Below, piece after piece: positions 1 to 60,704 of a stretch of DNA of 60,704 bases. Origin of the DNA: an uncultured Pelagibacteraceae bacterium (GTDB lineage Bacteria > Pseudomonadota > Alphaproteobacteria > Pelagibacterales > Pelagibacteraceae); assembly GCA_902594915.1 (NCBI GenBank), contig CACJOA010000006.1, positions 1-60,704 of the forward strand, read 5' to 3'. The stretch's first letter is position 1, and every line of letters starts with the position of its first letter. The notes under the pieces were generated by a model that did no database searches, was not told the DNA's origin, and saw only the letters and a program-made list of their open reading frames with translations. The translations under genes were made by a program, and so were the position numbers.

Positions 1-2
1 CA

Positions 3-200
3 GAGAAAGCTTTTTTAGAAATAGAGACAAAAAGCAGATATTTTAAGGATTTTATTAACACAAAAAAAAATGTATATGAGCATCAAATCCTAGAAATAAG
101 TAAATCTTTTGAGGAAAAAAACAGAAATAATTCAAATTTAGTAACGATTGAAAAATCATTAGAAATAACTAAAATTTTGGATGAATGGCAGCAAAAATAA
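3..200 (+). CDS. C-terminal end of an unidentified protein (partial)
   Basis: An open frame enters from the left edge in frame 3 and ends at TAA 198-200, giving 65 visible residues that end in LDEWQQK. The tail is hydrophilic and helical-looking, without membrane segments. The ending (SLEITKILDEW) loosely resembles the C-terminus of Gfo/Idh/MocA-type oxidoreductases, but that is a weak impression and no function is assigned. It overlaps the next start codon (185) by 16 nt, suggesting co-transcription with the downstream exported protein. Confidence 0.55.
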   Translation, partial: EKAFLEIETKSRYFKDFINTKKNVYEHQILEISKSFEEKNRNNSNLVTIEKSLEITKILDEWQQK

Positions 201-793
201 TTAAAGTAATATTTTTAAGTTTATTTGTTAGTTTAAGTGCATATTCTAATACTGGCTATGGAAATTTAAAGTTATCTGCTAATGTTGTGGTAACTTTTCA
301 AAAATATTTAGACTTCAATTCAGTACACAATAAATCTAAAGGCCCTGATGCTTGGGGTAGACCTGGTATGTTTGCAATTAGTAAAGATGGTTTGGTAGCT
401 GGTTATGGATATTGTCCGAGGGGAAAACAATGTAGACCAAGTCCCTCAGTTGCATTGAATAGTTGTAGAAATAGGGGTGGTGATAATTGTCAAATTTTTG
501 CCAAAGGTAGAAAGATAGTTTGGAATAAAGTTAATCACAGAATTTCAAGAAAAGCTACTAGATCAGAGATTGTAAAAATACTTGAGGATTTAGGTTTTTA
601 TGGTGATAATGAGTCTAAAATAAAACCGTTTATTTCAAAAAAAAAGAAAAAATCTAAAAACGATGATAATAGTCATTATAGAAAAGAAAGTGATAATATT
701 GTATCATTGTTAAAATCTTTAAAAGATTTATATGATTCTGGTGATTTATCAAAAGAACAATATGAGAAAGCTAAAAAAAAACTTTTAGATTAA
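185..793 (+). CDS. Small exported protein with C-terminal SHOCT-like segment
   Basis: The 202-residue protein begins with a short basic stretch and a hydrophobic core (about residues 5-20) that looks like a signal peptide cut near SAYS-N, so it is probably periplasmic or membrane-attached. The middle part (about 50-110) has four Cys residues in a CPRGKQC...SC...NC pattern, followed by a Lys-rich linker. The last 30 residues (LKDLYDSGDLSKEQYEKAKKKLL) match the short helical SHOCT pattern, known in membrane-associated and oligomeric proteins. It lies 4 nt upstream of rseP and overlaps the preceding gene, so an envelope role is inferred. The exact function is unknown. Confidence 0.75.
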   Translation: MAAKIIKVIFLSLFVSLSAYSNTGYGNLKLSANVVVTFQKYLDFNSVHNKSKGPDAWGRPGMFAISKDGLVAGYGYCPRGKQCRPSPSVALNSCRNRGGDNCQIFAKGRKIVWNKVNHRISRKATRSEIVKILEDLGFYGDNESKIKPFISKKKKKSKNDDNSHYRKESDNIVSLLKSLKDLYDSGDLSKEQYEKAKKKLLD

Positions 794-797
794 TAAA

Positions 798-1907
798 ATG
801 CTAAATTATTTAATACCATTTATTGTTCTTATACTGATTGTAGTTTTTATTCATGAATATGGACATTATTATTTTGCAAAAAAATATGGAGTAGGAGTAA
901 CTGATTTCTCTATTGGTTTTGGAAAAGAAATTTTTGGCTGGAATGATAAATCAGGAACCCGTTGGAAAATTTGCTGGATTCCGTTAGGAGGATATGTAAA
1001 ATTTTTTGGTGATAGAAATGTCTTCTCACAAGCTGATCAAGAAAAAGTACTGCGAAAATATAATGAAGAAGATCGTAAAAAATTATTTGCTTTAAAGCCT
1101 TTGTATCAAAGAGCTTTAATAGTATTTGGTGGCCCTTTAGCAAATTTTTTATTAGCTTTTGTTATTTTTTTTTCGATTTATATTTCCGTAGGAAAAGATT
1201 TTACTCCAGCTGTAATTAATGAAGTTCAAGAAGATAGTCCTGCAATGATTGGTGGACTTAAAAAGAACGATATAATATTAGAAATAGATGGCAATAAAGT
1301 TAAGAGTATAATGGAAGTATCAAAATATATAACCATGTCTACCGATGATGTTATAGATTTTAAAGTTAAACGTTCCTATGATGAACTTATAGTTAAAATT
1401 AAACCTGATTTAATTTTAAGTACAGATGACCTTGGAAATAAAATTAATAAAAGGATGGTTGGTATAAAACTTGGAGCATTTAATAATGAAATAAATCATG
1501 TAAAATTAGGACCAGCTAAATCAATTTATTACGCTGCTCATGAAGTATATTACGTATGTATTTCTTCATTGAAATATATTGGCGCAATGATATTTGGCAA
1601 AGCAGATACCTCTCAATTGGGAGGACCAATTAGAATAGCAAAAATATCTGGACAGGTAGCTGAATTTGGAATTTTGGCTTTCATGACCATAATTGCTTAC
1701 ATTTCCATAAGTTTAGGTTTAGTTAATTTATTCCCAATACCTATGCTTGATGGTGGACATTTAATGTTTTATGCTTTTGAAAAAATTTTAGGTCGTCCTT
1801 TATCAGAAAAGACACAAGAGGGTTTTTTTCGAATCGGATTGTTTTTATTGCTATGTTTAATGTTTTTTACAACTGTAAATGACCTAAAGGATCTTGGTTT
1901 ATTTTAG
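798..1907 (+). CDS. rseP: RseP-type site-2 intramembrane zinc metalloprotease
   Basis: M50 family protease that cleaves membrane-anchored substrates within the bilayer, classically anti-sigma factors after a first cut by another protease. The zinc motif HEYGH is at residues 19-23 in the first transmembrane helix. A PDZ-like domain lies at about 135-210, and the second catalytic motif LDG at 317-319 (PIPMLDGGH) sits in a C-terminal membrane helix. The 369-residue length suits the single-PDZ alphaproteobacterial form. It follows the SHOCT-like protein by 4 nt; the usual neighbour bamA is not found here, since a 160-nt gap and HU come next. Confidence 0.95.
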   Translation: MLNYLIPFIVLILIVVFIHEYGHYYFAKKYGVGVTDFSIGFGKEIFGWNDKSGTRWKICWIPLGGYVKFFGDRNVFSQADQEKVLRKYNEEDRKKLFALKPLYQRALIVFGGPLANFLLAFVIFFSIYISVGKDFTPAVINEVQEDSPAMIGGLKKNDIILEIDGNKVKSIMEVSKYITMSTDDVIDFKVKRSYDELIVKIKPDLILSTDDLGNKINKRMVGIKLGAFNNEINHVKLGPAKSIYYAAHEVYYVCISSLKYIGAMIFGKADTSQLGGPIRIAKISGQVAEFGILAFMTIIAYISISLGLVNLFPIPMLDGGHLMFYAFEKILGRPLSEKTQEGFFRIGLFLLLCLMFFTTVNDLKDLGLF

Positions 1908-2067
1908 TAAAGATAAAAAAATAATTCACAAAAAAGTGAGCAAAATCAACATAAATTTGGTATTTTACAACATATTGTGTATAACTTTTTTTTATATACT
2001 AAAAAAAGTCTTGATTTATCAACACTTTTGATAAGAATATCATTAATCTAATAAAACCGGAGCTAAA
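1908..2067 (+). promoter_or_regulatory. Leader/promoter region of HU with two small palindromes
   Basis: This 160-nt AT-rich gap must hold the HU promoter. Two perfect inverted repeats stand out close to the gene: TTGATTTATCAA at 2011-2022, and TGATA/TATCA arms at 2029-2033 and 2038-2042. They share the TGAT/ATCA core, so they could be two sites for one dimeric regulator. A GGAG ribosome-binding site precedes the ATG at 2068. No experimental promoter evidence exists; this is read from symmetry alone. Confidence 0.4.
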
Positions 2068-2343
2068 ATGAATAAAAAACAACTAGTAGTCAAGCTTTCA
2101 GGAGCTTTAAATCTAAGCAAAGCTGATGCTGAAAGAACTTTTGACACAATTACCAACACTATTTTAGATGCTTTAAAAGCTGATGATTCAGTTAAAATTG
2201 CTGGATTTGGAACTTACAAAGTAGCTAAGAGAAAAGCTAGAGTTGGAAGAAATCCTCGTACTGGTGAACAGATACAAATCGCTGCATCACAGAAGGTTAA
2301 ATTCTTACCAGCAAAAGCATTAAAAGAAGTATTTAATAAATAA
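2068..2343 (+). CDS. hup: DNA-binding protein HU
   Basis: A 91-residue histone-like protein that bends and compacts DNA as a dimer. It has the family's N-terminal helices (MNKKQLVVKLSGALNLSKADAERTFDTI), the beta-arm region with GFGTYKVAKRKARVGRNPRTGEQIQI around residues 46-75, and the AKALKEVFN C-terminus; the arm proline in RNPRTGE is present. It is monocistronic by context: a long leader precedes it and a strong hairpin follows immediately. IHF subunits share the fold, but the sequence and length read as HU. Confidence 0.95.
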   Translation: MNKKQLVVKLSGALNLSKADAERTFDTITNTILDALKADDSVKIAGFGTYKVAKRKARVGRNPRTGEQIQIAASQKVKFLPAKALKEVFNK

Positions 2344-2350
2344 TATTCTT

Positions 2351-2387
2351 AACAGCCTTAATGTTGTAAAAGTACATTAAGGCTGTT
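2351..2387 (+). terminator. Perfect 13-bp hairpin downstream of HU
   Basis: Arms AACAGCCTTAATG (2351-2363) and CATTAAGGCTGTT (2375-2387) are perfect complements around an 11-nt loop, 8 nt after the HU stop codon. There is no T-run after the 3' arm, so it is not a textbook intrinsic terminator. It may act as an mRNA 3' stabiliser or a factor-assisted terminator for the abundant HU message. Confidence 0.7.
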
Positions 2388-2390
2388 ACT

Positions 2391-2409
2391 ATATGCAAAT
2401 GTTGCATAT
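2391..2409 (+). promoter_or_regulatory. Palindrome upstream of amtB, possible nitrogen-regulator operator
   Basis: ATATGCAA and TTGCATAT form perfect 8-bp arms around ATG, 75 nt before the amtB start. The core TGCA-N5-TGCA recalls the TGCA half-sites of NtrC-family operators, but with shorter spacing than the enterobacterial consensus. Assignment to a nitrogen regulator is inference; only the symmetry is seen. Confidence 0.4.
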
Positions 2410-2483
2410 CTATTTTTATGAATCAACATTAGTTTTTCATAATCTTTTAAATAAAAGGATCTCTTTAACAAAGGGAGAGTATT

Positions 2484-3776
2484 ATGAAAAAATATTTATT
2501 AAAAACATTATTATCTTTTTTCGGCTTGTTCCTAATGACAGAAACAAGTTTTGCTGAAACAACAATGTCAGCAGAAGGACAATATATATTTAATTCTTTA
2601 GCGTTTTATATTGGTGGAGTTTTAGTTGCTTTTATGGCTGCTGGATTTTGTATGCTTGAGAGTGGTTTGGTAACAAATAAAAGCGTTTCATCAATTGCAG
2701 CAAAAAATATTGGAAAATTTGCAATTTGTTCACTTATATTTTTTTTAGTGGGTTATAATTTAGCCTACGGAATTTCTGAGGGTGGATACATAGGATCATT
2801 TAGTATCTGGGGAGATTCTTCAGAGATTGGCACGGGGTATTCTGACAGCTCTGATTGGTTTTTCCAAACAATGTTTGTTTGTGCTACTGTTTCAATAGTA
2901 TCTGGTGCTGTTGCTGAAAGAATAAAAATCTGGCCATTCTTTTTATTTGCAGTGATCATGTCCGGATTTATTTATCCTGTATCTATGGGTTGGCAATGGG
3001 GAGGTGGTTGGTTAAGTGCGGCTGGCTTTTCAGATTTTGCTGGATCAACAGTAGTTCATGCTTGTGGTGGCGCAGCAGCTTTAGCTGGAGTAATTGTTCT
3101 AGGAGCAAGGACAGGAAGATTTTCTGGAACAGGCGGCAAAAGAATAATGGTTCCATTTGCTGCTTCTAGTATACCATTAACAACTCTTGGTACCTTTTTA
3201 TTATGGTTTGGTTGGTTTGGATTTAATGGTTTTAGTCAATTGGCGATGGGAACTTTCGATGATGTTAATGCAATATCAAAAATTGCCGTTAATACTCATT
3301 TAGCTGGAGCGGCTGGAACTTTTGCGGGTGCAGCTATTACAAGATTAATTGGTGGTAAAACTGATATTGTTATGATGCTCAATGGTGCTTTAGCTGGTTT
3401 AGTAGCTATTACTGCCGAGCCTTTAACGCCTACTCCTGGAATGGCAATCGTAATTGGAGCGATTGGTGCACTAATTATGTATTTTGGAACTAAAATGTTA
3501 GAAAGTTTTGGTTTAGATGATGTTGTTGGTGCAATCCCAGTTCATATGTTCGCAGGGATTTTTGGAACATTAATAGTTCCAGCAACGAATCCTGATACAG
3601 CCTTTGGAACACAATTTTTAGGAACTTTATCAATTTGTGCATTTAGCTTCATACTTTCTTATATTGTGTTTAGTATTATGAAAGCAACAATAGGTCTTCG
3701 AATTAGTAAAGAGGCTGAAAAACTTGGAACTGATAAGGCTGAAATTGGTGTGACAGCATACGCAATAAGAGATTAA
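2484..3776 (+). CDS. amtB: Ammonium transporter AmtB
   Basis: Inner-membrane ammonium channel of the Amt/Rh family, 430 residues with about eleven hydrophobic helices. A signal peptide-like N-terminus ends near SFA-E (residue 24). The conserved pore histidines are visible at about 192 (VVHACGGAAALAG) and 354 (VHMFAGIFGT), and the AGFCMLESGLV signature near 52-62 is typical. A purine-rich ribosome-binding site (AAGGGAGAG) precedes the ATG. No glnK gene is adjacent, unlike many alphaproteobacteria. A palindrome lies upstream and a strong terminator follows, so it is probably a single-gene unit controlled by nitrogen supply. Confidence 0.96.
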   Translation: MKKYLLKTLLSFFGLFLMTETSFAETTMSAEGQYIFNSLAFYIGGVLVAFMAAGFCMLESGLVTNKSVSSIAAKNIGKFAICSLIFFLVGYNLAYGISEGGYIGSFSIWGDSSEIGTGYSDSSDWFFQTMFVCATVSIVSGAVAERIKIWPFFLFAVIMSGFIYPVSMGWQWGGGWLSAAGFSDFAGSTVVHACGGAAALAGVIVLGARTGRFSGTGGKRIMVPFAASSIPLTTLGTFLLWFGWFGFNGFSQLAMGTFDDVNAISKIAVNTHLAGAAGTFAGAAITRLIGGKTDIVMMLNGALAGLVAITAEPLTPTPGMAIVIGAIGALIMYFGTKMLESFGLDDVVGAIPVHMFAGIFGTLIVPATNPDTAFGTQFLGTLSICAFSFILSYIVFSIMKATIGLRISKEAEKLGTDKAEIGVTAYAIRD

Positions 3777-3802
3777 TTTTTCTCTCTTTTAGTTAGTTAA
3801 TT

Positions 3803-3834
3803 AAAGCCCCTCTTCCATGAGGGGCTTTTTTTTT
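3803..3834 (+). terminator. Intrinsic terminator of amtB
   Basis: Perfect 10-bp arms AAAGCCCCTC (3803-3812) and GAGGGGCTTT (3819-3828) enclose a 6-nt loop and run into a T-stretch to 3834. This is the clearest Rho-independent terminator in the window. Its tail touches the stop codon of the convergent gene at 3833. Confidence 0.92.
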
Positions 3835-4879
3835 ATATTTCGTTTTCATCCCAAACTTTTTTCCAATTAAAATTAGGGGGGAGTCCATAAACAGAATTTA
3901 TATTGGTTGCATGCATTGCTAAAGATGGAATTGGCGATAAACAATATTCTTTTTCATAGATTTGATGTAATTTTTGTTCCATTGGATGATGTCTTAATTG
4001 TCCAATTTTTTTAAGTTCATCAAAGTATTTGTTGATCATAGATTTGCTGGTCATGAATGTAATTAAAGTTTCACCAATTGTTCTCCAATGGCTCTTGTTT
4101 CCCATAAATATTCTCGTTTCATCAATATTTGAATATAAATAAGGGTAATCTGCTGGGCATAAAAATAATTCTCTATCAAGTTGTGATGAAATTTTTTCGT
4201 AAGTAAATAACATCTCTGTGATAGCATTTTTGGTGTGAATATAATCATCCTCAAGAAAATAGAATAAATCAGACTCAATTTCTTTTGAAATTTTAAAGGA
4301 CTTTAAAATATTTCTCATATTAGAAACCATATTTTTTGAAATATTATTACCATTCGTATCTTTAGTATTTATTTCATTGGTAAATTCATTTTCATCTAAA
4401 TTAATTATTTGTGTCTTTATTTTAGTTGATCTTAATAATCTACTTATTCTATCTAAATTATCTTTATTTGATTTATCATCTGTCACAATTATATTTAGTT
4501 CCAATTTTTTAAAATTATTAAGAGCATATTCGCAAGATGAAATAATTGATTTGATTGTCCTTAAGGTATATTCAATTTTTGGTAGTTCAAAAATTCTCTT
4601 TTTATTTTGGTCTAGCATAACTTTATCATCATCAATATCTCCAAAAGTGTAAGATCTTATAATAATTGTTAGACTGTTTATTTTATTTTTAATTTTAGTA
4701 ATTCCCAAGGGGAGAGTAATTGATTTTTCACCACTTTTACTTAAATTTTCATCTGCTGCAAGATTTGAAGGCACGATGTTAAGATTTGCTTGATCTATAA
4801 TTTCAAAACCAAATTTCCTTAAAATTTTTATCAGTATTTTTGATAGAAAACTTTTTTTACTATATATTTTATTTTTCAT
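3833..4879 (-). CDS. Glycosyltransferase-like protein
   Basis: A 348-residue soluble protein. The core (about 68-230) looks like a GT-A fold: LTIIIRSYTFG strand, LNIIVTDDKS near 125-135, and a LFYFLEDDY motif near 205-213 that resembles the DxD-type metal/nucleotide-sugar site of family 2 transferases. The C-terminal part (HHPMEQKLHQIYEKEYCLSPIPSLAMHATN) resembles the end of putative sugar transferases. Substrate unknown. It stands alone, converging on amtB and facing the rhodanese gene, so context does not help. A role in surface polysaccharide is only an inference. Confidence 0.6.
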   Translation of the reverse strand: MKNKIYSKKSFLSKILIKILRKFGFEIIDQANLNIVPSNLAADENLSKSGEKSITLPLGITKIKNKINSLTIIIRSYTFGDIDDDKVMLDQNKKRIFELPKIEYTLRTIKSIISSCEYALNNFKKLELNIIVTDDKSNKDNLDRISRLLRSTKIKTQIINLDENEFTNEINTKDTNGNNISKNMVSNMRNILKSFKISKEIESDLFYFLEDDYIHTKNAITEMLFTYEKISSQLDRELFLCPADYPYLYSNIDETRIFMGNKSHWRTIGETLITFMTSKSMINKYFDELKKIGQLRHHPMEQKLHQIYEKEYCLSPIPSLAMHATNINSVYGLPPNFNWKKVWDENEI

Positions 4880-4926
4880 TTTATAATTAATAATTTATAC
4901 TAATACTAAATTGAAATAATAAATAT

Positions 4927-5310
4927 ATGAAAATAAAATCTTCAAGTGAACTAGTAAGTAATGCTCTAAAAGAAATAAAAACTATTACAACTGAAGAGGC
5001 GCATAAATTAGTTGAGAATGGTAAAACGAATCTTATTGATATTAGAGATGTTAGAGAGCTACAAAAAGAAGGAAGAGTTGAGGGAGCAACTCATATTCCA
5101 AGGGGGATGTTGGAATTTTGGCTAGATCCAGAAAGCCCATATTTTAAAGAAGGTAAATTAGACCTTAACAAAGAAATGGTTTTGTTCTGTGCAGGTGGTT
5201 TAAGATCTGCTTTAGCTGCTAAATCTTTGAAGGAGATGGGTTTTGAAAAAGTATCACATGTTGATGGAGGTTTTGGTGCAATCAGAAAGAGTAAATTTAA
5301 AATAGTTTAA
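4927..5310 (+). CDS. Rhodanese-like domain protein
   Basis: Single-domain rhodanese of 127 residues. The predicted persulfide-carrying cysteine is Cys88 in the loop CAGGLRSA, preceded by the conserved LIDIRDVRE strand near 37-45 and HIPRGMLEFW near 57-66, and followed by HVDGGFGA. Such proteins transfer sulfane sulfur or act as thiol enzymes in the cytoplasm. Its last bases overlap the stop of the convergent gene (5307) by 4 nt. Sulfur donor and acceptor cannot be named from sequence. Confidence 0.9.
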   Translation: MKIKSSSELVSNALKEIKTITTEEAHKLVENGKTNLIDIRDVRELQKEGRVEGATHIPRGMLEFWLDPESPYFKEGKLDLNKEMVLFCAGGLRSALAAKSLKEMGFEKVSHVDGGFGAIRKSKFKIV

Positions 5311-5891
5311 TTATCATACTCATCTAAAGCATAATCTAAACGATCTTGACCCCAAAAAATTTTGTTGTTAACAACAAAAGTAGGAGCGCCAAAAATATCT
5401 TTTTCAAAAGCTTGATTTGTTAAATTTTTTAATTCATCTTTGATTTTTGGATGTTTAATATTATTAAAAAAATCAATTTCATTAATTGAACATAAATTTA
5501 AAATTTTGATAATATTTTTTTCATTTGAAATATCAATATTGTCTTTCCAATAGGCATTGAAACATAATTCAAAAAATTTTTCTTTAAGTTTTTTATCAAC
5601 TGTCAAATATCCTCGCATTAAATACAATGAATTTATTGGAAATTTGTCATTCCATTTAAATTCAATCTTATTTTTTTCTGCAATTAACTTACAATCATTT
5701 TTCATATTTTTCATTTTTCTTTCATTAAACGCTGGTGCTGTTATTCCACTTAAATTATGCAGCCCTCCTAATAAAATAGGTTTGTAAATAATCTGATTTG
5801 TATTAATTAAATTTAAAGATTTTATTTTTTTATATGCCAAAAATGAATAAGGACTAATAAAATCAAAATAAAATTCAATTGATTTAGTCAT
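5307..5891 (-). CDS. DSBA-like 2-hydroxychromene-2-carboxylate isomerase family protein
   Basis: A 194-residue thioredoxin-fold protein of the kappa-GST/HCCA isomerase family. The N-terminal motif FYFDFISPYSFLAY (residues 7-20) carries the Ser that replaces the DsbA CxxC in this family. The GAPTFVVNNKIFWGQDRLDYA stretch near 168-188 is the typical cis-Pro and C-terminal helix region. The classical reaction is glutathione-dependent isomerisation in naphthalene catabolism, but no aromatic pathway is nearby, so the true substrate is unknown. It overlaps the start side of the upstream ABA4-like gene by 8 nt, suggesting a two-gene operon. Confidence 0.85.
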   Translation of the reverse strand: MTKSIEFYFDFISPYSFLAYKKIKSLNLINTNQIIYKPILLGGLHNLSGITAPAFNERKMKNMKNDCKLIAEKNKIEFKWNDKFPINSLYLMRGYLTVDKKLKEKFFELCFNAYWKDNIDISNEKNIIKILNLCSINEIDFFNNIKHPKIKDELKNLTNQAFEKDIFGAPTFVVNNKIFWGQDRLDYALDEYDN

Positions 5892-6357
5892 ATAAGGTAA
5901 TGCTTTTAGAATGAAAAATTTTTATTAACCAAAATAGAAATATTCCCAAAGGTCCAATTAAATAAGTGAGAATTAATGGGAATGCAATGAGAACTTTATT
6001 CATTGAAAATTTTATAGATTCTTTAACTATCCAGCCTCCAACAAAAAGATTGATTGATACAAAATGTATCCAAAAAAACATTAAAAAAGATTTATTGGTA
6101 AATAAATTTAACAAATTATTAATACCTAAATAAAGATTAAAATTTTCAATGAAGTTATATGAGCCTAAAAAAGACTTATAGATAACAAAAATATAAGTAC
6201 CACTTAAAATAAAAATTGGAAAGATAGAAGATACAAAATATCTACAAATATGTGATTGAGGAAAGAAAATAAGTATAATCCAAAAGGGTAAAATCCCCAA
6301 ATTAACCCAAAAGTAAAGCATTTCAATTGTAAAGTAATTATAAATTTGTTCGATCAT
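5884..6357 (-). CDS. ABA4-like (DUF4281) membrane protein
   Basis: A polytopic protein of 157 residues with four hydrophobic helices. The C-terminal pattern FVGGWIVKES...LILTYLIGPLGIFLFWLI matches the ABA4-like/DUF4281 family, whose plant member is needed for neoxanthin synthesis; bacterial functions are undefined. ATG at 6357 (MIEQIYNYF) is preferred to an upstream in-frame start at 6426, because the family begins just before the first helix and the longer form would run into recX. It overlaps the following HCCA-isomerase-like gene by 8 nt. Confidence 0.75.
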   Translation of the reverse strand: MIEQIYNYFTIEMLYFWVNLGILPFWIILIFFPQSHICRYFVSSIFPIFILSGTYIFVIYKSFLGSYNFIENFNLYLGINNLLNLFTNKSFLMFFWIHFVSINLFVGGWIVKESIKFSMNKVLIAFPLILTYLIGPLGIFLFWLIKIFHSKSITLYD

Positions 6358-6385
6358 TTTAAAATATATTATATTAAATCTTGAA

Positions 6386-6949
6386 ATGATTCCTATAAGA
6401 AATAAAAGAAAAACACTTAAAGTCACTGTAGAAGAAATGAGGAATTTTGCTTTTGCATACGTTGAAAAATACGCTCCATCAAAACAACAGTTAAAAACTT
6501 ATCTATTAAAAAAATACCTAAAAATATCAGTACCTCATATAAAAAAGCAGGATGTCGCAAATTTAATTGATGTTGTTTTATCAGATTTAGAAAAAAATAA
6601 GTTTATTAATGATAAGTTTTATTCTGAAAGCAAAGCTAAAAGCATGATTCAAAGAGGAAGCTCAATTAATAAAATTAGGAATTATTTGATTGTAAAGGGG
6701 ATTAAAGATGAATTCATTAAAGAAACAGTCGACAAAATTAAAGATGAAAATTCAGATCAAGATTTTTTTTCAGCAATTAAGGTCTGTAAAAAAAAAAGAA
6801 TAGGTCCAGCAAGAGTTGAAGAGAATAGATCGTTATTTTATAAGAAGGATATATCACTATTAGCAAGAAACGGTTTTGACTTTGAAACCTCAAAAAAAAT
6901 TATGGAAATGAGTAAAGATGACTTTATTAAAATAATAAAGCTTTTATAA
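6386..6949 (+). CDS. recX: RecX-family regulatory protein
   Basis: A 187-residue, Lys-rich helical protein with RecX tandem three-helix repeats: AFAYVEKYAPSKQQLKTYLLKKY near 24-46, NKFINDKFYSESKAKSMIQRGSSINKIRNYLIVKGI near 72-107, and the ALLARNGFDFETSKKIM-like ending. RecX binds RecA filaments and limits recombinase activity. recA is not adjacent. It is divergent from the ABA4-like gene with only 28 nt between start codons, so the promoters must overlap. The first 15 residues (MIPIRNKRKTLKVTV) are less conserved and the true start could be a little downstream. Confidence 0.8.
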   Translation: MIPIRNKRKTLKVTVEEMRNFAFAYVEKYAPSKQQLKTYLLKKYLKISVPHIKKQDVANLIDVVLSDLEKNKFINDKFYSESKAKSMIQRGSSINKIRNYLIVKGIKDEFIKETVDKIKDENSDQDFFSAIKVCKKKRIGPARVEENRSLFYKKDISLLARNGFDFETSKKIMEMSKDDFIKIIKLL

Positions 6950-6951
6950 TA

Positions 6952-7083
6952 TTATTTTTTCTGGTCATCGATTAAATTTTTTATCTTATTTTTTATATAA
7001 TTTTTAACAAACACAAAAACTACTAAACCAAATATAGATACAGATATAACTATAATTAGAATAGTTTTTAATTGATCTTCCAT
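6952..7083 (-). CDS. 43-aa single-pass membrane protein
   Basis: A short ORF coding 43 residues: MEDQLKT, a hydrophobic helix of about 20 residues (8-26), then a basic and amphipathic tail ending DDQKK. Its ATG overlaps the cysQ stop by one base (TAATG on the minus strand), which is strong evidence for translational coupling and for this being a real gene. It follows DUF3553 and cysQ in the same operon. Family not recognised; function unknown. Confidence 0.6.
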   Translation of the reverse strand: MEDQLKTILIIVISVSIFGLVVFVFVKNYIKNKIKNLIDDQKK

Positions 7084-7856
7084 TATAAAATATTTTTACT
7101 TTTTAAAATCAAACTTGAATTTTTAAAATTTTTTTTTCCATATAAGATTTCATTTCCATCAAAGTCAGTAATACTTCCTCCAGAATGATATAAGATTGCA
7201 TGGCCTGCAGCAATATCCCATTCACAAGCTCTTGGCTCTGCAACATATCCGTCATACTCACCGGTTGCAATTACGCAGAATTTTAAAGAGCTTTTCATTC
7301 TGATATAATTTTTAACATTTAGCGATTTATGTATTTTTTCTATTTCAGGTTTAATTTTATTTGAATATGATACAAACTGTAAAGTTTTTTTATTATTTTT
7401 TTTTATCTCACTTAGATTTATTTTATCCCCATTTATTAATTCAAACGCAAAATCTTTACCATATGAAAAAAACATTCTTTTTTTTGCAGGTGCATAAATT
7501 AAGCCAGCCTCAGGCCTATTATCTATAATTAAGCCTGCATTAATTGTGAATTCCTCAAGATTGTTTATATAGTCATAAGTTCCATCAATTGGGTCTACCA
7601 ACCAAAAATTTTTTAAATTAGTTAAAGATTTATTATCAGAAGTTTCTTCTGATATTATTGGAATATCAGGAGTTAAGCTGGTTATTTTTTTTGTAATTAT
7701 TCTGTTAACTTCTAAGTCTCCATTACTAACTGGTGTATTATCAGATTTAATTTTTTTTATGAGACCTCTCGCTCTCAAGTTAAGCGCCGTCTCCCCAGCA
7801 TTCATGAACGTATCTATTAAATTTTCAACGATTGATTTTAAGTTTGTTTTAGTCAT
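7083..7856 (-). CDS. cysQ: Inositol monophosphatase family protein, probably CysQ 3'(2'),5'-bisphosphate nucleotidase
   Basis: A 257-residue Mg-dependent phosphatase of the IMPase superfamily. The metal site is visible as ISEETS (near 71) with the catalytic FWLVDPIDGTYDYINN near 83-99, and the late motif ACEWDIAAGHAILYHSGG near 210-228. CysQ hydrolyses PAP left from sulfate assimilation; other superfamily members act on inositol or histidinol phosphates, so the substrate is likely but not certain. It starts inside the end of the DUF3553 gene (8-nt overlap) and its stop overlaps the 43-aa gene. Confidence 0.8.
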   Translation of the reverse strand: MTKTNLKSIVENLIDTFMNAGETALNLRARGLIKKIKSDNTPVSNGDLEVNRIITKKITSLTPDIPIISEETSDNKSLTNLKNFWLVDPIDGTYDYINNLEEFTINAGLIIDNRPEAGLIYAPAKKRMFFSYGKDFAFELINGDKINLSEIKKNNKKTLQFVSYSNKIKPEIEKIHKSLNVKNYIRMKSSLKFCVIATGEYDGYVAEPRACEWDIAAGHAILYHSGGSITDFDGNEILYGKKNFKNSSLILKSKNIL

Positions 7857-8019
7857 TTATTTTCCTTAATTCTATATTTTCTGCATTGACTACTTTTTTA
7901 CCTGCATTTTCAAAGTTTACTGTAACTTTATATTTTATAATAGATTGTACTTGCCCAATACCCCAATCTCTATTTTTTGGATTGATAACTTTGTCGCCTG
8001 GCTCAAAATCTAAAATCAT
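7849..8019 (-). CDS. DUF3553 small protein
   Basis: A 56-residue ORF, too short for usual gene lists. It reads MILDFEPGDKVINPKN, then DWGIGQVQS and a short basic C-terminus. The PGDxVxxPxxxDWGxGQVQS pattern is the DUF3553 signature, a small beta-barrel-like fold resembling the CarD/UvrD C-terminal Tudor-like domains that meet RNA polymerase or repair factors. It overlaps cysQ by 8 nt and so is probably translated with it. The function is uncharacterised. Confidence 0.8.
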   Translation of the reverse strand: MILDFEPGDKVINPKNRDWGIGQVQSIIKYKVTVNFENAGKKVVNAENIELRKIND

Positions 8020-8058
8020 TTATTTATTTATATTAGAAATATGTATAAATAACATTAA

Positions 8059-9174
8059 ATGAATAAAGAATTTAACTCTATTGGATTGAAAAAAAAACCT
8101 TCAGATACAACAGTTGTTGTAGCAATGTCTGGAGGTGTAGATTCTTCTACTGTCGCTGGCATAATGAAGAGAGAGGGCTATAAAGTTATTGGGGTGACAC
8201 TGAAACTTTATGATGACGGCAAAGAAATTAAATCTTCTAAACAATGTTGTGCTGGCCAAGATATAATGGATGCCAAACGAGTTGCTAACAAATTAGGTAT
8301 AGACCACAAAATTTTGTATTTTCAAAATAAGTTTAAAAATGGAGTGATAGATAACTTCGTAGAGAGTTATTTAAAAGGTGAGACACCTATACCCTGTGTC
8401 CAATGTAATCAAACTGTAAAATTTCAAGACTTGTTTGAATACTCAAAAGAATTGAAAGCAGACGCTTTAGTTACTGGCCATTATGTAAAAAGTATAACAC
8501 GAAAAAATGAAACAAATATGTACAAAGCAGTTGATGATAATAGAGATCAAAGTTATTTTTTATTCAATACTACTAGAGATCAATTAAATTATTTGAGATT
8601 TCCTCTTGGGGGATTGATGAAAAAAGAAACAAGGAATATTGCTAGGGAACTAGATTTAAATATTGCGGAAAAACCAGACAGTCAAGATATATGTTTTGTA
8701 CCTAATGGAGATTACGCTTCTATCATTAAAAAATTTCGACCAGACTCCTTTCAAAAAGGAAATATAAAAAATACCCAGGGTAAAGTAATAGGAGTACATG
8801 ATGGGATTATTAATTTTACTATTGGTCAAAGAAAAGGAATAAAAGTATCAGACAAAGAAGCGCTTTATGTTTTAAAAATTAATGCAAATAAAAATGAAAT
8901 TATAGTTGGTCCAAAAAATAAACTTGGAAAAACATTTATTGATTTAAAAGATATAAATTTGTTAGGAAACAGATTAGATTTTGGTAGAAATATTTTTGTA
9001 AAAGTAAGATCAACTGGAAAACTTCTTGAAGCTAAAATAGAATTCAAAAAAGAAAAATCTGCTAAAGTTAAATTAAAAATACCCGAGGATGGTATCTCAC
9101 CTGGCCAGGCATGTGTTTTTTATAATAAAGATGATTTAGGTTATAAAGTTTTAGGTGGTGGATGGATTAAATAA
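8059..9174 (+). CDS. mnmA: tRNA-specific 2-thiouridylase MnmA
   Basis: Catalyses ATP-dependent 2-thiolation of the wobble uridine in Lys, Glu and Gln tRNAs. The 371-residue protein shows the PP-loop SGGVDSS at 24-30, the catalytic cysteines Cys113 (in CVQC, 113-116) and Cys212 (DICFVPNGD), and a C-terminal barrel with FTIGQRKGI and PGQACVFY. Sulfur would be delivered by an IscS-type relay not present here. It lies divergent from DUF3553/cysQ with a 39-nt gap between starts. Confidence 0.97.
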
Positions 9175-9176
9175 TA

Positions 9177-10601
9177 TTAATTATTAAATTGGTTGGAAAA
9201 TACATCTTGACTGGTTGTTTCTTTATCAAACTCTTTAAAATATGTATTAATATTTTTATTACCATAAAATACAGATAAATAGCTATCATCTTTTTTTGTA
9301 ATTCTTGAACCGTGATCAGATAAAATGGTTAAATTAATTTTATTCAAAAATCCTTCATTATTTAAGTCTGATAAAAATAAATCTAAGTATTGAAATACAC
9401 ACTTTCTCTCAACATTGTGTTGTATTATATGTTGATCTTTTGAAAAAAAAATATTTCCTAATGATAATGTTCCATCGTAAGAGCATTCTTTATTAAATCC
9501 ATAAGGCTTATGTGGTACTAAAGTATGTGCAAAAATTAAATCAAATTTTTGAGAGTAGACATCTTTTTTAATTTTTTTAAAAAAATCGTTAAAAGAAATT
9601 TTATGCCCCTCAGGTTCTAATATACTATCTATAATTCTTAGTTGCCTTAATGATCGCCAAACAATTGTTGATATTATCGAACCGTTAAGTTTCCAAATAG
9701 ATATCATTTTTGTTAAATATGTATTTTTGAAACCGTTCAAAAATATTTTTTGATTAAATGGGTCATAAGTTTCACATTTTAAAACATTTTCAAATAGACA
9801 ATAATCTAGATGAATATTTTGATAAACACTTATGTTATTAAATTTTTTAAATAATAGATTTTTATTCATCTCGTATTCGTAAAAATAGTTTTGGGAAATA
9901 GATGTAACTTTTGATCTCAAATTCTTATCTTTTGAAAAGTTTACTAATGATGAGATTGCATCTACAGAATTTCCAGAAAAAGATTTTATTTTACTATAAA
10001 ATTCAAAATCATATTTTTTAAAAAACTCTATAGCTAATTGATTAAATTCACTTCCAGATAAATCATTGCTAGCTAAACTATCTAGCCCTGACATTTCATC
10101 AAAAATTATAATTACATTTGTATTTTCATGTATCTTATTTCCATAATTAGAAAAATTTTTTAATTTTTTATAGGATTTTGTTTGGTCGAATCCGTTAAAT
10201 AAAAAAATCGAGATTAGAAAAACTATAATCACTTTTTGAAATTTTTCATCCGTAGAGTAAATTAAAAAAAAAAGTGATAAAGTAGAAACTAAATAAAATA
10301 AAATTGCTGGTATATAAATAATTTTGAATATGTCTATAAGTAAATATCTAAAAGGTTGAATTAAACCATTCCATAGGCCTAAATTATTATCAATTCCAAC
10401 AACCACAATTATAGAAAAATATAATTTTAAAATTTTTCTGTTTAAAATATTTTTTTTAATAATTAAATAGTTTAAAAAAAGAAAAGGAGTTAAAAATACA
10501 ACTATTGTTGAAAAAATTTCAAATTGACTAAAGTTTGACCGAAAAACAAATATTGGAAAAAAACTTAAAAAAATTAAAAAATTAGTTTTGTTCAGACTCA
10601 T
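9177..10601 (-). CDS. Membrane-anchored sulfatase/alkaline-phosphatase superfamily protein
   Basis: 474 residues. The N-terminal 140 residues form about five membrane helices, followed by a catalytic domain of the alkaline phosphatase superfamily: NVIIIFDEMSG near 160 (metal-binding strand), SFSGNSVDAISSLV near 210 (nucleophile region, Ser rather than a formylglycine-type CxPxR), VPHKPYGF near 355, and LTILSDHGSRI near 430 (metal-binding DHG). This layout resembles LtaS/EptA-like phosphotransferases more than soluble sulfatases. Substrate unknown. Its neighbours are a DPGTG mini-protein and surface-modification genes, so a role in modifying envelope glycans is inferred. Confidence 0.75.
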   Translation of the reverse strand: MSLNKTNFLIFLSFFPIFVFRSNFSQFEIFSTIVVFLTPFLFLNYLIIKKNILNRKILKLYFSIIVVVGIDNNLGLWNGLIQPFRYLLIDIFKIIYIPAILFYLVSTLSLFFLIYSTDEKFQKVIIVFLISIFLFNGFDQTKSYKKLKNFSNYGNKIHENTNVIIIFDEMSGLDSLASNDLSGSEFNQLAIEFFKKYDFEFYSKIKSFSGNSVDAISSLVNFSKDKNLRSKVTSISQNYFYEYEMNKNLLFKKFNNISVYQNIHLDYCLFENVLKCETYDPFNQKIFLNGFKNTYLTKMISIWKLNGSIISTIVWRSLRQLRIIDSILEPEGHKISFNDFFKKIKKDVYSQKFDLIFAHTLVPHKPYGFNKECSYDGTLSLGNIFFSKDQHIIQHNVERKCVFQYLDLFLSDLNNEGFLNKINLTILSDHGSRITKKDDSYLSVFYGNKNINTYFKEFDKETTSQDVFSNQFNN

Positions 10602-10630
10602 ATCTTTAGTTATAATTAATTAATTTAAAA

Positions 10631-10855
10631 TTAATCAGTTTTTTTTTTCTTTTTAAAAAATCTTAAAAAAAAATTTTTAACTTTATTCCAATAAAAAACA
10701 CAATAAGAAAATCCAGCAGCTATAGCACCTAGAATAGCTTGAAGAATAATGCTACCTGTTCCAGGATCCAAATATGCAAAGGCATCATTTGTTGCCATAA
10801 CACTTATTGTTACTACTAGAAAAATTATTTTGTTCATTTTTGCTATATATGACAT
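10631..10855 (-). CDS. 74-aa YLDPGTG small membrane protein
   Basis: A short protein with a signal-like N-terminus ending in DAFA-YLDPGTG, then a second hydrophobic helix (SIILQAILGAIAAGFSYCVFYW) and a basic KKFF-type tail. ATG at 10837 (MNKIIFLV) would give a better signal peptide than the ATG at 10855; no clear ribosome-binding site decides. It is clearly paralogous to the protein encoded at 10993-11211: both share FAY, DPGTG, QAILG, AA, KVK and FFL. It lies 29 nt upstream of the sulfatase-like gene on the same strand, so the two are probably cotranscribed. Function unknown. Confidence 0.75.
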   Translation of the reverse strand: MSYIAKMNKIIFLVVTISVMATNDAFAYLDPGTGSIILQAILGAIAAGFSYCVFYWNKVKNFFLRFFKKKKKTD

Positions 10856-10992
10856 GTTATTGGATAAATCTATTATATTTTTTTTTTAAGATTAATAACA
10901 AAAAATTAACAATTTCAAATTATTTAAGTAATAATTTTATCATTTAATTGAATTTATTTATTTAAAGTATATTAATCTATTATATTCATCTT

Positions 10993-11211
10993 ATGAAAAA
11001 GTATCTTTTATATTTTTTAATTTTCTTGTTATTACCCACAAATGGATTTGCATATTTTGACCCTGGCACAGGAGCTTTTATTGTTCAGGCTATATTAGGT
11101 TTTTTAGCTGCTGTTGCTGCAACTTTTGCGATGATGTGGACAAAAGTAAAAATGTTTTTTTTAAAGATTTTTAGTAAACAAAAATTTGAAGAGCAAAAAA
11201 AAAATAAATGA
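10993..11211 (+). CDS. 72-aa YFDPGTG small membrane protein (paralog)
   Basis: Signal peptide-like start MKKYLLYFLIFLLLPTNGFA, then YFDPGTGAF immediately after the predicted cleavage site, a hydrophobic helix (IVQAILGFLAAVAATFAMMW) and a basic tail. Mature N-termini of this protein and its divergent paralog would both begin Y(L/F)DPGTG, suggesting the motif is functional at the outer face of the membrane. The stop overlaps the start of the methyltransferase by 4 nt (ATGA), so these two are translationally coupled. The 137-nt gap between the paralogs holds two divergent promoters. Confidence 0.75.
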   Translation: MKKYLLYFLIFLLLPTNGFAYFDPGTGAFIVQAILGFLAAVAATFAMMWTKVKMFFLKIFSKQKFEEQKKNK

Positions 11212-12590
11212 AATTTGACGAAGGGTCATTTAGAGATCCAGCTGGGAATATTTTTTACCATTCTAATAAAGTTTTTCGTTTAATCAATGAGACAGGAAAG
11301 GATAGAATAAAATTTCTCTTAAAAAATGATTTATTCAAAAAAATCCAAGAGGAGGGTTTTTTAATTAAAAGTGAAATTTTAAAGGAAGTATCCATTAATG
11401 AACTTGGTTTCTCAAAAAATGATTTAATTATTAATCACGAAAAAATACCTTATTTGACTTATCCTTACGAATGGAGTTTTTCACAGTTAAAAGCTGCAGC
11501 TCTTCATCATTTAAAATTTCATATTTATTTATTGAATCAAAATGCAACTTTAATTGATTCCAGTGCATACAATATTCAATTTATAGGAAATAAGGCAGTT
11601 TTTATTGATTTGCTATCTATTAAAGAATATGAAGATGGAGAATATTGGCGTGGTCACAAACAGTTTTGTGAAAATTTTTTGAATCCATTACTCTTATCAT
11701 CTTTAAAAGGTGTTCAATTCAATAATTGGTTCAAAGGCAACTTAGAAGGAATAAACACGAATGATTTGAATAATATTTTAAATATTTTTGACAAATTATC
11801 ATACAATATTTTCGTACATGTTTATTTATTAAATAAATTTGAGAATAAATATAAAAATCAGGATAAAAAGATTGATTTTACTATAAAAAGAAAATTTCCT
11901 AAGAAAAACTTTATCTCGTTGCTAAATCAATTAAAGAAATTTATTGAAAAACTGAAACCAAAAAAAATTACAACTGTTTGGGAAAATTATTCAGTTGCAA
12001 ATACTTATAAACAATCAGAGGAGAGAGAAAAAGTTGATGTTGTAAAAAAATTTATTGATAATAATATTTTACCTAAAATAATTGATTTGGGGTGCAATGA
12101 TGGTTTTTATTCTAAAATAGCAATGAGAAATAATATTAATTATGTTGTCGGATTTGATTATGATCCCATTTCAATTGATAGAGCTTTTAACACTTTTGGA
12201 AATACCCAAACAAATTTCTTACCATTAATTTTTGATGCTACTAATCCGAGTGCAAACATAGGATGGAATGAAAAAGAGAGGAAAAGTTTTAATCGAAGGG
12301 CAAATTTTGATGGTTTATTGGCTCTTGCTTTTGAACATCATTTGGCAATAGCAAAAAATATTCCACTTTTGGATACAGTCAATTGGTTGGTCTCTTTAGC
12401 GCCCAAAGGATTAATTGAATTTGTTCCAAAAAATGATGAAACAATTCAAAAAATGTTAAAATTTAAGGGAGATATTTTTCCAGATTATACTGAGGAGAAT
12501 TTTAAAAGATTTTTAGAAAAAAATGCTAAAATAGTGTCTGTTAAAGAAATTACAAGTTCCGGTCGTAAAATTTATCAATACGAGAGATAA
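11208..12590 (+). CDS. SAM-dependent methyltransferase, NoeA-like architecture
   Basis: 460 residues. The C-terminal half (about 265-455) is a class I methyltransferase: IIDLGCNDGFYSKIA near 296-310 (SAM motif I), VVGFDYDPISIDRA near 320 (motif II acidic residue), and a GLIEFVPKNDE strand near 405. The N-terminal half begins SFRDPAGNIFYHSNKVFRLI, a pattern I associate with NoeA-like methyltransferases first noted in rhizobial Nod-factor clusters; that link is from memory and moderate. It is coupled by a 4-nt overlap to the YFDPGTG protein. A role in methylating surface glycans is inferred. Confidence 0.75.
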   Translation: MKFDEGSFRDPAGNIFYHSNKVFRLINETGKDRIKFLLKNDLFKKIQEEGFLIKSEILKEVSINELGFSKNDLIINHEKIPYLTYPYEWSFSQLKAAALHHLKFHIYLLNQNATLIDSSAYNIQFIGNKAVFIDLLSIKEYEDGEYWRGHKQFCENFLNPLLLSSLKGVQFNNWFKGNLEGINTNDLNNILNIFDKLSYNIFVHVYLLNKFENKYKNQDKKIDFTIKRKFPKKNFISLLNQLKKFIEKLKPKKITTVWENYSVANTYKQSEEREKVDVVKKFIDNNILPKIIDLGCNDGFYSKIAMRNNINYVVGFDYDPISIDRAFNTFGNTQTNFLPLIFDATNPSANIGWNEKERKSFNRRANFDGLLALAFEHHLAIAKNIPLLDTVNWLVSLAPKGLIEFVPKNDETIQKMLKFKGDIFPDYTEENFKRFLEKNAKIVSVKEITSSGRKIYQYER

Positions 12591-12594
12591 ATAT

Positions 12595-14541
12595 TTATTT
12601 TAGAAAATTAATAAGAGCTACTTTATAGTCTTCATAGATGTAATTTACAGCGGCAGTTGATAAATGATTATTATTTGCGTAGAAAATTTCTTTGTTTTTA
12701 TATTGAATGCATTCTCCACTTTTACATAGAGATTTTATTGGATCAATAAAAAGAAAATCAAAATTTTTTGAAATAATTTTATTACCATATAATTTTAAGT
12801 ATTTATTAACTTCTTTATATTTTTCTAGATTTTTTTCTTTATCATCTAGATAACTATATTTTTTTTCACAATCTTGATAATTAAAGAAAAATTTAGGTTT
12901 AAGTAAGCATGACATAATACCCAAGTTTTCATTTCTCAATGCTGGAATTTGACCAAAAATGATTATTTTTTTTATTTCACTAAAATTCTGATTATTTTTC
13001 AAATCATTGATATTTTTTACATATCTTTTAATATCCGTAGAAATATTTTCTTGTTTCGATTGCCATCCATACCATAAGTTACCAATAATCAAAATTTCAG
13101 CATCTGTATCTATTTCTTTACATTCTTTTGCTGAATTTTTAGGAAAGGAGTTACATATGCGTCTATAATTAACTACTGAAGAATTTATTTTTTTTGCAAG
13201 TTTTTGAGATAAAGGAAACCAAGTTGTTGCATTAGAATCACCCAGAACTAATATGTTGGAGTCTTTTTCATTACCATCGAGGCAAATTTTATATCTTAAT
13301 TTATAGACCATTGAATGTTTCCTTTTGCATGGTTCTTTAAGATTTGTAATTTTTGACAAAATCTCTTTTTGTTCAGTGTTTAATCTTTCAATAAAACCAT
13401 CTTTATTTTGGACTAGGTTAGAAAAAAATGAGACAAACAATATTGAAATTAACACCGGGTAAGACCTGAATTTAAAGTTTTTATTTCTAAAAGGAATTTC
13501 TATAAATTTATAAATTAAAAAGGACGATAGAATTGATAAAAAAATAATTATTATTTTAAAAAAATTAGTTAATTCAATAACTAATATATATTTAAAAAAT
13601 GAAATTATCGGCCAATGAACTAAGTATAAAGAATAGCTTATTAAACCTATAAATATTGTAATTTTGTTGTTTAAAATTTTATTAATAATTTTTGCTTCTT
13701 TAAAATATATTATTAAAGATGAACCTATTAGTGCCAATGATACTATAATTCCTTGATATTTGTGGTTAGGATTTATTAAAAATAAAGTTAAGAAGATTAA
13801 TAAAAAGCCTAAAAAAAAACCAATTTGTTTAGTTTTAATACCAAATTTAACTTGTGGTAAAAAATATAAAATTGATCCAAAAATAAATTCAAAAAATCTA
13901 AATGGTATTAAGTAAAAAATAATATCAGCAACTTCTTTTCCATAAAATATTTTATTGAATAAAGTAGATTCTATCGTTGGACCTTTGCTAATTGCAAAAA
14001 ATATTAATATTAAACTTAATAAAATAATTAGCAAACAAATATATATTTTAAGGTTATTATTAAGTTTTTGAATAGAATACAAAAATATTGGCATTAATAA
14101 ATAAAAACTCATTTCAATTCCTAAAGACCATGTATGAATGAATATTTTATACTCATTCAAATTAGCCCAGTAGCTACTTTCAAAGAAAAAAAATATATTT
14201 GATAAAAAAAGTATTGAATAAATTGAGGATTTGGAGACGTCAATTAAATCAAAAGGAGATAATACGAAAAAACTTATAATTAATGATATGAAAACTACAA
14301 ATATGAGAGCAGGGACTAAACGAAAAATTCTTTTTTTTAAATAATTAGCAAAATCAAATTTTTTATTTTTTTTTGTCTCTAAAATATAGATTGATGTTAT
14401 TAGATAACCGCTAATTACAAAAAAAATATCAACTCCGATAAAACCGCCTTGAAATCCTGGAACTTTTAAATGAAAGAGAAGAACGAGTATAACTGCTAAA
14501 GCTCTTAATCCATCAATTATAGGAATATAAGTGTTATTCAT
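12595..14541 (-). CDS. Acyltransferase-3 protein fused to SGNH domain (OafA/YrhL-like)
   Basis: 648 residues. The first 370 or so form about ten membrane helices beginning YIPIIDGLRALAVILVLLFH, with the catalytic His of AT3 proteins and the GGFIGVDIFFVISGYLIT motif. The C-terminal periplasmic part is an SGNH-like domain with ILVLGDSN near 430 and a late NNHLS near 624, matching the AT3-SGNH O-acetyltransferases that decorate O-antigen or other glycans. It overlaps the downstream end of the six-helix membrane gene by 8 nt. The acceptor glycan is unknown. Confidence 0.9.
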   Translation of the reverse strand: MNNTYIPIIDGLRALAVILVLLFHLKVPGFQGGFIGVDIFFVISGYLITSIYILETKKNKKFDFANYLKKRIFRLVPALIFVVFISLIISFFVLSPFDLIDVSKSSIYSILFLSNIFFFFESSYWANLNEYKIFIHTWSLGIEMSFYLLMPIFLYSIQKLNNNLKIYICLLIILLSLILIFFAISKGPTIESTLFNKIFYGKEVADIIFYLIPFRFFEFIFGSILYFLPQVKFGIKTKQIGFFLGFLLIFLTLFLINPNHKYQGIIVSLALIGSSLIIYFKEAKIINKILNNKITIFIGLISYSLYLVHWPIISFFKYILVIELTNFFKIIIIFLSILSSFLIYKFIEIPFRNKNFKFRSYPVLISILFVSFFSNLVQNKDGFIERLNTEQKEILSKITNLKEPCKRKHSMVYKLRYKICLDGNEKDSNILVLGDSNATTWFPLSQKLAKKINSSVVNYRRICNSFPKNSAKECKEIDTDAEILIIGNLWYGWQSKQENISTDIKRYVKNINDLKNNQNFSEIKKIIIFGQIPALRNENLGIMSCLLKPKFFFNYQDCEKKYSYLDDKEKNLEKYKEVNKYLKLYGNKIISKNFDFLFIDPIKSLCKSGECIQYKNKEIFYANNNHLSTAAVNYIYEDYKVALINFLK

Positions 14542-15250
14542 AAATCTTTTTCTTCCACATTAGAAAGGTTAATAAATAAAAAATTATCACCCCAAGGAAA
14601 TAATTCCATTCAAGTCCATGTTTAAAAAATTTTAAATTAAAACCAAAAAAAATATCTCCAGGAAGACTTATTATTGGAATACTTATAGCACCTACAAGAA
14701 TAAGCACAGAAATTAACAAAATTTTTATTTTTAATATTAATTGATTAATGAATTTATTAATCTGATCTTTTAAAGAATAGAGAATTAAAACCAAATAAGT
14801 TTGCGCAACAATTTCAAAAATTATAAATAAAAGCATAACAACTCTTCTAAATAGCTTATAAAGATCATTATCGAACTTAATTCCTAAAAAAATCGCATGA
14901 ATAGTAAGTGCTATAGCTGATGCTATTCCAAAATAAATAATCTTAGTCTTGAATTTGTGATTGAAATTAAAACTTTCAATTATAATCTTGTTATAAATCC
15001 AATACTTGATCAAAAGAAAAGAAGTCAAGAACATAGCAGGTTTAAAAATTAGCCAGTTAGGATAAGGTCTAGCAGTTCTGCTAATTGATGTTCCTCCATC
15101 GATGTAAGGAATCGTGTGATGTATAATATCTACTTGGTTAGGAAACAAATTATGAAATTGTGTAATAGTAATTAAACAAATATTTACAGCCAAAAAAGGA
15201 ACTATAAAAATCCAAATACTTATGGATTTAACTTTACCTATATAATCCAT
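14534..15250 (-). CDS. Six-helix membrane protein, possibly Frag1/DRAM/Sfk1-like
   Basis: 238 residues with about six transmembrane segments. A polar loop after helix 1 reads VDIIHHTIPYIDGGTSISRTARPYPNW, and loops of this kind (Pro- and Gly-rich, before an IF-like helix) occur in Frag1/DRAM/Sfk1 proteins; this is a topology-based suggestion only. The gene overlaps the acyltransferase by 8 nt, so it is probably in the same operon and acts at the membrane with it. No catalytic motif is seen. Confidence 0.6.
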   Translation of the reverse strand: MDYIGKVKSISIWIFIVPFLAVNICLITITQFHNLFPNQVDIIHHTIPYIDGGTSISRTARPYPNWLIFKPAMFLTSFLLIKYWIYNKIIIESFNFNHKFKTKIIYFGIASAIALTIHAIFLGIKFDNDLYKLFRRVVMLLFIIFEIVAQTYLVLILYSLKDQINKFINQLILKIKILLISVLILVGAISIPIISLPGDIFFGFNLKFFKHGLEWNYFLGVIIFYLLTFLMWKKKIYE

Positions 15251-15256
15251 TTAAGT

Positions 15257-15340
15257 TTATTTTTTCTTATTTTTTTTTCTTGCTCTTCTTTTTTTTGAGC
15301 CCATTTTTCTTCGGCCTCTGTGTTTCTTTGGATAACCCAT
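15257..15340 (-). CDS. 27-aa very basic small protein (possible mS38/COX24-like ribosomal peptide)
   Basis: A 27-codon ORF rich in Arg and Lys (MGYPKKHRGRRKMGSKKRRA followed by a poly-basic tail), with an AAGGA ribosome-binding site 6 nt before the ATG. The RRKM..KKRRARKK pattern recalls the AURKAIP1/COX24 (DUF1713, mS38) short basic proteins that insert into the small ribosomal subunit. Because AAA codons are easily produced by A-runs, chance is possible, but the non-AAA codons (CAC, AGG, GGC, CGA) and the good ribosome-binding site argue for a real gene. Confidence 0.45.
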   Translation of the reverse strand: MGYPKKHRGRRKMGSKKRRARKKNKKK

Positions 15341-15415
15341 TTTTTCCTTTAATTATAATTTAATTGAAATTATGGCTCGGATATAGCATTGTCCATACAA
15401 GTTATCAAATTTTTT

Positions 15416-16591
15416 ATGTCTAAATCTTTTAAGACCTTTTTAAAACATACGGCTAAGGACTTTCACAATCAGTCAGTGAATCCGCCAGTTGTAAGAGCTT
15501 CAACAATAATTTTTAAATCAATGAAGGATATAAGATCGACTCAAAAGAAAGCAAAAAAAAATCCTACTGGGGGTTATTATGATTATGGCAGACAAGGTAC
15601 TTCTACAACATACATTTTACAAAAAATTCTAACTAAATTAGAAGAGAGCTATCATGTTTTTACTACACCCACTGGTTTTGGGTCTGTCTTTCTTGCAATT
15701 TTTAGCGTTGTAAGACCTGGTGACGAAATAATTGCAGCTGACCCAGTTTATAGTCCTACTAGAATCTTAACTGAAAATTTCTTAGCAGAATTTAATATAA
15801 AAACAATTTTTTATAATCCACATGATTTGAAAACTTTAGAAAATAATATCTCAAAAAGAACAAAATTAATATTTGTAGAAAATCCTGGTAGTAATACTTT
15901 TGATTTTCAGGATCTTGGAAAAATAATTTCAATTGCAAAAAAAAATAAAATATTAACTGCAATGGATAATACATGGGGGACTCCTTATTATATAAAGCCA
16001 ATTAAGTTGGGTTTTGATATGTCAATCGTTTCAGCAACAAAGTATTATTCTGGTCACTCAGATGTTATGGGTGGAAGTTTGGCAGTTAACAAAAAAGTTT
16101 TTTCAAAAGTAAAAGCTGCTGAAAAAATCACTGGTTTGAGATTAGGACCTGATGATGCCTATTTGATAACAAGAGGTCTGAGAACATTAGATGTGAGATT
16201 AGATAGGCATAGAGAAAATGCAAAAAAGGTTGCAGCTTTTTTAACAAAAAACAAAAAGATTAAACTTTTGTACCCTTACAAAAAAAATTCAAATAATTAT
16301 AAGATGTGGAAAAAGTATTACTCAGGCGCTTCAGGATTAATGGGTCTTAAAATTAAGTCAAAAAATATAAAATCTGTAAGAAAATTTGTTAACTCTCTTA
16401 AACTTTTTGGTTATGGTTATAGTTGGGGCGGTTTTGAAAGTTTAGCTTTACATCAAGAGTATAGAGAAACTGGAAACAGACGATTTTTGAGATTAGCAAA
16501 AGATGAACATCTTGTAAGATTACATATAGGTCTTGAAGATCCAAAAGATCTTATTGCAGACTTAAAGCAAGCAATGAAAAATTTAATATAA
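15416..16591 (+). CDS. metC: Cystathionine beta-lyase family PLP enzyme
   Basis: 391 residues of the Cys/Met metabolism PLP family. Visible: the YDYGRQGTSTTYILQ motif near 50-64 (binds the PLP phosphate of the neighbouring subunit), DNTWGTPYY near 185, and SATKYYSGHSDVMGG near 203-217 with the Schiff-base lysine. MetC splits cystathionine to homocysteine, pyruvate and ammonia; related gamma-lyases cannot be excluded. ATG at 15416 is preferred over a TTG at 15389, because homologs begin near the LKHTAKDFH stretch. The MFS gene follows by 5 nt. Confidence 0.85.
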   Translation: MSKSFKTFLKHTAKDFHNQSVNPPVVRASTIIFKSMKDIRSTQKKAKKNPTGGYYDYGRQGTSTTYILQKILTKLEESYHVFTTPTGFGSVFLAIFSVVRPGDEIIAADPVYSPTRILTENFLAEFNIKTIFYNPHDLKTLENNISKRTKLIFVENPGSNTFDFQDLGKIISIAKKNKILTAMDNTWGTPYYIKPIKLGFDMSIVSATKYYSGHSDVMGGSLAVNKKVFSKVKAAEKITGLRLGPDDAYLITRGLRTLDVRLDRHRENAKKVAAFLTKNKKIKLLYPYKKNSNNYKMWKKYYSGASGLMGLKIKSKNIKSVRKFVNSLKLFGYGYSWGGFESLALHQEYRETGNRRFLRLAKDEHLVRLHIGLEDPKDLIADLKQAMKNLI

Positions 16592-16596
16592 TACAT

Positions 16597-17817
16597 ATGA
16601 CATCCGAAAAATTTATAAGAAATAAAACAGCATTAATTACCTTAGTTGCAGCAAGTTTAGTTGTCTTGATCTCTCTTGGTGTAAGACAAACTTTTGGAAT
16701 GTTTTTTATGGATTTTAGAAATGACTTGGGAATTTCTTTGACAAACTCAGGTTTGTCAATTGGTATTCAAATGTTGATGTGGGGATTGACTGGACCAATA
16801 TTTGGTGCGATTGCTGATAAGTATGGTGGACACAAAGCAATCTCGTTAGCATTTATTTTTTTTATAACTGGCGTTTATTTTCTATATGCAGGCCCAAATA
16901 CAGGACTATTTTTTCAAATAGATTTAGGGATTTTAGTTGGGATTGGTTTAGGTGGTACAGCTATTAGTATTCCTATGTCAGTTGTTGGAAAACATTTTCC
17001 ACTTTCAAATAGAACTATCGCAATGAGTATAGTCACCGCAGTTGGATCTTTTGGATATTTTTTATCTCCAATTTTAACAGAATTTTCTTTAACACAAAAT
17101 GGTTGGCAAAATACTCTAATCGCTTTTTTGATTGCATTAATAATTGGCTTTGGCATTTCATTTTTTGTAAGGTCTCCTTCTTTAGAACAAAGTATAGAAA
17201 AACCAAATACCCAAAGTACAGTAGAAGCTATTAAAGAAGCTTTTGCAAATAAAAGCTATATACTTTTAGTTTCTGGTTTTTTTGTATGCGGTTTTCATAT
17301 TACACTAGTTGGAACGCACGTCCCAACATACGTTATAGATAGGGGTTTAGAGAGTTGGACAGCTGCTGCGATTTTATCCTTAATAGGTTTATTCAATATT
17401 TTTGGATCTCTTTGTAGTGGATATTTATCAACAAAAATGAGTAAAAAAATAATTTTGAGTGCAATTTATAGTCTTAGAGGAATTACAATTATTTTATTTA
17501 TATTTTTACCAGCAAGCAACATCAATGCTTTTATTTTTGGAGCTAGTTTTGGTTTTTTATGGCTGTCAACCGTGCCAGCTACAAGCGGAATAGTTGCACA
17601 TATGTTTGGAACAAAATATTTGGGACTCTTATATGGAATAGTTTTTCTAAGTCACCAAATAGGTTCATTCTTTGGTGCTTATTTAGGTGGACTTTTTCAC
17701 GATGTTTATGGATCATATGATTATGCGTGGTATTTAGCAATTGCTTTATCTGTTTTTGCAGCAATAATTCATTTACCAATTAAAGAACAACCAGTAATGA
17801 GATTAAAAACTGAATAA
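16597..17817 (+). CDS. MFS transporter, monocarboxylate/oxalate-formate type
   Basis: 406 residues with twelve predicted membrane helices. The first helix carries SLGVRQTFGMFFMDFRNDLGIS, typical of the MCT/OFA-like branch of the major facilitator family, and the loop after helix 2 has the MFS signature GAIADKYGGHKA. Substrate not deducible; small organic acids are common for this branch. It lies between metC and pabB, 5 nt after the former and just before the latter, so all five genes may be one transcription unit. Confidence 0.85.
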   Translation: MTSEKFIRNKTALITLVAASLVVLISLGVRQTFGMFFMDFRNDLGISLTNSGLSIGIQMLMWGLTGPIFGAIADKYGGHKAISLAFIFFITGVYFLYAGPNTGLFFQIDLGILVGIGLGGTAISIPMSVVGKHFPLSNRTIAMSIVTAVGSFGYFLSPILTEFSLTQNGWQNTLIAFLIALIIGFGISFFVRSPSLEQSIEKPNTQSTVEAIKEAFANKSYILLVSGFFVCGFHITLVGTHVPTYVIDRGLESWTAAAILSLIGLFNIFGSLCSGYLSTKMSKKIILSAIYSLRGITIILFIFLPASNINAFIFGASFGFLWLSTVPATSGIVAHMFGTKYLGLLYGIVFLSHQIGSFFGAYLGGLFHDVYGSYDYAWYLAIALSVFAAIIHLPIKEQPVMRLKTE

Positions 17818-17818
17818 A

Positions 17819-18979
17819 TTGAGTAGATTACATCAACTTGCTGAAATTCATAATTCTGGCAAATCTTATATTATTTATAAAACAGAAAATGGATTTGATT
17901 TGTATACAGATTTTTCAAAAAAGATTATTTTGAATAAAAAAAATATATCTAATTTCTTAAAAAAAAAAATTGTTAAAAACAAAAATAAAAACACTGATCT
18001 TTTTATAGGTTTTTTTGGATATGAGTTATTAAATAATTTAATTGGCATTAAAGTTCCAAAACAAAAAAGCAATAATTTTCCGAAAGGAATTTTTTATAAA
18101 CCAGAGAGAAAAATTAGTTACGGAAACTATCTAGACTTTATGATAAATGACGACAAATATAAAAAAAAAAGATTTAAAATTAATATTAATAGAAAAAATT
18201 ATACGAAAATTTTTGATAAGTTTAAAAAAAAGATAAAACGTGGGATAACGTATCAAATAAAAATTTGTACTAAATACAAAACAGTTTCTAAAATAGATCC
18301 TTTAGATTTTTTTTGTAGATTATCTAAAATTAATTTAGCCCCTGAGGCATTTTTGATAAAAGATAAAAACTTTTCCATAATAAGTTGTTCACCAGAGAAT
18401 TTAATTACTAAAATAGGCTCCAAAATAACAACCAAACCAATAGCAGGAACAGTTAGAAAAACAAAAAGTATGAATAAAATTAAAGCGCTTAATTACTTTA
18501 GACAAAATCTTAAAGAAACAAAAGAGCATAATATGATTGTTGATATGGAAAGAAATGATCTATCACGTATTTGTAAGTATGGATCTGTGAGATTACAAAA
18601 AGAGAAAATTGTAGAGGAGTATAAAGATCTTTTTCATTATGTGAGTTTAATTAAAGGTGTACTTAAAGATGACATAAAAAACATAGATATTATTAAAGCT
18701 ATGATGCCTGGAGGATCAGTTATTGGATGCCCAAAAATAAGCACACTAAATCTCCTAAATAAACAGGAGAAAGAGAATAGAAATATTTACACTGGTAGTT
18801 TTGGCTATATAAAATTAAATGGAGATATGAGATTTAATATTATAATTAGATCAATATTAAATTTTAAAAATATTTCTGAAATTTCTGTGGCTTCTGGTGT
18901 GGTAGTAGATAGTAATGCTAAACATGAATTTAATGAAAACTATTTAAAGGCTAAAGCACTTATAGACTTATTTAGATGA
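17819..18979 (+). CDS. pabB: Aminodeoxychorismate synthase component I PabB
   Basis: A chorismate-binding enzyme of 386 residues that aminates chorismate with ammonia from PabA, the first step to p-aminobenzoate for folate. Conserved segments: KPIAGTVRKTKS near 205, HNMIVDMERNDLSRIC near 237-252, and PGGSVIGCPKISTLNLL near 299-315. Anthranilate synthase TrpE is a relative, but the absence of trp genes and the presence of a pabC-like gene favour PabB. The start is TTG, 2 nt after the MFS stop, with no ATG available in this frame. It overlaps pabA by 4 nt. Confidence 0.87.
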   Translation: MSRLHQLAEIHNSGKSYIIYKTENGFDLYTDFSKKIILNKKNISNFLKKKIVKNKNKNTDLFIGFFGYELLNNLIGIKVPKQKSNNFPKGIFYKPERKISYGNYLDFMINDDKYKKKRFKININRKNYTKIFDKFKKKIKRGITYQIKICTKYKTVSKIDPLDFFCRLSKINLAPEAFLIKDKNFSIISCSPENLITKIGSKITTKPIAGTVRKTKSMNKIKALNYFRQNLKETKEHNMIVDMERNDLSRICKYGSVRLQKEKIVEEYKDLFHYVSLIKGVLKDDIKNIDIIKAMMPGGSVIGCPKISTLNLLNKQEKENRNIYTGSFGYIKLNGDMRFNIIIRSILNFKNISEISVASGVVVDSNAKHEFNENYLKAKALIDLFR

Positions 18980-19533
18980 TTTACGTTATTGATCACAACG
19001 ATTCATTTACACATAATGTTGTACATCAATTTTCATTATTTGATGAAGTTGTATGCGATAATTATAATAAAATTGATAAAAAGAAGATTAGAGAAGCTTC
19101 AACAGTTGTTTTTTCTCCTGGTCCAGGAAATCCCAGAGATTATCCTTCAACTTCAAAAATATATAAAGAATTAAAAGGAAAAAAAAAATTGATTGGTATA
19201 TGCTTGGGGTTCCAACAAATATTATTTTGTGAAGGTGCAAAAATAATTGAACAAAAGAGAATTTACCATGGATTTCAATCAAATGTGATTGTTACAAACA
19301 ATAGATCCTTATTTAAAGAAGGAAAAAAATTTAAAGTTGGAAGATATCATTCATTAAAATTAAAAGAACCTTTTAAAAAAAGAAATTTTGAGATAACTAT
19401 GAGATGTTTAAAAACAAATGTGGCTATGTCTATTGAAAATAATAAAGATAGAATTTATGGATTTCAATTTCATCCAGAATCATTTCTGACTATAAATGGC
19501 AATTTTCTTATTAAAAAAATCTTATCATCTTAA
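18976..19533 (+). CDS. pabA: Aminodeoxychorismate synthase glutaminase PabA
   Basis: A class I glutamine amidotransferase of 185 residues that supplies ammonia to PabB. The nucleophile Cys is in LIGICLGFQQIL near 75-80, the oxyanion segment FSPGPGNPRDYP near 46-57, and the catalytic His/Glu pair in QFHPESFLT near 168-176. The ATGA overlap with pabB and the overlap with the following gene suggest tight coupling. It could also serve anthranilate synthase, as in organisms with a shared subunit. Confidence 0.9.
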   Translation: MIYVIDHNDSFTHNVVHQFSLFDEVVCDNYNKIDKKKIREASTVVFSPGPGNPRDYPSTSKIYKELKGKKKLIGICLGFQQILFCEGAKIIEQKRIYHGFQSNVIVTNNRSLFKEGKKFKVGRYHSLKLKEPFKKRNFEITMRCLKTNVAMSIENNKDRIYGFQFHPESFLTINGNFLIKKILSS

Positions 19534-20272
19534 AGATTTGAAAGAAACAAATTTTAAGGATTTATGGGGTGACCATGGAATTTTTACAACTATGTGGATT
19601 TTTGGTAAACCAGCAAAAATTTTATTTTTTGATAAACATTTAAAAAATTTAATTAAGTCTCTTAAAAGCTATGGAATTAGTAAAAGATATATTAGAAAAG
19701 ATATTATTAAAATTATAAATAAAAATTTATTAAAAAATAAATCTTATAATCATTTACTTAGAGTCGCGTTGAATAAAAAAATTATTTCCATTTCAATAAG
19801 AAAAAGATTATCTCCAAGATTGAATTTTAGTTTACGGTTTTTAAATTTAAAACGTGAAAAGCCAAATTTTAAGAATCTAAAATATAAAAAAATTCTTAGC
19901 TATTTAAAAAAGATAGATAATTCTAAAAAAGATATTGGATTAATTTCAAAAAAAAAAGAAATTTTAGAAACAGCTACGTCAAATTTATTATTTATTAAGA
20001 ATGATAAGATATTCATTCCAAAAGATAATTATTATGAGGGAATAACTCTTAGATTTTTTAAATCGAAAATAAAAAGAATGATTAAAAAAAAAATCTCACT
20101 ATCTAATCTTTGTGAATATGATGAAATACTGTTAGTTGGATCAGGAAAAGGTGTTGTTTCAGTAAAAGCAATTCAACAAATAGGATGGAAAAGAAAAAAA
20201 TTAAAAATGTACAACATGCTGTATAAAAACTTCCAAAATGAAATAAGAAGATGTAAAAATTATGAATTTTAA
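19496..20272 (+). CDS. pabC: Class IV aminotransferase-like protein, probably aminodeoxychorismate lyase
   Basis: A 258-residue, unusually Lys-rich member of the PLP fold-type IV family. Recognisable: WGDHGIFTTM near 23-32 (equivalent of GDGVFET), RVALNKKIISISIRKR in the first half, and ETATSNLLFI followed by YYEGITL near 161-184. It would release pyruvate from aminodeoxychorismate to give p-aminobenzoate. The ATG at 19496 overlaps pabA by 38 nt; a TTG at 19538 just after the pabA stop is an alternative start that loses nothing conserved. Divergence is high, so the reaction rests mainly on operon position. Confidence 0.72.
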   Translation: MAIFLLKKSYHLKDLKETNFKDLWGDHGIFTTMWIFGKPAKILFFDKHLKNLIKSLKSYGISKRYIRKDIIKIINKNLLKNKSYNHLLRVALNKKIISISIRKRLSPRLNFSLRFLNLKREKPNFKNLKYKKILSYLKKIDNSKKDIGLISKKKEILETATSNLLFIKNDKIFIPKDNYYEGITLRFFKSKIKRMIKKKISLSNLCEYDEILLVGSGKGVVSVKAIQQIGWKRKKLKMYNMLYKNFQNEIRRCKNYEF

Positions 20273-20275
20273 TTT

Positions 20276-20674
20276 ATGAACAATCCAAACAATCCTTGCT
20301 TATTCTGTGATACAAAAAAAAGTGGTTTTTCACATGAGAATGAACTTGCGTATATAAGCTATGATACATACCCAGTTTCAAAATATCATTGTTTAATAAT
20401 TCCGAAACGTCATGTAGTTGATTGTTTCGAATTAACTGATAATGAAATTATTGCTTGCTACGAACTTATAAAGAAAGTCAAAAAAGAGATTATCAACAAG
20501 GATGATACTATTAAAGGTTTTAATTTAGGAACAAATATCGGAAAAGTATCTGGTCAATCAATTTTTCATTGTCATTATCATTTGATACCACGTAGAAAAG
20601 GCGATGTTAAAAATCCTCAAGGTGGAGTGAGATCTGTTATTCCTGCCAAGCAGCACTATAAGCGTAAAATTTAA
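20276..20674 (+). CDS. HIT-family nucleotide hydrolase/transferase
   Basis: 132 residues. The N-terminus has CLFCDTKKSG (a Zn-type CxxC, residues 8-11), followed by the histidine triad region SIFHCHYHLIPRRKGD near 101-116, in which His-x-His-x-His is the catalytic set. Members hydrolyse nucleoside phosphoramidates or dinucleotides. The gene starts 3 nt after pabC and may share its transcript. No specific substrate can be named. Confidence 0.9.
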   Translation: MNNPNNPCLFCDTKKSGFSHENELAYISYDTYPVSKYHCLIIPKRHVVDCFELTDNEIIACYELIKKVKKEIINKDDTIKGFNLGTNIGKVSGQSIFHCHYHLIPRRKGDVKNPQGGVRSVIPAKQHYKRKI

Positions 20675-20778
20675 GGGATTTATAAGATAAATTAAGTTAG
20701 AGTTATTAATTGATCTATATTTTTAAATATATTACACATATCTTAATTAATCAAAAAATAAAATAACATAAGGCGGAT
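20675..20778 (+). promoter_or_regulatory. Promoter/leader region of the apr operon
   Basis: A 104-nt AT-rich gap separates the HIT gene from aprM and must hold the apr promoter unless transcription reads through. It ends with a strong ribosome-binding site AAGGCGG just before the ATG at 20779. No confident -35/-10 pair or riboswitch fold was found by eye. Confidence 0.4.
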
Positions 20779-21573
20779 ATGTTACAAACAAACCCTTTCT
20801 CTATTTTGGCTGAAACTATTTCTCCAATAGCTATGCAAAGCTTTATAATAGCAATGGTAATTTTAATTTTAGTTGGAACAATTATTCAAATGATACATCA
20901 TAAAAATCTTATCTATTTTTTTAATAATGCAAAAAAAGCAAAATTATCAGCTACTAAAGAATTAGGAATAGGGGAAAAAACAACCATCATAGCAAAAACT
21001 GCTGTTGTTGACATAGGAACAACATCTGAACTTGGTTTTGGAAAAAGGAGATTATCTCATGTGCTTGGTATGTATGGCACAATTTTATTTTGGTTATCTT
21101 CAGCAGTATTAGTTTTTTGTTATACTGGTGACAATAAAACAAATTCAGAGACGTGGTCAATTTTATGGCATACTGGAGCAATCCTAACTTGTCTAGGGGG
21201 ATATTGGTTTTGGTTTTTTTTAAGAGTAGATGTATCAGCTGAAGCACATCCGTGGTATAGAATAATTAAAGCTGATTTATTCGTTTTGGCATTGTTAGCT
21301 TGTTCAACTTTTGGACTAGCTTGGTCTTATTTTCAATTTGACGGTCAAGTAGGTTTATCATATTTATTTTTAACCTTATTTATCACATCAAATTTAATTC
21401 TATTTGGCGGAGTTTACTGGTCTAAGTTTGCACATATGTTTTATAAGCCTGGTGCCGCAATTCAAAAAAACCTAGCTGAGGCAGACGGTTCAAGAGACAA
21501 TTTACCTCCACCAGCAGATGCCCCAGAACAATTTGGATTAGGTATAAAAAGAGAAGAGCCAAAACACTATTAA
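20779..21573 (+). CDS. aprM: AprM, putative membrane anchor of adenylylsulfate reductase
   Basis: 264 residues with about five to six membrane helices (first helix near 15-36, others between 95 and 215) and a polar Pro-rich C-terminus (PPPADAPEQFGLG). It lacks haem- or cluster-binding Cys arrays. In sulfur oxidisers such as Allochromatium an aprM gene precedes aprBA and is proposed to link the reductase to the membrane quinone pool; the same order here, 31 nt upstream of aprB, is the main evidence. The electron-transfer role is inferred from that comparison. Confidence 0.75.
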   Translation: MLQTNPFSILAETISPIAMQSFIIAMVILILVGTIIQMIHHKNLIYFFNNAKKAKLSATKELGIGEKTTIIAKTAVVDIGTTSELGFGKRRLSHVLGMYGTILFWLSSAVLVFCYTGDNKTNSETWSILWHTGAILTCLGGYWFWFFLRVDVSAEAHPWYRIIKADLFVLALLACSTFGLAWSYFQFDGQVGLSYLFLTLFITSNLILFGGVYWSKFAHMFYKPGAAIQKNLAEADGSRDNLPPPADAPEQFGLGIKREEPKHY

Positions 21574-21604
21574 TATGTTATTAGAAAGGAAAAAAAAATA
21601 AAAT

Positions 21605-22075
21605 ATGTCAACTTTTGTTTACATGACTAGATGTGATGGTTGTGGACATTGCGTAGATATTTGTCCTTCAGACATAATGCATATAGATGAAAATATTAGA
21701 CGTGCAAAAAATATTGAACCAAATTTTTGCTGGGAGTGCTATTCTTGTGTCAAAGCCTGTCCAAATCATGCAATTGATGTAAGAGGTTATGCAGATTTTG
21801 CGCCAATGGGTCATAGCGTGAGAGTTAGAAGAGAAGAAGAAAAAGGAACAATCTCTTGGAAAATTAAATTTAGAAATGGAACTGAAAAAAATTTTGTATC
21901 TCCAATCACTACAAAACCTTGGGGAAAATTTATACCAAAATTAGCTGAAGGTGATAAACCAAATCAAGGTGAAATTAATTCACAAAGACTTTATACTGAA
22001 CCTGAGGGTTTAAATACTAATCAAGAACTACCATCAGTTCCAAAAGACTCCTTTAAAAAGGGAGTCTATTATTAA
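21605..22075 (+). CDS. aprB: Adenylylsulfate reductase beta subunit AprB
   Basis: A 156-residue iron-sulfur protein. Two ferredoxin-type clusters are predicted from CxxCxxCxxxCP at residues 10-21 and CxxCxxCxxxCP at 42-53. The region PMGHSVRVRREEEKGTISWKIKFRNG near 75-105 is the AprB beta-sheet segment that contacts AprA. It passes electrons between the AprA flavin and the membrane. Its stop overlaps the aprA start (TAATG), consistent with a 1:1 complex. Confidence 0.95.
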   Translation: MSTFVYMTRCDGCGHCVDICPSDIMHIDENIRRAKNIEPNFCWECYSCVKACPNHAIDVRGYADFAPMGHSVRVRREEEKGTISWKIKFRNGTEKNFVSPITTKPWGKFIPKLAEGDKPNQGEINSQRLYTEPEGLNTNQELPSVPKDSFKKGVYY

Positions 22076-23934
22076 TGGCAAAACATAAAACACATTATGA
22101 GGAGTGTGATGTACTTGTAGTGGGTGGTGGTATGGCTGGAACTGGAGCAACCTTTGAGGCTAGACACTGGGGCAGAGACCTAAAAATTGTTTGTGTTGAA
22201 AAAGCTAATATAGATAGAAGTGGAGCAGTCGCACAAGGTCTTTACGCAATAAATTGTTATATGGGAATGCAGTGGGATGAAAATCAACCTGAAGATCATG
22301 TAAGATATGCTAGAAATGATTTAATGGGAATGGTGAGAGAAGATTTAGGTTATGATATGGCTCGTCACGTAGATTCAACTGTGCACATGTTTGATGAATG
22401 GGGATTGCCTATGATGAAAAATGAAAAGACCGGTAGATACTTAAGGGAAGGTAAGTGGCAAATAATGATACACGGTGAAAGTTATAAACCAATCGTAGCA
22501 GAGGCAGCTAAAAAGTCTGCAGATAAAATTTATAACAGAATAATGGTCACTCATTTATTAATGGATGAGACACAAGAGAATAGAATTGGTGGCGCGGTTG
22601 GATTTAATATGAGAACTGGAGATTTCCATGTTTTTAGATCAAAAACTGTAATTGTATCTGCAGGTGGGGCATCACATATTTTTAAACCAAGAGCGGTTGG
22701 AGAAGGTATGGGAAGAACTTGGTACGCTCCCTGGAGTAATGGCTCAGCATATGCCTTGCCTATTGCAGCAGGTGCAAAGATGACACAAATGGAAAATAGA
22801 ATTGTTTTATGCAGATTTAAAGATGGATATGGTCCAGTAGGAGCATATTTTTTGCATTTAAAAACTTACACTCAAAATGCAAATGGAGAAAATTATGAAA
22901 AGAAATGGTACAATCAAACTAAAGAATTAGTTGGAGAATATATTGATCATCATCCAACACCTACTTGTCTAAGAAATCATGCATTTATTCAAGAAGTCGC
23001 CTCTGGCAATGGTCCAATTCATATGGTTACCACTGAAGCTTTTCAAGATCCACATTTAGAGACAGTTGGGTGGGAAAATTTTTTAGGAATGACTGTTGGA
23101 CAAGCAGTTGTTTGGGCTTCTCAAAATATTGATCCTAAATATACAAATCCTGAATTAACTACCTCTGAACCATATGTAATGGGGTCACATGCAACTTGTT
23201 CCGGAGCATGGGTTAGTGGGCCAGAAGATCTTTCTCCACCAGAATATTTTTGGGGCTATAATAGAATGCTAACAATTGATGGGCTCTTTGGAGCTGGTGA
23301 TACTGTTGGTGGAAGTGCTCATAAATTTTCTTCCGGATCATTTACAGAAGGAAGGCTAGCTGCAAAGGCTGCTGTAAAATATATTGAAGATCAAAAAGCT
23401 AAAAATATTAAGGTTTCAGATAAACAATGTGATGATTTTAAAAAAATTGTTTATAAACCACTCGATAATTATACAATTGCCCAAAACGAGATAACAGGTG
23501 GTACAGTATCTCCAAGCTATATATCTCCTATCCAAGGTTTACAAAGACTACAAAAAATTATGGATGAGTATGTTGGCGGTATTACTTCAAACTACATGAC
23601 TAATGGGAACCTTCTTAAAAAAGGGTTAGAGTTATTAGCCTGGTTACAAGAAGATCTAGAGCACGTTGGAGCAGAAGATTATCATCAATTAATGAGAGCA
23701 TGGGAACTTAAACATAGAGCTTTAACGTCTCAATGTGTAACTGAGCACACTTTATTTAGAGAAGAAACTCGTTGGCCAGGATATTATTATAGAGGAGATT
23801 ACATGAAACTTGATGACGAAAATTGGCATTGTTTAACAGTTTCAAGGAGAGACCCTAAAACTGGTAAATTTACATTAGAAAAAGTTCCCGTTTATCACAT
23901 TGTTGATGAAAAAGAGAAAAAGAAAGCCTCATAA
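22075..23934 (+). CDS. aprA: Adenylylsulfate reductase alpha subunit AprA
   Basis: The 619-residue flavoprotein that interconverts AMP plus sulfite and adenylylsulfate. The FAD-binding strand CDVLVVGGGMAGTGATFEARHWG is near 10-32, YAINCYMGMQWDEN near 58-71, and SAGGASHIFKPRA near 195-207; NGSAYALPIAAGAKMTQMENR near 221-241 and HKFSSGSFTEGRLAAKAA near 416-433 are further typical segments. No dissimilatory sulfite reductase genes are nearby, and suy/xsc genes releasing sulfite follow, so the oxidative direction (sulfite to APS) is inferred. ATP sulfurylase is not in the window. Confidence 0.96.
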   Translation: MAKHKTHYEECDVLVVGGGMAGTGATFEARHWGRDLKIVCVEKANIDRSGAVAQGLYAINCYMGMQWDENQPEDHVRYARNDLMGMVREDLGYDMARHVDSTVHMFDEWGLPMMKNEKTGRYLREGKWQIMIHGESYKPIVAEAAKKSADKIYNRIMVTHLLMDETQENRIGGAVGFNMRTGDFHVFRSKTVIVSAGGASHIFKPRAVGEGMGRTWYAPWSNGSAYALPIAAGAKMTQMENRIVLCRFKDGYGPVGAYFLHLKTYTQNANGENYEKKWYNQTKELVGEYIDHHPTPTCLRNHAFIQEVASGNGPIHMVTTEAFQDPHLETVGWENFLGMTVGQAVVWASQNIDPKYTNPELTTSEPYVMGSHATCSGAWVSGPEDLSPPEYFWGYNRMLTIDGLFGAGDTVGGSAHKFSSGSFTEGRLAAKAAVKYIEDQKAKNIKVSDKQCDDFKKIVYKPLDNYTIAQNEITGGTVSPSYISPIQGLQRLQKIMDEYVGGITSNYMTNGNLLKKGLELLAWLQEDLEHVGAEDYHQLMRAWELKHRALTSQCVTEHTLFREETRWPGYYYRGDYMKLDDENWHCLTVSRRDPKTGKFTLEKVPVYHIVDEKEKKKAS

Positions 23935-23951
23935 AATTATAATTTAAATTT

Positions 23952-24302
23952 ATGGATCTTTTAGAAAAATCAGATGAGGAGATTTTTGTAATTGCCAAAC
24001 CATTTTGGGAAAATTTAGTTAGAGCTTCGAATATGAAGGATTATGGTGGTTTTACTAAGGATTTTTCAACACAAATGTTGTTTGGAGCTAATGAAGTTGA
24101 ACTAGGGAAACAATGGGCAAACAATAAAATTATCACAAATCTAGATGAAACTTACAAACCTTTTGGAACTTTAAGACGTGGGGACCATATAACGGTATTA
24201 ATCAAACAGACAAATAAGGAAATACCTGGGGAGTTCCTTGGAAGATTAGTCTTAGGTGTTGAGGACGGTGAGATAAAGATCTTTGGTGCAACAATTTATT
24301 AA
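23952..24302 (+). CDS. 116-aa protein of unknown function in the apr cluster
   Basis: A soluble, acidic protein starting 17 nt after aprA on the same strand. It has mixed helix and strand character: an N-terminal helical half (EKSDEEIFVIAKPFWENLVRAS), KDYGGFTKDFSTQMLFGANEVELGKQW, then beta-like repeats around DHITVLIKQTNK and EFLGRLVLGVEDGEIKIFGATIY. The layout weakly suggests an NTF2/SnoaL-like fold, but no family is firmly recognised. Position suggests a role tied to sulfite oxidation or its substrates. Confidence 0.8.
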   Translation: MDLLEKSDEEIFVIAKPFWENLVRASNMKDYGGFTKDFSTQMLFGANEVELGKQWANNKIITNLDETYKPFGTLRRGDHITVLIKQTNKEIPGEFLGRLVLGVEDGEIKIFGATIY

Positions 24303-24346
24303 TTATAGTTTGACAATTTTTTTACTGGGTGTATTCAGTAGTTTAA

Positions 24347-24481
24347 ATGCGTGTTTCAAATTTAAAAATTCTAAATAGCTTAATTAACAAAAAAACAACT
24401 TTTATTAAAACTGGAATTTTTTCAGCAATTGTTACTTGTTGGGGCGTGATTTTATTTGGGACTTTTATAACTTTTAAATAA
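24347..24481 (+). CDS. 44-aa single-pass membrane ORF between apr and tauE genes
   Basis: A short ORF with ATG at 24347, an in-frame stop immediately before it, and TAA at 24479-24481. It has a basic N-terminal half (MRVSNLKILNSLINKKTTFIK) and one hydrophobic helix (GIFSAIVTCWGVILFGTFIT). It fills the otherwise empty 206-nt space between the 116-aa gene and the TauE-like exporter, 27 nt before the latter. No clear ribosome-binding site is seen, and the family is not recognised. Confidence 0.4.
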   Translation: MRVSNLKILNSLINKKTTFIKTGIFSAIVTCWGVILFGTFITFK

Positions 24482-24508
24482 TTAATTTTAAAAGTTTTTT
24501 GTTATTGG

Positions 24509-25603
24509 ATGGAAGTTTTTTTACCTATTGCACAAGTTTTTGTAAATCCTATAGAAATCCTTTTTTTAAGTGCCTTAGTAGGAATTTTGTCAGGATTATT
24601 TGGTGTTGGAGGGGGCTTTTTAATGACACCTTTTTTGATTTTTTTAGGGGTTCCCCCAGCTTATGCAGTTGCGAATGAAGCCAATAATATTTTAGCAACA
24701 TCTGTATCAGGATCTACAACTCATTGGTTAAAAAATACTTTAGATTACAAAATGGGTTTTATAATTGTCATCGGCGGTTCTATTGGAACAGCCTTAGGTA
24801 TTTATACATTTAGTTATTTTAAAGGTATTGGCAAAATAGATACAGTTATTTCATTAGCTTATATGTATATTTTAGCAATCATAGGTACATTAATGCTTGT
24901 AGAAAGCCTTGGTGAAATAGATAAGGCAAAAAAAAATATTGTAGAGAAAAAAAAATTACATGTTCATTATTGGATACACGGACTTCCTTTTCGAATGAGA
25001 TTTCCAAAGTCAAAATTATATGAAAGTATTTTTACACCTATTATAATTGGTTTAGCAGTTGGTTTTATTGCAGCAATTATGGGCATTGGAGGGGCTTTTA
25101 TATTAGTACCAGCAATGATTTATATCATTAAGATGCCAACAAGACTAGTTCCTGGAACATCTTTATTTGTAACAATTTTTGTAAGTGTAATTGTAACTTT
25201 TCTTCATTCATTTAATTATGGTTCTATAGACCTAATGTTAGTTGTCATGCTTGTAGTTGGATCAATAATAGGAGTTCAGGTCGGTCAAAAATTAGGAGAA
25301 AAGATTGATAGCTCTGGTCTAAAAGCTCTCTTAGCAATTTTATTGTTAATTGTAGGAATAGCCATAGCTTATGACACTTTTTTTGCTGAAGAAATTCAAA
25401 AAGAAATTATAAAGGTTGCAAATAAGGATTTAAACTTTTTTTCAAAATTTATTCGAGAATTTTCTAAAGATATGCCATTCTTTTATGGATTATTTTCTAT
25501 TTTATTTGCTGTTCTTTTGGGAATAGGAGCTGCATTTATAAGAAGATTTTTATCAAACTTAAGAAAAAAATATTTAGCTAGTATTGCAAAACAAGCTAAG
25601 TAA
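24509..25603 (+). CDS. tauE: TauE/SafE-family anion exporter
   Basis: 364 residues with eight or more membrane helices in two homologous halves; each half starts with the family motif (GLFGVGGGFLMTPFLIFLGVP near 30-50 and AAIMGIGGAFILVPAMIYI near 191-209). TauE/SafE proteins are implicated in export of sulfite or sulfonates from taurine and sulfonate degraders. Here it sits between aprBA and suy/xsc, supporting sulfite or sulfoacetate-type export. It has an extended C-terminal tail with one further helix (FFYGLFSILFAVLLGIGAAFIRRF). It converges on the YeiH gene with an 8-nt overlap. Confidence 0.87.
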   Translation: MEVFLPIAQVFVNPIEILFLSALVGILSGLFGVGGGFLMTPFLIFLGVPPAYAVANEANNILATSVSGSTTHWLKNTLDYKMGFIIVIGGSIGTALGIYTFSYFKGIGKIDTVISLAYMYILAIIGTLMLVESLGEIDKAKKNIVEKKKLHVHYWIHGLPFRMRFPKSKLYESIFTPIIIGLAVGFIAAIMGIGGAFILVPAMIYIIKMPTRLVPGTSLFVTIFVSVIVTFLHSFNYGSIDLMLVVMLVVGSIIGVQVGQKLGEKIDSSGLKALLAILLLIVGIAIAYDTFFAEEIQKEIIKVANKDLNFFSKFIREFSKDMPFFYGLFSILFAVLLGIGAAFIRRFLSNLRKKYLASIAKQAK

Positions 25604-26681
25604 AAAATTTTGATACAGTTTGAATATAAATCAAACTAATAAAACCAACTGTTACAGCTGCAATTAAACCAACTACGAATGGTTTATAACCCATTAATCT
25701 TAATTCGCTTAAATTAATCGATATTCCTACTGCGGCCATAGCCATTGTCAAAAAGGTTGTTGCTAGAATTTTTACAATCTCGATAAAATTGATCCAATAA
25801 ATATGACTCTCTTTTTCAATTGAAAAGATTTGATCACCTAAATTTCTAATTATTATCATGCCAATAAAACCTAAAACGAAATATGGGAAAATATCTAAAA
25901 CAGAATAAGAATTGCCTTTCATTTCTCCCCGATTATATAAAAAGGCAAATAAAGGGATCATTACAACAAGAAAAGTATTTCGAATTAATTTAGTAACTGT
26001 AGCGACGTTCAGAGTCTCAGGACTATTGAACTGTTGATCATAAATAAGACCCGCAGCTGCTACTTGTGATGTCTCATGAATTGCAGTACCTAAAAATAGA
26101 CCCGCCTTTAGTTCATTTTCATTGAAGAACCATTCAGCAAAGTATGGATATACAATCATAGCAATAACACCAAATAAAGTAATGTTAGCTATTGCGTATG
26201 CAATTTCAGTTTTTTTAGCATTTATGACAGGAGCAGTCGCTACAATTGCTGTAGCCCCACAGACACTTGTCCCAATAGCAATTAAATAAGACATTTTTGA
26301 TGAGATGGGAACTTTTTTGATTAAAAGCTTAATTAATATTAGCACTGCAAGAATACAAACTATTATTAGCGGTATAGCGATTGATCCAAATTTTATAAAC
26401 TCTTCAAAACTTAATCTTATTCCTAAACAAATAATCCCAAGTTTTAAAATATATTGTTGTGTAAAATCAAGACCAAGCATCATACCTGGTCTTGGTGTAA
26501 AAGCATTACCCATTATGATGCCTAAAATAATTGCAATTAAAACAGTTGAAATAGGACTTTTTGATGTTCCAAAAATTTCTATTGCTAAAACATTGTTAAT
26601 TCCTTGAGAAAATAAAAAAAAGATTAAAGCTAAAGTTACACCTGGAAAAATCTTTTTTATATATAAAAATTTTGAAGACAC
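25596..26681 (-). CDS. yeiH: YeiH-family (UPF0324) putative sulfate exporter
   Basis: 361 residues with about ten membrane helices. Family hallmarks: LGIIMGNAFTPRPGMMLGLDFTQQYILKLGIICLGIRLS near 53-91, GTSVCGATAIVATAPVI near 137-153, and GTAIHETSQVAAAGLIYD near 197-215. This family includes genes linked to taurine and sulfonate clusters, where sulfate or sulfite export is proposed. The start is GTG at 26681. suyB starts upstream on the same strand and ends 21 nt before it, so they are likely one operon. Confidence 0.88.
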   Translation of the reverse strand: MSSKFLYIKKIFPGVTLALIFFLFSQGINNVLAIEIFGTSKSPISTVLIAIILGIIMGNAFTPRPGMMLGLDFTQQYILKLGIICLGIRLSFEEFIKFGSIAIPLIIVCILAVLILIKLLIKKVPISSKMSYLIAIGTSVCGATAIVATAPVINAKKTEIAYAIANITLFGVIAMIVYPYFAEWFFNENELKAGLFLGTAIHETSQVAAAGLIYDQQFNSPETLNVATVTKLIRNTFLVVMIPLFAFLYNRGEMKGNSYSVLDIFPYFVLGFIGMIIIRNLGDQIFSIEKESHIYWINFIEIVKILATTFLTMAMAAVGISINLSELRLMGYKPFVVGLIAAVTVGFISLIYIQTVSKFFT

Positions 26682-26702
26682 TATATAAAAGAAAATTGAG
26701 GC

Positions 26703-27869
26703 TTATGCACTTCTATAGAGCTTAGTCATAACAAACTCTTTGTGACCTAAAGCTTCAGCACAGGTTAATCTTCCATTAGCCACTCTTAGTGTTGTCTCAA
26801 TGAGTTTATCTCCCGCGTCTGATAAATTCATTTCTCTTGAAAGAATTTTAGATACATCACAATCTACATGCTCACTCATACTTTTAGCAGTTAATGGATT
26901 AGCAGTTAATTTGACAACTGGTTCAATTGGATTTCCAACAATATTTCCTTGTCCAGTTGGAAATAAATGAATGTTAAATCCACCTGCTGCTTGCAGAGTG
27001 ATACATTCAGCTGCCGCTGATGACGTATCCATAAAATATAATCCTGGGCCTTTTTCAGGTTGTTCCGCTGGCTCAAGCACATCTATAAATTTTAAATTTC
27101 CAATTTTTTGAAAATTTCCAAAAGCTTTTTCCTCAATAGTTGTTAAACCACCCGCTATATTTCCTGCCGTTGGTTGACTTTCTGAAAGATCATTGGTTGC
27201 CTCTTTTAAAATAAAATTATTATAATCATTCCAAGTTTTCATAAATTTCTCTGAAGCCTCTTTAGTTGCTCCTCTAGAAGCACAAACTTGCTCAGCACCT
27301 GTAAGCTCGGAAGTTTCACCAAAACACAAATGAACTCCCATAGGTTCTAATTTTTCCATTAAATTTCCTACGGTCGGATTTGAAGCTAATCCAGATGTTG
27401 TATCCGACTCCCCACATTTTACTGAAATCCATAAATCACTCATTGGACATTCCTCTCTCTGTTTCTCTGATGCCCATTGTGAAAATTCTTGTGCTTTTTT
27501 AGAAGCTTTCATTACGGTACCAATATCTCCTGTTCTTTCAATATGAAAACCCTCTACAGGTTTTCCAGTTTTTGCTATTCCATCTACTATTCTTTTTGTC
27601 CACTTTGGCTCAATACCAATAACTATTACAGCTGCAACGTTTGGATTACTTCCAGTCCCAATCATGGTTCTAAAATGTAAATCTAAATCTGCTCCAAATT
27701 GAAGTCTTCCGTAAGAGTGTGGCAACGCAATAGTTCCTTTAATATTATTAGCCACAGCTTCTGCACAAGCATTTGAAATATCGTCTACAGGCAAAATAAT
27801 AACATGATTTCTGGTTCCTGCTCTCCCGTTTTCTCTCTTATATCCTAAAAAACTTTTTGGAATTTGCAT
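26703..27869 (-). CDS. suyB: Sulfolactate sulfo-lyase large subunit SuyB (UxaA/altronate dehydratase family)
   Basis: 388 residues. The fold is that of the UxaA/GarD C-terminal domain: [21 protein letters not shown] near 6-26, [31 protein letters not shown] near 46-76, [20 protein letters not shown] near 147-166 (probable metal-binding Cys), and [18 protein letters not shown]. SuyAB splits (2R)-sulfolactate into pyruvate and sulfite; altronate or galactarate dehydratase is the main alternative. The split small subunit alongside and the adjacent xsc and apr genes make the sulfonate assignment much more likely. Confidence 0.82.
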
Positions 27870-27873
27870 TTGC

Positions 27874-28158
27874 TTACCACTTCTTTGTTTTTACGTTATG
27901 AACATGAACATGCTCACCTTTTTTTATTGATTTTACTACTTTACCGATATCATGACCATATTTTAAGATTGTATCGCCTTCTTTTAAGTCGACCATTGCA
28001 ATTTTATGCCCAAGAGGAATTTCATCTATTGATTGTATGTTAATTGAGCTATCGTTTTCCATTACCCAGCATTTACAGTCTTGATTTGGGGTTATTTTCT
28101 CAATTACTACTACCCCTACATTGTCTTTTTTATCGTGAATAATGATATCAGTCGCCAT
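27874..28158 (-). CDS. suyA: Sulfolactate sulfo-lyase small subunit SuyA (SAF domain)
   Basis: 94 residues with a SAF-like/UxaA N-terminal domain: [22 protein letters not shown] near the start, [28 protein letters not shown] in the middle, and [12 protein letters not shown] at the end, where the His cluster matches the substrate-binding loop of the family. ATG at 28158 is preferred to a TTG at 28218 because the domain starts there. It lies 4 nt upstream of suyB. Its promoter must share the gap with divergent xsc. Confidence 0.82.
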
Positions 28159-28222
28159 ATTTTTTATAGTGTCGATTTGTTTGTTTGAATTTCTAGAAAT
28201 CTTATATATTAATCGCAAAAAT

Positions 28223-28249
28223 TAACAATTATTTTTATAAAAATTGTTA
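28223..28249. promoter_or_regulatory. Inverted repeat between divergent suyA and xsc
   Basis: TAACAATT (28223-28230) and AATTGTTA (28242-28249) form perfect 8-bp arms around an 11-nt spacer, 28 nt before the xsc start and on the upstream side of suyA. Position between divergent genes suits an operator that regulates both sulfonate branches together. It is AT-rich, so chance symmetry cannot be dismissed. Confidence 0.35.
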
Positions 28250-28276
28250 TTTTATTAGTTAAGAAAGGATCTACTA

Positions 28277-30061
28277 ATGACTAAAATGACTACAGAAGAA
28301 GCCTTTGTAAAAGTTTTACAAATGCACGGTATAGAACATGCCTTTGGAATTATTGGCTCAGCATTTATGCCTATATCAGATATATTTCCTGATGCAGGAA
28401 TTACTTTCTGGGATGTTGCTCATGAGTCAAATGGTGGGTTAATTGCTGATGGTTACACAAGATCCACAGGAAAAATGTCTATGGTTATTGCTCAAAATGG
28501 ACCAGGTATTACTGGACTGGTTACACCAATCAAAACAGCTTATTGGAATCATACACCTTTATTACTAGTAACACCTCAAGCGGCAAATAAAACAATGGGA
28601 CAAGGAGGATTTCAAGAGGTTGAGCAAATGAATCTGTTTAAAGACATGGTTTGTTATCAAGAAGAAGTTAGAGATCCGTCTAGAATGGCAGAAGTTTTAA
28701 ATCGAGTAATAGAAAAAGCAATTAGAGGTTCAGCACCAGCACAAATTAATGTTCCTAGAGATTATTGGACACAAGTAATAGATATTGAATTACCACCAAT
28801 CGTAAGGTTAGAGAGACAAGGTGGGGGAGTAGAGGCAATTGATAAAGCTGCTAAACTTTTATCAAGTGCAAAATTTCCAGTGATCTTGTCTGGAGCAGGA
28901 GTAGTAATAGGTGGTGCAATTGAAGAAACAAAAAAAATAGCTGAAAAACTAGACTCACCAGTTTGTTCTGGTTATCAACACAATGATAGCTTTCCTGGAA
29001 GTCATCCATTAGCTGTAGGACCATTAGGATACAATGGGTCAAAAGCTGCAATGGAATTAATTTCAAAAGCTGATGTTGTTTTAGCCCTTGGAACAAGACT
29101 AAACCCTTTCTCAACACTTCCCGGATATGGTATTGATTATTGGCCTAAGAAAGCAAATATAATTCAAGTTGATATAAATCCTGATAGAATTGGATTAACT
29201 AAGAAAGTTACTGTGGGAATAAGCGGTGATGCAAAATTAGTTGCTCAACAAATATTTGATAAATTGTCTTCAAATGCTGGAGATACTGATAGACAAAAAA
29301 GAAAAGATTTAATTCATCAAACAAAATCAGCCTGGTTACAAAAACTATCTAGCTTAGACCATGAAGAAGACGATGAGGGAACAGTTTGGAATAAAGAAGC
29401 AAGAGAACGAGATAAAGATAGAATGTCTCCAAGACAAGCGTGGAGAGCGATTCAATCTGGAATGCCTCAAGATGTAATAATTTCAAGTGATATTGGAAAT
29501 AATTGTGCAATTGGAAATGCTTACCCAACTTTTGAAAAACCAAGAAAATATTTAGCCCCAGGTTTGTTTGGACCTTGTGGTTATGGTTTCCCCTCAATTT
29601 TAGGAGCAAAAATTGGATGTCCAGATACTCCTGTAATCGGTTTTGCTGGAGATGGGGCTTTCGGCATTAGCATGAATGAAATGAGCTCTTGTGCGAGAGA
29701 AGAGTGGCCTGCGATAACAATGGTAATTTTTAGAAATTATCAATGGGGTGCAGAAAAAAGAAATACTACATTATGGTTTGATAATAATTTTGTTGGAACA
29801 GAGCTAGATCCAGAGTTGAGTTACGCAAAAGTTGCTGATGCATGTGGTTTAAAAGGAGTTACTGTTAAGACAATGGAAGAAACAACTGCAGCAATTAAGC
29901 AATCTTGCGAAGATCAGAAAAAAGGTATTACTACTTTTATTGAGATAATACTTAACCAAGAACTTGGAGAACCTTTTAGAAGAGATGCAATGAAAAAGCC
30001 AGTAAGAGTAGCAGGTATTAACAAAAAGGATATGAAGAAACAACCATCTCTGAATTCTTAA
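28277..30061 (+). CDS. xsc: Sulfoacetaldehyde acetyltransferase Xsc
   Basis: A thiamine diphosphate enzyme of 594 residues that converts sulfoacetaldehyde plus phosphate to acetyl phosphate and sulfite. Strong segments: GIIGSAFMPISDIFPDAGI near 24-42, HESNGGLIADGYTRSTGK near 49-66 with the cofactor-activating Glu, GTRLNPFSTLPGYGIDYWPK near 273-292, and the ThDP-binding GDGAFGISMNEMSS near 459-472 (GDG...N form). The match to Xsc rather than acetolactate synthase is good over the whole length. AAGGA precedes the ATG. No pta gene follows; the 3' neighbour is a convergent phosphomutase. Confidence 0.93.
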   Translation: MTKMTTEEAFVKVLQMHGIEHAFGIIGSAFMPISDIFPDAGITFWDVAHESNGGLIADGYTRSTGKMSMVIAQNGPGITGLVTPIKTAYWNHTPLLLVTPQAANKTMGQGGFQEVEQMNLFKDMVCYQEEVRDPSRMAEVLNRVIEKAIRGSAPAQINVPRDYWTQVIDIELPPIVRLERQGGGVEAIDKAAKLLSSAKFPVILSGAGVVIGGAIEETKKIAEKLDSPVCSGYQHNDSFPGSHPLAVGPLGYNGSKAAMELISKADVVLALGTRLNPFSTLPGYGIDYWPKKANIIQVDINPDRIGLTKKVTVGISGDAKLVAQQIFDKLSSNAGDTDRQKRKDLIHQTKSAWLQKLSSLDHEEDDEGTVWNKEARERDKDRMSPRQAWRAIQSGMPQDVIISSDIGNNCAIGNAYPTFEKPRKYLAPGLFGPCGYGFPSILGAKIGCPDTPVIGFAGDGAFGISMNEMSSCAREEWPAITMVIFRNYQWGAEKRNTTLWFDNNFVGTELDPELSYAKVADACGLKGVTVKTMEETTAAIKQSCEDQKKGITTFIEIILNQELGEPFRRDAMKKPVRVAGINKKDMKKQPSLNS

Positions 30062-30063
30062 AC

Positions 30064-31518
30064 TTATAATTTTTGGTCATATTGACCTATCTTTCCTGTA
30101 TCCTGAAGCAATTGATCGATAAATTCAAATATTTTTTTTTTTCTTTCATTAGATTTTGTGCTTTCAGTAACTACAACTAAAGATGGCTTATTAGAAGACG
30201 CTCTAATTAACCCCCATGACCCATCATCAAAAGAAAATCTAATTCCATTTACTTTTAGTATATCCTTAATTTCTTGACCATCTATTTTTTGCTTTTGATC
30301 TTTAATTTTTTCAATTTTTTTGACTATTTCTTCTACAACTTTATATTTTTCCTTATCTTCACAAAATGGTGCCATAGTTGGAGATTGATATGTTATGGGT
30401 AAATCATTAATAATTTCATTCATTTTTTTATTTTTATTATCAAGTAAGTGGCAAATTTGTATTGCTGAATTAATACCGTCATCATAACCATAACCTAAAG
30501 GGGGATTAAAAAAGAAATGACCACTTTTTTCAAATCCAGCTAAAGCTTTTTCAGAATTTACCTTTCTTTTTATATGTGAATGACCAGTTTTCCAATAAAG
30601 AGTTTTACACTTATTATTCAATAATATTTTATCGTTTAAAAATAGTCCAGTCGATTTAACATCAACTACAAATTTAGAATTTCTATATTTAGACGATAAA
30701 TTCCTTGCTATTAATAATCCTATTTTATCAGAAAATATTTCATTTCCTTCATTATCTATAACACCAACTCTATCTCCATCTCCATCAAAGCCAAAACCAA
30801 TATCAGCATTATTTTCTAACACTGCTTTAGAAATAGCATGGAGCATTTTTAAATCTTCTGGGTTTGGATTATATTTTGGAAAAGTCCAATCTAGTTTACA
30901 ATCTAGTTCTACAACATCGCAACCTATCCCTCTTAAAATTTCTGGAGCAAAAATTCCCGCAGTTCCATTTCCACATGCAACTATTGCTTTTATTTTATTT
31001 TTTATTTTATTTTTTTTTATTAGGTCTTCTTTATAAATTTCTTTAAAATTTTCAATTTCTTTTTGTTTACCTTCACCGATAACAAAATTTTTATTTAAAG
31101 TTATATCTTTTAATTCTGACATTTCTTCTGGAGCATGCGTTAAACCTCTTTTAATTCCCATTTTGACTCCGGTCCAACCATTTTCATTATGACTTGCCGT
31201 AACCATTGCTACCGCATCTCCATTTAACTCAAATTGTGCAAAATAAACCATTGGAGATAATGCTAAACCTACATCTTCAACAAAACACCCTGTGGAAATT
31301 AAACCTCTAATTAAAGAGTTTTTGATTTTTGAACTATAGGATCTATAGTCGTGACCTACTATAACTCTTGGATTTTTTTTCTTTGTATTCGTTACTATTT
31401 GAGTTCCTAAGCCTTTACCCAGATCTATGATTCCCTTTTCATTAATGTCTTTTTCATAAATCCATCGTGCGTCATATTCTCTAAATCCATAAGGATCTAT
31501 TTTTATTGATTGATTCAT
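30064..31518 (-). CDS. Phosphomannomutase/phosphoglucomutase
   Basis: 484 residues of the alpha-D-phosphohexomutase family. The phosphoserine loop TASHNENGWTGVK is near 107, the metal-binding loop FDGDGDRVGV near 243-252, the sugar-binding GFEKSGHFFF near 320, and the C-terminal phosphate site SSNKPSLVVVTES near 445. The enzyme interconverts 1- and 6-phosphates of mannose or glucose for surface sugar synthesis and carbon metabolism. Whether mannose or glucose is preferred cannot be read from the sequence. It converges on xsc with a 2-nt gap. Confidence 0.92.
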   Translation of the reverse strand: MNQSIKIDPYGFREYDARWIYEKDINEKGIIDLGKGLGTQIVTNTKKKNPRVIVGHDYRSYSSKIKNSLIRGLISTGCFVEDVGLALSPMVYFAQFELNGDAVAMVTASHNENGWTGVKMGIKRGLTHAPEEMSELKDITLNKNFVIGEGKQKEIENFKEIYKEDLIKKNKIKNKIKAIVACGNGTAGIFAPEILRGIGCDVVELDCKLDWTFPKYNPNPEDLKMLHAISKAVLENNADIGFGFDGDGDRVGVIDNEGNEIFSDKIGLLIARNLSSKYRNSKFVVDVKSTGLFLNDKILLNNKCKTLYWKTGHSHIKRKVNSEKALAGFEKSGHFFFNPPLGYGYDDGINSAIQICHLLDNKNKKMNEIINDLPITYQSPTMAPFCEDKEKYKVVEEIVKKIEKIKDQKQKIDGQEIKDILKVNGIRFSFDDGSWGLIRASSNKPSLVVVTESTKSNERKKKIFEFIDQLLQDTGKIGQYDQKL

Positions 31519-31568
31519 GCTGTTAATTACTTAACTTTTTTTTATTTTTATAGTTGTATTTTTTTTTT

Positions 31569-31589
31569 AATGTTCTATAAATGTTCTAT
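31569..31589 (+). repeat. Direct repeat AATGTTCTAT x2 upstream of nrdA
   Basis: The 10-mer AATGTTCTAT occurs at 31569-31578 and 31580-31589, an 11-bp period close to one helical turn. It is about 90 nt before nrdA and 40 nt before a palindrome. Same-face binding of a regulator (for example DnaA- or NrdR-like control) is possible but unproven. Confidence 0.5.
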
Positions 31590-31620
31590 TGATTTGCTGT
31601 TTATATAGTATATTAATGCA

Positions 31621-31651
31621 TAGCGCACACAACATATAGTTGTTTTCGCTA
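31621..31651 (+). promoter_or_regulatory. 31-bp interrupted palindrome upstream of nrdA, NrdR-box-like
   Basis: Arms TAGCG...ACAAC and GTTGT...CGCTA are symmetric about position 31636, with core ACAAC-ATATA-GTTGT (31629-31643); only two of thirteen arm positions mismatch. The core resembles the NrdR box (ACA-CWATATATWG-TGT type) that represses ribonucleotide reductase genes. It lies 26 nt before the nrdA ATG, where it would overlap the promoter or leader. Confidence 0.6.
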
Positions 31652-31676
31652 AAATTAATAATTAAAATACTAAAAA

Positions 31677-33617
31677 ATGAATAAAATTCTATCACAAGCC
31701 CTAAAGAAAGCTGTCTCTGAATATAGCCCTAACATAACTGAGGTTTCTAGGAACAATAGACCTGATTTATTTTCTCTTAATAACGAGACTGAGCTTTTTC
31801 AAAATGACAAAGGTATAATTATAAAAATAGATCGTTCTAGGGACGCAAATTTAACCGATTTCGGCAAAGCAACTTTGAAAGATAGATACCTTGGTCACAA
31901 CGAATCTTATCAAGATTTGTTTGCCAGAGTAGCAAGCACTTATGCTGATGACAATTTACATGCACAACGAATTTATAATTATATTAGTAATTTATGGTTC
32001 ATGCCAGCAACACCAGTTTTATCTAATGGTGGAACAAAAAGAGGACTGCCAATTTCTTGTTTTTTAAATGAAGCATCTGATAGTTTGGGAGGTATTTTAG
32101 ATCTATGGAGTGAGAACGTATGGTTAGCCGCGAAGGGTGGAGGTATTGGAAGTTATTGGGGCAATCTCAGATCCATTGGTGAAAAAATTGGAAAAGTAGG
32201 AAAAACTTCTGGAATAATTCCATTTATTAAAGTTATGGACTCTTTAACTATGGCCATAAGTCAAGGTTCATTAAGACGAGGTTCAGCAGCATGCTATCTT
32301 CCAGTTGATCATCCTGAAATTGAAGAATTCATGGAAATGAGAAGACCAACAGGTGGTGATCCAAATAGAAAAGCTTTAAATTTACACCATGGTGTTTTGG
32401 TTTCAGACGCATTTATGCGAGCAGTTGAAAACGACGATCAGTGGGCTTTAAAAAGTCCAGCAGATGGAACTATTCAGCAAACAATATCAGCAAGAAATTT
32501 ATGGATAAGATTATTAACCGCAAGGATAGAGACAGGCGAGCCCTACATAATTTACATAGATACTGTCAACAGGCAAATTCCTCAACATCATAAGTTAGCA
32601 AATCTTACAGTAAAAACTTCTAACCTATGCAGTGAAATAACCTTACCAACAGGTATTGATAAAGATGGAAGAGATAGAACAGCTGTTTGCTGTTTATCGT
32701 CTTTAAATTTAGAGAAATATGACGAGTGGAAAGATGATCCAAATATGATTGGAGATGTTATGAGATTTTTAGATAATGTCTTATCAGATTTTATAAATAA
32801 AGCTCCTGAACAATTTAAAGATGCTAAATATTCTGCTGAAAGAGAAAGAAGTGTTGGTCTTGGTGTGATGGGTTTTCACTCATTTTTACAAAAACACAGA
32901 ATTCCTCTAGAGTCAGTGATGGCAAAATCTTGGAATAAAAAAATATTTAAACAAATCGATGAACAAGTTAATCAAGCATCAAAAGATTTAGCTGAAGAGA
33001 GAGGAGCATGTCCTGATGCTGAAGAGTATGGATTTAAAGAAAGATTTTCAAATAAAACCGCTATTGCTCCAACTGCATCTATCTCCATTATATGTGGTGG
33101 TGCTTCACCAGGAGTTGAACCAATCGCAGCGAATAGCTACACACATAAAACTTTATCAGGGTCTTTTAACGTAAGAAATAGATATTTAGAAGAAATACTA
33201 GAAGGTCATGATAAAAACGATGATGAAACGTGGTCTACAATTACAACAAATCAAGGTTCAGTTTCACACTTGGATTTTTTAACTGATTTAGAAAAAGATG
33301 TATTTAAAACTGCTTTCGAATTAAACCAAAAATGGATTATTGAGCTAAGCGGGGATCGGACGCCGTTTATCTCACAAGCGCAATCTGTTAATTTATTTTT
33401 ACCAGCCGATGTACACAAAAGAGAATTGCATAGAATTCATTTTGATGCATGGAAAAAAGGATTAAAAAGCCTTTATTACTGCAGATCAAAATCAATTCAA
33501 AGAGCTGAAAATGTTAATAATGCTAAGTCAACTGACATTACAGCCAATGTATATAAATCTAAAAATCAACAATCTAACGATCAACCAGAATATGAGGAGT
33601 GTTTATCATGTCAATAA
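31677..33617 (+). CDS. nrdA: Ribonucleoside-diphosphate reductase alpha subunit, short form
   Basis: 646 residues, about 115 shorter than E. coli NrdA. The active-site cysteines are visible: Cys128 (PISCFLNEASDS), Cys318 (SNLCSEITLP) and Cys338/339 (AVCCLSSLN), plus the C-terminal pair ECLSCQ that relays electrons from thioredoxin. The sequence enters the ten-stranded barrel early, with no room for a usual N-terminal ATP-cone, so dATP inhibition through that domain is probably lost. A large palindrome upstream suggests NrdR-type control. It overlaps nrdB by 10 nt. Confidence 0.94.
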   Translation: MNKILSQALKKAVSEYSPNITEVSRNNRPDLFSLNNETELFQNDKGIIIKIDRSRDANLTDFGKATLKDRYLGHNESYQDLFARVASTYADDNLHAQRIYNYISNLWFMPATPVLSNGGTKRGLPISCFLNEASDSLGGILDLWSENVWLAAKGGGIGSYWGNLRSIGEKIGKVGKTSGIIPFIKVMDSLTMAISQGSLRRGSAACYLPVDHPEIEEFMEMRRPTGGDPNRKALNLHHGVLVSDAFMRAVENDDQWALKSPADGTIQQTISARNLWIRLLTARIETGEPYIIYIDTVNRQIPQHHKLANLTVKTSNLCSEITLPTGIDKDGRDRTAVCCLSSLNLEKYDEWKDDPNMIGDVMRFLDNVLSDFINKAPEQFKDAKYSAERERSVGLGVMGFHSFLQKHRIPLESVMAKSWNKKIFKQIDEQVNQASKDLAEERGACPDAEEYGFKERFSNKTAIAPTASISIICGGASPGVEPIAANSYTHKTLSGSFNVRNRYLEEILEGHDKNDDETWSTITTNQGSVSHLDFLTDLEKDVFKTAFELNQKWIIELSGDRTPFISQAQSVNLFLPADVHKRELHRIHFDAWKKGLKSLYYCRSKSIQRAENVNNAKSTDITANVYKSKNQQSNDQPEYEECLSCQ

Positions 33618-34624
33618 CAGACAAAATAAAAAGTGAAAAAAAAGAGATAATTCAACCAAAGAAAATGGGATTATTAGTTGAAAATCCTGTTTACAAACCA
33701 TTCAGATATCCATGGTGTTATGACGCTTGGTTAACCCAACAGAGAATTCATTGGTTACCAGAGGAAGTACCTCTTGGGGATGATGTAAGAGATTGGCAAA
33801 AAAACTTATCACAACCTGAAAAAAATTTGGTTACTCAAATATTTAGATTCTTTACTCAAGCAGATGTTGAGGTCAACAACTGTTACTTAAGACATTATAC
33901 AACTGTTTTTAAGCCAACTGAAGTATTAATGATGATGACTGCTTTTGCTGCCATGGAAACAGTTCACGTTGCAGCATACTCTCACTTGTTGGATACAATC
34001 GGTATGCCTGAATCTGAATATTCTGCTTTCATGAAGTATAAAGAGATGAAAGATAAATATGATTACATGCAAGGTTTTAATGTTAACTCCAAAGAAGATA
34101 TAGCTAAAACAGTTGCAGTATTTAGTGCATTCACAGAAGGTTTGCAGTTATTTGCAAGTTTTGCAATCCTTTTAAATTTTCCAAGGCATAACAAATTAAA
34201 AGGAATGGGCCAGATAGTAACTTGGTCAGTTAGAGATGAAACTCTCCACTGTAATTCAATGATTAGAATCTTTAAAGAGTTTATTAAAGAGAACCCTGAA
34301 ATTTGGACACCTAAACTAAAAAAAGAACTTTATGAAGCTTGTAGAACAATTGTTGAGCATGAAGATGCGTTTATTGACCTAGCATTTGAAATGGGTCCAA
34401 TGAAAGGTTTAACAGCTCAAGAAGTAAAAGATTATATTAGATTTATCGGCAATCGAAGATTAACTCAATTAGGTCTAGAACCAATTTATGATGTTCAAAA
34501 AAATCCTCTCGGATGGCTTGACACTATGTTAAATGCAGTTGAACATATGAATTTTTTCGAAGGTCGTGCAACTGAATATTCTAAAGCATCAACACAAGGA
34601 ACTTGGGTAGAAGCATTTAGTTAA
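33608..34624 (+). CDS. nrdB: Ribonucleoside-diphosphate reductase beta subunit
   Basis: 338 residues of the ferritin-like diiron R2 family that generates the tyrosyl radical. Ligand and radical segments are visible: QADVEVNNCYLRHYT, AAMETVHVAAYSHLLDT (E-x-x-H, then the Tyr equivalent to Tyr122), AFTEGLQLFASFA, and VRDETLHCNSMI. ATG at 33608 is preferred to one at 33599 because GAGGAG lies 8 nt before it. The presence of the radical Tyr suggests a class Ia enzyme. It is cotranscribed with nrdA. Confidence 0.94.
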   Translation: MSITDKIKSEKKEIIQPKKMGLLVENPVYKPFRYPWCYDAWLTQQRIHWLPEEVPLGDDVRDWQKNLSQPEKNLVTQIFRFFTQADVEVNNCYLRHYTTVFKPTEVLMMMTAFAAMETVHVAAYSHLLDTIGMPESEYSAFMKYKEMKDKYDYMQGFNVNSKEDIAKTVAVFSAFTEGLQLFASFAILLNFPRHNKLKGMGQIVTWSVRDETLHCNSMIRIFKEFIKENPEIWTPKLKKELYEACRTIVEHEDAFIDLAFEMGPMKGLTAQEVKDYIRFIGNRRLTQLGLEPIYDVQKNPLGWLDTMLNAVEHMNFFEGRATEYSKASTQGTWVEAFS

Positions 34625-34633
34625 ATAGAAACA

Positions 34634-35203
34634 GTGACTGAAGAAAGTAATTTTTTTTCTATCCGTAGATCTGTTCTTGCTAGAAAAATGTCCAATAAAG
34701 AAATACCAGAGCGAGATTTGGATATAATATTAAGAGCAGGTATAAGAGTTCCTGACCATGGAGCATTAAACCCATGGAGATTAAAAGTTATAAAAGGCAA
34801 ATCATTAAAAAAAATAGATGAGGAAATAATTTTAAAAGAATTTTTAAAAAAAAATCCTAAAGCTGATAAATCGTTTATAGATAAAGAGTCTAGAAGATTT
34901 CAAAGAGCCTCAGTTGTAATAGGAGTAATTTCAACTTTAATAGAAAGTTCTAAAATTCCAGAATGGGAAATGAGACTTTCATCTGGCGCGGTATGCATGA
35001 ATTTACTTTCATGCGCTCAATCTTTAAATTATGCTGCACAATGGTTAACAGAATGGTATTCATATAACGAAAATCTTTTAAAATACTTAGGTGGAGATGC
35101 TAAAAAAGATAAAATCGCAGGATTTATTTATTTAGGTCATAAAATAGAGGAACCTCTAGAAAGAAAAAGACCCAATCCAAGAGATATCATAACATTTATT
35201 TAA
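34634..35203 (+). CDS. Nitroreductase family protein
   Basis: 189 residues of the FMN-dependent nitroreductase fold (RutE/YdjA-like). Motifs: FFSIRRSVLARKMSNKEI near 7-24 (flavin phosphate binding Arg), RVPDHGALNPWRLKVIKG near 38-55, and SSGAVCMNLLSCAQSLNYAAQWLTEWY near 116-142, which contributes to FMN binding and the dimer. The start is GTG at 34634, 10 nt after nrdB. The physiological substrate is unknown. Confidence 0.87.
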   Translation: MTEESNFFSIRRSVLARKMSNKEIPERDLDIILRAGIRVPDHGALNPWRLKVIKGKSLKKIDEEIILKEFLKKNPKADKSFIDKESRRFQRASVVIGVISTLIESSKIPEWEMRLSSGAVCMNLLSCAQSLNYAAQWLTEWYSYNENLLKYLGGDAKKDKIAGFIYLGHKIEEPLERKRPNPRDIITFI

Positions 35204-35242
35204 TTTCTTTTTTTTTAAAAAAAGTTATCTAAAAGTTATTAT

Positions 35243-35887
35243 ATGAAATATAAAAAATATTTTAGAAAAACTAGCCTTAAGCAAATGGGGCATGGTGAAT
35301 TCTTTCTTGAACAAATTAAGTTAAAAAAACCGAAATTTTTTTTAGAAATAGGGGTGTTTCATGGAGTAACAGCTAGGAATGTATGTGAGCTTTTAAATAC
35401 AATACATAATAAAGATTTTAAATATATGGGTGTAGATTTGTTTGAAAAAAATGATGATAATAAATCAGAATTTATACCCGAAATAAAATTTTCAAATCCT
35501 CTAAAAACAATTTATTTTAAATTTATTAAGAAACAAAACCCCTATAGTTTAGAGGCAGTAGAAGACTTACTTAAAAATTTTCAAAATAATGTTGAGTTGA
35601 TAAAAGGTAACTCAAACCAAATTTTAAAAAAAATTGATATGACGAAAATTGATTATGTTTTTTTGGATGGCGGTCATGATTATGAAACTATTAAAAATGA
35701 TTTAGAAAATTGCAAAGTGGTTGTAGAAAACAATGGTACTATCCTATGTGATGATTATAATTTATCTTATGCTCCAGGCGTAAAAAAAGCCATAGATGAG
35801 TACGTTGAAATAAATAAATTCAAATGTGAAATTTTGCTAAATTCTCGATTTGCTAAAATTGAAAAAAATAATTTACCTTTGGTTTAA
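35243..35887 (+). CDS. Class I SAM-dependent methyltransferase
   Basis: 214 residues, Methyltransf_24-like. SAM motif I is FFLEIGVFHGVTARNV near 33-48, motif II YMGVDLFEK near 62-70, and the catalytic-metal motif YVFLDGGHDYETIKNDL near 137-153, followed by LCDDYNLSYAPGV. The DGGHDY loop is typical of this subgroup, often associated with glycan or small-molecule O-methylation. It stands alone between nrd/nitroreductase and the prp operon, convergent with the latter (15-nt overlap). Target unknown. Confidence 0.82.
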   Translation: MKYKKYFRKTSLKQMGHGEFFLEQIKLKKPKFFLEIGVFHGVTARNVCELLNTIHNKDFKYMGVDLFEKNDDNKSEFIPEIKFSNPLKTIYFKFIKKQNPYSLEAVEDLLKNFQNNVELIKGNSNQILKKIDMTKIDYVFLDGGHDYETIKNDLENCKVVVENNGTILCDDYNLSYAPGVKKAIDEYVEINKFKCEILLNSRFAKIEKNNLPLV

Positions 35888-36997
35888 CTGAACAACTTTT
35901 CTATGTCGATTTCCCTTATAACTTGCAAGAGGTCTTATAAGCTTGTTAGCAGCATGTTGCTCCATAATATGTGCTGACCAACCGGTAATTCTAGAGATAA
36001 CAAAAATTGGTGTAAAAAAATCTGTATCAAAACCCATTAAATGATAAGTAGGACCAGTGGGATAATCTACATTTGGATGTATGTTCTTTCTATCAATCAT
36101 TACCTTCTCTACAATGTCATAAATTCTCTCAAATTTTTTATCTTTTTTTAATTTAGCAACTTTTGCAAAATATTTTCTCATTGTAGGAACTCTAGAATCT
36201 CCACTCTTATAAACTCTATGTCCAAATCCCATTACTACCTCTTTATTATCTAGTGCCTCATTTATCCATCTTAATGCATTTTCCGGTCTTTTAATTTTAT
36301 TCATCATGTGCATAACTTCTTCATTGGCCCCACCATGAAGAGGTCCTTTTAAGCTAGCAATAGCTCCAGTAATTGCTCCATGAATATCAGATAAGCTACT
36401 AGTAATAGTTCTTGCTGTAAAAGTAGAAACATTAAAACTATGTTCAGCATATAAAATTAATGATACATCAAATGCTTTAACAATTTCTTTTTGTGGCACT
36501 TTACCAAAACACATATGAAAAAAGTTTTCTGCAATATTTAAATTTTTTTTGGGTTTAATTATTTTTTTTCCTTTTCGTAGTCTATAGAATGCTGCTAAAG
36601 CAGTTGGAGTTTTAGCTAAAATTCTTATAGCTTTTCTCATATTAGCTTCTAAAGATGAGTCTGTTGTTTCTTTGTCCTCTAAACCCATAATACTCACTGC
36701 AGTTCTAGCTACATCCATAGGATGAGATTTTTTTGGCATTCTTTTAATTGCAGAATAAAGCTCTCGTGATAAGTCTCTATTGTTTCTCTCTTCTTTTTCA
36801 AATTTTTTTAGCTGAATTGTATTTGGTAAATCTTTATTTAGTATTAAATAGGCCACTTCCTCAAACTTGCAATATTCACATAAATCTTGTGCAGCATAAC
36901 CTCTATAGGTGAGAGAATTTATTTCTGGCATCACTTTTGAAACCTCGGTTTCATCGACTACAATACCCAGCAACCCTTTTTTAATTTCATCAGTCAT
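35873..36997 (-). CDS. prpC: 2-methylcitrate synthase / citrate synthase family
   Basis: 374 residues of the citrate synthase fold, condensing propionyl-CoA (or acetyl-CoA) with oxaloacetate. Visible: GLLGIVVDETEVSKV and SLTYRGYAAQDLCE near the N-terminus, GPLHGGANEEVMHM with the catalytic His near 220, VMGFGHRVYKSGDSR near 257-271, and the terminal arm FFTPIFVISRITGWSAHIMEQ. Length and the adjacent prpB and prpD strongly favour 2-methylcitrate synthase over the housekeeping citrate synthase. Start and stop codons overlap by one base with prpB. Confidence 0.9.
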   Translation of the reverse strand: MTDEIKKGLLGIVVDETEVSKVMPEINSLTYRGYAAQDLCEYCKFEEVAYLILNKDLPNTIQLKKFEKEERNNRDLSRELYSAIKRMPKKSHPMDVARTAVSIMGLEDKETTDSSLEANMRKAIRILAKTPTALAAFYRLRKGKKIIKPKKNLNIAENFFHMCFGKVPQKEIVKAFDVSLILYAEHSFNVSTFTARTITSSLSDIHGAITGAIASLKGPLHGGANEEVMHMMNKIKRPENALRWINEALDNKEVVMGFGHRVYKSGDSRVPTMRKYFAKVAKLKKDKKFERIYDIVEKVMIDRKNIHPNVDYPTGPTYHLMGFDTDFFTPIFVISRITGWSAHIMEQHAANKLIRPLASYKGNRHRKVVQLNQR

Positions 36998-37893
36998 TAT
37001 TCATGTCCCTCAGTACTAAAATTATAAATTTTTTCATCTAAGCTATTATATTTCTCATAGTCAACAAGTTCATATAGTCGTTTTCTTGTCTGCATTTTAT
37101 CAATTATATTATTTTGATGTCCATTTGTATAAATGTCTCTTAATCCATCCTCAACATTTTTCATAGCTAGTCTTTGGGTAGTGACGGGATAAATTACAAT
37201 ATTATAACCCAAAGATTCTAATTCTTTATAATTAAATAGCTTTGATTTTCCAAATTCTGTCATGTTCGCGAGCAAGTAGCATGAAAGATTCTTTCTCACT
37301 TTCTCAAAATCATTTTTATCTTGTAATGCTTCAGGAAAAATTATTTCAGCCCCAGCGTCTATGTAAGCTTTGCATCTGTTGATCATTTTATCAATTCCTT
37401 CAACGCTCATTGCATCTGATCTAGCAATAATTTTAAAGTTTTCATCTTTTCTTGAGGATACACATTCTTTTATCTTTTTTACCATATCCTCGGTGGTAAT
37501 TAATTCTTTATTGTCTAAATGACCACATCTTTTTCTCTCAATTTGATCTTCTAAATGTACAGCAGTTATTCCAAATTGTTCAAAAGTTTCAATTGTCTCC
37601 TTACAGGATTTAAATCCTGTATCTATATCAACAATTGTAGGTAAATTTGTAACTCTTGAAATGAGGTAAGATCTAGTACTTACGTCCTGCAAAGTTGTTA
37701 AACCAATATCAGGAAAACCTAGGTCATTAGCCATCACTCCACCTGATACATACACTGCGTCGTACCCAATTTCTTCTATTAATTTTGCGGTTAGAGGATT
37801 ATAAGCTCCTGGAACTCTGAGAATTCTATTCGACTTTAACTTTTCTAAAAAATCTATTCTTTTTTGTTTTGGCTCTTTATCTATAAAATGCAT
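36997..37893 (-). CDS. prpB: 2-methylisocitrate lyase PrpB
   Basis: 298 residues of the isocitrate lyase/PEP mutase superfamily. The catalytic motif LEDQIERKRCGHLDNKEL near 116-133 contains the KRCGH signature with the active Cys, preceded by IVDIDTGFKS (Mg site Asp) near 88. It cleaves 2-methylisocitrate into pyruvate and succinate, ending the methylcitrate cycle. TAATG overlap with prpD upstream and prpC downstream indicates one coupled operon. Confidence 0.93.
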   Translation of the reverse strand: MHFIDKEPKQKRIDFLEKLKSNRILRVPGAYNPLTAKLIEEIGYDAVYVSGGVMANDLGFPDIGLTTLQDVSTRSYLISRVTNLPTIVDIDTGFKSCKETIETFEQFGITAVHLEDQIERKRCGHLDNKELITTEDMVKKIKECVSSRKDENFKIIARSDAMSVEGIDKMINRCKAYIDAGAEIIFPEALQDKNDFEKVRKNLSCYLLANMTEFGKSKLFNYKELESLGYNIVIYPVTTQRLAMKNVEDGLRDIYTNGHQNNIIDKMQTRKRLYELVDYEKYNSLDEKIYNFSTEGHE

Positions 37894-39395
37894 TAAAAAA
37901 TTCCTTTTTTTAAATTTCTCTTTAATTTACTTTTTTTTACTTCAATATTTAACTTATTTAGTTGTCCTGATTTTATTTTTTTAAGACTTTGAACTGTTTT
38001 TAAGAACCTTTTACTCTCTTTTTTATCAAGAATATCATTAGTTAATGTTAAAAATTTATCTATATAATTTTTTCTTTTAAATGGCCTTGATCCATAAGGG
38101 TGTGCATCTGCTTTATCTTGTTGTTCAATTATTTTCTTACCGTTTTTCATAGTTATAATTACTTTAGCTCCAAATGATTTCTTCTTAGGATCTGGATCAT
38201 GATATTTTTTTGTCCATTTTTTATCCTCATGCGTTTTAATAGATCTCCAGATTTTTATAGTACTTTTCTTTTTTGCTCTAGTTTTTGTATAAGATTTAAT
38301 ATGATGCCAGTTTCCGTCTTCTAAAGCCACTGCAAATATATACATAATTGAATGATCCAGTGTTTCTCTACTAGCATTTGGATCCATTTTTTGTGGATCA
38401 TTTGCACCAGTACCTATTACATAATGTGTATGATGACTTGTATAAATATCAATTTTTTTAATTTGATTTAAATTTTGAATTTTTTTTCTGAGTTTTTTTG
38501 CTAAATCAATTAATGCTTGGGATTGATATTCAGCAGAATACTCTTTTGTATATGTTTCCAGAATTGCTTTCTTTATCTCACCTTTTTTTGGAAGAGGAAC
38601 ACTGTAGATTGCTTTCTTGCCATCTAAGATCCTCGCTATCACACTATCCTCACCTTCATATATTGGGCTTGGTGATCCTTCTCCTCGCATAACTCTGTCA
38701 ACAGCCTCGATTGCCAATTTTCCAGCATGAGCAGGTGCATATGCTTTCCAACTAGAAATTTCTCCTTTTCTTGATTGCCTTGTTGAAATAGTTGTATGAA
38801 GAGCTTGCTGTATTGCTTGATAGATTGTTTCCGTATTTAATTTAAGCATTGAACCAAGTCCTGCAGCAACACTAGGTCCAAGATGAGCTATGTGATCAAC
38901 TTTATGTTTATGCAAACAAATACCTTTGACCAAATTTACCTGAACTTCATAAGCAGTAATGATTCCTCTTAAAAGATCCATTCCACTTTTTTTATTTTGT
39001 TGTGCAACACTTAATAATGGAGGAATATTATCCCCTGGATGGCTGTAATCAGCTGCCAAAAAAGTATCGTGAAAATCGAGCTCTCTAACTGCTGTACCAT
39101 TAGACCAAGCTGCCCATTCACAATCAAATTTAAGTTTATTACTTACACCAAACAATTGTGCACCATTTTTCCTTTGATGTTTTAAAGTCATTTCTCTAGA
39201 TGTGACAACAGGTTTTCTATTTAGAGATGCAATTGCCACTGACGCATTATCTATTATTCTATTAATAGCCATTTCAATTGCATTTTTATTTAATTTTGCA
39301 TTATCACTTGCGATCTCTGCAATTTTCCATGCAAGCTGTTTCTTTTTGGGAAGAAATATTTTAGACGGATAAACTTTCACCTTATGTAATATCAA
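37893..39395 (-). CDS. prpD: 2-methylcitrate dehydratase PrpD (MmgE/PrpD family)
   Basis: 500 residues of the MmgE/PrpD family. Conserved parts: [13 protein letters not shown] near 22-34, [34 protein letters not shown] near 97-130, [17 protein letters not shown] near 169-185, and [24 protein letters not shown] near 211-234. It dehydrates 2-methylcitrate to 2-methyl-cis-aconitate. The start appears to be TTG (39395), matching where homologs begin ([11 protein letters not shown]), with no ATG close by in frame. It is first gene of prpDBC. A hydratase (AcnB or PrpF/AcnD) needed for the next step would be encoded elsewhere. Confidence 0.92.
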
Positions 39396-39449
39396 AATAA
39401 CTCCTAATTTAAGAAATTGTTTTTAATAGCTAAAAAAAAATAATCAATC

Positions 39450-40133
39450 CTAAAGATATTGTAATATAATTTTTTCAATACCTTCAAAGTCTTTAATAAG
39501 GTGATTATGATATATTTCACTGGTATTTTTTTCAGTATAACCATCTTCTAATAAAATAAGTGGTATACCTGCTTCTTTTGCTGCATTAGCATCAGTTTCA
39601 CTATCACCAATCATTAAGGATTTTTTAATGTCACCATTTAAAATTTCTATTACTGATGTTAAATGTCTAGGATCAGGTTTACAGTAATCAAATGTATTGT
39701 GACCAGCCACATATTCAAAAAATTCATATATACCAATTTTTTTTAGAAGATCTACAGCTAGATGCTCTTGCTTATTTGTACAAACACCCATTGTAATATT
39801 TTTTTCTCTGGCCCATATTAGGAAATTTTTAACACCATTTATTAAAGTACTTTCATTCACAATATTTTTTCCATAGAAATCTACAAAATCTTTGATCATT
39901 TCTTTCTTTATTTTTTCATCTTGGACTTTTCCAAATTCTTTCTTTGCCTGTCCCCAGATTGATCTTCCAAGCATAGCCCCAGCACCTTGACCAACCAAAT
40001 TTCTGATTTCTTCTGTAGATTTTGTGGGATAGCCAAATTTTTTCATTACATAATTGTGTGCACGCATAAGATCAGGCGCTGTATCAACCAAAGTTCCATC
40101 TAAATCAAAAAGAATCGTAAAGTCTTGCTTCAT
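39450..40133 (-). CDS. gph: HAD-family phosphoglycolate phosphatase-like protein
   Basis: 227 residues with the HAD motifs: FDLDGTLVDTAPDL (motif I with both catalytic Asp) near 8-21, VCTNKQ (motif II) near 117, KPDPRHL (motif III Lys) near 152, and MIGDSETDANAAKEAGI (motif IV) near 175-191. Gph removes phosphate from 2-phosphoglycolate made during DNA repair or photorespiration; related sugar phosphatases are possible. ATG at 40133 is preferred to the upstream TTG at 40139. Confidence 0.85.
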   Translation of the reverse strand: MKQDFTILFDLDGTLVDTAPDLMRAHNYVMKKFGYPTKSTEEIRNLVGQGAGAMLGRSIWGQAKKEFGKVQDEKIKKEMIKDFVDFYGKNIVNESTLINGVKNFLIWAREKNITMGVCTNKQEHLAVDLLKKIGIYEFFEYVAGHNTFDYCKPDPRHLTSVIEILNGDIKKSLMIGDSETDANAAKEAGIPLILLEDGYTEKNTSEIYHNHLIKDFEGIEKIILQYL

Positions 40134-40204
40134 AGTCAAAAGTATTTTTAAGAAATATTTTGTGAATTAAGAAAAATATATACTTAATGTAAAGAATTTC
40201 ATAG

Positions 40205-40825
40205 ATGAAAGAGTTAAATTTAATAAAGTTTCAAAATAGACTTAGAAATAAATTTTTAAAGTCTGGAGTTAAAATGGTTGGACCAGATACAGTTTTTTTT
40301 TCAAAAGATACAAAAATCGGTAAAAATGTAACAATTGAACCTTATGTTGTTTTTGGATTGAAGGTAAAAATTGGAAATAATGTTAACATAAAATCATTTT
40401 CTCATTTAGAGAACTGTAGAGTTGAAAACAAAGTGGAGATAGGTCCTTATGCTAGAATAAGGCCAGGCACAATTCTTAAAGAAGGATCCAAAATAGGAAA
40501 TTTTGTAGAAATTAAAAAAAGTACTATTGGAAAAAAATCAAAAGTAAATCATTTAAGTTACGTAGGTGATACTAGTATTGGAAAATCAGTAAATGTTGGA
40601 GCTGGAACCATAACTTGTAATTACGACGGAATTAAAAAGAATAAGACAATAATTAATGATAATGTCTTTATTGGTTCTAATGCATCCTTGATTGCACCAA
40701 TTAAGATTAATCATGACAGTGTTGTGGGTGCTGGATCAGTGATAACTAAAGATGTAGGTAAAAAAACTTTAGCATTAACGAGAAGTTCACAAATTGAAAT
40801 AAAAAATTATAAAAGAAAAAAATAA
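40205..40825 (+). CDS. Stand-alone GlmU C-terminal (glucosamine-1-phosphate acetyltransferase) domain
   Basis: 206 residues made almost wholly of left-handed beta-helix hexapeptide repeats. It aligns with the second half of GlmU: TVFFSKDTKIGKNVTIEPYVVFG, EIGPYARIRPGT near 79-90, NHLSYVGDTSIGKSVNVGAGTITCNYDG near 117-144 with the catalytic His, and SNASLIAPIKINHDSVVGAGSVIT. The N-terminal uridylyltransferase domain is missing, and the upstream 65 nt hold no remnant of it. It sits 2 nt before glmS, fitting UDP-GlcNAc synthesis. A separate uridylyltransferase must exist elsewhere if this is the functional enzyme. Confidence 0.85.
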   Translation: MKELNLIKFQNRLRNKFLKSGVKMVGPDTVFFSKDTKIGKNVTIEPYVVFGLKVKIGNNVNIKSFSHLENCRVENKVEIGPYARIRPGTILKEGSKIGNFVEIKKSTIGKKSKVNHLSYVGDTSIGKSVNVGAGTITCNYDGIKKNKTIINDNVFIGSNASLIAPIKINHDSVVGAGSVITKDVGKKTLALTRSSQIEIKNYKRKK

Positions 40826-40827
40826 CA

Positions 40828-42648
40828 ATGTGTGGTATAATAGGAATAAATAGCCATAAACCAGTTTCATCTACAATTATAAATTCTCTAAAAAAATTAG
40901 AATATAGAGGATATGACTCGGCCGGTATAGCAACTTTATCTGATGGATTAATTAACGAGGTTAAATCTGAGGGCAGGGTAGACAATCTAGAAAAAAACTC
41001 TTTAGTTCAAAATATGGAAGGAACCATTGGCATAGGTCACGTAAGATGGGCAACACATGGATTACCTAATAGTATTAATGCTCATCCCCATTCGTCACAA
41101 AATGTTTCAGTTGTACATAATGGAATAATTGAAAACTCAACATTATTAAAAAAATTTTTGGTTAGTAAAGGACATAAATTCAAATCACAAACTGATACCG
41201 AGGTAATTGTTCACCTTATTACTGAAAATCTAAAAACCAACAATATAGTTGACTCAATAAAGAAAACATTAAAATCTTTACATGGAAGTTTTGCTCTTGG
41301 AATAATATTCAAAGACGAACCAAATTTGATAGTTGGCGCTAGAAGAGGTTCTCCTTTAGCGGTTGGGTATGGTCCAAATGAAAATTACTTAGGATCAGAT
41401 TCTTATGCACTTAAATCAATGACAAATAAGATTACTTATTTAAATGATGGGGAATTTTGTATTATTAAAAAAGACCATGTAGAGTTCTTTGATGAAGAGG
41501 GAACAAAAGTAAATAAAAAAGTTTTAGAACTTTCATCAGAAGAAAAAAAATATGACAAAGGTGACTATAAGCACTTTATGGCTAAAGAAATTGAAGAACA
41601 ACCAACTACTTTGAAGAATGGAATAAAAGAGTATATCGATAATGCTAATAATAATATCAACATATATAATTTTCCATGGAAACAAAATGAAATTTCATCA
41701 ATTACACTTATTGGTTGCGGTACCGCATACCATTCATGCCTGATGGCTAAGTATTGGTTTGAACAATTAACATCTTTAGACGTTAATGTAGATATTGCTT
41801 CTGAATTTAGATACAGAAAAAATAGATTTAAAAAGGAAACATTATATGTTTTTGTCTCTCAATCTGGTGAAACGGCTGATACATATGCAGCTCTAGACTT
41901 ATGCAACAAAAAAGGTATGAAAACTTGTTCAGTTGTAAATGTAATTGAAAGCTCAATAGCAAGAGATTCAAAATTTGTTTTACCAATTCATTGTGGGACT
42001 GAAATAGGCGTGGCTTCCACTAAAGCATTTCTCGGGCAAATTTTGATATTATATATTTTAGCTTTAAAGCTTGGAATGTTAAGAGGTGATTTAAATAAAG
42101 AATTATTTACTGAAAAATTAAAAGATCTAAAAAAATTACCAGAATTGGTAAAAAAGACGTTAATGACAGATAATAAGATTCAGTCAATTTCTAATACTTT
42201 TAATAAGTCAAAAGGATCGATGTTTTTAGGCAGAGGTTTTTCTTTTCCAATAGCTTTAGAGGGAGCTTTAAAACTCAAAGAATTATCTTATATTCATGCA
42301 GAGGGATATCCGGCTGGTGAAATGAAACATGGACCTTTGGCTCTAATTGAAGAGGGGATGCCGGTTGTTATTTTGGCTCCTAGAGACAATTATTATAAAA
42401 AAACTATTTCAAACATGCAGGAAGTCATAGCAAGAGGAGCAAAAGTTTTGTTAATTACAAATAAAAGTAAAGATGAAATAGTCTCAGAAAATATATGGGA
42501 GAAAATTGAGGTTGAAACAACTAACGAAGATCTTTTACCTTTTCTTTTAACAATACCTTTACAAAAATTAGCCTATTATTCAGCACTAAAAAAAGGTTAT
42601 GACATTGATAAACCGCGTAATCTTGCAAAATCTGTAACAGTAGAATAA
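40828..42648 (+). CDS. glmS: Glutamine-fructose-6-phosphate aminotransferase GlmS
   Basis: 606 residues making glucosamine-6-phosphate from fructose-6-phosphate and glutamine. The N-terminal glutaminase starts with the essential MCGIIGI (Cys after Met removal), followed by RGYDSAGIA near 29-37 and GIGHVRWATHGLP near 71-83. Two SIS sugar isomerase domains follow, with TLIGCGTAYHSCLMAKYW near 290-307, SQSGETADT near 344, and the C-terminal DKPRNLAKSVTVE. It is 2 nt downstream of the GlmU-like domain, so the pair supplies amino sugar precursors. No glmS ribozyme is seen. Confidence 0.97.
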   Translation: MCGIIGINSHKPVSSTIINSLKKLEYRGYDSAGIATLSDGLINEVKSEGRVDNLEKNSLVQNMEGTIGIGHVRWATHGLPNSINAHPHSSQNVSVVHNGIIENSTLLKKFLVSKGHKFKSQTDTEVIVHLITENLKTNNIVDSIKKTLKSLHGSFALGIIFKDEPNLIVGARRGSPLAVGYGPNENYLGSDSYALKSMTNKITYLNDGEFCIIKKDHVEFFDEEGTKVNKKVLELSSEEKKYDKGDYKHFMAKEIEEQPTTLKNGIKEYIDNANNNINIYNFPWKQNEISSITLIGCGTAYHSCLMAKYWFEQLTSLDVNVDIASEFRYRKNRFKKETLYVFVSQSGETADTYAALDLCNKKGMKTCSVVNVIESSIARDSKFVLPIHCGTEIGVASTKAFLGQILILYILALKLGMLRGDLNKELFTEKLKDLKKLPELVKKTLMTDNKIQSISNTFNKSKGSMFLGRGFSFPIALEGALKLKELSYIHAEGYPAGEMKHGPLALIEEGMPVVILAPRDNYYKKTISNMQEVIARGAKVLLITNKSKDEIVSENIWEKIEVETTNEDLLPFLLTIPLQKLAYYSALKKGYDIDKPRNLAKSVTVE

Positions 42649-42718
42649 TTAACTAATATTTAATTGTACTCTTTTCTTTTGTCATAATTAAGTTATATAT
42701 TCATCTCAAGGTTGAATT

Positions 42719-44098
42719 ATGAAAAATTGGAAAATAAATAGTTGGAGAAAATATCCTGTAAAACATATTCCAGAGTATCCGGATAAAAAAGAACTGGACC
42801 AGGTTTTAAATAAAATTAAAAAATTTCCTCCACTTGTTTTTGCTGGTGAGACAAGGCATTTAAAACAACAGCTTGCAGAAGTGGTTGATGGTAAAGCTTT
42901 TTTACTTCAAGGAGGAGATTGTGCAGAAAGTTTTGCTGAATTTAACCCTGATAATATTAGAGATACATTTAAGCTAATTTTACAAATGTCTCTAGTATTA
43001 ACTTACTCAGCTTCTTTGCCAGTAATTAAACTTGGAAGAATTGCCGGACAATTTGCAAAACCAAGAAGTGCACCAACTGAAAAACAAGGTAATTTAGAAC
43101 TACCTAGCTATCTTGGTGACAATGTTAATGGAATAGAGTTTAGTGAAAAAGCTAGAAAGCATGATCCAAAAAGACTCTTCAGGGCTTATTCACAATCAGC
43201 TTCAACCTTGAATTTATTAAGAGCATTTTCAAAAGGGGGTTTTGCAGATTTAAATAAAGTACATTTGTGGAATCTAGATTACATAAAAAAAAGTCCTCAA
43301 GCAAAAAAATTTAAAGAACTTGAAGATAAAATCGCAGATGCTTTAGCATTTATGGCAGCGTGTGGAATAACCTCAGATTTTAACAATAGGTTATATACTG
43401 TAAATTTCTGGACATCACATGAAGCTTTACACCTGCCGTTCGAAGAAAGCATGACTAGGGTTGACTCAACAACTGGAGAATATCATGACACGTCTGCTCA
43501 TTTTGTTTGGATTGGTGATAGAACTAGGCAATTAGACGGAGGTCATGTTGAATATTGTAGAGGAATTGAAAATCCAGTAGGAATAAAATGTGGCCCAACA
43601 AGCAAACCTGAGGAAATAGTAAAGATTTGTAATATTATTAATCCAAGCAATGAGAAGGGTAAAATTACTTTGATTTCAAGATTTGGGTATGACTCTGTTG
43701 AAAAATTTCTTCCAAAACTTGTTAGGACTATTAAAAAAGAAGGTGTCAATGTCATTTGGTCTTGTGATCCTATGCATGGTAATACGATTAAATCTACAAC
43801 AGGATTTAAAACAAGACCTTTTAATAGAGTTTTAAAAGAAGTAAAAGATGTTTTTGCGGTTCATCAAAGTGAAGGTACATATGCCGGAGGTTTACATATT
43901 GAAATGACCGGTCAAAATGTGACAGAATGCACTGGTGGAGCTAGAAAAATCTCTGATGCCGATCTATCAAGTAGATATCACACTCATTGTGATCCTAGAT
44001 TAAATGCTGATCAGGCTTTGGAATTAGCTTTTTTAATTTCAGATGAGATTAAAAAGAATAGCAGCTATTCCAAAAATGCTATTCAAGAGGCATCATAA
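42719..44098 (+). CDS. Class II 3-deoxy-7-phosphoheptulonate synthase
   Basis: 459 residues of the plant/Mycobacterium-like type II DAHP synthase, which joins PEP and erythrose-4-phosphate at the head of the shikimate pathway. Conserved parts are visible: FAGETRHLKQQLAEV near 40-54, LLQGGDCAESFAEFNPDNIRDTFK near 62-85, GQFAKPRSAPTE near 110-121, the FWTSHEALHLPFE segment, and CDPMHGNTI near 350, which includes metal ligands. AAGG precedes the ATG. It is the only aromatic-pathway gene here apart from pabBA. Confidence 0.95.
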   Translation: MKNWKINSWRKYPVKHIPEYPDKKELDQVLNKIKKFPPLVFAGETRHLKQQLAEVVDGKAFLLQGGDCAESFAEFNPDNIRDTFKLILQMSLVLTYSASLPVIKLGRIAGQFAKPRSAPTEKQGNLELPSYLGDNVNGIEFSEKARKHDPKRLFRAYSQSASTLNLLRAFSKGGFADLNKVHLWNLDYIKKSPQAKKFKELEDKIADALAFMAACGITSDFNNRLYTVNFWTSHEALHLPFEESMTRVDSTTGEYHDTSAHFVWIGDRTRQLDGGHVEYCRGIENPVGIKCGPTSKPEEIVKICNIINPSNEKGKITLISRFGYDSVEKFLPKLVRTIKKEGVNVIWSCDPMHGNTIKSTTGFKTRPFNRVLKEVKDVFAVHQSEGTYAGGLHIEMTGQNVTECTGGARKISDADLSSRYHTHCDPRLNADQALELAFLISDEIKKNSSYSKNAIQEAS

Positions 44099-44136
44099 GC
44101 CATTGCTTTACAGTATAAGATTGTTAAATATTTGCT

Positions 44137-44874
44137 ATGAACTCGACAGAAAAAATAAAATACATTTCAAACTGGATAAAATCATATGTTGACCAAATGC
44201 CTTCAAAAGCAGAATCATTGGTGATTGGAATTTCTGGAGGAATAGATTCTTCTGTATCAAGTACATTGAGTGCATTGACTGGTTTAAAAACTATTGTTTT
44301 AACTATGCCAATAAAACAAAAAGAAAATCAACACAATTTGAGTTTGAAACATCAAGAATGGTTAGTAAAAAAGTTTAAAAATGTTGAAGCTCATACTATA
44401 AGTCTAGATAGTTTATTTGAAACATTTTCATCAACACTAAATAAATTTAGTAATGAACATGGATTTGCTAACTCTAGAGCGAGACTAAGAATGACAACAC
44501 TATACCAAGTTGCAGCAGCAAATAATGGCATTGTTGTTGGTACTGGAAATAAAGTGGAAGATTTTGGAGTTGGTTTTTACACCAAATATGGAGATGGTGG
44601 TGTTGATATTTCTCCAATAGCCGACTGTAATAAAACTGAAGTTTGGGAATTAGGCAAGGAATTAGGTATATTAAAAGAAATAATTGATGCTCCACCAACT
44701 GATGGCTTATGGGATGATGGAAGAACAGACGAAGGTCAATTAGGTTTTAAATATTCTGAACTCGAAGACGCAATGAGCAATATAAATTCACCTCATAGAG
44801 GACAATACGAGAAAATTAGAAATCAAAACTTGCATAAAATGGAGCCCATACCAGTTTGCAAGATTCCTAGTTAA
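44137..44874 (+). CDS. nadE: NAD synthetase NadE, short ammonia-type form
   Basis: 245 residues. The ATP-PPase loop VIGISGGIDSSVSS is near 28-41, and RARLRMTTLYQVAAANNGIVVGTGNKVEDFGVGFYTKYGDGGVDISPIADCNKTEV near 110-165 covers the substrate and ATP sites. It lacks the glutaminase domain of long NadE, so it would use ammonia directly, in keeping with an organism carrying AmtB. The length is typical of the ammonia-dependent enzymes. Spacing to its neighbours is 38 and 51 nt. Confidence 0.93.
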   Translation: MNSTEKIKYISNWIKSYVDQMPSKAESLVIGISGGIDSSVSSTLSALTGLKTIVLTMPIKQKENQHNLSLKHQEWLVKKFKNVEAHTISLDSLFETFSSTLNKFSNEHGFANSRARLRMTTLYQVAAANNGIVVGTGNKVEDFGVGFYTKYGDGGVDISPIADCNKTEVWELGKELGILKEIIDAPPTDGLWDDGRTDEGQLGFKYSELEDAMSNINSPHRGQYEKIRNQNLHKMEPIPVCKIPS

Positions 44875-44925
44875 TCAATTAGATTAACAAATCACTAAAT
44901 AAGGTATATTTCTTAATCACTAATT

Positions 44926-46269
44926 ATGAATATTTTTTTAACAAATAACTTAACTAATAAAAAAGAACAATTTATTCCAAGAGATAAAAATAAGATTGGC
45001 ATGTATGTGTGTGGGCCTACTGTCTATGATGATCCGCATATTGGGAATGCAAGACCATTAGTAATTTTTGATATTTTATACAGATTACTAAAGAGTAAAT
45101 TTTCGGTAGTTACATATGTAAGAAATATAACTGATATTGATGATAAGATAATTAAAGCTTCTAGTGAGCAAAAAATATCTGCTCAAGAACTTACTGAAAA
45201 AGTAACCAAAGGTTTTTTAGATGATTGTAAATTTTTAAATTGTGATAATCCCACACATCAGCCTAAAGCTACTGAACATATTAGTCTTATGATTGATATG
45301 ATAAATAGTTTGATTAAAAAAGATTTTGCTTATGAAAATAATAAACATGTTTATTTTGAAGTAAAAAAATTTTCTGATTATGGAAAATTATCTAACAAGA
45401 AATTAGAGGATTTAATTGCTGGTTCTAGAGTAGAAATAAGTGATAATAAAAAGAATTCAGAGGATTTTGTGTTATGGAAACCATCTAATGATGGTGAGCC
45501 ATCATGGGAGTCGCCTTGGGGAAAGGGTAGACCAGGTTGGCATTTAGAATGTTCCGCAATGTCTAAAAAGTTTTTAGGTGATGAATTTGATATTCATGGT
45601 GGAGGTATAGACTTAATCTTTCCTCATCATGAGAATGAAATTGCTCAATCTAGATGTGCAAATAGTAAAAAAATATTTGCAAATTATTGGATACATAATG
45701 CATTTATAACTATGTCCAATGAGAAAATGGCAAAGTCACAAGGAAATATTCTAAAGATAAAAGATTTTAAGAATAAGATGAGCGGTCAAATTATCCGATT
45801 AGCATTAATGAGCGCCCATTACAGACAACCATTGGATTGGAATGACAAGTTATTGATTCAGTGTGAAAATACTTTAAACAAGTGGTATAGAATATATTCG
45901 ACTAATATTAAATCGGTAAAAATTCCTGAAGAAATTCTAAAACCACTTTATGATGATTTAAATACTCCAGGGTATATTGCCAATCTTCATAGTCTATATG
46001 AAAATGCGAATAAAGGAGAAAATAAAGAATTATTTATTGCAGCATGTCAATTTATTGGTTTATTGAATGAAAATAAAGAGCAGTGGCAAGATTATAAAAA
46101 GAACAGAGTATCTATTGGCAAGACTGATATTGAGAGCATGATAGATTTGAGAAAAATAGCTAGAGAAAATAAGGATTATAAAGAGGCTGACAGAATTCGA
46201 CAAGAACTTTTGGACAAAGGTGTTTTAATAGAAGACAAAGATGGTAGAACACTGTGGAAATTTAAATGA
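44926..46269 (+). CDS. cysS: Cysteinyl-tRNA synthetase
   Basis: A 447-residue class I synthetase. The HIGH-like motif is HIGN at 38-41 within CGPTVYDDPHIGNARP; Cys29 there is the zinc ligand that recognises cysteine, with further ligands in GWHLECSAMS near 205 and HHENEIAQS near 234. The KMSKS loop reads KMAKS at 267-271, a tolerated variant. The DALR-type C-terminal part follows, ending in EDKDGRTLWKF. It overlaps cimA by 4 nt (ATGA). Confidence 0.96.
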   Translation: MNIFLTNNLTNKKEQFIPRDKNKIGMYVCGPTVYDDPHIGNARPLVIFDILYRLLKSKFSVVTYVRNITDIDDKIIKASSEQKISAQELTEKVTKGFLDDCKFLNCDNPTHQPKATEHISLMIDMINSLIKKDFAYENNKHVYFEVKKFSDYGKLSNKKLEDLIAGSRVEISDNKKNSEDFVLWKPSNDGEPSWESPWGKGRPGWHLECSAMSKKFLGDEFDIHGGGIDLIFPHHENEIAQSRCANSKKIFANYWIHNAFITMSNEKMAKSQGNILKIKDFKNKMSGQIIRLALMSAHYRQPLDWNDKLLIQCENTLNKWYRIYSTNIKSVKIPEEILKPLYDDLNTPGYIANLHSLYENANKGENKELFIAACQFIGLLNENKEQWQDYKKNRVSIGKTDIESMIDLRKIARENKDYKEADRIRQELLDKGVLIEDKDGRTLWKFK

Positions 46270-47867
46270 ATAAAGAAAGATTATATATATTTGATACGAC
46301 GCTAAGAGATGGAGCTCAAACTCAGGGAGTAGATTTTTCTCTCGAAGATAAAGAGAAAATTGCTTTTGCTCTTGATAATTTAGGTGTTGATTATATTGAA
46401 GCTGGATGGCCTGGTGCCAATCCTACTGACACAGAGTTTTTTCAAAAAAAATATAATTTTAAAAATGCAAAATTAACATCTTTTGGTATGACTAAAAAAT
46501 CTGGTCGAAGTGCAGAAAACGATCCAGGATTATCTGCCATTATGAATTCAAATACATCCTCTGTTTGTTTAGTTGGAAAATCTTGGGATTTTCATGTTGA
46601 TGTTGCGTTAGGTATTAAAAATCATGAAAATCTGGAAAATATTAGTGAGAGCGCTAAACATTTTGTTAAAGCAAAAAAAGAATTTATGTTTGATGCTGAA
46701 CACTTTTTTGATGGATATAAAGCAAATTCAAAATATGCTATTTCATGTATTAAAGCTGCTTATGATGAAGGAGCTAGATGGATTGTATTATGTGATACTA
46801 ATGGAGGCACTCTTCCCCACGAGGTATCAAAAATAGTTTTAGAAGTTTCCAAAGTAATACCAGGTAAAAATTTAGGTATTCATGCCCATAATGATACAGG
46901 TAACGCGGTTGCAAATACTTTAGCTGCTGTACTGTCAGGAGTGCGTCAAGTGCAGGGAACAATTAACGGACTGGGTGAAAGATGTGGAAATGCTAACCTA
47001 ATGTCATTAATTCCTACTTTTTTTTTAAAAAATGATTTTTCATCAAAATTTGAAATTAATATTGACTCAAAAAATATTAAAAATTTGACCGAATGTTCAA
47101 GACTTTTAGATGAAGTTCTCAATAGAAAACCAAATATGCACCTACCTTATGTGGGAGCTGCAGCATTTTCTCACAAGGGAGGTTTACATGTTTCAGCTGT
47201 CCAAAAGGATCCGAAAACATACGAACATATTGATCCAGAGAGTGTAGGCAATAATAGAAATATTGTGATTTCTGATCAATCAGGTAAGTCAAATATCATC
47301 TCAAGGTTAAAAACAATAAATATCGATATTGACGAAAATGATCCAAAAATAAAAAAACTTTTAAATGAAGTTAAAGATAGAGAATTTATTGGTTATAGTT
47401 ATGATGGTGCAGACGCTTCTTTCGAATTATTAGCGAGGAGAATAATTGGAGAGATCCCTAGATATATATCTATAACTGAATATGATGTCACAGTAAAAAA
47501 AGATACTAATGGCAAAATAGTTTCCTCAGCTAAAGCCCAATTAGAAGTTGATGGAGAAAAAATTGTTTGTGAAGGTAATGGTAATGGCCCAGTAAATGCC
47601 TTAGATAATGCTATAAGAAAAAATGTTGACCGATTAGCAAAATATTCAAAATATTTAAAAGATTTGAAGTTAGTCGATTATAAGGTCAGAATTTTAAATA
47701 CAGGTACAGAGGCTGTAACAAGAGTTTCAATAGAAAGCACAGACTCTAAAGGAAAGAATTGGTTTACTATTGGTGTTTCCACAAATATAATTGAAGCATC
47801 TTTCAAAGCATTAATTGATAGTTTAGACTACAAACTTTTTAAAGATAATGCTCCTGCAAGCAAATAG
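46266..47867 (+). CDS. cimA: Citramalate synthase CimA
   Basis: 533 residues of the homocitrate/isopropylmalate synthase family. The N-terminal TIM barrel begins IFDTTLRDGAQTQGVDFSLEDK, typical of CimA rather than LeuA; the metal HxH is in LGIHAHNDTGNAVANTLAAV near 207-226, and GTINGLGERCGNANL near 236-250. A communication region and LeuA-type C-terminal allosteric domain follow. It condenses acetyl-CoA and pyruvate to (R)-citramalate for isoleucine synthesis, bypassing threonine deaminase. It directly abuts the next start codon. Confidence 0.93.
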   Translation: MNKERLYIFDTTLRDGAQTQGVDFSLEDKEKIAFALDNLGVDYIEAGWPGANPTDTEFFQKKYNFKNAKLTSFGMTKKSGRSAENDPGLSAIMNSNTSSVCLVGKSWDFHVDVALGIKNHENLENISESAKHFVKAKKEFMFDAEHFFDGYKANSKYAISCIKAAYDEGARWIVLCDTNGGTLPHEVSKIVLEVSKVIPGKNLGIHAHNDTGNAVANTLAAVLSGVRQVQGTINGLGERCGNANLMSLIPTFFLKNDFSSKFEINIDSKNIKNLTECSRLLDEVLNRKPNMHLPYVGAAAFSHKGGLHVSAVQKDPKTYEHIDPESVGNNRNIVISDQSGKSNIISRLKTINIDIDENDPKIKKLLNEVKDREFIGYSYDGADASFELLARRIIGEIPRYISITEYDVTVKKDTNGKIVSSAKAQLEVDGEKIVCEGNGNGPVNALDNAIRKNVDRLAKYSKYLKDLKLVDYKVRILNTGTEAVTRVSIESTDSKGKNWFTIGVSTNIIEASFKALIDSLDYKLFKDNAPASK

Positions 47868-48581
47868 ATGAGTAAAAAAAATATCTCATTTATACTTCAT
47901 AAACCGCAATTATCAGAAAATATAGGAGCTTGCGCAAGAGCATTAAAAAATTTTGATTTTAAAAATTTAGTTTTAATTAATCCGAAACCAATTTATCCAA
48001 ATGACAAGATTTTAGCTACATCTGTTGGTGCAAAAACTGTAATAAAAAAAAGTAAAGAATATCATAATCTAGAAAAAGCAATTGAAAATATTGATATTGT
48101 AATCGCTACATCTGCAAGATTCAGAAACAAGAATATAAAACACATTAATTTAGAAGACTTAAAAAAGATCGATTTTAAAAAAAAAGTAGCTTTTTTATTT
48201 GGATCTGAAGCATCTGGGTTATCTAATAATGAAATAAGTTATGCAAATTATACTCTTCAAATACCCACAAACCCCAGTTTTAAATCATTAAATTTATCTC
48301 ATAGTTTAATAATTATTGCACAACACGTAGCAAATATCATAAAAACGAAAAATCTAATTTTTAAAAAATCAAATAAAGTGAAATCTGCATCAAAAAAGGA
48401 AATTCAATCAATGGTAAACCTGTGTGTGAGAAATTTAGACTCAATAAATTTCTTTAAACCAAAGGAAAAGAAACCGATAATGTTAGAAAATTTGAGAAAT
48501 ATTTTTTATAAAATGGATTTATCAGACAAAGAAACGCGTATATTATCAAGTGTATTTGCAAGTTTAGGTAAAAAACGTTGA
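47868..48581 (+). CDS. trmJ: TrmJ/SpoU-family RNA 2'-O-methyltransferase
   Basis: 237 residues with a SPOUT knot. Motif 1 is ILHKPQLSENIGACARALKNFDF near 9-31, motif 2 VAFLFGSEASGLSNNEI near 106-122, and motif 3 QIPTNPSFKSLNLSHSLIIIAQHV near 130-153. TrmJ methylates position 32 of several tRNAs; other SpoU family members modify rRNA. The gene begins right after the cimA stop, with no gap, and ends just before the rpsD promoter. Confidence 0.85.
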   Translation: MSKKNISFILHKPQLSENIGACARALKNFDFKNLVLINPKPIYPNDKILATSVGAKTVIKKSKEYHNLEKAIENIDIVIATSARFRNKNIKHINLEDLKKIDFKKKVAFLFGSEASGLSNNEISYANYTLQIPTNPSFKSLNLSHSLIIIAQHVANIIKTKNLIFKKSNKVKSASKKEIQSMVNLCVRNLDSINFFKPKEKKPIMLENLRNIFYKMDLSDKETRILSSVFASLGKKR

Positions 48582-48609
48582 TTGACAAAATAAAGAGTAA
48601 GTTTATAAG
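48582..48609 (+). promoter_or_regulatory. Sigma-70-type promoter for rpsD
   Basis: A perfect -35 TTGACA (48582-48587) and a near-consensus -10 TATAAG (48604-48609) are separated by 16 nt, starting right at the trmJ stop. The expected start of transcription (about 48616) leaves only around 6 nt of leader before the rpsD ATG at 48622, and no ribosome-binding site is seen. Confidence 0.65.
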
Positions 48610-48621
48610 ACGGTTTACTAA

Positions 48622-49239
48622 ATGACAAAAAGATTAAACTCAAAACACAAAGTCGACAGAAGATTGAAAGTAAATCTTTGGGGTAGACCTAAAAGTCCTT
48701 TCAATACGAGAGCTTATGGGCCTGGACAACATGGCCAAACAAAAACATCCAAACCTTCAGATTATGGAATTCAGTTACAGGCTAAACAAAAATTAAAAGC
48801 CTACTATGGAAATATCAATGAAAGACAATTTAGAAATATATATAAAAAAGCAACTATGCTTAAGGGTGATACCAGCGAAAACTTAATAGGTTTATTGGAA
48901 AGAAGACTAGATGCTGTTATATATAGAGCGAAATTTGCGACTACCATTTTTTCTGCAAGACAATTGATAAATCATAGTCACGTAAAAGTTAATGGCAAGA
49001 AAGTAAATATAGCTAGCTATCTAGTTAGAGAGGAAGATACAATTGAAATTAGAGATAAGTCAAAGCAGTTGGCTATTATTGACATAGCTTTGGCTAATAA
49101 AGAGAGAGAAACTCCAGAATATATTCAAATGGATGAAAAAAATAAAAAATTCAAATTTATAAGGATACCAAAATTTGAAGAGGTACCTTATCCAATCGTT
49201 ATGGAACCAAATTTAGTAATCGAATATTATTCTAGATAA
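48622..49239 (+). CDS. rpsD: 30S ribosomal protein S4
   Basis: 205 residues. The N-terminus ([33 protein letters not shown]) lacks the zinc-binding cysteines, as in the Cys-free S4 form. An S4 RNA-binding domain follows: [35 protein letters not shown] near 93-127. It is a primary 16S rRNA binder and starts assembly of the 30S body. It is a single gene here, away from the usual alpha operon, with its own promoter. Confidence 0.97.
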
Positions 49240-49241
49240 AA

Positions 49242-49574
49242 TTATTTTTTATATTTTACGCCTTTATCATCAAAGACTTTTTTTAGTTCGCCGTTTTCAT
49301 ACATTTCTTTAACAATATCACATCCACCAACAAATTCTTTTTTAACATATAATTGTGGTATTGTTGGCCAATCGCTAAAAGTCTTTATGCCTTCTCTTAA
49401 AGATTGGTCTTCTAAAACATTAACCCCTTTATAATTTACTTCTAGAATTTTAAGTAAATTTGCAACTGCCATTGAAAACCCGCATTGTGGAGCGTCAGGA
49501 GTTCCTTTCATAAATAAACAAACTTCATTATTATCGATATGATTTTGAATTAAATTTTTTATTTGATCGTCCAT
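49242..49574 (-). CDS. grxD: Monothiol glutaredoxin Grx4/GrxD
   Basis: 110 residues with the monothiol active site CGFS at 31-34 preceded by FMKGTPDAPQ, then WPTIPQLYVKKEFVGGCDIVKEMYENGEL. These proteins bind a bridging [2Fe-2S] cluster with glutathione and work in iron-sulfur delivery, often paired with BolA. bolA lies directly upstream (stop and start meet at 49574), so the two likely form the Grx4-BolA complex. Confidence 0.95.
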   Translation of the reverse strand: MDDQIKNLIQNHIDNNEVCLFMKGTPDAPQCGFSMAVANLLKILEVNYKGVNVLEDQSLREGIKTFSDWPTIPQLYVKKEFVGGCDIVKEMYENGELKKVFDDKGVKYKK

Positions 49575-49804
49575 TATTGCTCCTTTGTTTTTATCGCTAA
49601 GGCGTGAAGTTCATTTCCCATTTTACCTTTTAAAGAATTGTATACCATTTTATGCTGCTCAATTTTACTCTTACCACTAAATTCAGATGAAGTAATGGTT
49701 GCAGAATAATGATTTCCATCACCAGCTAAATCTTGTATTTCAACTAATGCATCTGGTAAAGCTTCTTTAATGTGCTTTTCGATTTCTTTTAAATCCATTG
49801 CCAT
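49574..49804 (-). CDS. bolA: BolA-family protein
   Basis: About 76 residues. The BolA fold shows as EKHIKEALPDALVEIQDLAGDGNHYSATITSSEFSGKSKIEQHKMVYNSLKG, with the conserved His and the helix-turn segment that contact the Grx4 cluster. ATG at 49804 (MAMDLKEI) is chosen, since the longer start at 49831 would lie inside purL and add unrelated residues; purL ends at 49807. It is coupled to grxD downstream. Confidence 0.88.
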   Translation of the reverse strand: MAMDLKEIEKHIKEALPDALVEIQDLAGDGNHYSATITSSEFSGKSKIEQHKMVYNSLKGKMGNELHALAIKTKEQ

Positions 49805-49806
49805 AA

Positions 49807-51996
49807 TTAGTTCATAAAGTTTCTTAGCCAATTTGTATTATAAGATTTTAATTCGTCAATCGTTACCTTTGTCTTTTCATCAATAATCATATCATTTTTA
49901 ATTATAACTCCTATTTCTTCATGATGTACTGAGTTTTTATCTAATATCTTATTAACTTCCTTTAATTTTTTTGGTTCAATTTCTATAATATATCTTCCCT
50001 GGTCTTCTGCAAAAAAATAAGAAAATCCATTAATCAAGTTTTTTGGTTTATTTAATTTTATACCTTTATTTCCTTTAATACACATTTTAGTTAAAGCAGT
50101 TAAAATTCCTCCTAATGAAATATCATGTGCACTTTTGATTAAATCTTTTTCAATTAAATCTAACAAAGAAATACCATTATTTTTTTCATTAAAAAGGTTT
50201 ACCTCTGGTGGAGGACCGTTTTTTTCATCTAAAATTATTCTAGCAAATAAACTTTGATCGAGATGTCCCTCAGTTTTTCCAATAATTAAAACTAAATTAT
50301 CAATATCTTTAAAGTCCATAGTCATCATTTTTTTATAATTCTTTATTAGACCAACTCCGCCTATAGATGGTGTTGGTTTAATACCCATCTCTTTTGTTTG
50401 ATTATAAAAAGACACGTTTCCTGAGACCACAGGAAAGTTTAAATATTTGCTTGCTTCACTTATCCCCTCAACACATTCTACAAACTCACCCATATTATCC
50501 TCATTTTCTGGGCTTCCAAAATTAAGACAATTGGTAATTGCTATTGGTGTTGCTCCAACAGAAATTAAATTTCTCCAACTTTCTGCAACAACTTGTTTTC
50601 CTCCTGTTAAAGGGTGTGCCCAACAATAAACCGCTGAAGAGTCAACAGTAGCAGCAACTGCTTTATCAGTACCATGTACTCTGATCACACCAGAATCTCC
50701 CCCAGGTTTTTGAATTGTGTCACCCATTACAGTATGGTCGTACTGTTGCCATATCCATTCTTTACTACAAATATTAGGGTTAGATATAATTTTTTTTAAA
50801 ACATCTTTTATTTTTAAATTGGAGAAAATATTTTTTTTAAATCTATTTTTTTTTGGTAATTTAGATTTTTTCCATTTACGATCGTACATTGGAGATTTTT
50901 CTACTAAAATATTAATAGGAATATTAGCAATCTGCTTTTCATTAAAGAATAATTCAATATTTTTTGAATTTGTAGTTTTACCAATAACTGCGAAATCTAA
51001 ATTCCATTTATCAAAAATTTTTTTTGCTAAATCTTCTTTGCCATTTTCTAATACAATTAGCATTCTTTCCTGACTTTCAGATAACATAATTTCATATGGA
51101 GTCATTTTTGTTTCTCTGCAAGGCACTTTATTCAAATTAATCTCTATTCCTAAATTTCCTTTAGAGGCCATTTCAATACTTGATGATGTTAAGCCAGCCG
51201 CACCCATATCTTGAATAGCTATTATCGAGTCTCCTGACATCAATTCTAGACACGCTTCTAATAAAAGTTTCTCGGTGAATGGATCACCCACCTGTACAGT
51301 TGGTTTTTTTTCTTCTATTTTTTCATCGAAATTTGCTGAAGCCATACTTGCACCATGAATTCCATCTCTGCCAGTTTTAGACCCAACGTAGATAACAGGC
51401 TTATTTAAACCAGCAGCTTTAGAGTAAAATATTTTATTTTTTTTAACTAGCCCTAGTGTCATTGCATTAACGAGAATATTTCCGTTATAAGAACTATCAA
51501 AGGAAGTTTGACCTCCTATTGTTGGAACACCCATACAATTACCATAACCTCCAATACCATGAACAACGCCCCTTAATAAGTTTTTGGTTTTTTTATTTTG
51601 AGGAGAACCAAAGTGTATTGAATTTAAATTAGCTATAGGTCTTGCTCCCATAGTAAAAACATCTCTCATAATTCCGCCAACTCCAGTGGCTGCACCCTGG
51701 TATGGCTCAATAAATGAAGGATGGTTGTGACTTTCAATTTTAAAAACTATTGCATCACCGTCCTCTATATCAATAACTCCTGCGTTTTCACCTGGTCCTT
51801 GAATTACTTTTTTTCCTTTAGTGTGTAATTTTTTTAAATGTAATCTTGATGATTTATATGAACAATGTTCATTCCACATTGCAGAAAATATTCCAAGTTC
51901 TGTTATATTTGGAACTCTTTTTAAAAGATCACATATCTTTCTATATTCTTCTGCTTTAAGTCCATGTTCAATAGCTACTTTTTCGTTAACTAACAT
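49807..51996 (-). CDS. purL: Phosphoribosylformylglycinamidine synthase subunit PurL (small type)
   Basis: 729 residues, the short PurL that works with separate PurQ (glutaminase) and PurS. Visible: EHCSYKSSRLHLKKLH near 44-59, KIESHNHPSFIEPYQGAATGVGGI near 86-109 (ATP/metal), AIQDMGAAGLTSSSIEMASKG near 254-274, and GDSGVIRVHGTDKAVAATVD near 434-453. It makes FGAM in purine synthesis. It starts within one base of the purQ stop, so the subunits are translated together. Confidence 0.96.
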   Translation of the reverse strand: MLVNEKVAIEHGLKAEEYRKICDLLKRVPNITELGIFSAMWNEHCSYKSSRLHLKKLHTKGKKVIQGPGENAGVIDIEDGDAIVFKIESHNHPSFIEPYQGAATGVGGIMRDVFTMGARPIANLNSIHFGSPQNKKTKNLLRGVVHGIGGYGNCMGVPTIGGQTSFDSSYNGNILVNAMTLGLVKKNKIFYSKAAGLNKPVIYVGSKTGRDGIHGASMASANFDEKIEEKKPTVQVGDPFTEKLLLEACLELMSGDSIIAIQDMGAAGLTSSSIEMASKGNLGIEINLNKVPCRETKMTPYEIMLSESQERMLIVLENGKEDLAKKIFDKWNLDFAVIGKTTNSKNIELFFNEKQIANIPINILVEKSPMYDRKWKKSKLPKKNRFKKNIFSNLKIKDVLKKIISNPNICSKEWIWQQYDHTVMGDTIQKPGGDSGVIRVHGTDKAVAATVDSSAVYCWAHPLTGGKQVVAESWRNLISVGATPIAITNCLNFGSPENEDNMGEFVECVEGISEASKYLNFPVVSGNVSFYNQTKEMGIKPTPSIGGVGLIKNYKKMMTMDFKDIDNLVLIIGKTEGHLDQSLFARIILDEKNGPPPEVNLFNEKNNGISLLDLIEKDLIKSAHDISLGGILTALTKMCIKGNKGIKLNKPKNLINGFSYFFAEDQGRYIIEIEPKKLKEVNKILDKNSVHHEEIGVIIKNDMIIDEKTKVTIDELKSYNTNWLRNFMN

Positions 51997-52679
51997 TATT
52001 TAATATTATTAATTAAATTTTTAAAAAAAATGGAACCATCTTCTCCTGACAAACTTTGGTCAATCATTCTTTCTGGGTGAGGCATCATTCCAAGTACATT
52101 TTTTTCTTTATTGAAAATTCCTGCAATATTGTTTATTGAACCATTTGGATTAGATATTTCTTTAGTCTCACCATTATCATTACAATAATAAATGGCTATT
52201 TGATTATTATCCTCAATTTCTTTAAGCTGATCGCGAGTACAAAAATAATTTCCTTCATTATGTGCAATATGAAGCTCAAAAACTTCTTTATTTAAATTTT
52301 TAAAATATGGATTATCTTTATTATTAATTTTAACAAAAACGTTCTTGCAAATGAATTCTAAATATTTATTTCTTAACAAAACTCCTGGCACCAAACCACT
52401 TTCAACTAATATTTGAAAACCATTACATATTCCCATGACCAAACCACCTGATTTTGCAAAATTGATCACCGATTGCATTATTTTAGATTTGGAAGCCATA
52501 CTTCCACATCGAAGGTAATCACCATATGAAAAACCTCCAGGCAAAACAACTAAATCACTTTTTGGTAACTCAATGTCATCATGCCAAACCATTTTATTAT
52601 TAAAGCCAAATTTTTTAAGAGCAACATCCATGTCTCTATCACAATTTGAACCAGGAAAGGTTATAACAGAGGATTTCAT
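51996..52679 (-). CDS. purQ: Phosphoribosylformylglycinamidine synthase glutaminase PurQ
   Basis: 227 residues of the class I amidotransferase. The start SSVITFPGSNCDRDMDVAL is typical of PurQ, the nucleophile Cys is in VMGICNGFQILVESGL near 81-96, and the His/Glu pair is in MMPHPERMID near 205-214. It supplies ammonia to PurL. It is 3 nt after purS and overlaps purL by one base. Confidence 0.96.
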   Translation of the reverse strand: MKSSVITFPGSNCDRDMDVALKKFGFNNKMVWHDDIELPKSDLVVLPGGFSYGDYLRCGSMASKSKIMQSVINFAKSGGLVMGICNGFQILVESGLVPGVLLRNKYLEFICKNVFVKINNKDNPYFKNLNKEVFELHIAHNEGNYFCTRDQLKEIEDNNQIAIYYCNDNGETKEISNPNGSINNIAGIFNKEKNVLGMMPHPERMIDQSLSGEDGSIFFKNLINNIK

Positions 52680-52682
52680 TAA

Positions 52683-52925
52683 TTATTGTGTTTCAATAAT
52701 TTTATAGTTTTCAATAACAAGATTAGTTAAAAGTTTTTTACACATATCTTCAACCAATCCTCTAGCTTTTGTTGGATCATTTTCGTTTACATCTATTTCG
52801 AAATATTTACCTTGCCTTACTCCATTCACGTCTTTAAATCCCATCCCATCTAGAGTTTTATGTATAACTTTTCCTTGAGGGTCTAACACATCTTTTTTAA
52901 GAGTAATTATTGCTGAAATTTTCAT
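52683..52925 (-). CDS. purS: Phosphoribosylformylglycinamidine synthase subunit PurS
   Basis: 80 residues with the PurS pattern [34 protein letters not shown] and a C-terminal [18 protein letters not shown]. It bridges PurQ and PurL in the short-type complex. It overlaps purC by 4 nt and precedes purQ by 3 nt, keeping the purC-purS-purQ-purL order common in alphaproteobacteria. Confidence 0.95.
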
Positions 52926-53707
52926 TTATTTTTTTTCTTAATTGATGAAATTTTAGTGACATTAACAGCCGTAACATTTGATTGCTCATGAAGTATTCCT
53001 AATCTCTTTGCAACCTCAGTATAAGCAGGAATTAAATCTCCTAAGTCTTTTCTAAATCTATCTTTATCTAATTTCTTGTCAGTTATTGAGTCCCATAATC
53101 TACAGGTATCTGGACTAATTTCATCTGCTAAAATCACTTCATTCTTTCCGTTAATCTTTATTCTTCCAAATTCTAATTTAAAATCAATTAATTTAATTCC
53201 AATTCCTCTAAACATACCAATCATAAAATCATTAATTCTTAAAATCATTTTTTTTACTTTTTCAATTTCTTTTTTACTAGCCCAATCAAAAGCATAAATA
53301 TGTTCTTCAGCAATTAGAGGATCACCAAGCGCATCATCTTTTAAACAGTATTCAAGTAAAGGTTCTTTAAGAACTGTACCATCTTCAATTCCCAATCTTT
53401 TAGTTATTGATCCAGAGGCAACATTTCTTACAATAAATTCAATTGGAATAATTTCTACTAATTTGATAACTTGTTCCCTCATATTAAGTCTTTTGACTAA
53501 ATGATTTTTAATTCCTATTTGTGACAAATTTGAAAGTATATGCTCTGAAATTCTATTATTTAAAACACCTTTTCCTTCAATAGTGCTTTTTTTCTGATTA
53601 TTAAAAGCTGTTGCGTCATCTTTAAAGTATTGAATTACTAAATTTTTATCCGACGTTGCGTATAAAATTTTAGCTTTACCTTCATAAAGTTTTTTACCTT
53701 TTTTCAT
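52922..53707 (-). CDS. purC: SAICAR synthetase PurC
   Basis: 261 residues. The start [32 protein letters not shown] is the glycine-rich ATP loop, followed by [24 protein letters not shown] near 87-110 (substrate site) and [17 protein letters not shown] near 187-203 (metal site). It joins CAIR and aspartate. Neighbours are purB and purS, each overlapping by 1 and 4 nt. Confidence 0.96.
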
Positions 53708-54999
53708 TATTTAAATACTCTTCTAAAAATTAAATTTACATTTTTAAAATGCTTAGAATAACTAAAAATAGTTCTTAATTTTTTTGGTGAAATCTTGCTC
53801 ATTATGTATTTGTCAGACTGAATGACATTAAACAAATCTAAATTTTCAGCAAAACATTTTTTTGCATAAGTTTGAACCATTTTATAAGATTTTTCTCTAC
53901 TAAGGCCAGTTTTAGTTAATTCAAGCATCAACTCTTGAGAGAAAATTAATCCTTTAGTAATGTTTAAATTTTCTAACATCTTCTTTGGATAGACAATCAT
54001 ATTGTCTAAAATATTTGCTAATCTAACCAAAGCAAAATCTGTTGTGATATTAGCATCAGGCCCAATATTTCTCTCAACACTTGAGTGTGAAATATCTCTT
54101 TCATGCCATAGAGCTATATTTTCTAGGGCAGGGATCACAGCACTTCTCACCATTCTTGCTAAACCAGTTAAGTTTTCACTCAAAATTGGATTTTTTTTGT
54201 GTGGCATTGCTGAAGAACCTTTTTGGTTTTTAGAAAAGTATTCTTGCAATTCACACACTTCAGTTCTTTGTAAATGTCTAATTTCAATAGCAACTCTTTC
54301 AATTGATCCAGCAATTATTCCTAAAACTGAAAAATAAAAAGCGTGACGGTCTCTTGGAATTATTTGAGTTGATATAGGTTCTACTTTTAGATTAAGTTTT
54401 TTTGCAACATGTTTTTCAACACTTGGATTGATATTTGCAAAAGTTCCAACAGCACCTGATATTGCACAAGTTGAGACTTCATCTATAGCATCCACTAATC
54501 TTTTTCTATTTCTTTTAAATTCCTCATAAAAAGAAGCTAACTTTAAACCAAAAGTAATTGGTTCTGCATGAATACCATGACTTCTACCCATACAAGGAGT
54601 AAATTTATATTTTCTTGCTTGTTTTTTTAGTACTTTTAAAATCTGGTCTAAATCTTTCAGAATTATTTTGCCTGATTGAATTAATTGAATATTGAAACTT
54701 GTATCTAGCACGTCAGATGAAGTCATACCCTGATGAAGATATCTTGCTTTAATTCCAGCCTTTTCTGTTACAGAAGTTAAAAAAGCTATTACATCATGTT
54801 TAACTTGAGCTTCGATTTGATGAATTCTTTTTACATTTATTTTAGCTTTTTTTCTTACAACTGAGGAAACTCCTTTTGGAATCTGGCCAAGTTTTTCCAT
54901 GGCTTGAGCTGCAGCAATTTCTACATCTAACCAAATTTTATATTTATTTTCCTCTGACCAAATATCAGTAAGTTCTTTTCGAGAATATCTTTTAATCAT
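53707..54999 (-). CDS. purB: Adenylosuccinate lyase PurB
   Basis: 430 residues of the fumarase/aspartase fold. Signature parts: [15 protein letters not shown] near 68, [13 protein letters not shown] near 88-100, [17 protein letters not shown] near 138-154 (catalytic His), and the flexible loop [14 protein letters not shown] near 260-273. It splits SAICAR and adenylosuccinate, acting twice in purine synthesis. It is followed by purC with a one-base overlap. Confidence 0.96.
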
Positions 55000-55002
55000 T
55001 AA

Positions 55003-55776
55003 TTATACGTATGGGGGCTTTGAATAACCTTTAACAGATTCTGTAAAGATTTCATAACCATTTTCAGTAATTCCTATTGTATGTTCAAATTGTGCAGATA
55101 AAGATTTATCTTTTGTTACTGCAGTCCACCCATCATTGAGAACTTTGGTTTCGTATTTGCCCGCATTAATCATTGGCTCGATAGTAAAAGTCATGCCTGG
55201 TTCCAGTTTTAAACCAGTATTTTTACTTCCATAATGAAGTACATTTGGTGGTTCATGAAAAACGTTACTTATACCATGACCACAAAAATCTCTAACAACT
55301 GAAAATCCTTTTCCTTCAACATGAGATTGTATTTCGTAGCCTATGTCACCTAATTTAATACCAGGTTTAAGTATCTTAATACCCTTCATCATACCTTCGT
55401 AAGTAGCGTCAATTAAGTTATCAAGTTTCACAGATGTTTTACCTATACAAAACATTCTACTGGTGTCACCATAATAATCATTAACTATTGTTGTAACATC
55501 AACATTGAGAGCGTCACCCTCTTGTAAAATTCTATCCTCTGAGGGTATTCCGTGGCAAACAACATGGTTGAGAGAGGTACATAGAGATTTTGAAAATCCT
55601 CTATAAAATAAAGGAGCTGAATATCCACCATTATCCCTTATAAATTCATATCCAAGTTTATCAATTTGATTAGTTGAAATTCCTTCTTTAATATTTTCAG
55701 TGAGCATATCTAAAGTTTTTGCAGCTAAATTTCCTGCAATTCTCATTTTCTCAAATTTTTCTAAATATTCATTCAT
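55003..55776 (-). CDS. map: Methionine aminopeptidase, type I
   Basis: 257 residues. The two-metal site is read from NVDVTTIVNDYYGDTSRMF near 92-110 (two Asp), FCGHGISNVFHEPPN near 167-181 (His), MTFTIEPMINAG near 197-208 (Glu) and QFEHTIGITENG near 231-242 (Glu). It removes initiator methionine cotranslationally. It overlaps sfsA by 8 nt and is 3 nt ahead of purB. Confidence 0.96.
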   Translation of the reverse strand: MNEYLEKFEKMRIAGNLAAKTLDMLTENIKEGISTNQIDKLGYEFIRDNGGYSAPLFYRGFSKSLCTSLNHVVCHGIPSEDRILQEGDALNVDVTTIVNDYYGDTSRMFCIGKTSVKLDNLIDATYEGMMKGIKILKPGIKLGDIGYEIQSHVEGKGFSVVRDFCGHGISNVFHEPPNVLHYGSKNTGLKLEPGMTFTIEPMINAGKYETKVLNDGWTAVTKDKSLSAQFEHTIGITENGYEIFTESVKGYSKPPYV

Positions 55777-56467
55777 CTTTAATTTTTAATTTTTTATCTA
55801 CAAAAATCTTATTTGAACTTATTTTGCATCTGTATGCTAAAAATTTAACTCCTGCTTTTTTTGCAGCCAAATAATTTTTATAATACTCATTATCTATGTC
55901 ACTAGCTATCTTAAAGTAATCCATATTTTCAATTTGAACCAAATATATTAGATAAGATTTATAACCTTTTTTTATGGCATCAATAAGAGTGAGTAAATGT
56001 TTAGTGCCTCGTGATGTAATTGCATCAGGAAATTCAGCCGTTCTTTTATCTCTAAAAAGAGTGACATTTTTAACTTCAACAAAAATTTTTTGATTTTTTT
56101 TTCTAATAAAAAAATCAAATCTAGTCTCTTTATTGTAAAATACTTCTGATTTGACTAAATCATTATTCTTCAATTCTTTTATTAGATTATTGTCTAAAGC
56201 ATGATTTACTATCTTATTAGCCATGTGAGTATTGATCCCGACAAGATTTTTTCGAGCTTTTATAATTTCTAATCCGTATTTTAATTTTCTTTTAGGGTCG
56301 TCATGCTTTTGGATAAAAACTTCATTACCCTCTTCTAGCAATCCTTTCATGGACCCTGTATTGGGACAATGAGCTGTTACAGTTTCTTTATTTAATTTAA
56401 CATCAACAAAAAAACGCTTATATCTTTTGATTAGTTTGCCTTTTATTAAAGACTTGGTAAATTCCAT
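55769..56467 (-). CDS. sfsA: SfsA family DNA-binding/nuclease-like protein
   Basis: 232 residues. Hallmarks: FVDVKLNKETVTAHCPNTGSMKGLLEEGNEV near 19-49 and the PD-D/ExK-like core RFDFFIRKKNQKIFVEVKNVTLF near 114-136, followed by AEFPDAITSRGTKHLLTLIDA. SfsA was first described as a sugar fermentation stimulation protein; its core is nuclease-like and its role is unsettled. ATG at 56467 (MEFTKSL) is preferred to 56482, because the longer form leaves only 7 nt to the divergent gene. Confidence 0.9.
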   Translation of the reverse strand: MEFTKSLIKGKLIKRYKRFFVDVKLNKETVTAHCPNTGSMKGLLEEGNEVFIQKHDDPKRKLKYGLEIIKARKNLVGINTHMANKIVNHALDNNLIKELKNNDLVKSEVFYNKETRFDFFIRKKNQKIFVEVKNVTLFRDKRTAEFPDAITSRGTKHLLTLIDAIKKGYKSYLIYLVQIENMDYFKIASDIDNEYYKNYLAAKKAGVKFLAYRCKISSNKIFVDKKLKIKDE

Positions 56468-56489
56468 ATTCAAATTATACATATAAAAA

Positions 56490-57239
56490 ATGAAAAAAAA
56501 TACAAAAGTAAATGCAGCTATTTTAATTATTGGAAATGAGATTCTATCAGGAAGAACTCAAGATACTAACACAAGTACTCTAGCAACTTGGTTAAATTCT
56601 AATGGTGTTAAAGTTGAGGAGGTAAGAGTAATACCAGATGATGAAAAGACCATAATAGATACATTAAATGTTTTGAGAAAATCAAGAAATTATGTTTTTA
56701 CTACAGGTGGAATAGGACCAACTCATGACGATATTACGGCTGTATCAGTTTCTAAAGCTTTTGGATTAAAATATGAAATCCATAAAGAGGCATTTAAAAT
56801 TTTAGAATCTTATTATAAATCAGGAGAATTTAATGAGGGTAGACAAAAAATGGCTTGGATGCCTCAAAATGCTAATTTAATTTTGAATCCTACAAGTGGA
56901 GCACCGGGATTTAATATTAAAAATGTTTTTTGTTTACCTGGCGTACCTTCTATAATGAAGTCGATGTTAGGAGGTTTAAAACATAAAATAGTTGGTGGTA
57001 ACCCTATTTTGAGTCACACTATAAGTTTAAGAACTGTAGAAAGTGAAATTGCTGCTTCTTTAACAGAGGTTCAGGATAAAAATAAAGATGTTGAAATTGG
57101 AAGTTACCCTTTTTTTCATGCCGGTAAACTAGGTGTATCAATCGTTTTACGATCTGAAGCTCAATCTAAAATAGATAGCTGTAACAGTGAAATTTTAAAA
57201 TTTGTTAATGAAAAAAAAATAGAAATAGTAGACAGGTAA
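56490..57239 (+). CDS. CinA N-terminal/MoaB-like competence-damage domain protein
   Basis: 249 residues forming only the molybdopterin-binding-like half of CinA: AAILIIGNEILSGRTQDTNTSTLATWLNSNGVKVEEVRVIPDDE near 9-52, FTTGGIGPTHDDITAVSVSKAFG near 70-92, and MPQNANLILNPTSGAPGFNIKNVFCLPGVPSIMKSML near 123-159. The C-terminal PncC-type NMN deamidase domain is absent, so it may act as a pyrophosphatase on ADP-ribose-like substrates or have another role. It is divergent from sfsA with starts only 22 nt apart. Confidence 0.85.
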   Translation: MKKNTKVNAAILIIGNEILSGRTQDTNTSTLATWLNSNGVKVEEVRVIPDDEKTIIDTLNVLRKSRNYVFTTGGIGPTHDDITAVSVSKAFGLKYEIHKEAFKILESYYKSGEFNEGRQKMAWMPQNANLILNPTSGAPGFNIKNVFCLPGVPSIMKSMLGGLKHKIVGGNPILSHTISLRTVESEIAASLTEVQDKNKDVEIGSYPFFHAGKLGVSIVLRSEAQSKIDSCNSEILKFVNEKKIEIVDR

Positions 57240-57241
57240 AT

Positions 57242-57946
57242 GTGAATAAATTTCTAATGAATTTAAAAAATTCTATTAATAAGGTTTTTTTTAAATTTGG
57301 TTATAGGGTATCTAAAATAAATAATACTGGGGAGCTTGTTAAAATTCACAAATACAAAAATTATGATGAATACAAAAAAACTCAAATTTATTTTAATAAG
57401 CAAAAATTAGATAAAGTTTGGGCAGATAAAGATACTTTAAAGTTGGTTAGTGATTTTTTGAGAGAAAATATTAAATCAATAGATATCAAAGGTATTTGTC
57501 ATGGATCAAGAAATGGATTTGAACAAAAATATTTCCAAGAGGAGATACCTAATTCTAAAGTGATAGGTACAGATATCTCAGAAACAGCTAAGGATTTTAA
57601 AAATTCATTTGTACATGATTTTCATGAAGAAAAGGAGGAATGGATGAATAATTTTGATTTTGTTTACTCTAACTCTTTAGATCAAAGTTATGATCCAAAA
57701 AAAGCTATAACTACTTGGTTAAGACAAATAAAAAAAGATAGGTACATTATTATAGAACATTCTGATCAACATACAGTAAGAGCATCAAATAAAATGGATC
57801 CCTTTGGTGTTGAAGCAAATTTCTTTCCATATTTGCTAACCGAATGGTTTGGGCATCAATTATCAATAAAAATTATTAAAAGCATAAAGATCAACAAGAA
57901 TAATGCTCCAGTATTTTTCTTTATATTAAAAAAAATTATTAATTAG
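57242..57946 (+). CDS. Methyltransferase-like protein
   Basis: 234 residues. A Rossmann-type core is suggested by IDIKGICHGSRNGFEQKYF near 79-97 (motif I in a changed form, HGSRNG instead of GxGxG), SKVIGTDIS near 106-114 and NFDFVYSNSLDQSYDP near 140-155. The start appears to be GTG at 57242, 2 nt after the previous stop; ATG at 57257 is an alternative. It may be a SAM-dependent methyltransferase of surface sugars. Function unproven. Confidence 0.65.
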   Translation: MNKFLMNLKNSINKVFFKFGYRVSKINNTGELVKIHKYKNYDEYKKTQIYFNKQKLDKVWADKDTLKLVSDFLRENIKSIDIKGICHGSRNGFEQKYFQEEIPNSKVIGTDISETAKDFKNSFVHDFHEEKEEWMNNFDFVYSNSLDQSYDPKKAITTWLRQIKKDRYIIIEHSDQHTVRASNKMDPFGVEANFFPYLLTEWFGHQLSIKIIKSIKINKNNAPVFFFILKKIIN

Positions 57947-58348
57947 ATGTTATATTTCGCCTACGGAAGTAATCTTAATCATTTTCAAATGAAAAAAAGA
58001 TGTAAAGATAGTATTTATTTAAAAAAAATTGATTTACAAAATTTTCGTTTAACATTTAGGAGCAAATATAGGGCTGCCGATATTGAGCCAAAAAAAAATT
58101 GTATAGTGCCAGGTGGTTTATTTGAAATATCAAAAAGCGATGAAAAAAAACTTGATGTATACGAGGATTTTCCAGTGCTTTATAAAAAACATTATTTTAT
58201 TTATGATGGAAGAAAAGTTATGACATATACTATGGTCAAAAAATCTTCATTTAGATTTCCATCAGCTAGATATCTAAATATTGTTAAAAAGGGCTATAAA
58301 GACTGCAAATTAGATAATAAATATTTAGAAAAAGCTCTAAAAATTTAA
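57947..58348 (+). CDS. Gamma-glutamylcyclotransferase-like (AIG2/GGCT fold) protein
   Basis: 133 residues. The N-terminal FAYGSNLNHFQMKKRC is the YGSN anion loop of GGCT proteins, and VPGGLFEISKSDEKKLDVYEDFPVLYKK has the catalytic Glu-type acidic residue in the expected place (YEDFP). These enzymes form 5-oxoproline from gamma-glutamyl peptides, but many family members act on other amines. It abuts the methyltransferase-like gene directly (stop TAG then ATG). Confidence 0.83.
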   Translation: MLYFAYGSNLNHFQMKKRCKDSIYLKKIDLQNFRLTFRSKYRAADIEPKKNCIVPGGLFEISKSDEKKLDVYEDFPVLYKKHYFIYDGRKVMTYTMVKKSSFRFPSARYLNIVKKGYKDCKLDNKYLEKALKI

Positions 58349-58357
58349 GAATTTTTT

Positions 58358-59239
58358 TTATTCCTCTAGTATTTTTACACTTAGTTTAGAGCTATTTCCA
58401 ATTATGGAGTTTATCAATCCTAGAAAACGATATTTATTTTTATTAAATTCTGACTTCGAAATGAAATAATATCTAAAAGTGTTGAAACCAAATCTAAGTA
58501 ATTTTCCAAAATGCGTTATTAAAGCATACATGTAACCATAATTTTTTTTAAAATAATAAAATCGTCCCCAAAAATAGTTCCAATGTCTAAAATTATGGTA
58601 CTTTACATCTAAATTCATATCTAAACTTTGTGCACTTTTATGTTCAATTTTAATATTATTAAGTACAAAAATATTTTCTCCTTTTTTTTTAACTTGCCTA
58701 CAAAGATCCATTTCTTCAAAAAAGAAAAAATAATTATCATCAAATACTTCATTATTAGTGAATTTTTTGAGGTTTACTATTAGCGAACAACCTTTAACTA
58801 AATCTATTTGAGCTATTTTTTTTTCGTTATCAAAACTATTATTATTGCTATTAAAAAATTTATCTAATTTATTATTCATATTAAAATCAATTAAATCATC
58901 AGATATTGGACTTGCTAATGTAAAATTATCTTTTAATTCTTTTAAATCTTGTTCAATTTTATTAATATGATTTTCAGTAATTATAATATCAGTATTTAGT
59001 AAAAGAGCATATTCAGTTTTAATTAATTTAAAACCAATGTTAGAAGCTTTAGCGTAACCATGATTTAAATTATTCAATACAACTTTACAATTATTAAATT
59101 CATTCTCAATTACTTCTTTAATTTCATAATTATCTGAATTTTCAATTATAAGAATTTCTCTATTATTTCCAATTGTACTGATGCAGTTTTTTAATTTATT
59201 TAACGATCTGTAAGAAATGATTAATACTGAGAGGTCCAT
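58358..59239 (-). CDS. GT2-family glycosyltransferase
   Basis: 293 residues. N-terminal LSVLIISYRSLNKLKNCISTI is the usual GT-A start, ILIIENSDN near 29-37 and YALLLNTDIIITENH near 76-90 give the nucleotide-sugar and DxD-type site, and YFFFFEEMDLCRQVKKKGE near 168-186 is the acceptor-side motif seen in rhamnosyltransferase-like WbbL enzymes. It probably adds a sugar to a surface polysaccharide. Its neighbours do not reveal the substrate. Confidence 0.88.
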   Translation of the reverse strand: MDLSVLIISYRSLNKLKNCISTIGNNREILIIENSDNYEIKEVIENEFNNCKVVLNNLNHGYAKASNIGFKLIKTEYALLLNTDIIITENHINKIEQDLKELKDNFTLASPISDDLIDFNMNNKLDKFFNSNNNSFDNEKKIAQIDLVKGCSLIVNLKKFTNNEVFDDNYFFFFEEMDLCRQVKKKGENIFVLNNIKIEHKSAQSLDMNLDVKYHNFRHWNYFWGRFYYFKKNYGYMYALITHFGKLLRFGFNTFRYYFISKSEFNKNKYRFLGLINSIIGNSSKLSVKILEE

Positions 59240-59411
59240 TTTCTAGTATTATATTACTAAAATGAATATAGTTATAAAAAAAAAATTACTAATTATTCTT
59301 GTTGAATTACAAATAATGGCTTAAATACTCATAAATCTTCTAAAGGCTGAGACGATAATTTAAAAACCCAAAGGTTTTAAAACAATGAAAATTATATACT
59401 AATGTGTGTTT
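59240..59411. other. Intergenic region, divergent promoters
   Basis: This 172-nt AT-rich gap lies between the divergent glycosyltransferase and the LamG protein gene, and is one of the longest without an ORF in the window. It contains a short hairpin AAAACC-CAAA-GGTTTT near 59366-59381 but no clear promoter pair or RNA gene. Confidence 0.4.
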
Positions 59412-60704
59412 ATGTTGGTAAAATCTTTAAAAAAAATTTTTTTAATACTTTTTTTTCAATTTTCGTTTTTTTATAATTTTGCTTTAGGAGAGATTCCCCA
59501 ATCTAGTAGTCTTATTGCTTACTATCCATTTTCTGGAGATGTAACTGATAGTAGCGGAAACGGATATGATGGCACCATATCTGGAAACCCACAGCTTACG
59601 ACAGATAGATTTGGAAATCTTAATACTGCTTATGATTTTGATGGAAATGGAGATTGGATTTATTTTGGTACCGACACACTTCCTACTAACAATGGAAATG
59701 GTATTCGCGATGAGTTTACTATTAGTGTTTGGGCAAAATCATCTTCTAATTCAACAATGGATTTATTTGCTTATGGTGGGATGGTCCATTGTGGCTCTGG
59801 TGGTTACGGTGCAATTGTGAGATTAGCTAGTAATATTCAATTTAATAGTTGTAATAATGGTTATAATTTATCTACAGGTGGAACAAATAATGACGGTAAT
59901 TGGCATCAATATGTGGTCACTTGGGATGGCACAAGTCAAAGAAAAATATATATTGATGGCGTTCTCAAAGGCACTAAAAATAGAAATAATGTTTTTAGAA
60001 TACAAGATACTGGTTTAGTTCTTGGTAGAAGCTTTATGGATTGGGATCTGGGTACCACTTTAAATGGATCAGCTGATGAATTGCGATTATGGAAAAAAAG
60101 ATTAACTGATTCAGAGGTACAAACTTTATATAATATAGAGAGTAATGCACCACCAACACTAAGTTCATCAGTACCAGCGGATAATGCAACAGGTATAGCA
60201 CTAGACTCAACTATTGTTCTCAATTTTAGTGAAAATGTAGATGTTGAAAGTGGAAATATTACGATATTAAAATCATCAGATAACTCAACAGTTGAAACCA
60301 TTGATGTAACTGGTGGCCAAGTAACAGGTTCAGGAACATCTCAAATAACGATCACACCATCATCAGACTTTAGTAGCTTAACAGAGTATTACGTTTTAAT
60401 AGATGCATCCGCTTTTGATGATAGCGGCAGTGCATCATACGCTGGGATAACTTCTACAACTGCTTTAAGTTTTACAAGTACAAACCCAGTACCTACTTTA
60501 TCTTCATCAGTACCAGCAGATAATGCAACTGGCGTAGCACTTGACTCAACTATTGTTCTTAATTTTAGTGAAAATGTTGATGTTGAAAGTGGTAATGTCA
60601 CTATTAAAAAAACATCAGATAACTCAACAGTTGAAACGATTGATGTAACTGGTGGCCAAGTAACAGGTTCAGGAACATCTCAAATAACAATTACCCCATC
60701 ATCA
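59412..60704 (+). CDS. Secreted LamG plus bacterial Ig-like repeat protein (5' part, runs off the window)
   Basis: The frame opens at ATG 59412 and is still open at the right edge: 431 residues visible. A signal peptide ends near NFALG-E (about residue 26). Residues 30-245 form a LamG/concanavalin-like domain: LIAYYPFSGDVTDSSGNGYDG, AYDFDGNGDWIYFG, NDGNWHQYVVTWDGT, GSADELRLWKKRLTDSEVQTLYN. From residue 248 come 113-residue Ig-like repeats of SbsA/Big_5 style (PTLSSSVPADNATG, LDSTIVLNFSENVDVESGN). This is probably a large surface or secreted protein for binding carbohydrates or particles. Total size unknown. Confidence 0.88.
   Translation, partial: MLVKSLKKIFLILFFQFSFFYNFALGEIPQSSSLIAYYPFSGDVTDSSGNGYDGTISGNPQLTTDRFGNLNTAYDFDGNGDWIYFGTDTLPTNNGNGIRDEFTISVWAKSSSNSTMDLFAYGGMVHCGSGGYGAIVRLASNIQFNSCNNGYNLSTGGTNNDGNWHQYVVTWDGTSQRKIYIDGVLKGTKNRNNVFRIQDTGLVLGRSFMDWDLGTTLNGSADELRLWKKRLTDSEVQTLYNIESNAPPTLSSSVPADNATGIALDSTIVLNFSENVDVESGNITILKSSDNSTVETIDVTGGQVTGSGTSQITITPSSDFSSLTEYYVLIDASAFDDSGSASYAGITSTTALSFTSTNPVPTLSSSVPADNATGVALDSTIVLNFSENVDVESGNVTIKKTSDNSTVETIDVTGGQVTGSGTSQITITPSS
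60153..60704 (+). repeat. 339-bp tandem coding repeat (113-aa Ig-like units)
   Basis: Unit 1 spans 60153-60491 and unit 2 starts at 60492 and is cut by the window end. Over the shared part many stretches are identical; in the segment from TCAGATAACTCAACAGTTG to the end of the window the only differences are four third-position synonymous changes. More units are expected beyond the right edge. Confidence 0.9.

Follow-up and report, generated by a model that had tools for sequence, protein, structure and literature searches.

Positions 20779-30061 of the window (the whole 60,704-nucleotide stretch analysed, from a SAR11 genome of the Pelagibacteraceae) encode an APS reductase (AprBA) that would have to run forward without a Sat-type ATP sulfurylase. 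According to the available excerpts of earlier papers, SAR11 is a dominant heterotroph group of the surface ocean (PMC12636525), and taurine (PMC3090418) and DHPS (PMC11131964) are sulfonates that it can use. The island at these positions is likely, with a probability of roughly 0.85, to encode one half of sulfonate catabolism in SAR11, the half that releases sulfite from sulfur-containing compounds of algae and then oxidises it, and comparison of genomes yields two small, expressible candidate genes for the step that follows APS.

Gene content and conservation of the island

All named genes are at the coordinates below with intact reading frames, and the island is real, with an order (aprM-aprB-aprA, orf116, tauE, yeiH, suyB-suyA, xsc) conserved throughout the genus. 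The HIT-family gene listed first is of uncertain membership and may belong to a pab operon instead.

20276..20674, + strand: HIT-family protein of 132 aa (PF01230, 62 bits), 5' neighbour of aprM
20779..21573, + strand: aprM, lineage I APS reductase locus membrane protein, named from its position before aprB
21605..22075, + strand: aprB, APS reductase beta subunit (TIGR02060, PF12139)
22075..23934, + strand: aprA, APS reductase alpha subunit (TIGR02061 and PDB matches)
23952..24302, + strand: orf116, 116-aa protein without a name, downstream of aprA in every locus examined from this order
24509..25603, + strand: tauE, TauE/SafE-family exporter (PF01925)
25596..26681, - strand: yeiH, UPF0324/YeiH-family putative sulfate exporter (PF03601), co-directional with suyAB
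26703..27869, - strand: suyB, (2R)-sulfolactate sulfo-lyase large subunit (GD_AH domains)
27874..28218, - strand: suyA, (2R)-sulfolactate sulfo-lyase small subunit (SAF-type), paired with suyB
28277..30061, + strand: xsc, sulfoacetaldehyde acetyltransferase (TIGR03457, NF005713)

Among named SAR11 loci whose sequence extends 9 kb or more past aprA, drawn from the best 80 of 582 relatives and thus from the nearest part of the group, orf116 is found in 61/61, tauE, suyB, suyA, and xsc in 60/61 each, and yeiH in 46/61; in the same set suyA and suyB are paired in all 60 loci reaching suyA. By these counts the arrangement is not attributable to chance, and the original observation of the island is confirmed. 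The variable member, yeiH, is present in 67 of 104 pooled loci, some genomes possibly being counted twice. A single Rfam match at the island (E 0.19, under the gathering score) was taken as chance, and a regulatory RNA was rejected.

AprA scores 990 bits against TIGR02061 (cut-off 642) and matches the Archaeoglobus fulgidus structures 2fja/1jnr at E about 1e-198, while AprB scores 188 bits against TIGR02060 (cut-off 136) and 113 bits against PF12139. AprM has no match in Pfam and a weak match to QmoC in NCBIfam (E 0.0018); by tblastn it is 42-54% identical to the gene preceding aprB in 16 of 18 Apr loci from outside the order. The prediction that AprMBA is of the oxidative type is supported by profile matches and by the gene neighbours of related loci: aprM precedes aprBA, as in lineage I, and AprA shares 71-81% identity with the aprM-linked type of 17 genomes of the class, against 52-53% with those of G104, G298, and G404 and with a second copy in G061. 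The one locus fetched among these less similar copies (L248) has no aprM match. By identity, AprA groups with the aprM-linked type and not with the reductive one.

The small gene orf116, which sits right after aprA, was missed in the original prediction. It directly follows aprA in 40/40 loci (24 from the genus and 16 from another family of the order), and 46% identical relatives follow aprA in L246 and L247. Its product has no Pfam or NCBIfam match at E 0.01 and no PDB sequence match; the best Foldseek hit of its structure model (pLDDT 77) is at E 0.031, with several NTF2-like folds among those listed. The other family keeps aprMBA-orf116 without suyB (0/24 genomes), so Apr is not tied to SuyAB and Xsc alone. 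In the available part of PMC5069961, apr transcripts drop under sulfur limitation, which fits sulfite removal.

In the proposed pathway, an HpsN-like dehydrogenase encoded on another contig would convert DHPS to R-sulfolactate, which SuyAB would cleave to pyruvate and sulfite. Taurine would reach sulfoacetaldehyde through an importer and an aminotransferase that relatives encode in a second cluster. Xsc would convert sulfoacetaldehyde and phosphate to acetyl phosphate and sulfite; Pta, encoded next to HpsN, would then form acetyl-CoA. AprBA would oxidise sulfite with AMP to APS, passing two electrons via AprM to the membrane, while TauE and, where present, YeiH would release sulfite or sulfate. 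TauE (PF01925, 156 bits, over cut-off) is a probable sulfite/sulfate exporter judging from its family. YeiH exceeds the PF03601 cut-off with 218 bits but falls below that of TIGR00698 (151 against 233), so the gene is named only YeiH-like; a putative sulfate exporter with 28% identity to it also follows suyB in Paracoccus versutus.

The fate of APS

The original interpretation is supported in joining two sulfite-releasing enzymes to an oxidative-type APS reductase and exporters, but not in placing sat elsewhere in the genome. In profile searches the Sat-type ATP sulfurylase (PF01747) has no match in 37/37 genus genomes, this one included, and the textbook AprBA-Sat route is therefore incomplete here. 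Outside the order, 19/20 Apr-bearing genomes have the Sat-type gene. Among the available excerpts, PMC5069961 lists sat as absent, and cysDN as absent from P. ubique, and PMC10356861 describes most SAR11 as being without ATP sulfurylase.

The best candidate substitute, going by its sequence, is a small HxGH nucleotidyltransferase with an APS-kinase-like protein, a pair found in this genome on contig C24 (G000:C24) and unlinked to apr. The nucleotidyltransferase may be a minimal ATP sulfurylase (APS + PPi -> ATP + sulfate) with an APS kinase as partner, a tentative reading with slightly less than an even chance, and one that completes the main explanation without replacing it. Co-occurrence sets compiled by hand from search tables bear on this. 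In the other family, the pair lies 344-355 bp from aprA in all 16 Apr-bearing genomes and is absent in 8/8 without Apr (Fisher p 1.4e-6), although linkage alone would make the two come and go together. Among Pelagibacterales genomes at least 90% complete, 14 have both, 2 Apr only, none the pair only, and 6 neither (p 3.8e-4); however, within the window's genus, where the pair is unlinked to apr, the counts of 25 with both, 7 with Apr only, 3 with the pair only, and 2 with neither are not significant. Individual genomes also argue against the pair: the copy in the Apr-bearing and 99% complete G357 is frame-shifted, G380 has Apr with neither Sat nor the pair, and G083 carries Sat alongside the pair.

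All five kinases tested (L102, L260, L266, L259, and L218) exceed the Pfam APS_kinase gathering score. A haloarchaeal kinase-nucleotidyltransferase fusion (L290) alone passes the NCBIfam apsK equivalog cut-off of 138.7 bits, with 158.3, compared with 37.6 for the SAR11 kinase (L218), and the 23 PDB sequences matched by the kinase half of a fused form are without exception APS kinases or sulfurylases that include an APS kinase domain. The catalytic signatures HxGH and ISATKIR are both invariant. The nucleotidyltransferase, however, has no PF01747 match and is closest to CTP_transf_like and NMN adenylyltransferase models. A structure model built for a relative from a virus (pLDDT 74) has no Foldseek match at E 0.001, and its fold scores, equal or close to it, do not tell PPAT (Z 8.8), NMNAT (8.1), and ATP sulfurylase (7.5) apart. 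When the C-terminal portion of the fusion from haloarchaea was compared with PDB sequences, two chance-level matches were the only ones returned.

The operon cobA-cysI-cysH-kinase-nucleotidyltransferase is found in L260 (domains confirmed) and L262 (by reading), the haloarchaeal fusion follows a sulfotransferase gene in 7/7 regions opened from 9 haloarchaeal records matched, the pair lies beside a TPR-sulfotransferase in L259, and in L265 a fusion and a sulfotransferase are separated by 2.7 kb. Fusions L263 and L266, on the other hand, are by eye without a sulfur neighbour. Marine viral contigs also carry the pair, with the kinase adjoining in 67/79, but BLAST detected no cysH, cysI, aprA, or sulfotransferase at 80 viral loci. 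On the broadest reading, a nucleotidyltransferase of about 125 aa with the HxGH signature, acting together with APS kinase or fused to it, could be a third and so far unrecognised kind of ATP sulfurylase, one that marine viruses also carry; this proposal is speculative, with odds somewhat below even. It would run in reverse in SAR11 (APS + PPi -> ATP + sulfate), finishing sulfite oxidation by AprBA, and forward in haloarchaea and cysIH lineages, making APS and PAPS. Should the nucleotidyltransferase be a sulfurylase, sulfonate use would give SAR11 both ATP and sulfate, the gap that the literature describes for SAR11 in place of Sat would be filled, and many genomes now interpreted as incapable of sulfate activation would call for reinterpretation.

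It is also possible, though doubtful, that APS is not converted to sulfate with energy gain, being lost to general hydrolysis or converted by the kinase to PAPS for sulfation, with most sulfite leaving through TauE. The lack of a Sat-type gene (0/37) and the APS-kinase-like gene on G000:C24 agree with this, as do an exporter gene beside apr in 60/61 named loci (from the best 80 of 582 relatives) and the statement, in the available part of PMC10356861, that sulfate excretion from taurine has not been demonstrated for SAR11 in culture. Against it stands the cost of the aprMBA-orf116 operon, whose retention under strong purifying selection (PMC12636525, excerpt) argues for real flux.

HIT-superfamily enzymes are able to act on APS, and the HIT protein was initially favoured as its main consumer, whether by hydrolysis or by acting as an APS phosphorylase of the ADP sulfurylase type. 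The gene occupies its place before aprM in 65/67 named loci with upstream sequence (again from the best 80 of 582 relatives), the protein has a close copy in 30/37 genus genomes, and it distantly matches an ATP adenylyltransferase model (E 1.2e-12). This role is now considered improbable, since apr is kept without the HIT gene in L181, L191, L283, and L284, and the gene lies much nearer pabC (2-62 bp) than aprM (100-120 bp) in the named loci of the same set. In L191 it is lost along with pabBAC, and the other family has apr yet only generic HIT proteins (30-34%).

The source of the sulfite

SuyAB and Xsc, the enzymes predicted to release sulfite, are both supported as such by family models and by the neighbours of relatives. 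Xsc scores 963 bits against the curated equivalog TIGR03457 (cut-off 676) and 1035 against NF005713 (cut-off 620). SuyAB is a two-chain enzyme by its models: the large chain is over the Pfam cut-offs (GD_AH_second 114 bits, GD_AH_C 282 bits), and the small chain is recognised weakly, by a sub-threshold SAF match (17.6 against 21) and a 39-bit NCBIfam match to the galactarate dehydratase N-terminus. In the list of reading frames suyA opens with a TTG (28218); its true start is probably the ATG near 28155, corresponding to that of the relative L181.

SuyB relatives at 61-69% identity are in sulfolactate/DHPS clusters by neighbour reading: with hpsN/hpsO in Cupriavidus pinatubonensis (64%), in Paracoccus alongside hisD-like/SDR genes and genes for sulfite oxidase and a putative sulfate exporter, and with hydroxyacid and Ldh-family dehydrogenases in Rhodococcus and Methylobacterium. 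That the SuyAB-like proteins are altronate/galactarate dehydratases in a sugar acid cluster is rejected as extremely unlikely: galactarate dehydratase is their best named NCBIfam model, but its 149 bits are far under the cut-off of 731, annotated altronate/galactarate enzymes are only 26-38% identical, and SuyAB is split in two chains and adjoins xsc and apr.

Transport, pta, and a sulfolactate-dehydrogenase-like gene had been predicted to lie elsewhere, and they are found on one other contig of this genome (G000:C15), which carries tauC, an Ldh-family dehydrogenase gene, pta, and, in addition, an HpsN-like gene. The contig begins inside tauC; tauAB and the aminotransferase are known from relatives, with none seen in this genome. 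The whole cluster, with tauAB, the aminotransferase, and alanine dehydrogenase, is present in L274-L276 and nearly whole in L277; stretches of G267 and G357 picked by guess lack it, which says nothing about the rest of those genomes. The HpsN-like protein is 57% identical to Cupriavidus HpsN and 61% to that of Paracoccus, but 32% to the other histidinol-dehydrogenase-family protein of this genome; in the suyB-free family of the order, 23 genomes carry a single gene of this kind and 1 carries none. The aminotransferase best matches the general omega-aminotransferase model AptA, over its cut-off, and the Ldh-family gene scores 245 with the L-sulfolactate dehydrogenase model, whose cut-off is 500. 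In the excerpts available, SAR11 HpsN is active on DHPS (PMC11131964), and HTCC1062 uses taurine and has tauABC (PMC3090418).

Comparison with known systems

The SAR11 aprAB, suyAB, and xsc genes and the use of Apr against sulfite are already in print (PMC12636525, PMC5069961). The genes, the bacterial group, and the proposed role are those of 'Ca. Pelagibacter ubique' (PMC5069961) and of the Pelagibacteraceae core, in which aprAB, suyAB, and xsc are core or near core (PMC12636525); the available parts of these two papers give no account of how the genes are ordered, of orf116 or the second cluster, or of any gene that might stand in for the absent sulfurylase.

The aprMBA arrangement resembles that of lineage I sulfur-oxidising bacteria (PMC2211403), with aprM before aprBA and the similar AprA of other alphaproteobacteria, but those genomes have Sat, near apr in 13 of the 18 fetched loci. 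Cupriavidus pinatubonensis and Paracoccus versutus have DHPS/sulfolactate clusters (hpsN-hpsO ... suyA-suyB) that share with SAR11 SuyAB (64% and 67%), HpsN, and, in Paracoccus, a putative sulfate exporter after suyB; however, hpsN lies within those clusters and on another contig here, and the sulfite enzyme of the Paracoccus neighbourhood is an annotated sulfite oxidase while that of the SAR11 island is APS reductase. In 'Ca. Taurinisymbion ianthellae' (PMC10356861, excerpt), Xsc likewise feeds APS reductase in taurine dissimilation, but Sat and QmoAB are present, whereas in SAR11 aprM replaces qmo at the locus and the genus is without the Sat-type gene. The candidate pair resembles PAPS synthetase (APS kinase-ATP sulfurylase) in combining an APS-kinase-like part with an HxGH nucleotidyltransferase, fused in some genomes as kinase-nucleotidyltransferase, and differs in that its nucleotidyltransferase, of about 120-135 aa, resembles NMN adenylyltransferase rather than Sat.

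Gene content and conservation of the island

A compact sulfonate-to-sulfite-oxidation island at 20779-30061, as proposed in the original prediction, is borne out by reading frames and family matches. Contig C6, which is the window, belongs to a 1.05 Mb genome that is 88.6% complete.

Genes of the island, from reading frames
From 20779, plus strand: aprM, aprB, aprA, orf116, tauE
Between tauE and xsc, minus strand: yeiH-suyB-suyA
Last gene, to the island end at 30061, plus strand: xsc

AprB, AprA, and Xsc pass curated equivalog cut-offs, and TauE, the YeiH-like protein, and the SuyB domains pass Pfam cut-offs. AprM had no match in the Pfam search and the match of SuyA is weak; both are named from position and relatives. 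AprA is 99% identical to that of locus L137, from an uncultured Pelagibacteraceae single-cell or metagenome assembly, which places the genome in SAR11. Elsewhere in the window (35873-39395, minus strand), genes resemble, as judged from sequence, a prpCBD-type (2-methylcitrate) cluster.

In 24 loci of the genus, gene order is kept to the contig limits both upstream (MetC-like, MFS, pabB, pabA, pabC, HIT, aprM) and downstream (aprB, aprA, orf116, tauE, sometimes yeiH, suyB, suyA, xsc). Of 582 AprA relatives in the species collection, the best 80 include 61 loci that extend at least 9 kb past aprA; orf116 is present in all 61, tauE, suyB, suyA, and xsc in 60 each, and yeiH in 46. Of 104 pooled loci, 67 have yeiH between tauE and suyB and 31 have no gene there; a thioredoxin-like gene occurs at this place in 4 loci and a small cytochrome c in 3, of which one also has yeiH. 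Genes of these last two kinds replace or join yeiH at L191 13402, L196 9701, L284 8172, L077 10526, L080 6254, L082 6681, and L084 5892. SuyB occurs in 30 of 37 genomes of the genus versus none of 24 from another family of the order, where AprA is found in 16 genomes and is followed by orf116 in every one. The 116-residue frame orf116 (23952-24302) follows aprA throughout the order, with relatives in two genomes of another alphaproteobacterial family. It matched no Pfam or NCBIfam model at E 0.01; a helix and four-stranded sheet are predicted, with NTF2-like folds among the weak matches.

Relatives of orf116 outside the order
L246, near 10935: after aprA, 46% identity
L247, near 1679: after aprA, 46% identity

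The missing Sat-type ATP sulfurylase and a candidate replacement

The expectation that sat would lie elsewhere in the genome was not supported, as a search with PF01747 found no ATP sulfurylase (Sat) in any of the 37 genomes of the genus, this one included. The single genome with a match among 24 of the other family is without AprA. A search of 385 genomes of the class found AprA (E ≤ 1e-60) in 20 that lie outside the order, and sat is near apr in 13 of 18 Apr loci fetched from outside the order. Because 19 of those 20 genomes have Sat, its loss is a trait of this order rather than of alphaproteobacterial aprMBA. In published work, sat and cysDN, which encodes the second type of sulfurylase, are absent from P. 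ubique (PMC5069961), and most SAR11 are described as being without ATP sulfurylase (PMC10356861). No proposal for an APS-consuming enzyme of SAR11 turned up among the open-licence papers listed, though one may exist.

For the APS-to-sulfate step, sequence and gene context suggest a testable candidate, an APS-kinase-like gene paired with a small nucleotidyltransferase, the latter a putative sulfurylase. Two small genes of the other family point towards aprMBA-orf116: one encodes a P-loop protein with APS kinase as its best Pfam match, the other a 131-aa HxGH nucleotidyltransferase, which lies 344-355 bp from aprA in 16/16 Apr-bearing genomes and is missing from 8/8 without Apr (Fisher p 1.4e-6). 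In the genus, the nucleotidyltransferase is apart from apr and present in 28/37 genomes, near the completeness-based expectation (sum 28.7), and its pair is not significantly associated with Apr (both in 25 genomes, Apr alone in 7, the pair alone in 3, neither in 2); in the window's genome, contig C24 carries the kinase and the nucleotidyltransferase, separated by another gene. Across the order, the 22 genomes at least 90% complete comprise 14 with both, 2 with Apr only (G009, and G357, whose copy is frame-shifted), 0 with the pair only, and 6 with neither, two of these belonging to another genus of the same family. In favour of a sulfurylase, the nucleotidyltransferase is absent from all 20 genomes that carry Apr outside the order.

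A third lineage has the pair downstream of genes for tetrapyrrole methylase, sulfite reductase, and PAPS reductase (domains confirmed in locus L260, by reading in L262). This cysIH-type context is where sulfate activation is needed and counts in favour of a sulfurylase; one of the two genomes with the operon, G083, carries Sat too. On haloarchaeal plasmids both parts are fused in one protein, annotated cysC and over the apsK equivalog cut-off, which is directly downstream of a sulfotransferase in all 7 regions opened of 9 haloarchaeal records matched. The pair also adjoins a TPR-sulfotransferase in L259, and in L265 a sulfotransferase lies at 2.7 kb from a fused form. Counting against a sulfurylase, no sulfur neighbour was seen by eye around the fused forms of L263 and L266. 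The kinase half of the L266 form matched 23 PDB sequences, each an APS kinase or a sulfurylase with an APS kinase domain, and HxGH and ISATKIR are kept by the nucleotidyltransferase in 9/9 aligned sequences.

The natural alternative is a NadR-like salvage role, and the closest models of the nucleotidyltransferase are NMN adenylyltransferases. Its predicted fold does not separate the groups (Z of 8.1 for NMN adenylyltransferases, 8.8 for PPAT, and 7.5 for ATP sulfurylase). Also counted against a sulfurylase are genome G380, which has Apr with neither Sat nor the pair, and the many marine viral contigs that carry the nucleotidyltransferase, with at least 511 relatives among 600 pattern matches listed. 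Of 79 viral loci examined, 67 have the kinase next to the nucleotidyltransferase, and a search of these loci gave no cysH, cysI, aprA, or sulfotransferase. A DUF2061 gene is near the pair in 20 viral contigs of the set L297-L376, as it is in the cysH operon of L262. Fused kinase-nucleotidyltransferase genes, annotated as kinase or hypothetical, occur in five phage records (L227 4001, L228 4001, and three more), by name three Stenotrophomonas, one Xanthomonas, and one Clavibacter phage.

The HIT-family protein, at first the favoured candidate for the APS-consuming enzyme, is encoded before aprM in 65 of the 67 named loci that include upstream sequence. It is a lesser rival to the pair because L181, L191, L283, and L284 have apr without it, and because it is closer to pabC (gap of 2-62 bp) than to aprM (100-120 bp). 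The site held by pabBAC and HIT in other SAR11 loci is occupied in L191 (7894-8562) by a TENA/THI-4/PQQC-family gene, possibly an alternative source of p-aminobenzoate. In L088 (10962-11954, genome G018) the HIT domain at this locus is fused to an HNH endonuclease domain.

SuyAB relatives and a second cluster

Among plasmid-borne proteins, the closest to SuyB (13 records) are 61-69% identical, while annotated altronate/galactarate enzymes are 26-38% alike; a single solved structure, galactarate dehydratase, gave a match. In Cupriavidus pinatubonensis, annotated hpsN and hpsO precede suyAB, and in Paracoccus versutus suyAB is followed by a putative sulfate exporter, with hisD-annotated, SDR, and sulfite oxidase genes in the same stretch. 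The Methylobacterium relative neighbours TauE and an Ldh-family gene, and that of Rhodococcus koreensis a hydroxyacid dehydrogenase and an Ldh-family oxidoreductase.

Transport, pta, and a sulfolactate-dehydrogenase-like gene had been predicted to lie elsewhere, and contig C15 of the same genome supplies them. It starts with a TauC-like permease end, followed by an Ldh-family gene (best NCBIfam model L-sulfolactate dehydrogenase, 245 bits, below the 500 cut-off), a 303-aa phosphotransacetylase, and directly after it one of the genome's two histidinol-dehydrogenase-family copies. That copy shares 57% identity with Cupriavidus HpsN and 61% with the Paracoccus protein, but 32% with the other copy. 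In relatives, the cluster continues with tauB, tauA, and then a divergent class III aminotransferase and alanine dehydrogenase (L274, L275, L276, and L277 as far as that stretch extends). The aminotransferase passes the AptA omega-aminotransferase cut-off, and a taurine:pyruvate aminotransferase role is suggested only by its gene place. The cluster agrees with published taurine use and with a DHPS-active HpsN in SAR11: HTCC1062 has tauABC and uses taurine (PMC3090418), and SAR11 HpsN acts on DHPS (PMC11131964).

The analysis adds a measure of how conserved the island and orf116 are, a second cluster elsewhere in the genome, and a candidate, open to testing, for the step from APS to sulfate. 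It also shows that this order differs clearly in Sat from other alphaproteobacteria that carry Apr. The original interpretation is mostly right, and for the genes themselves it corresponds to already published biology.
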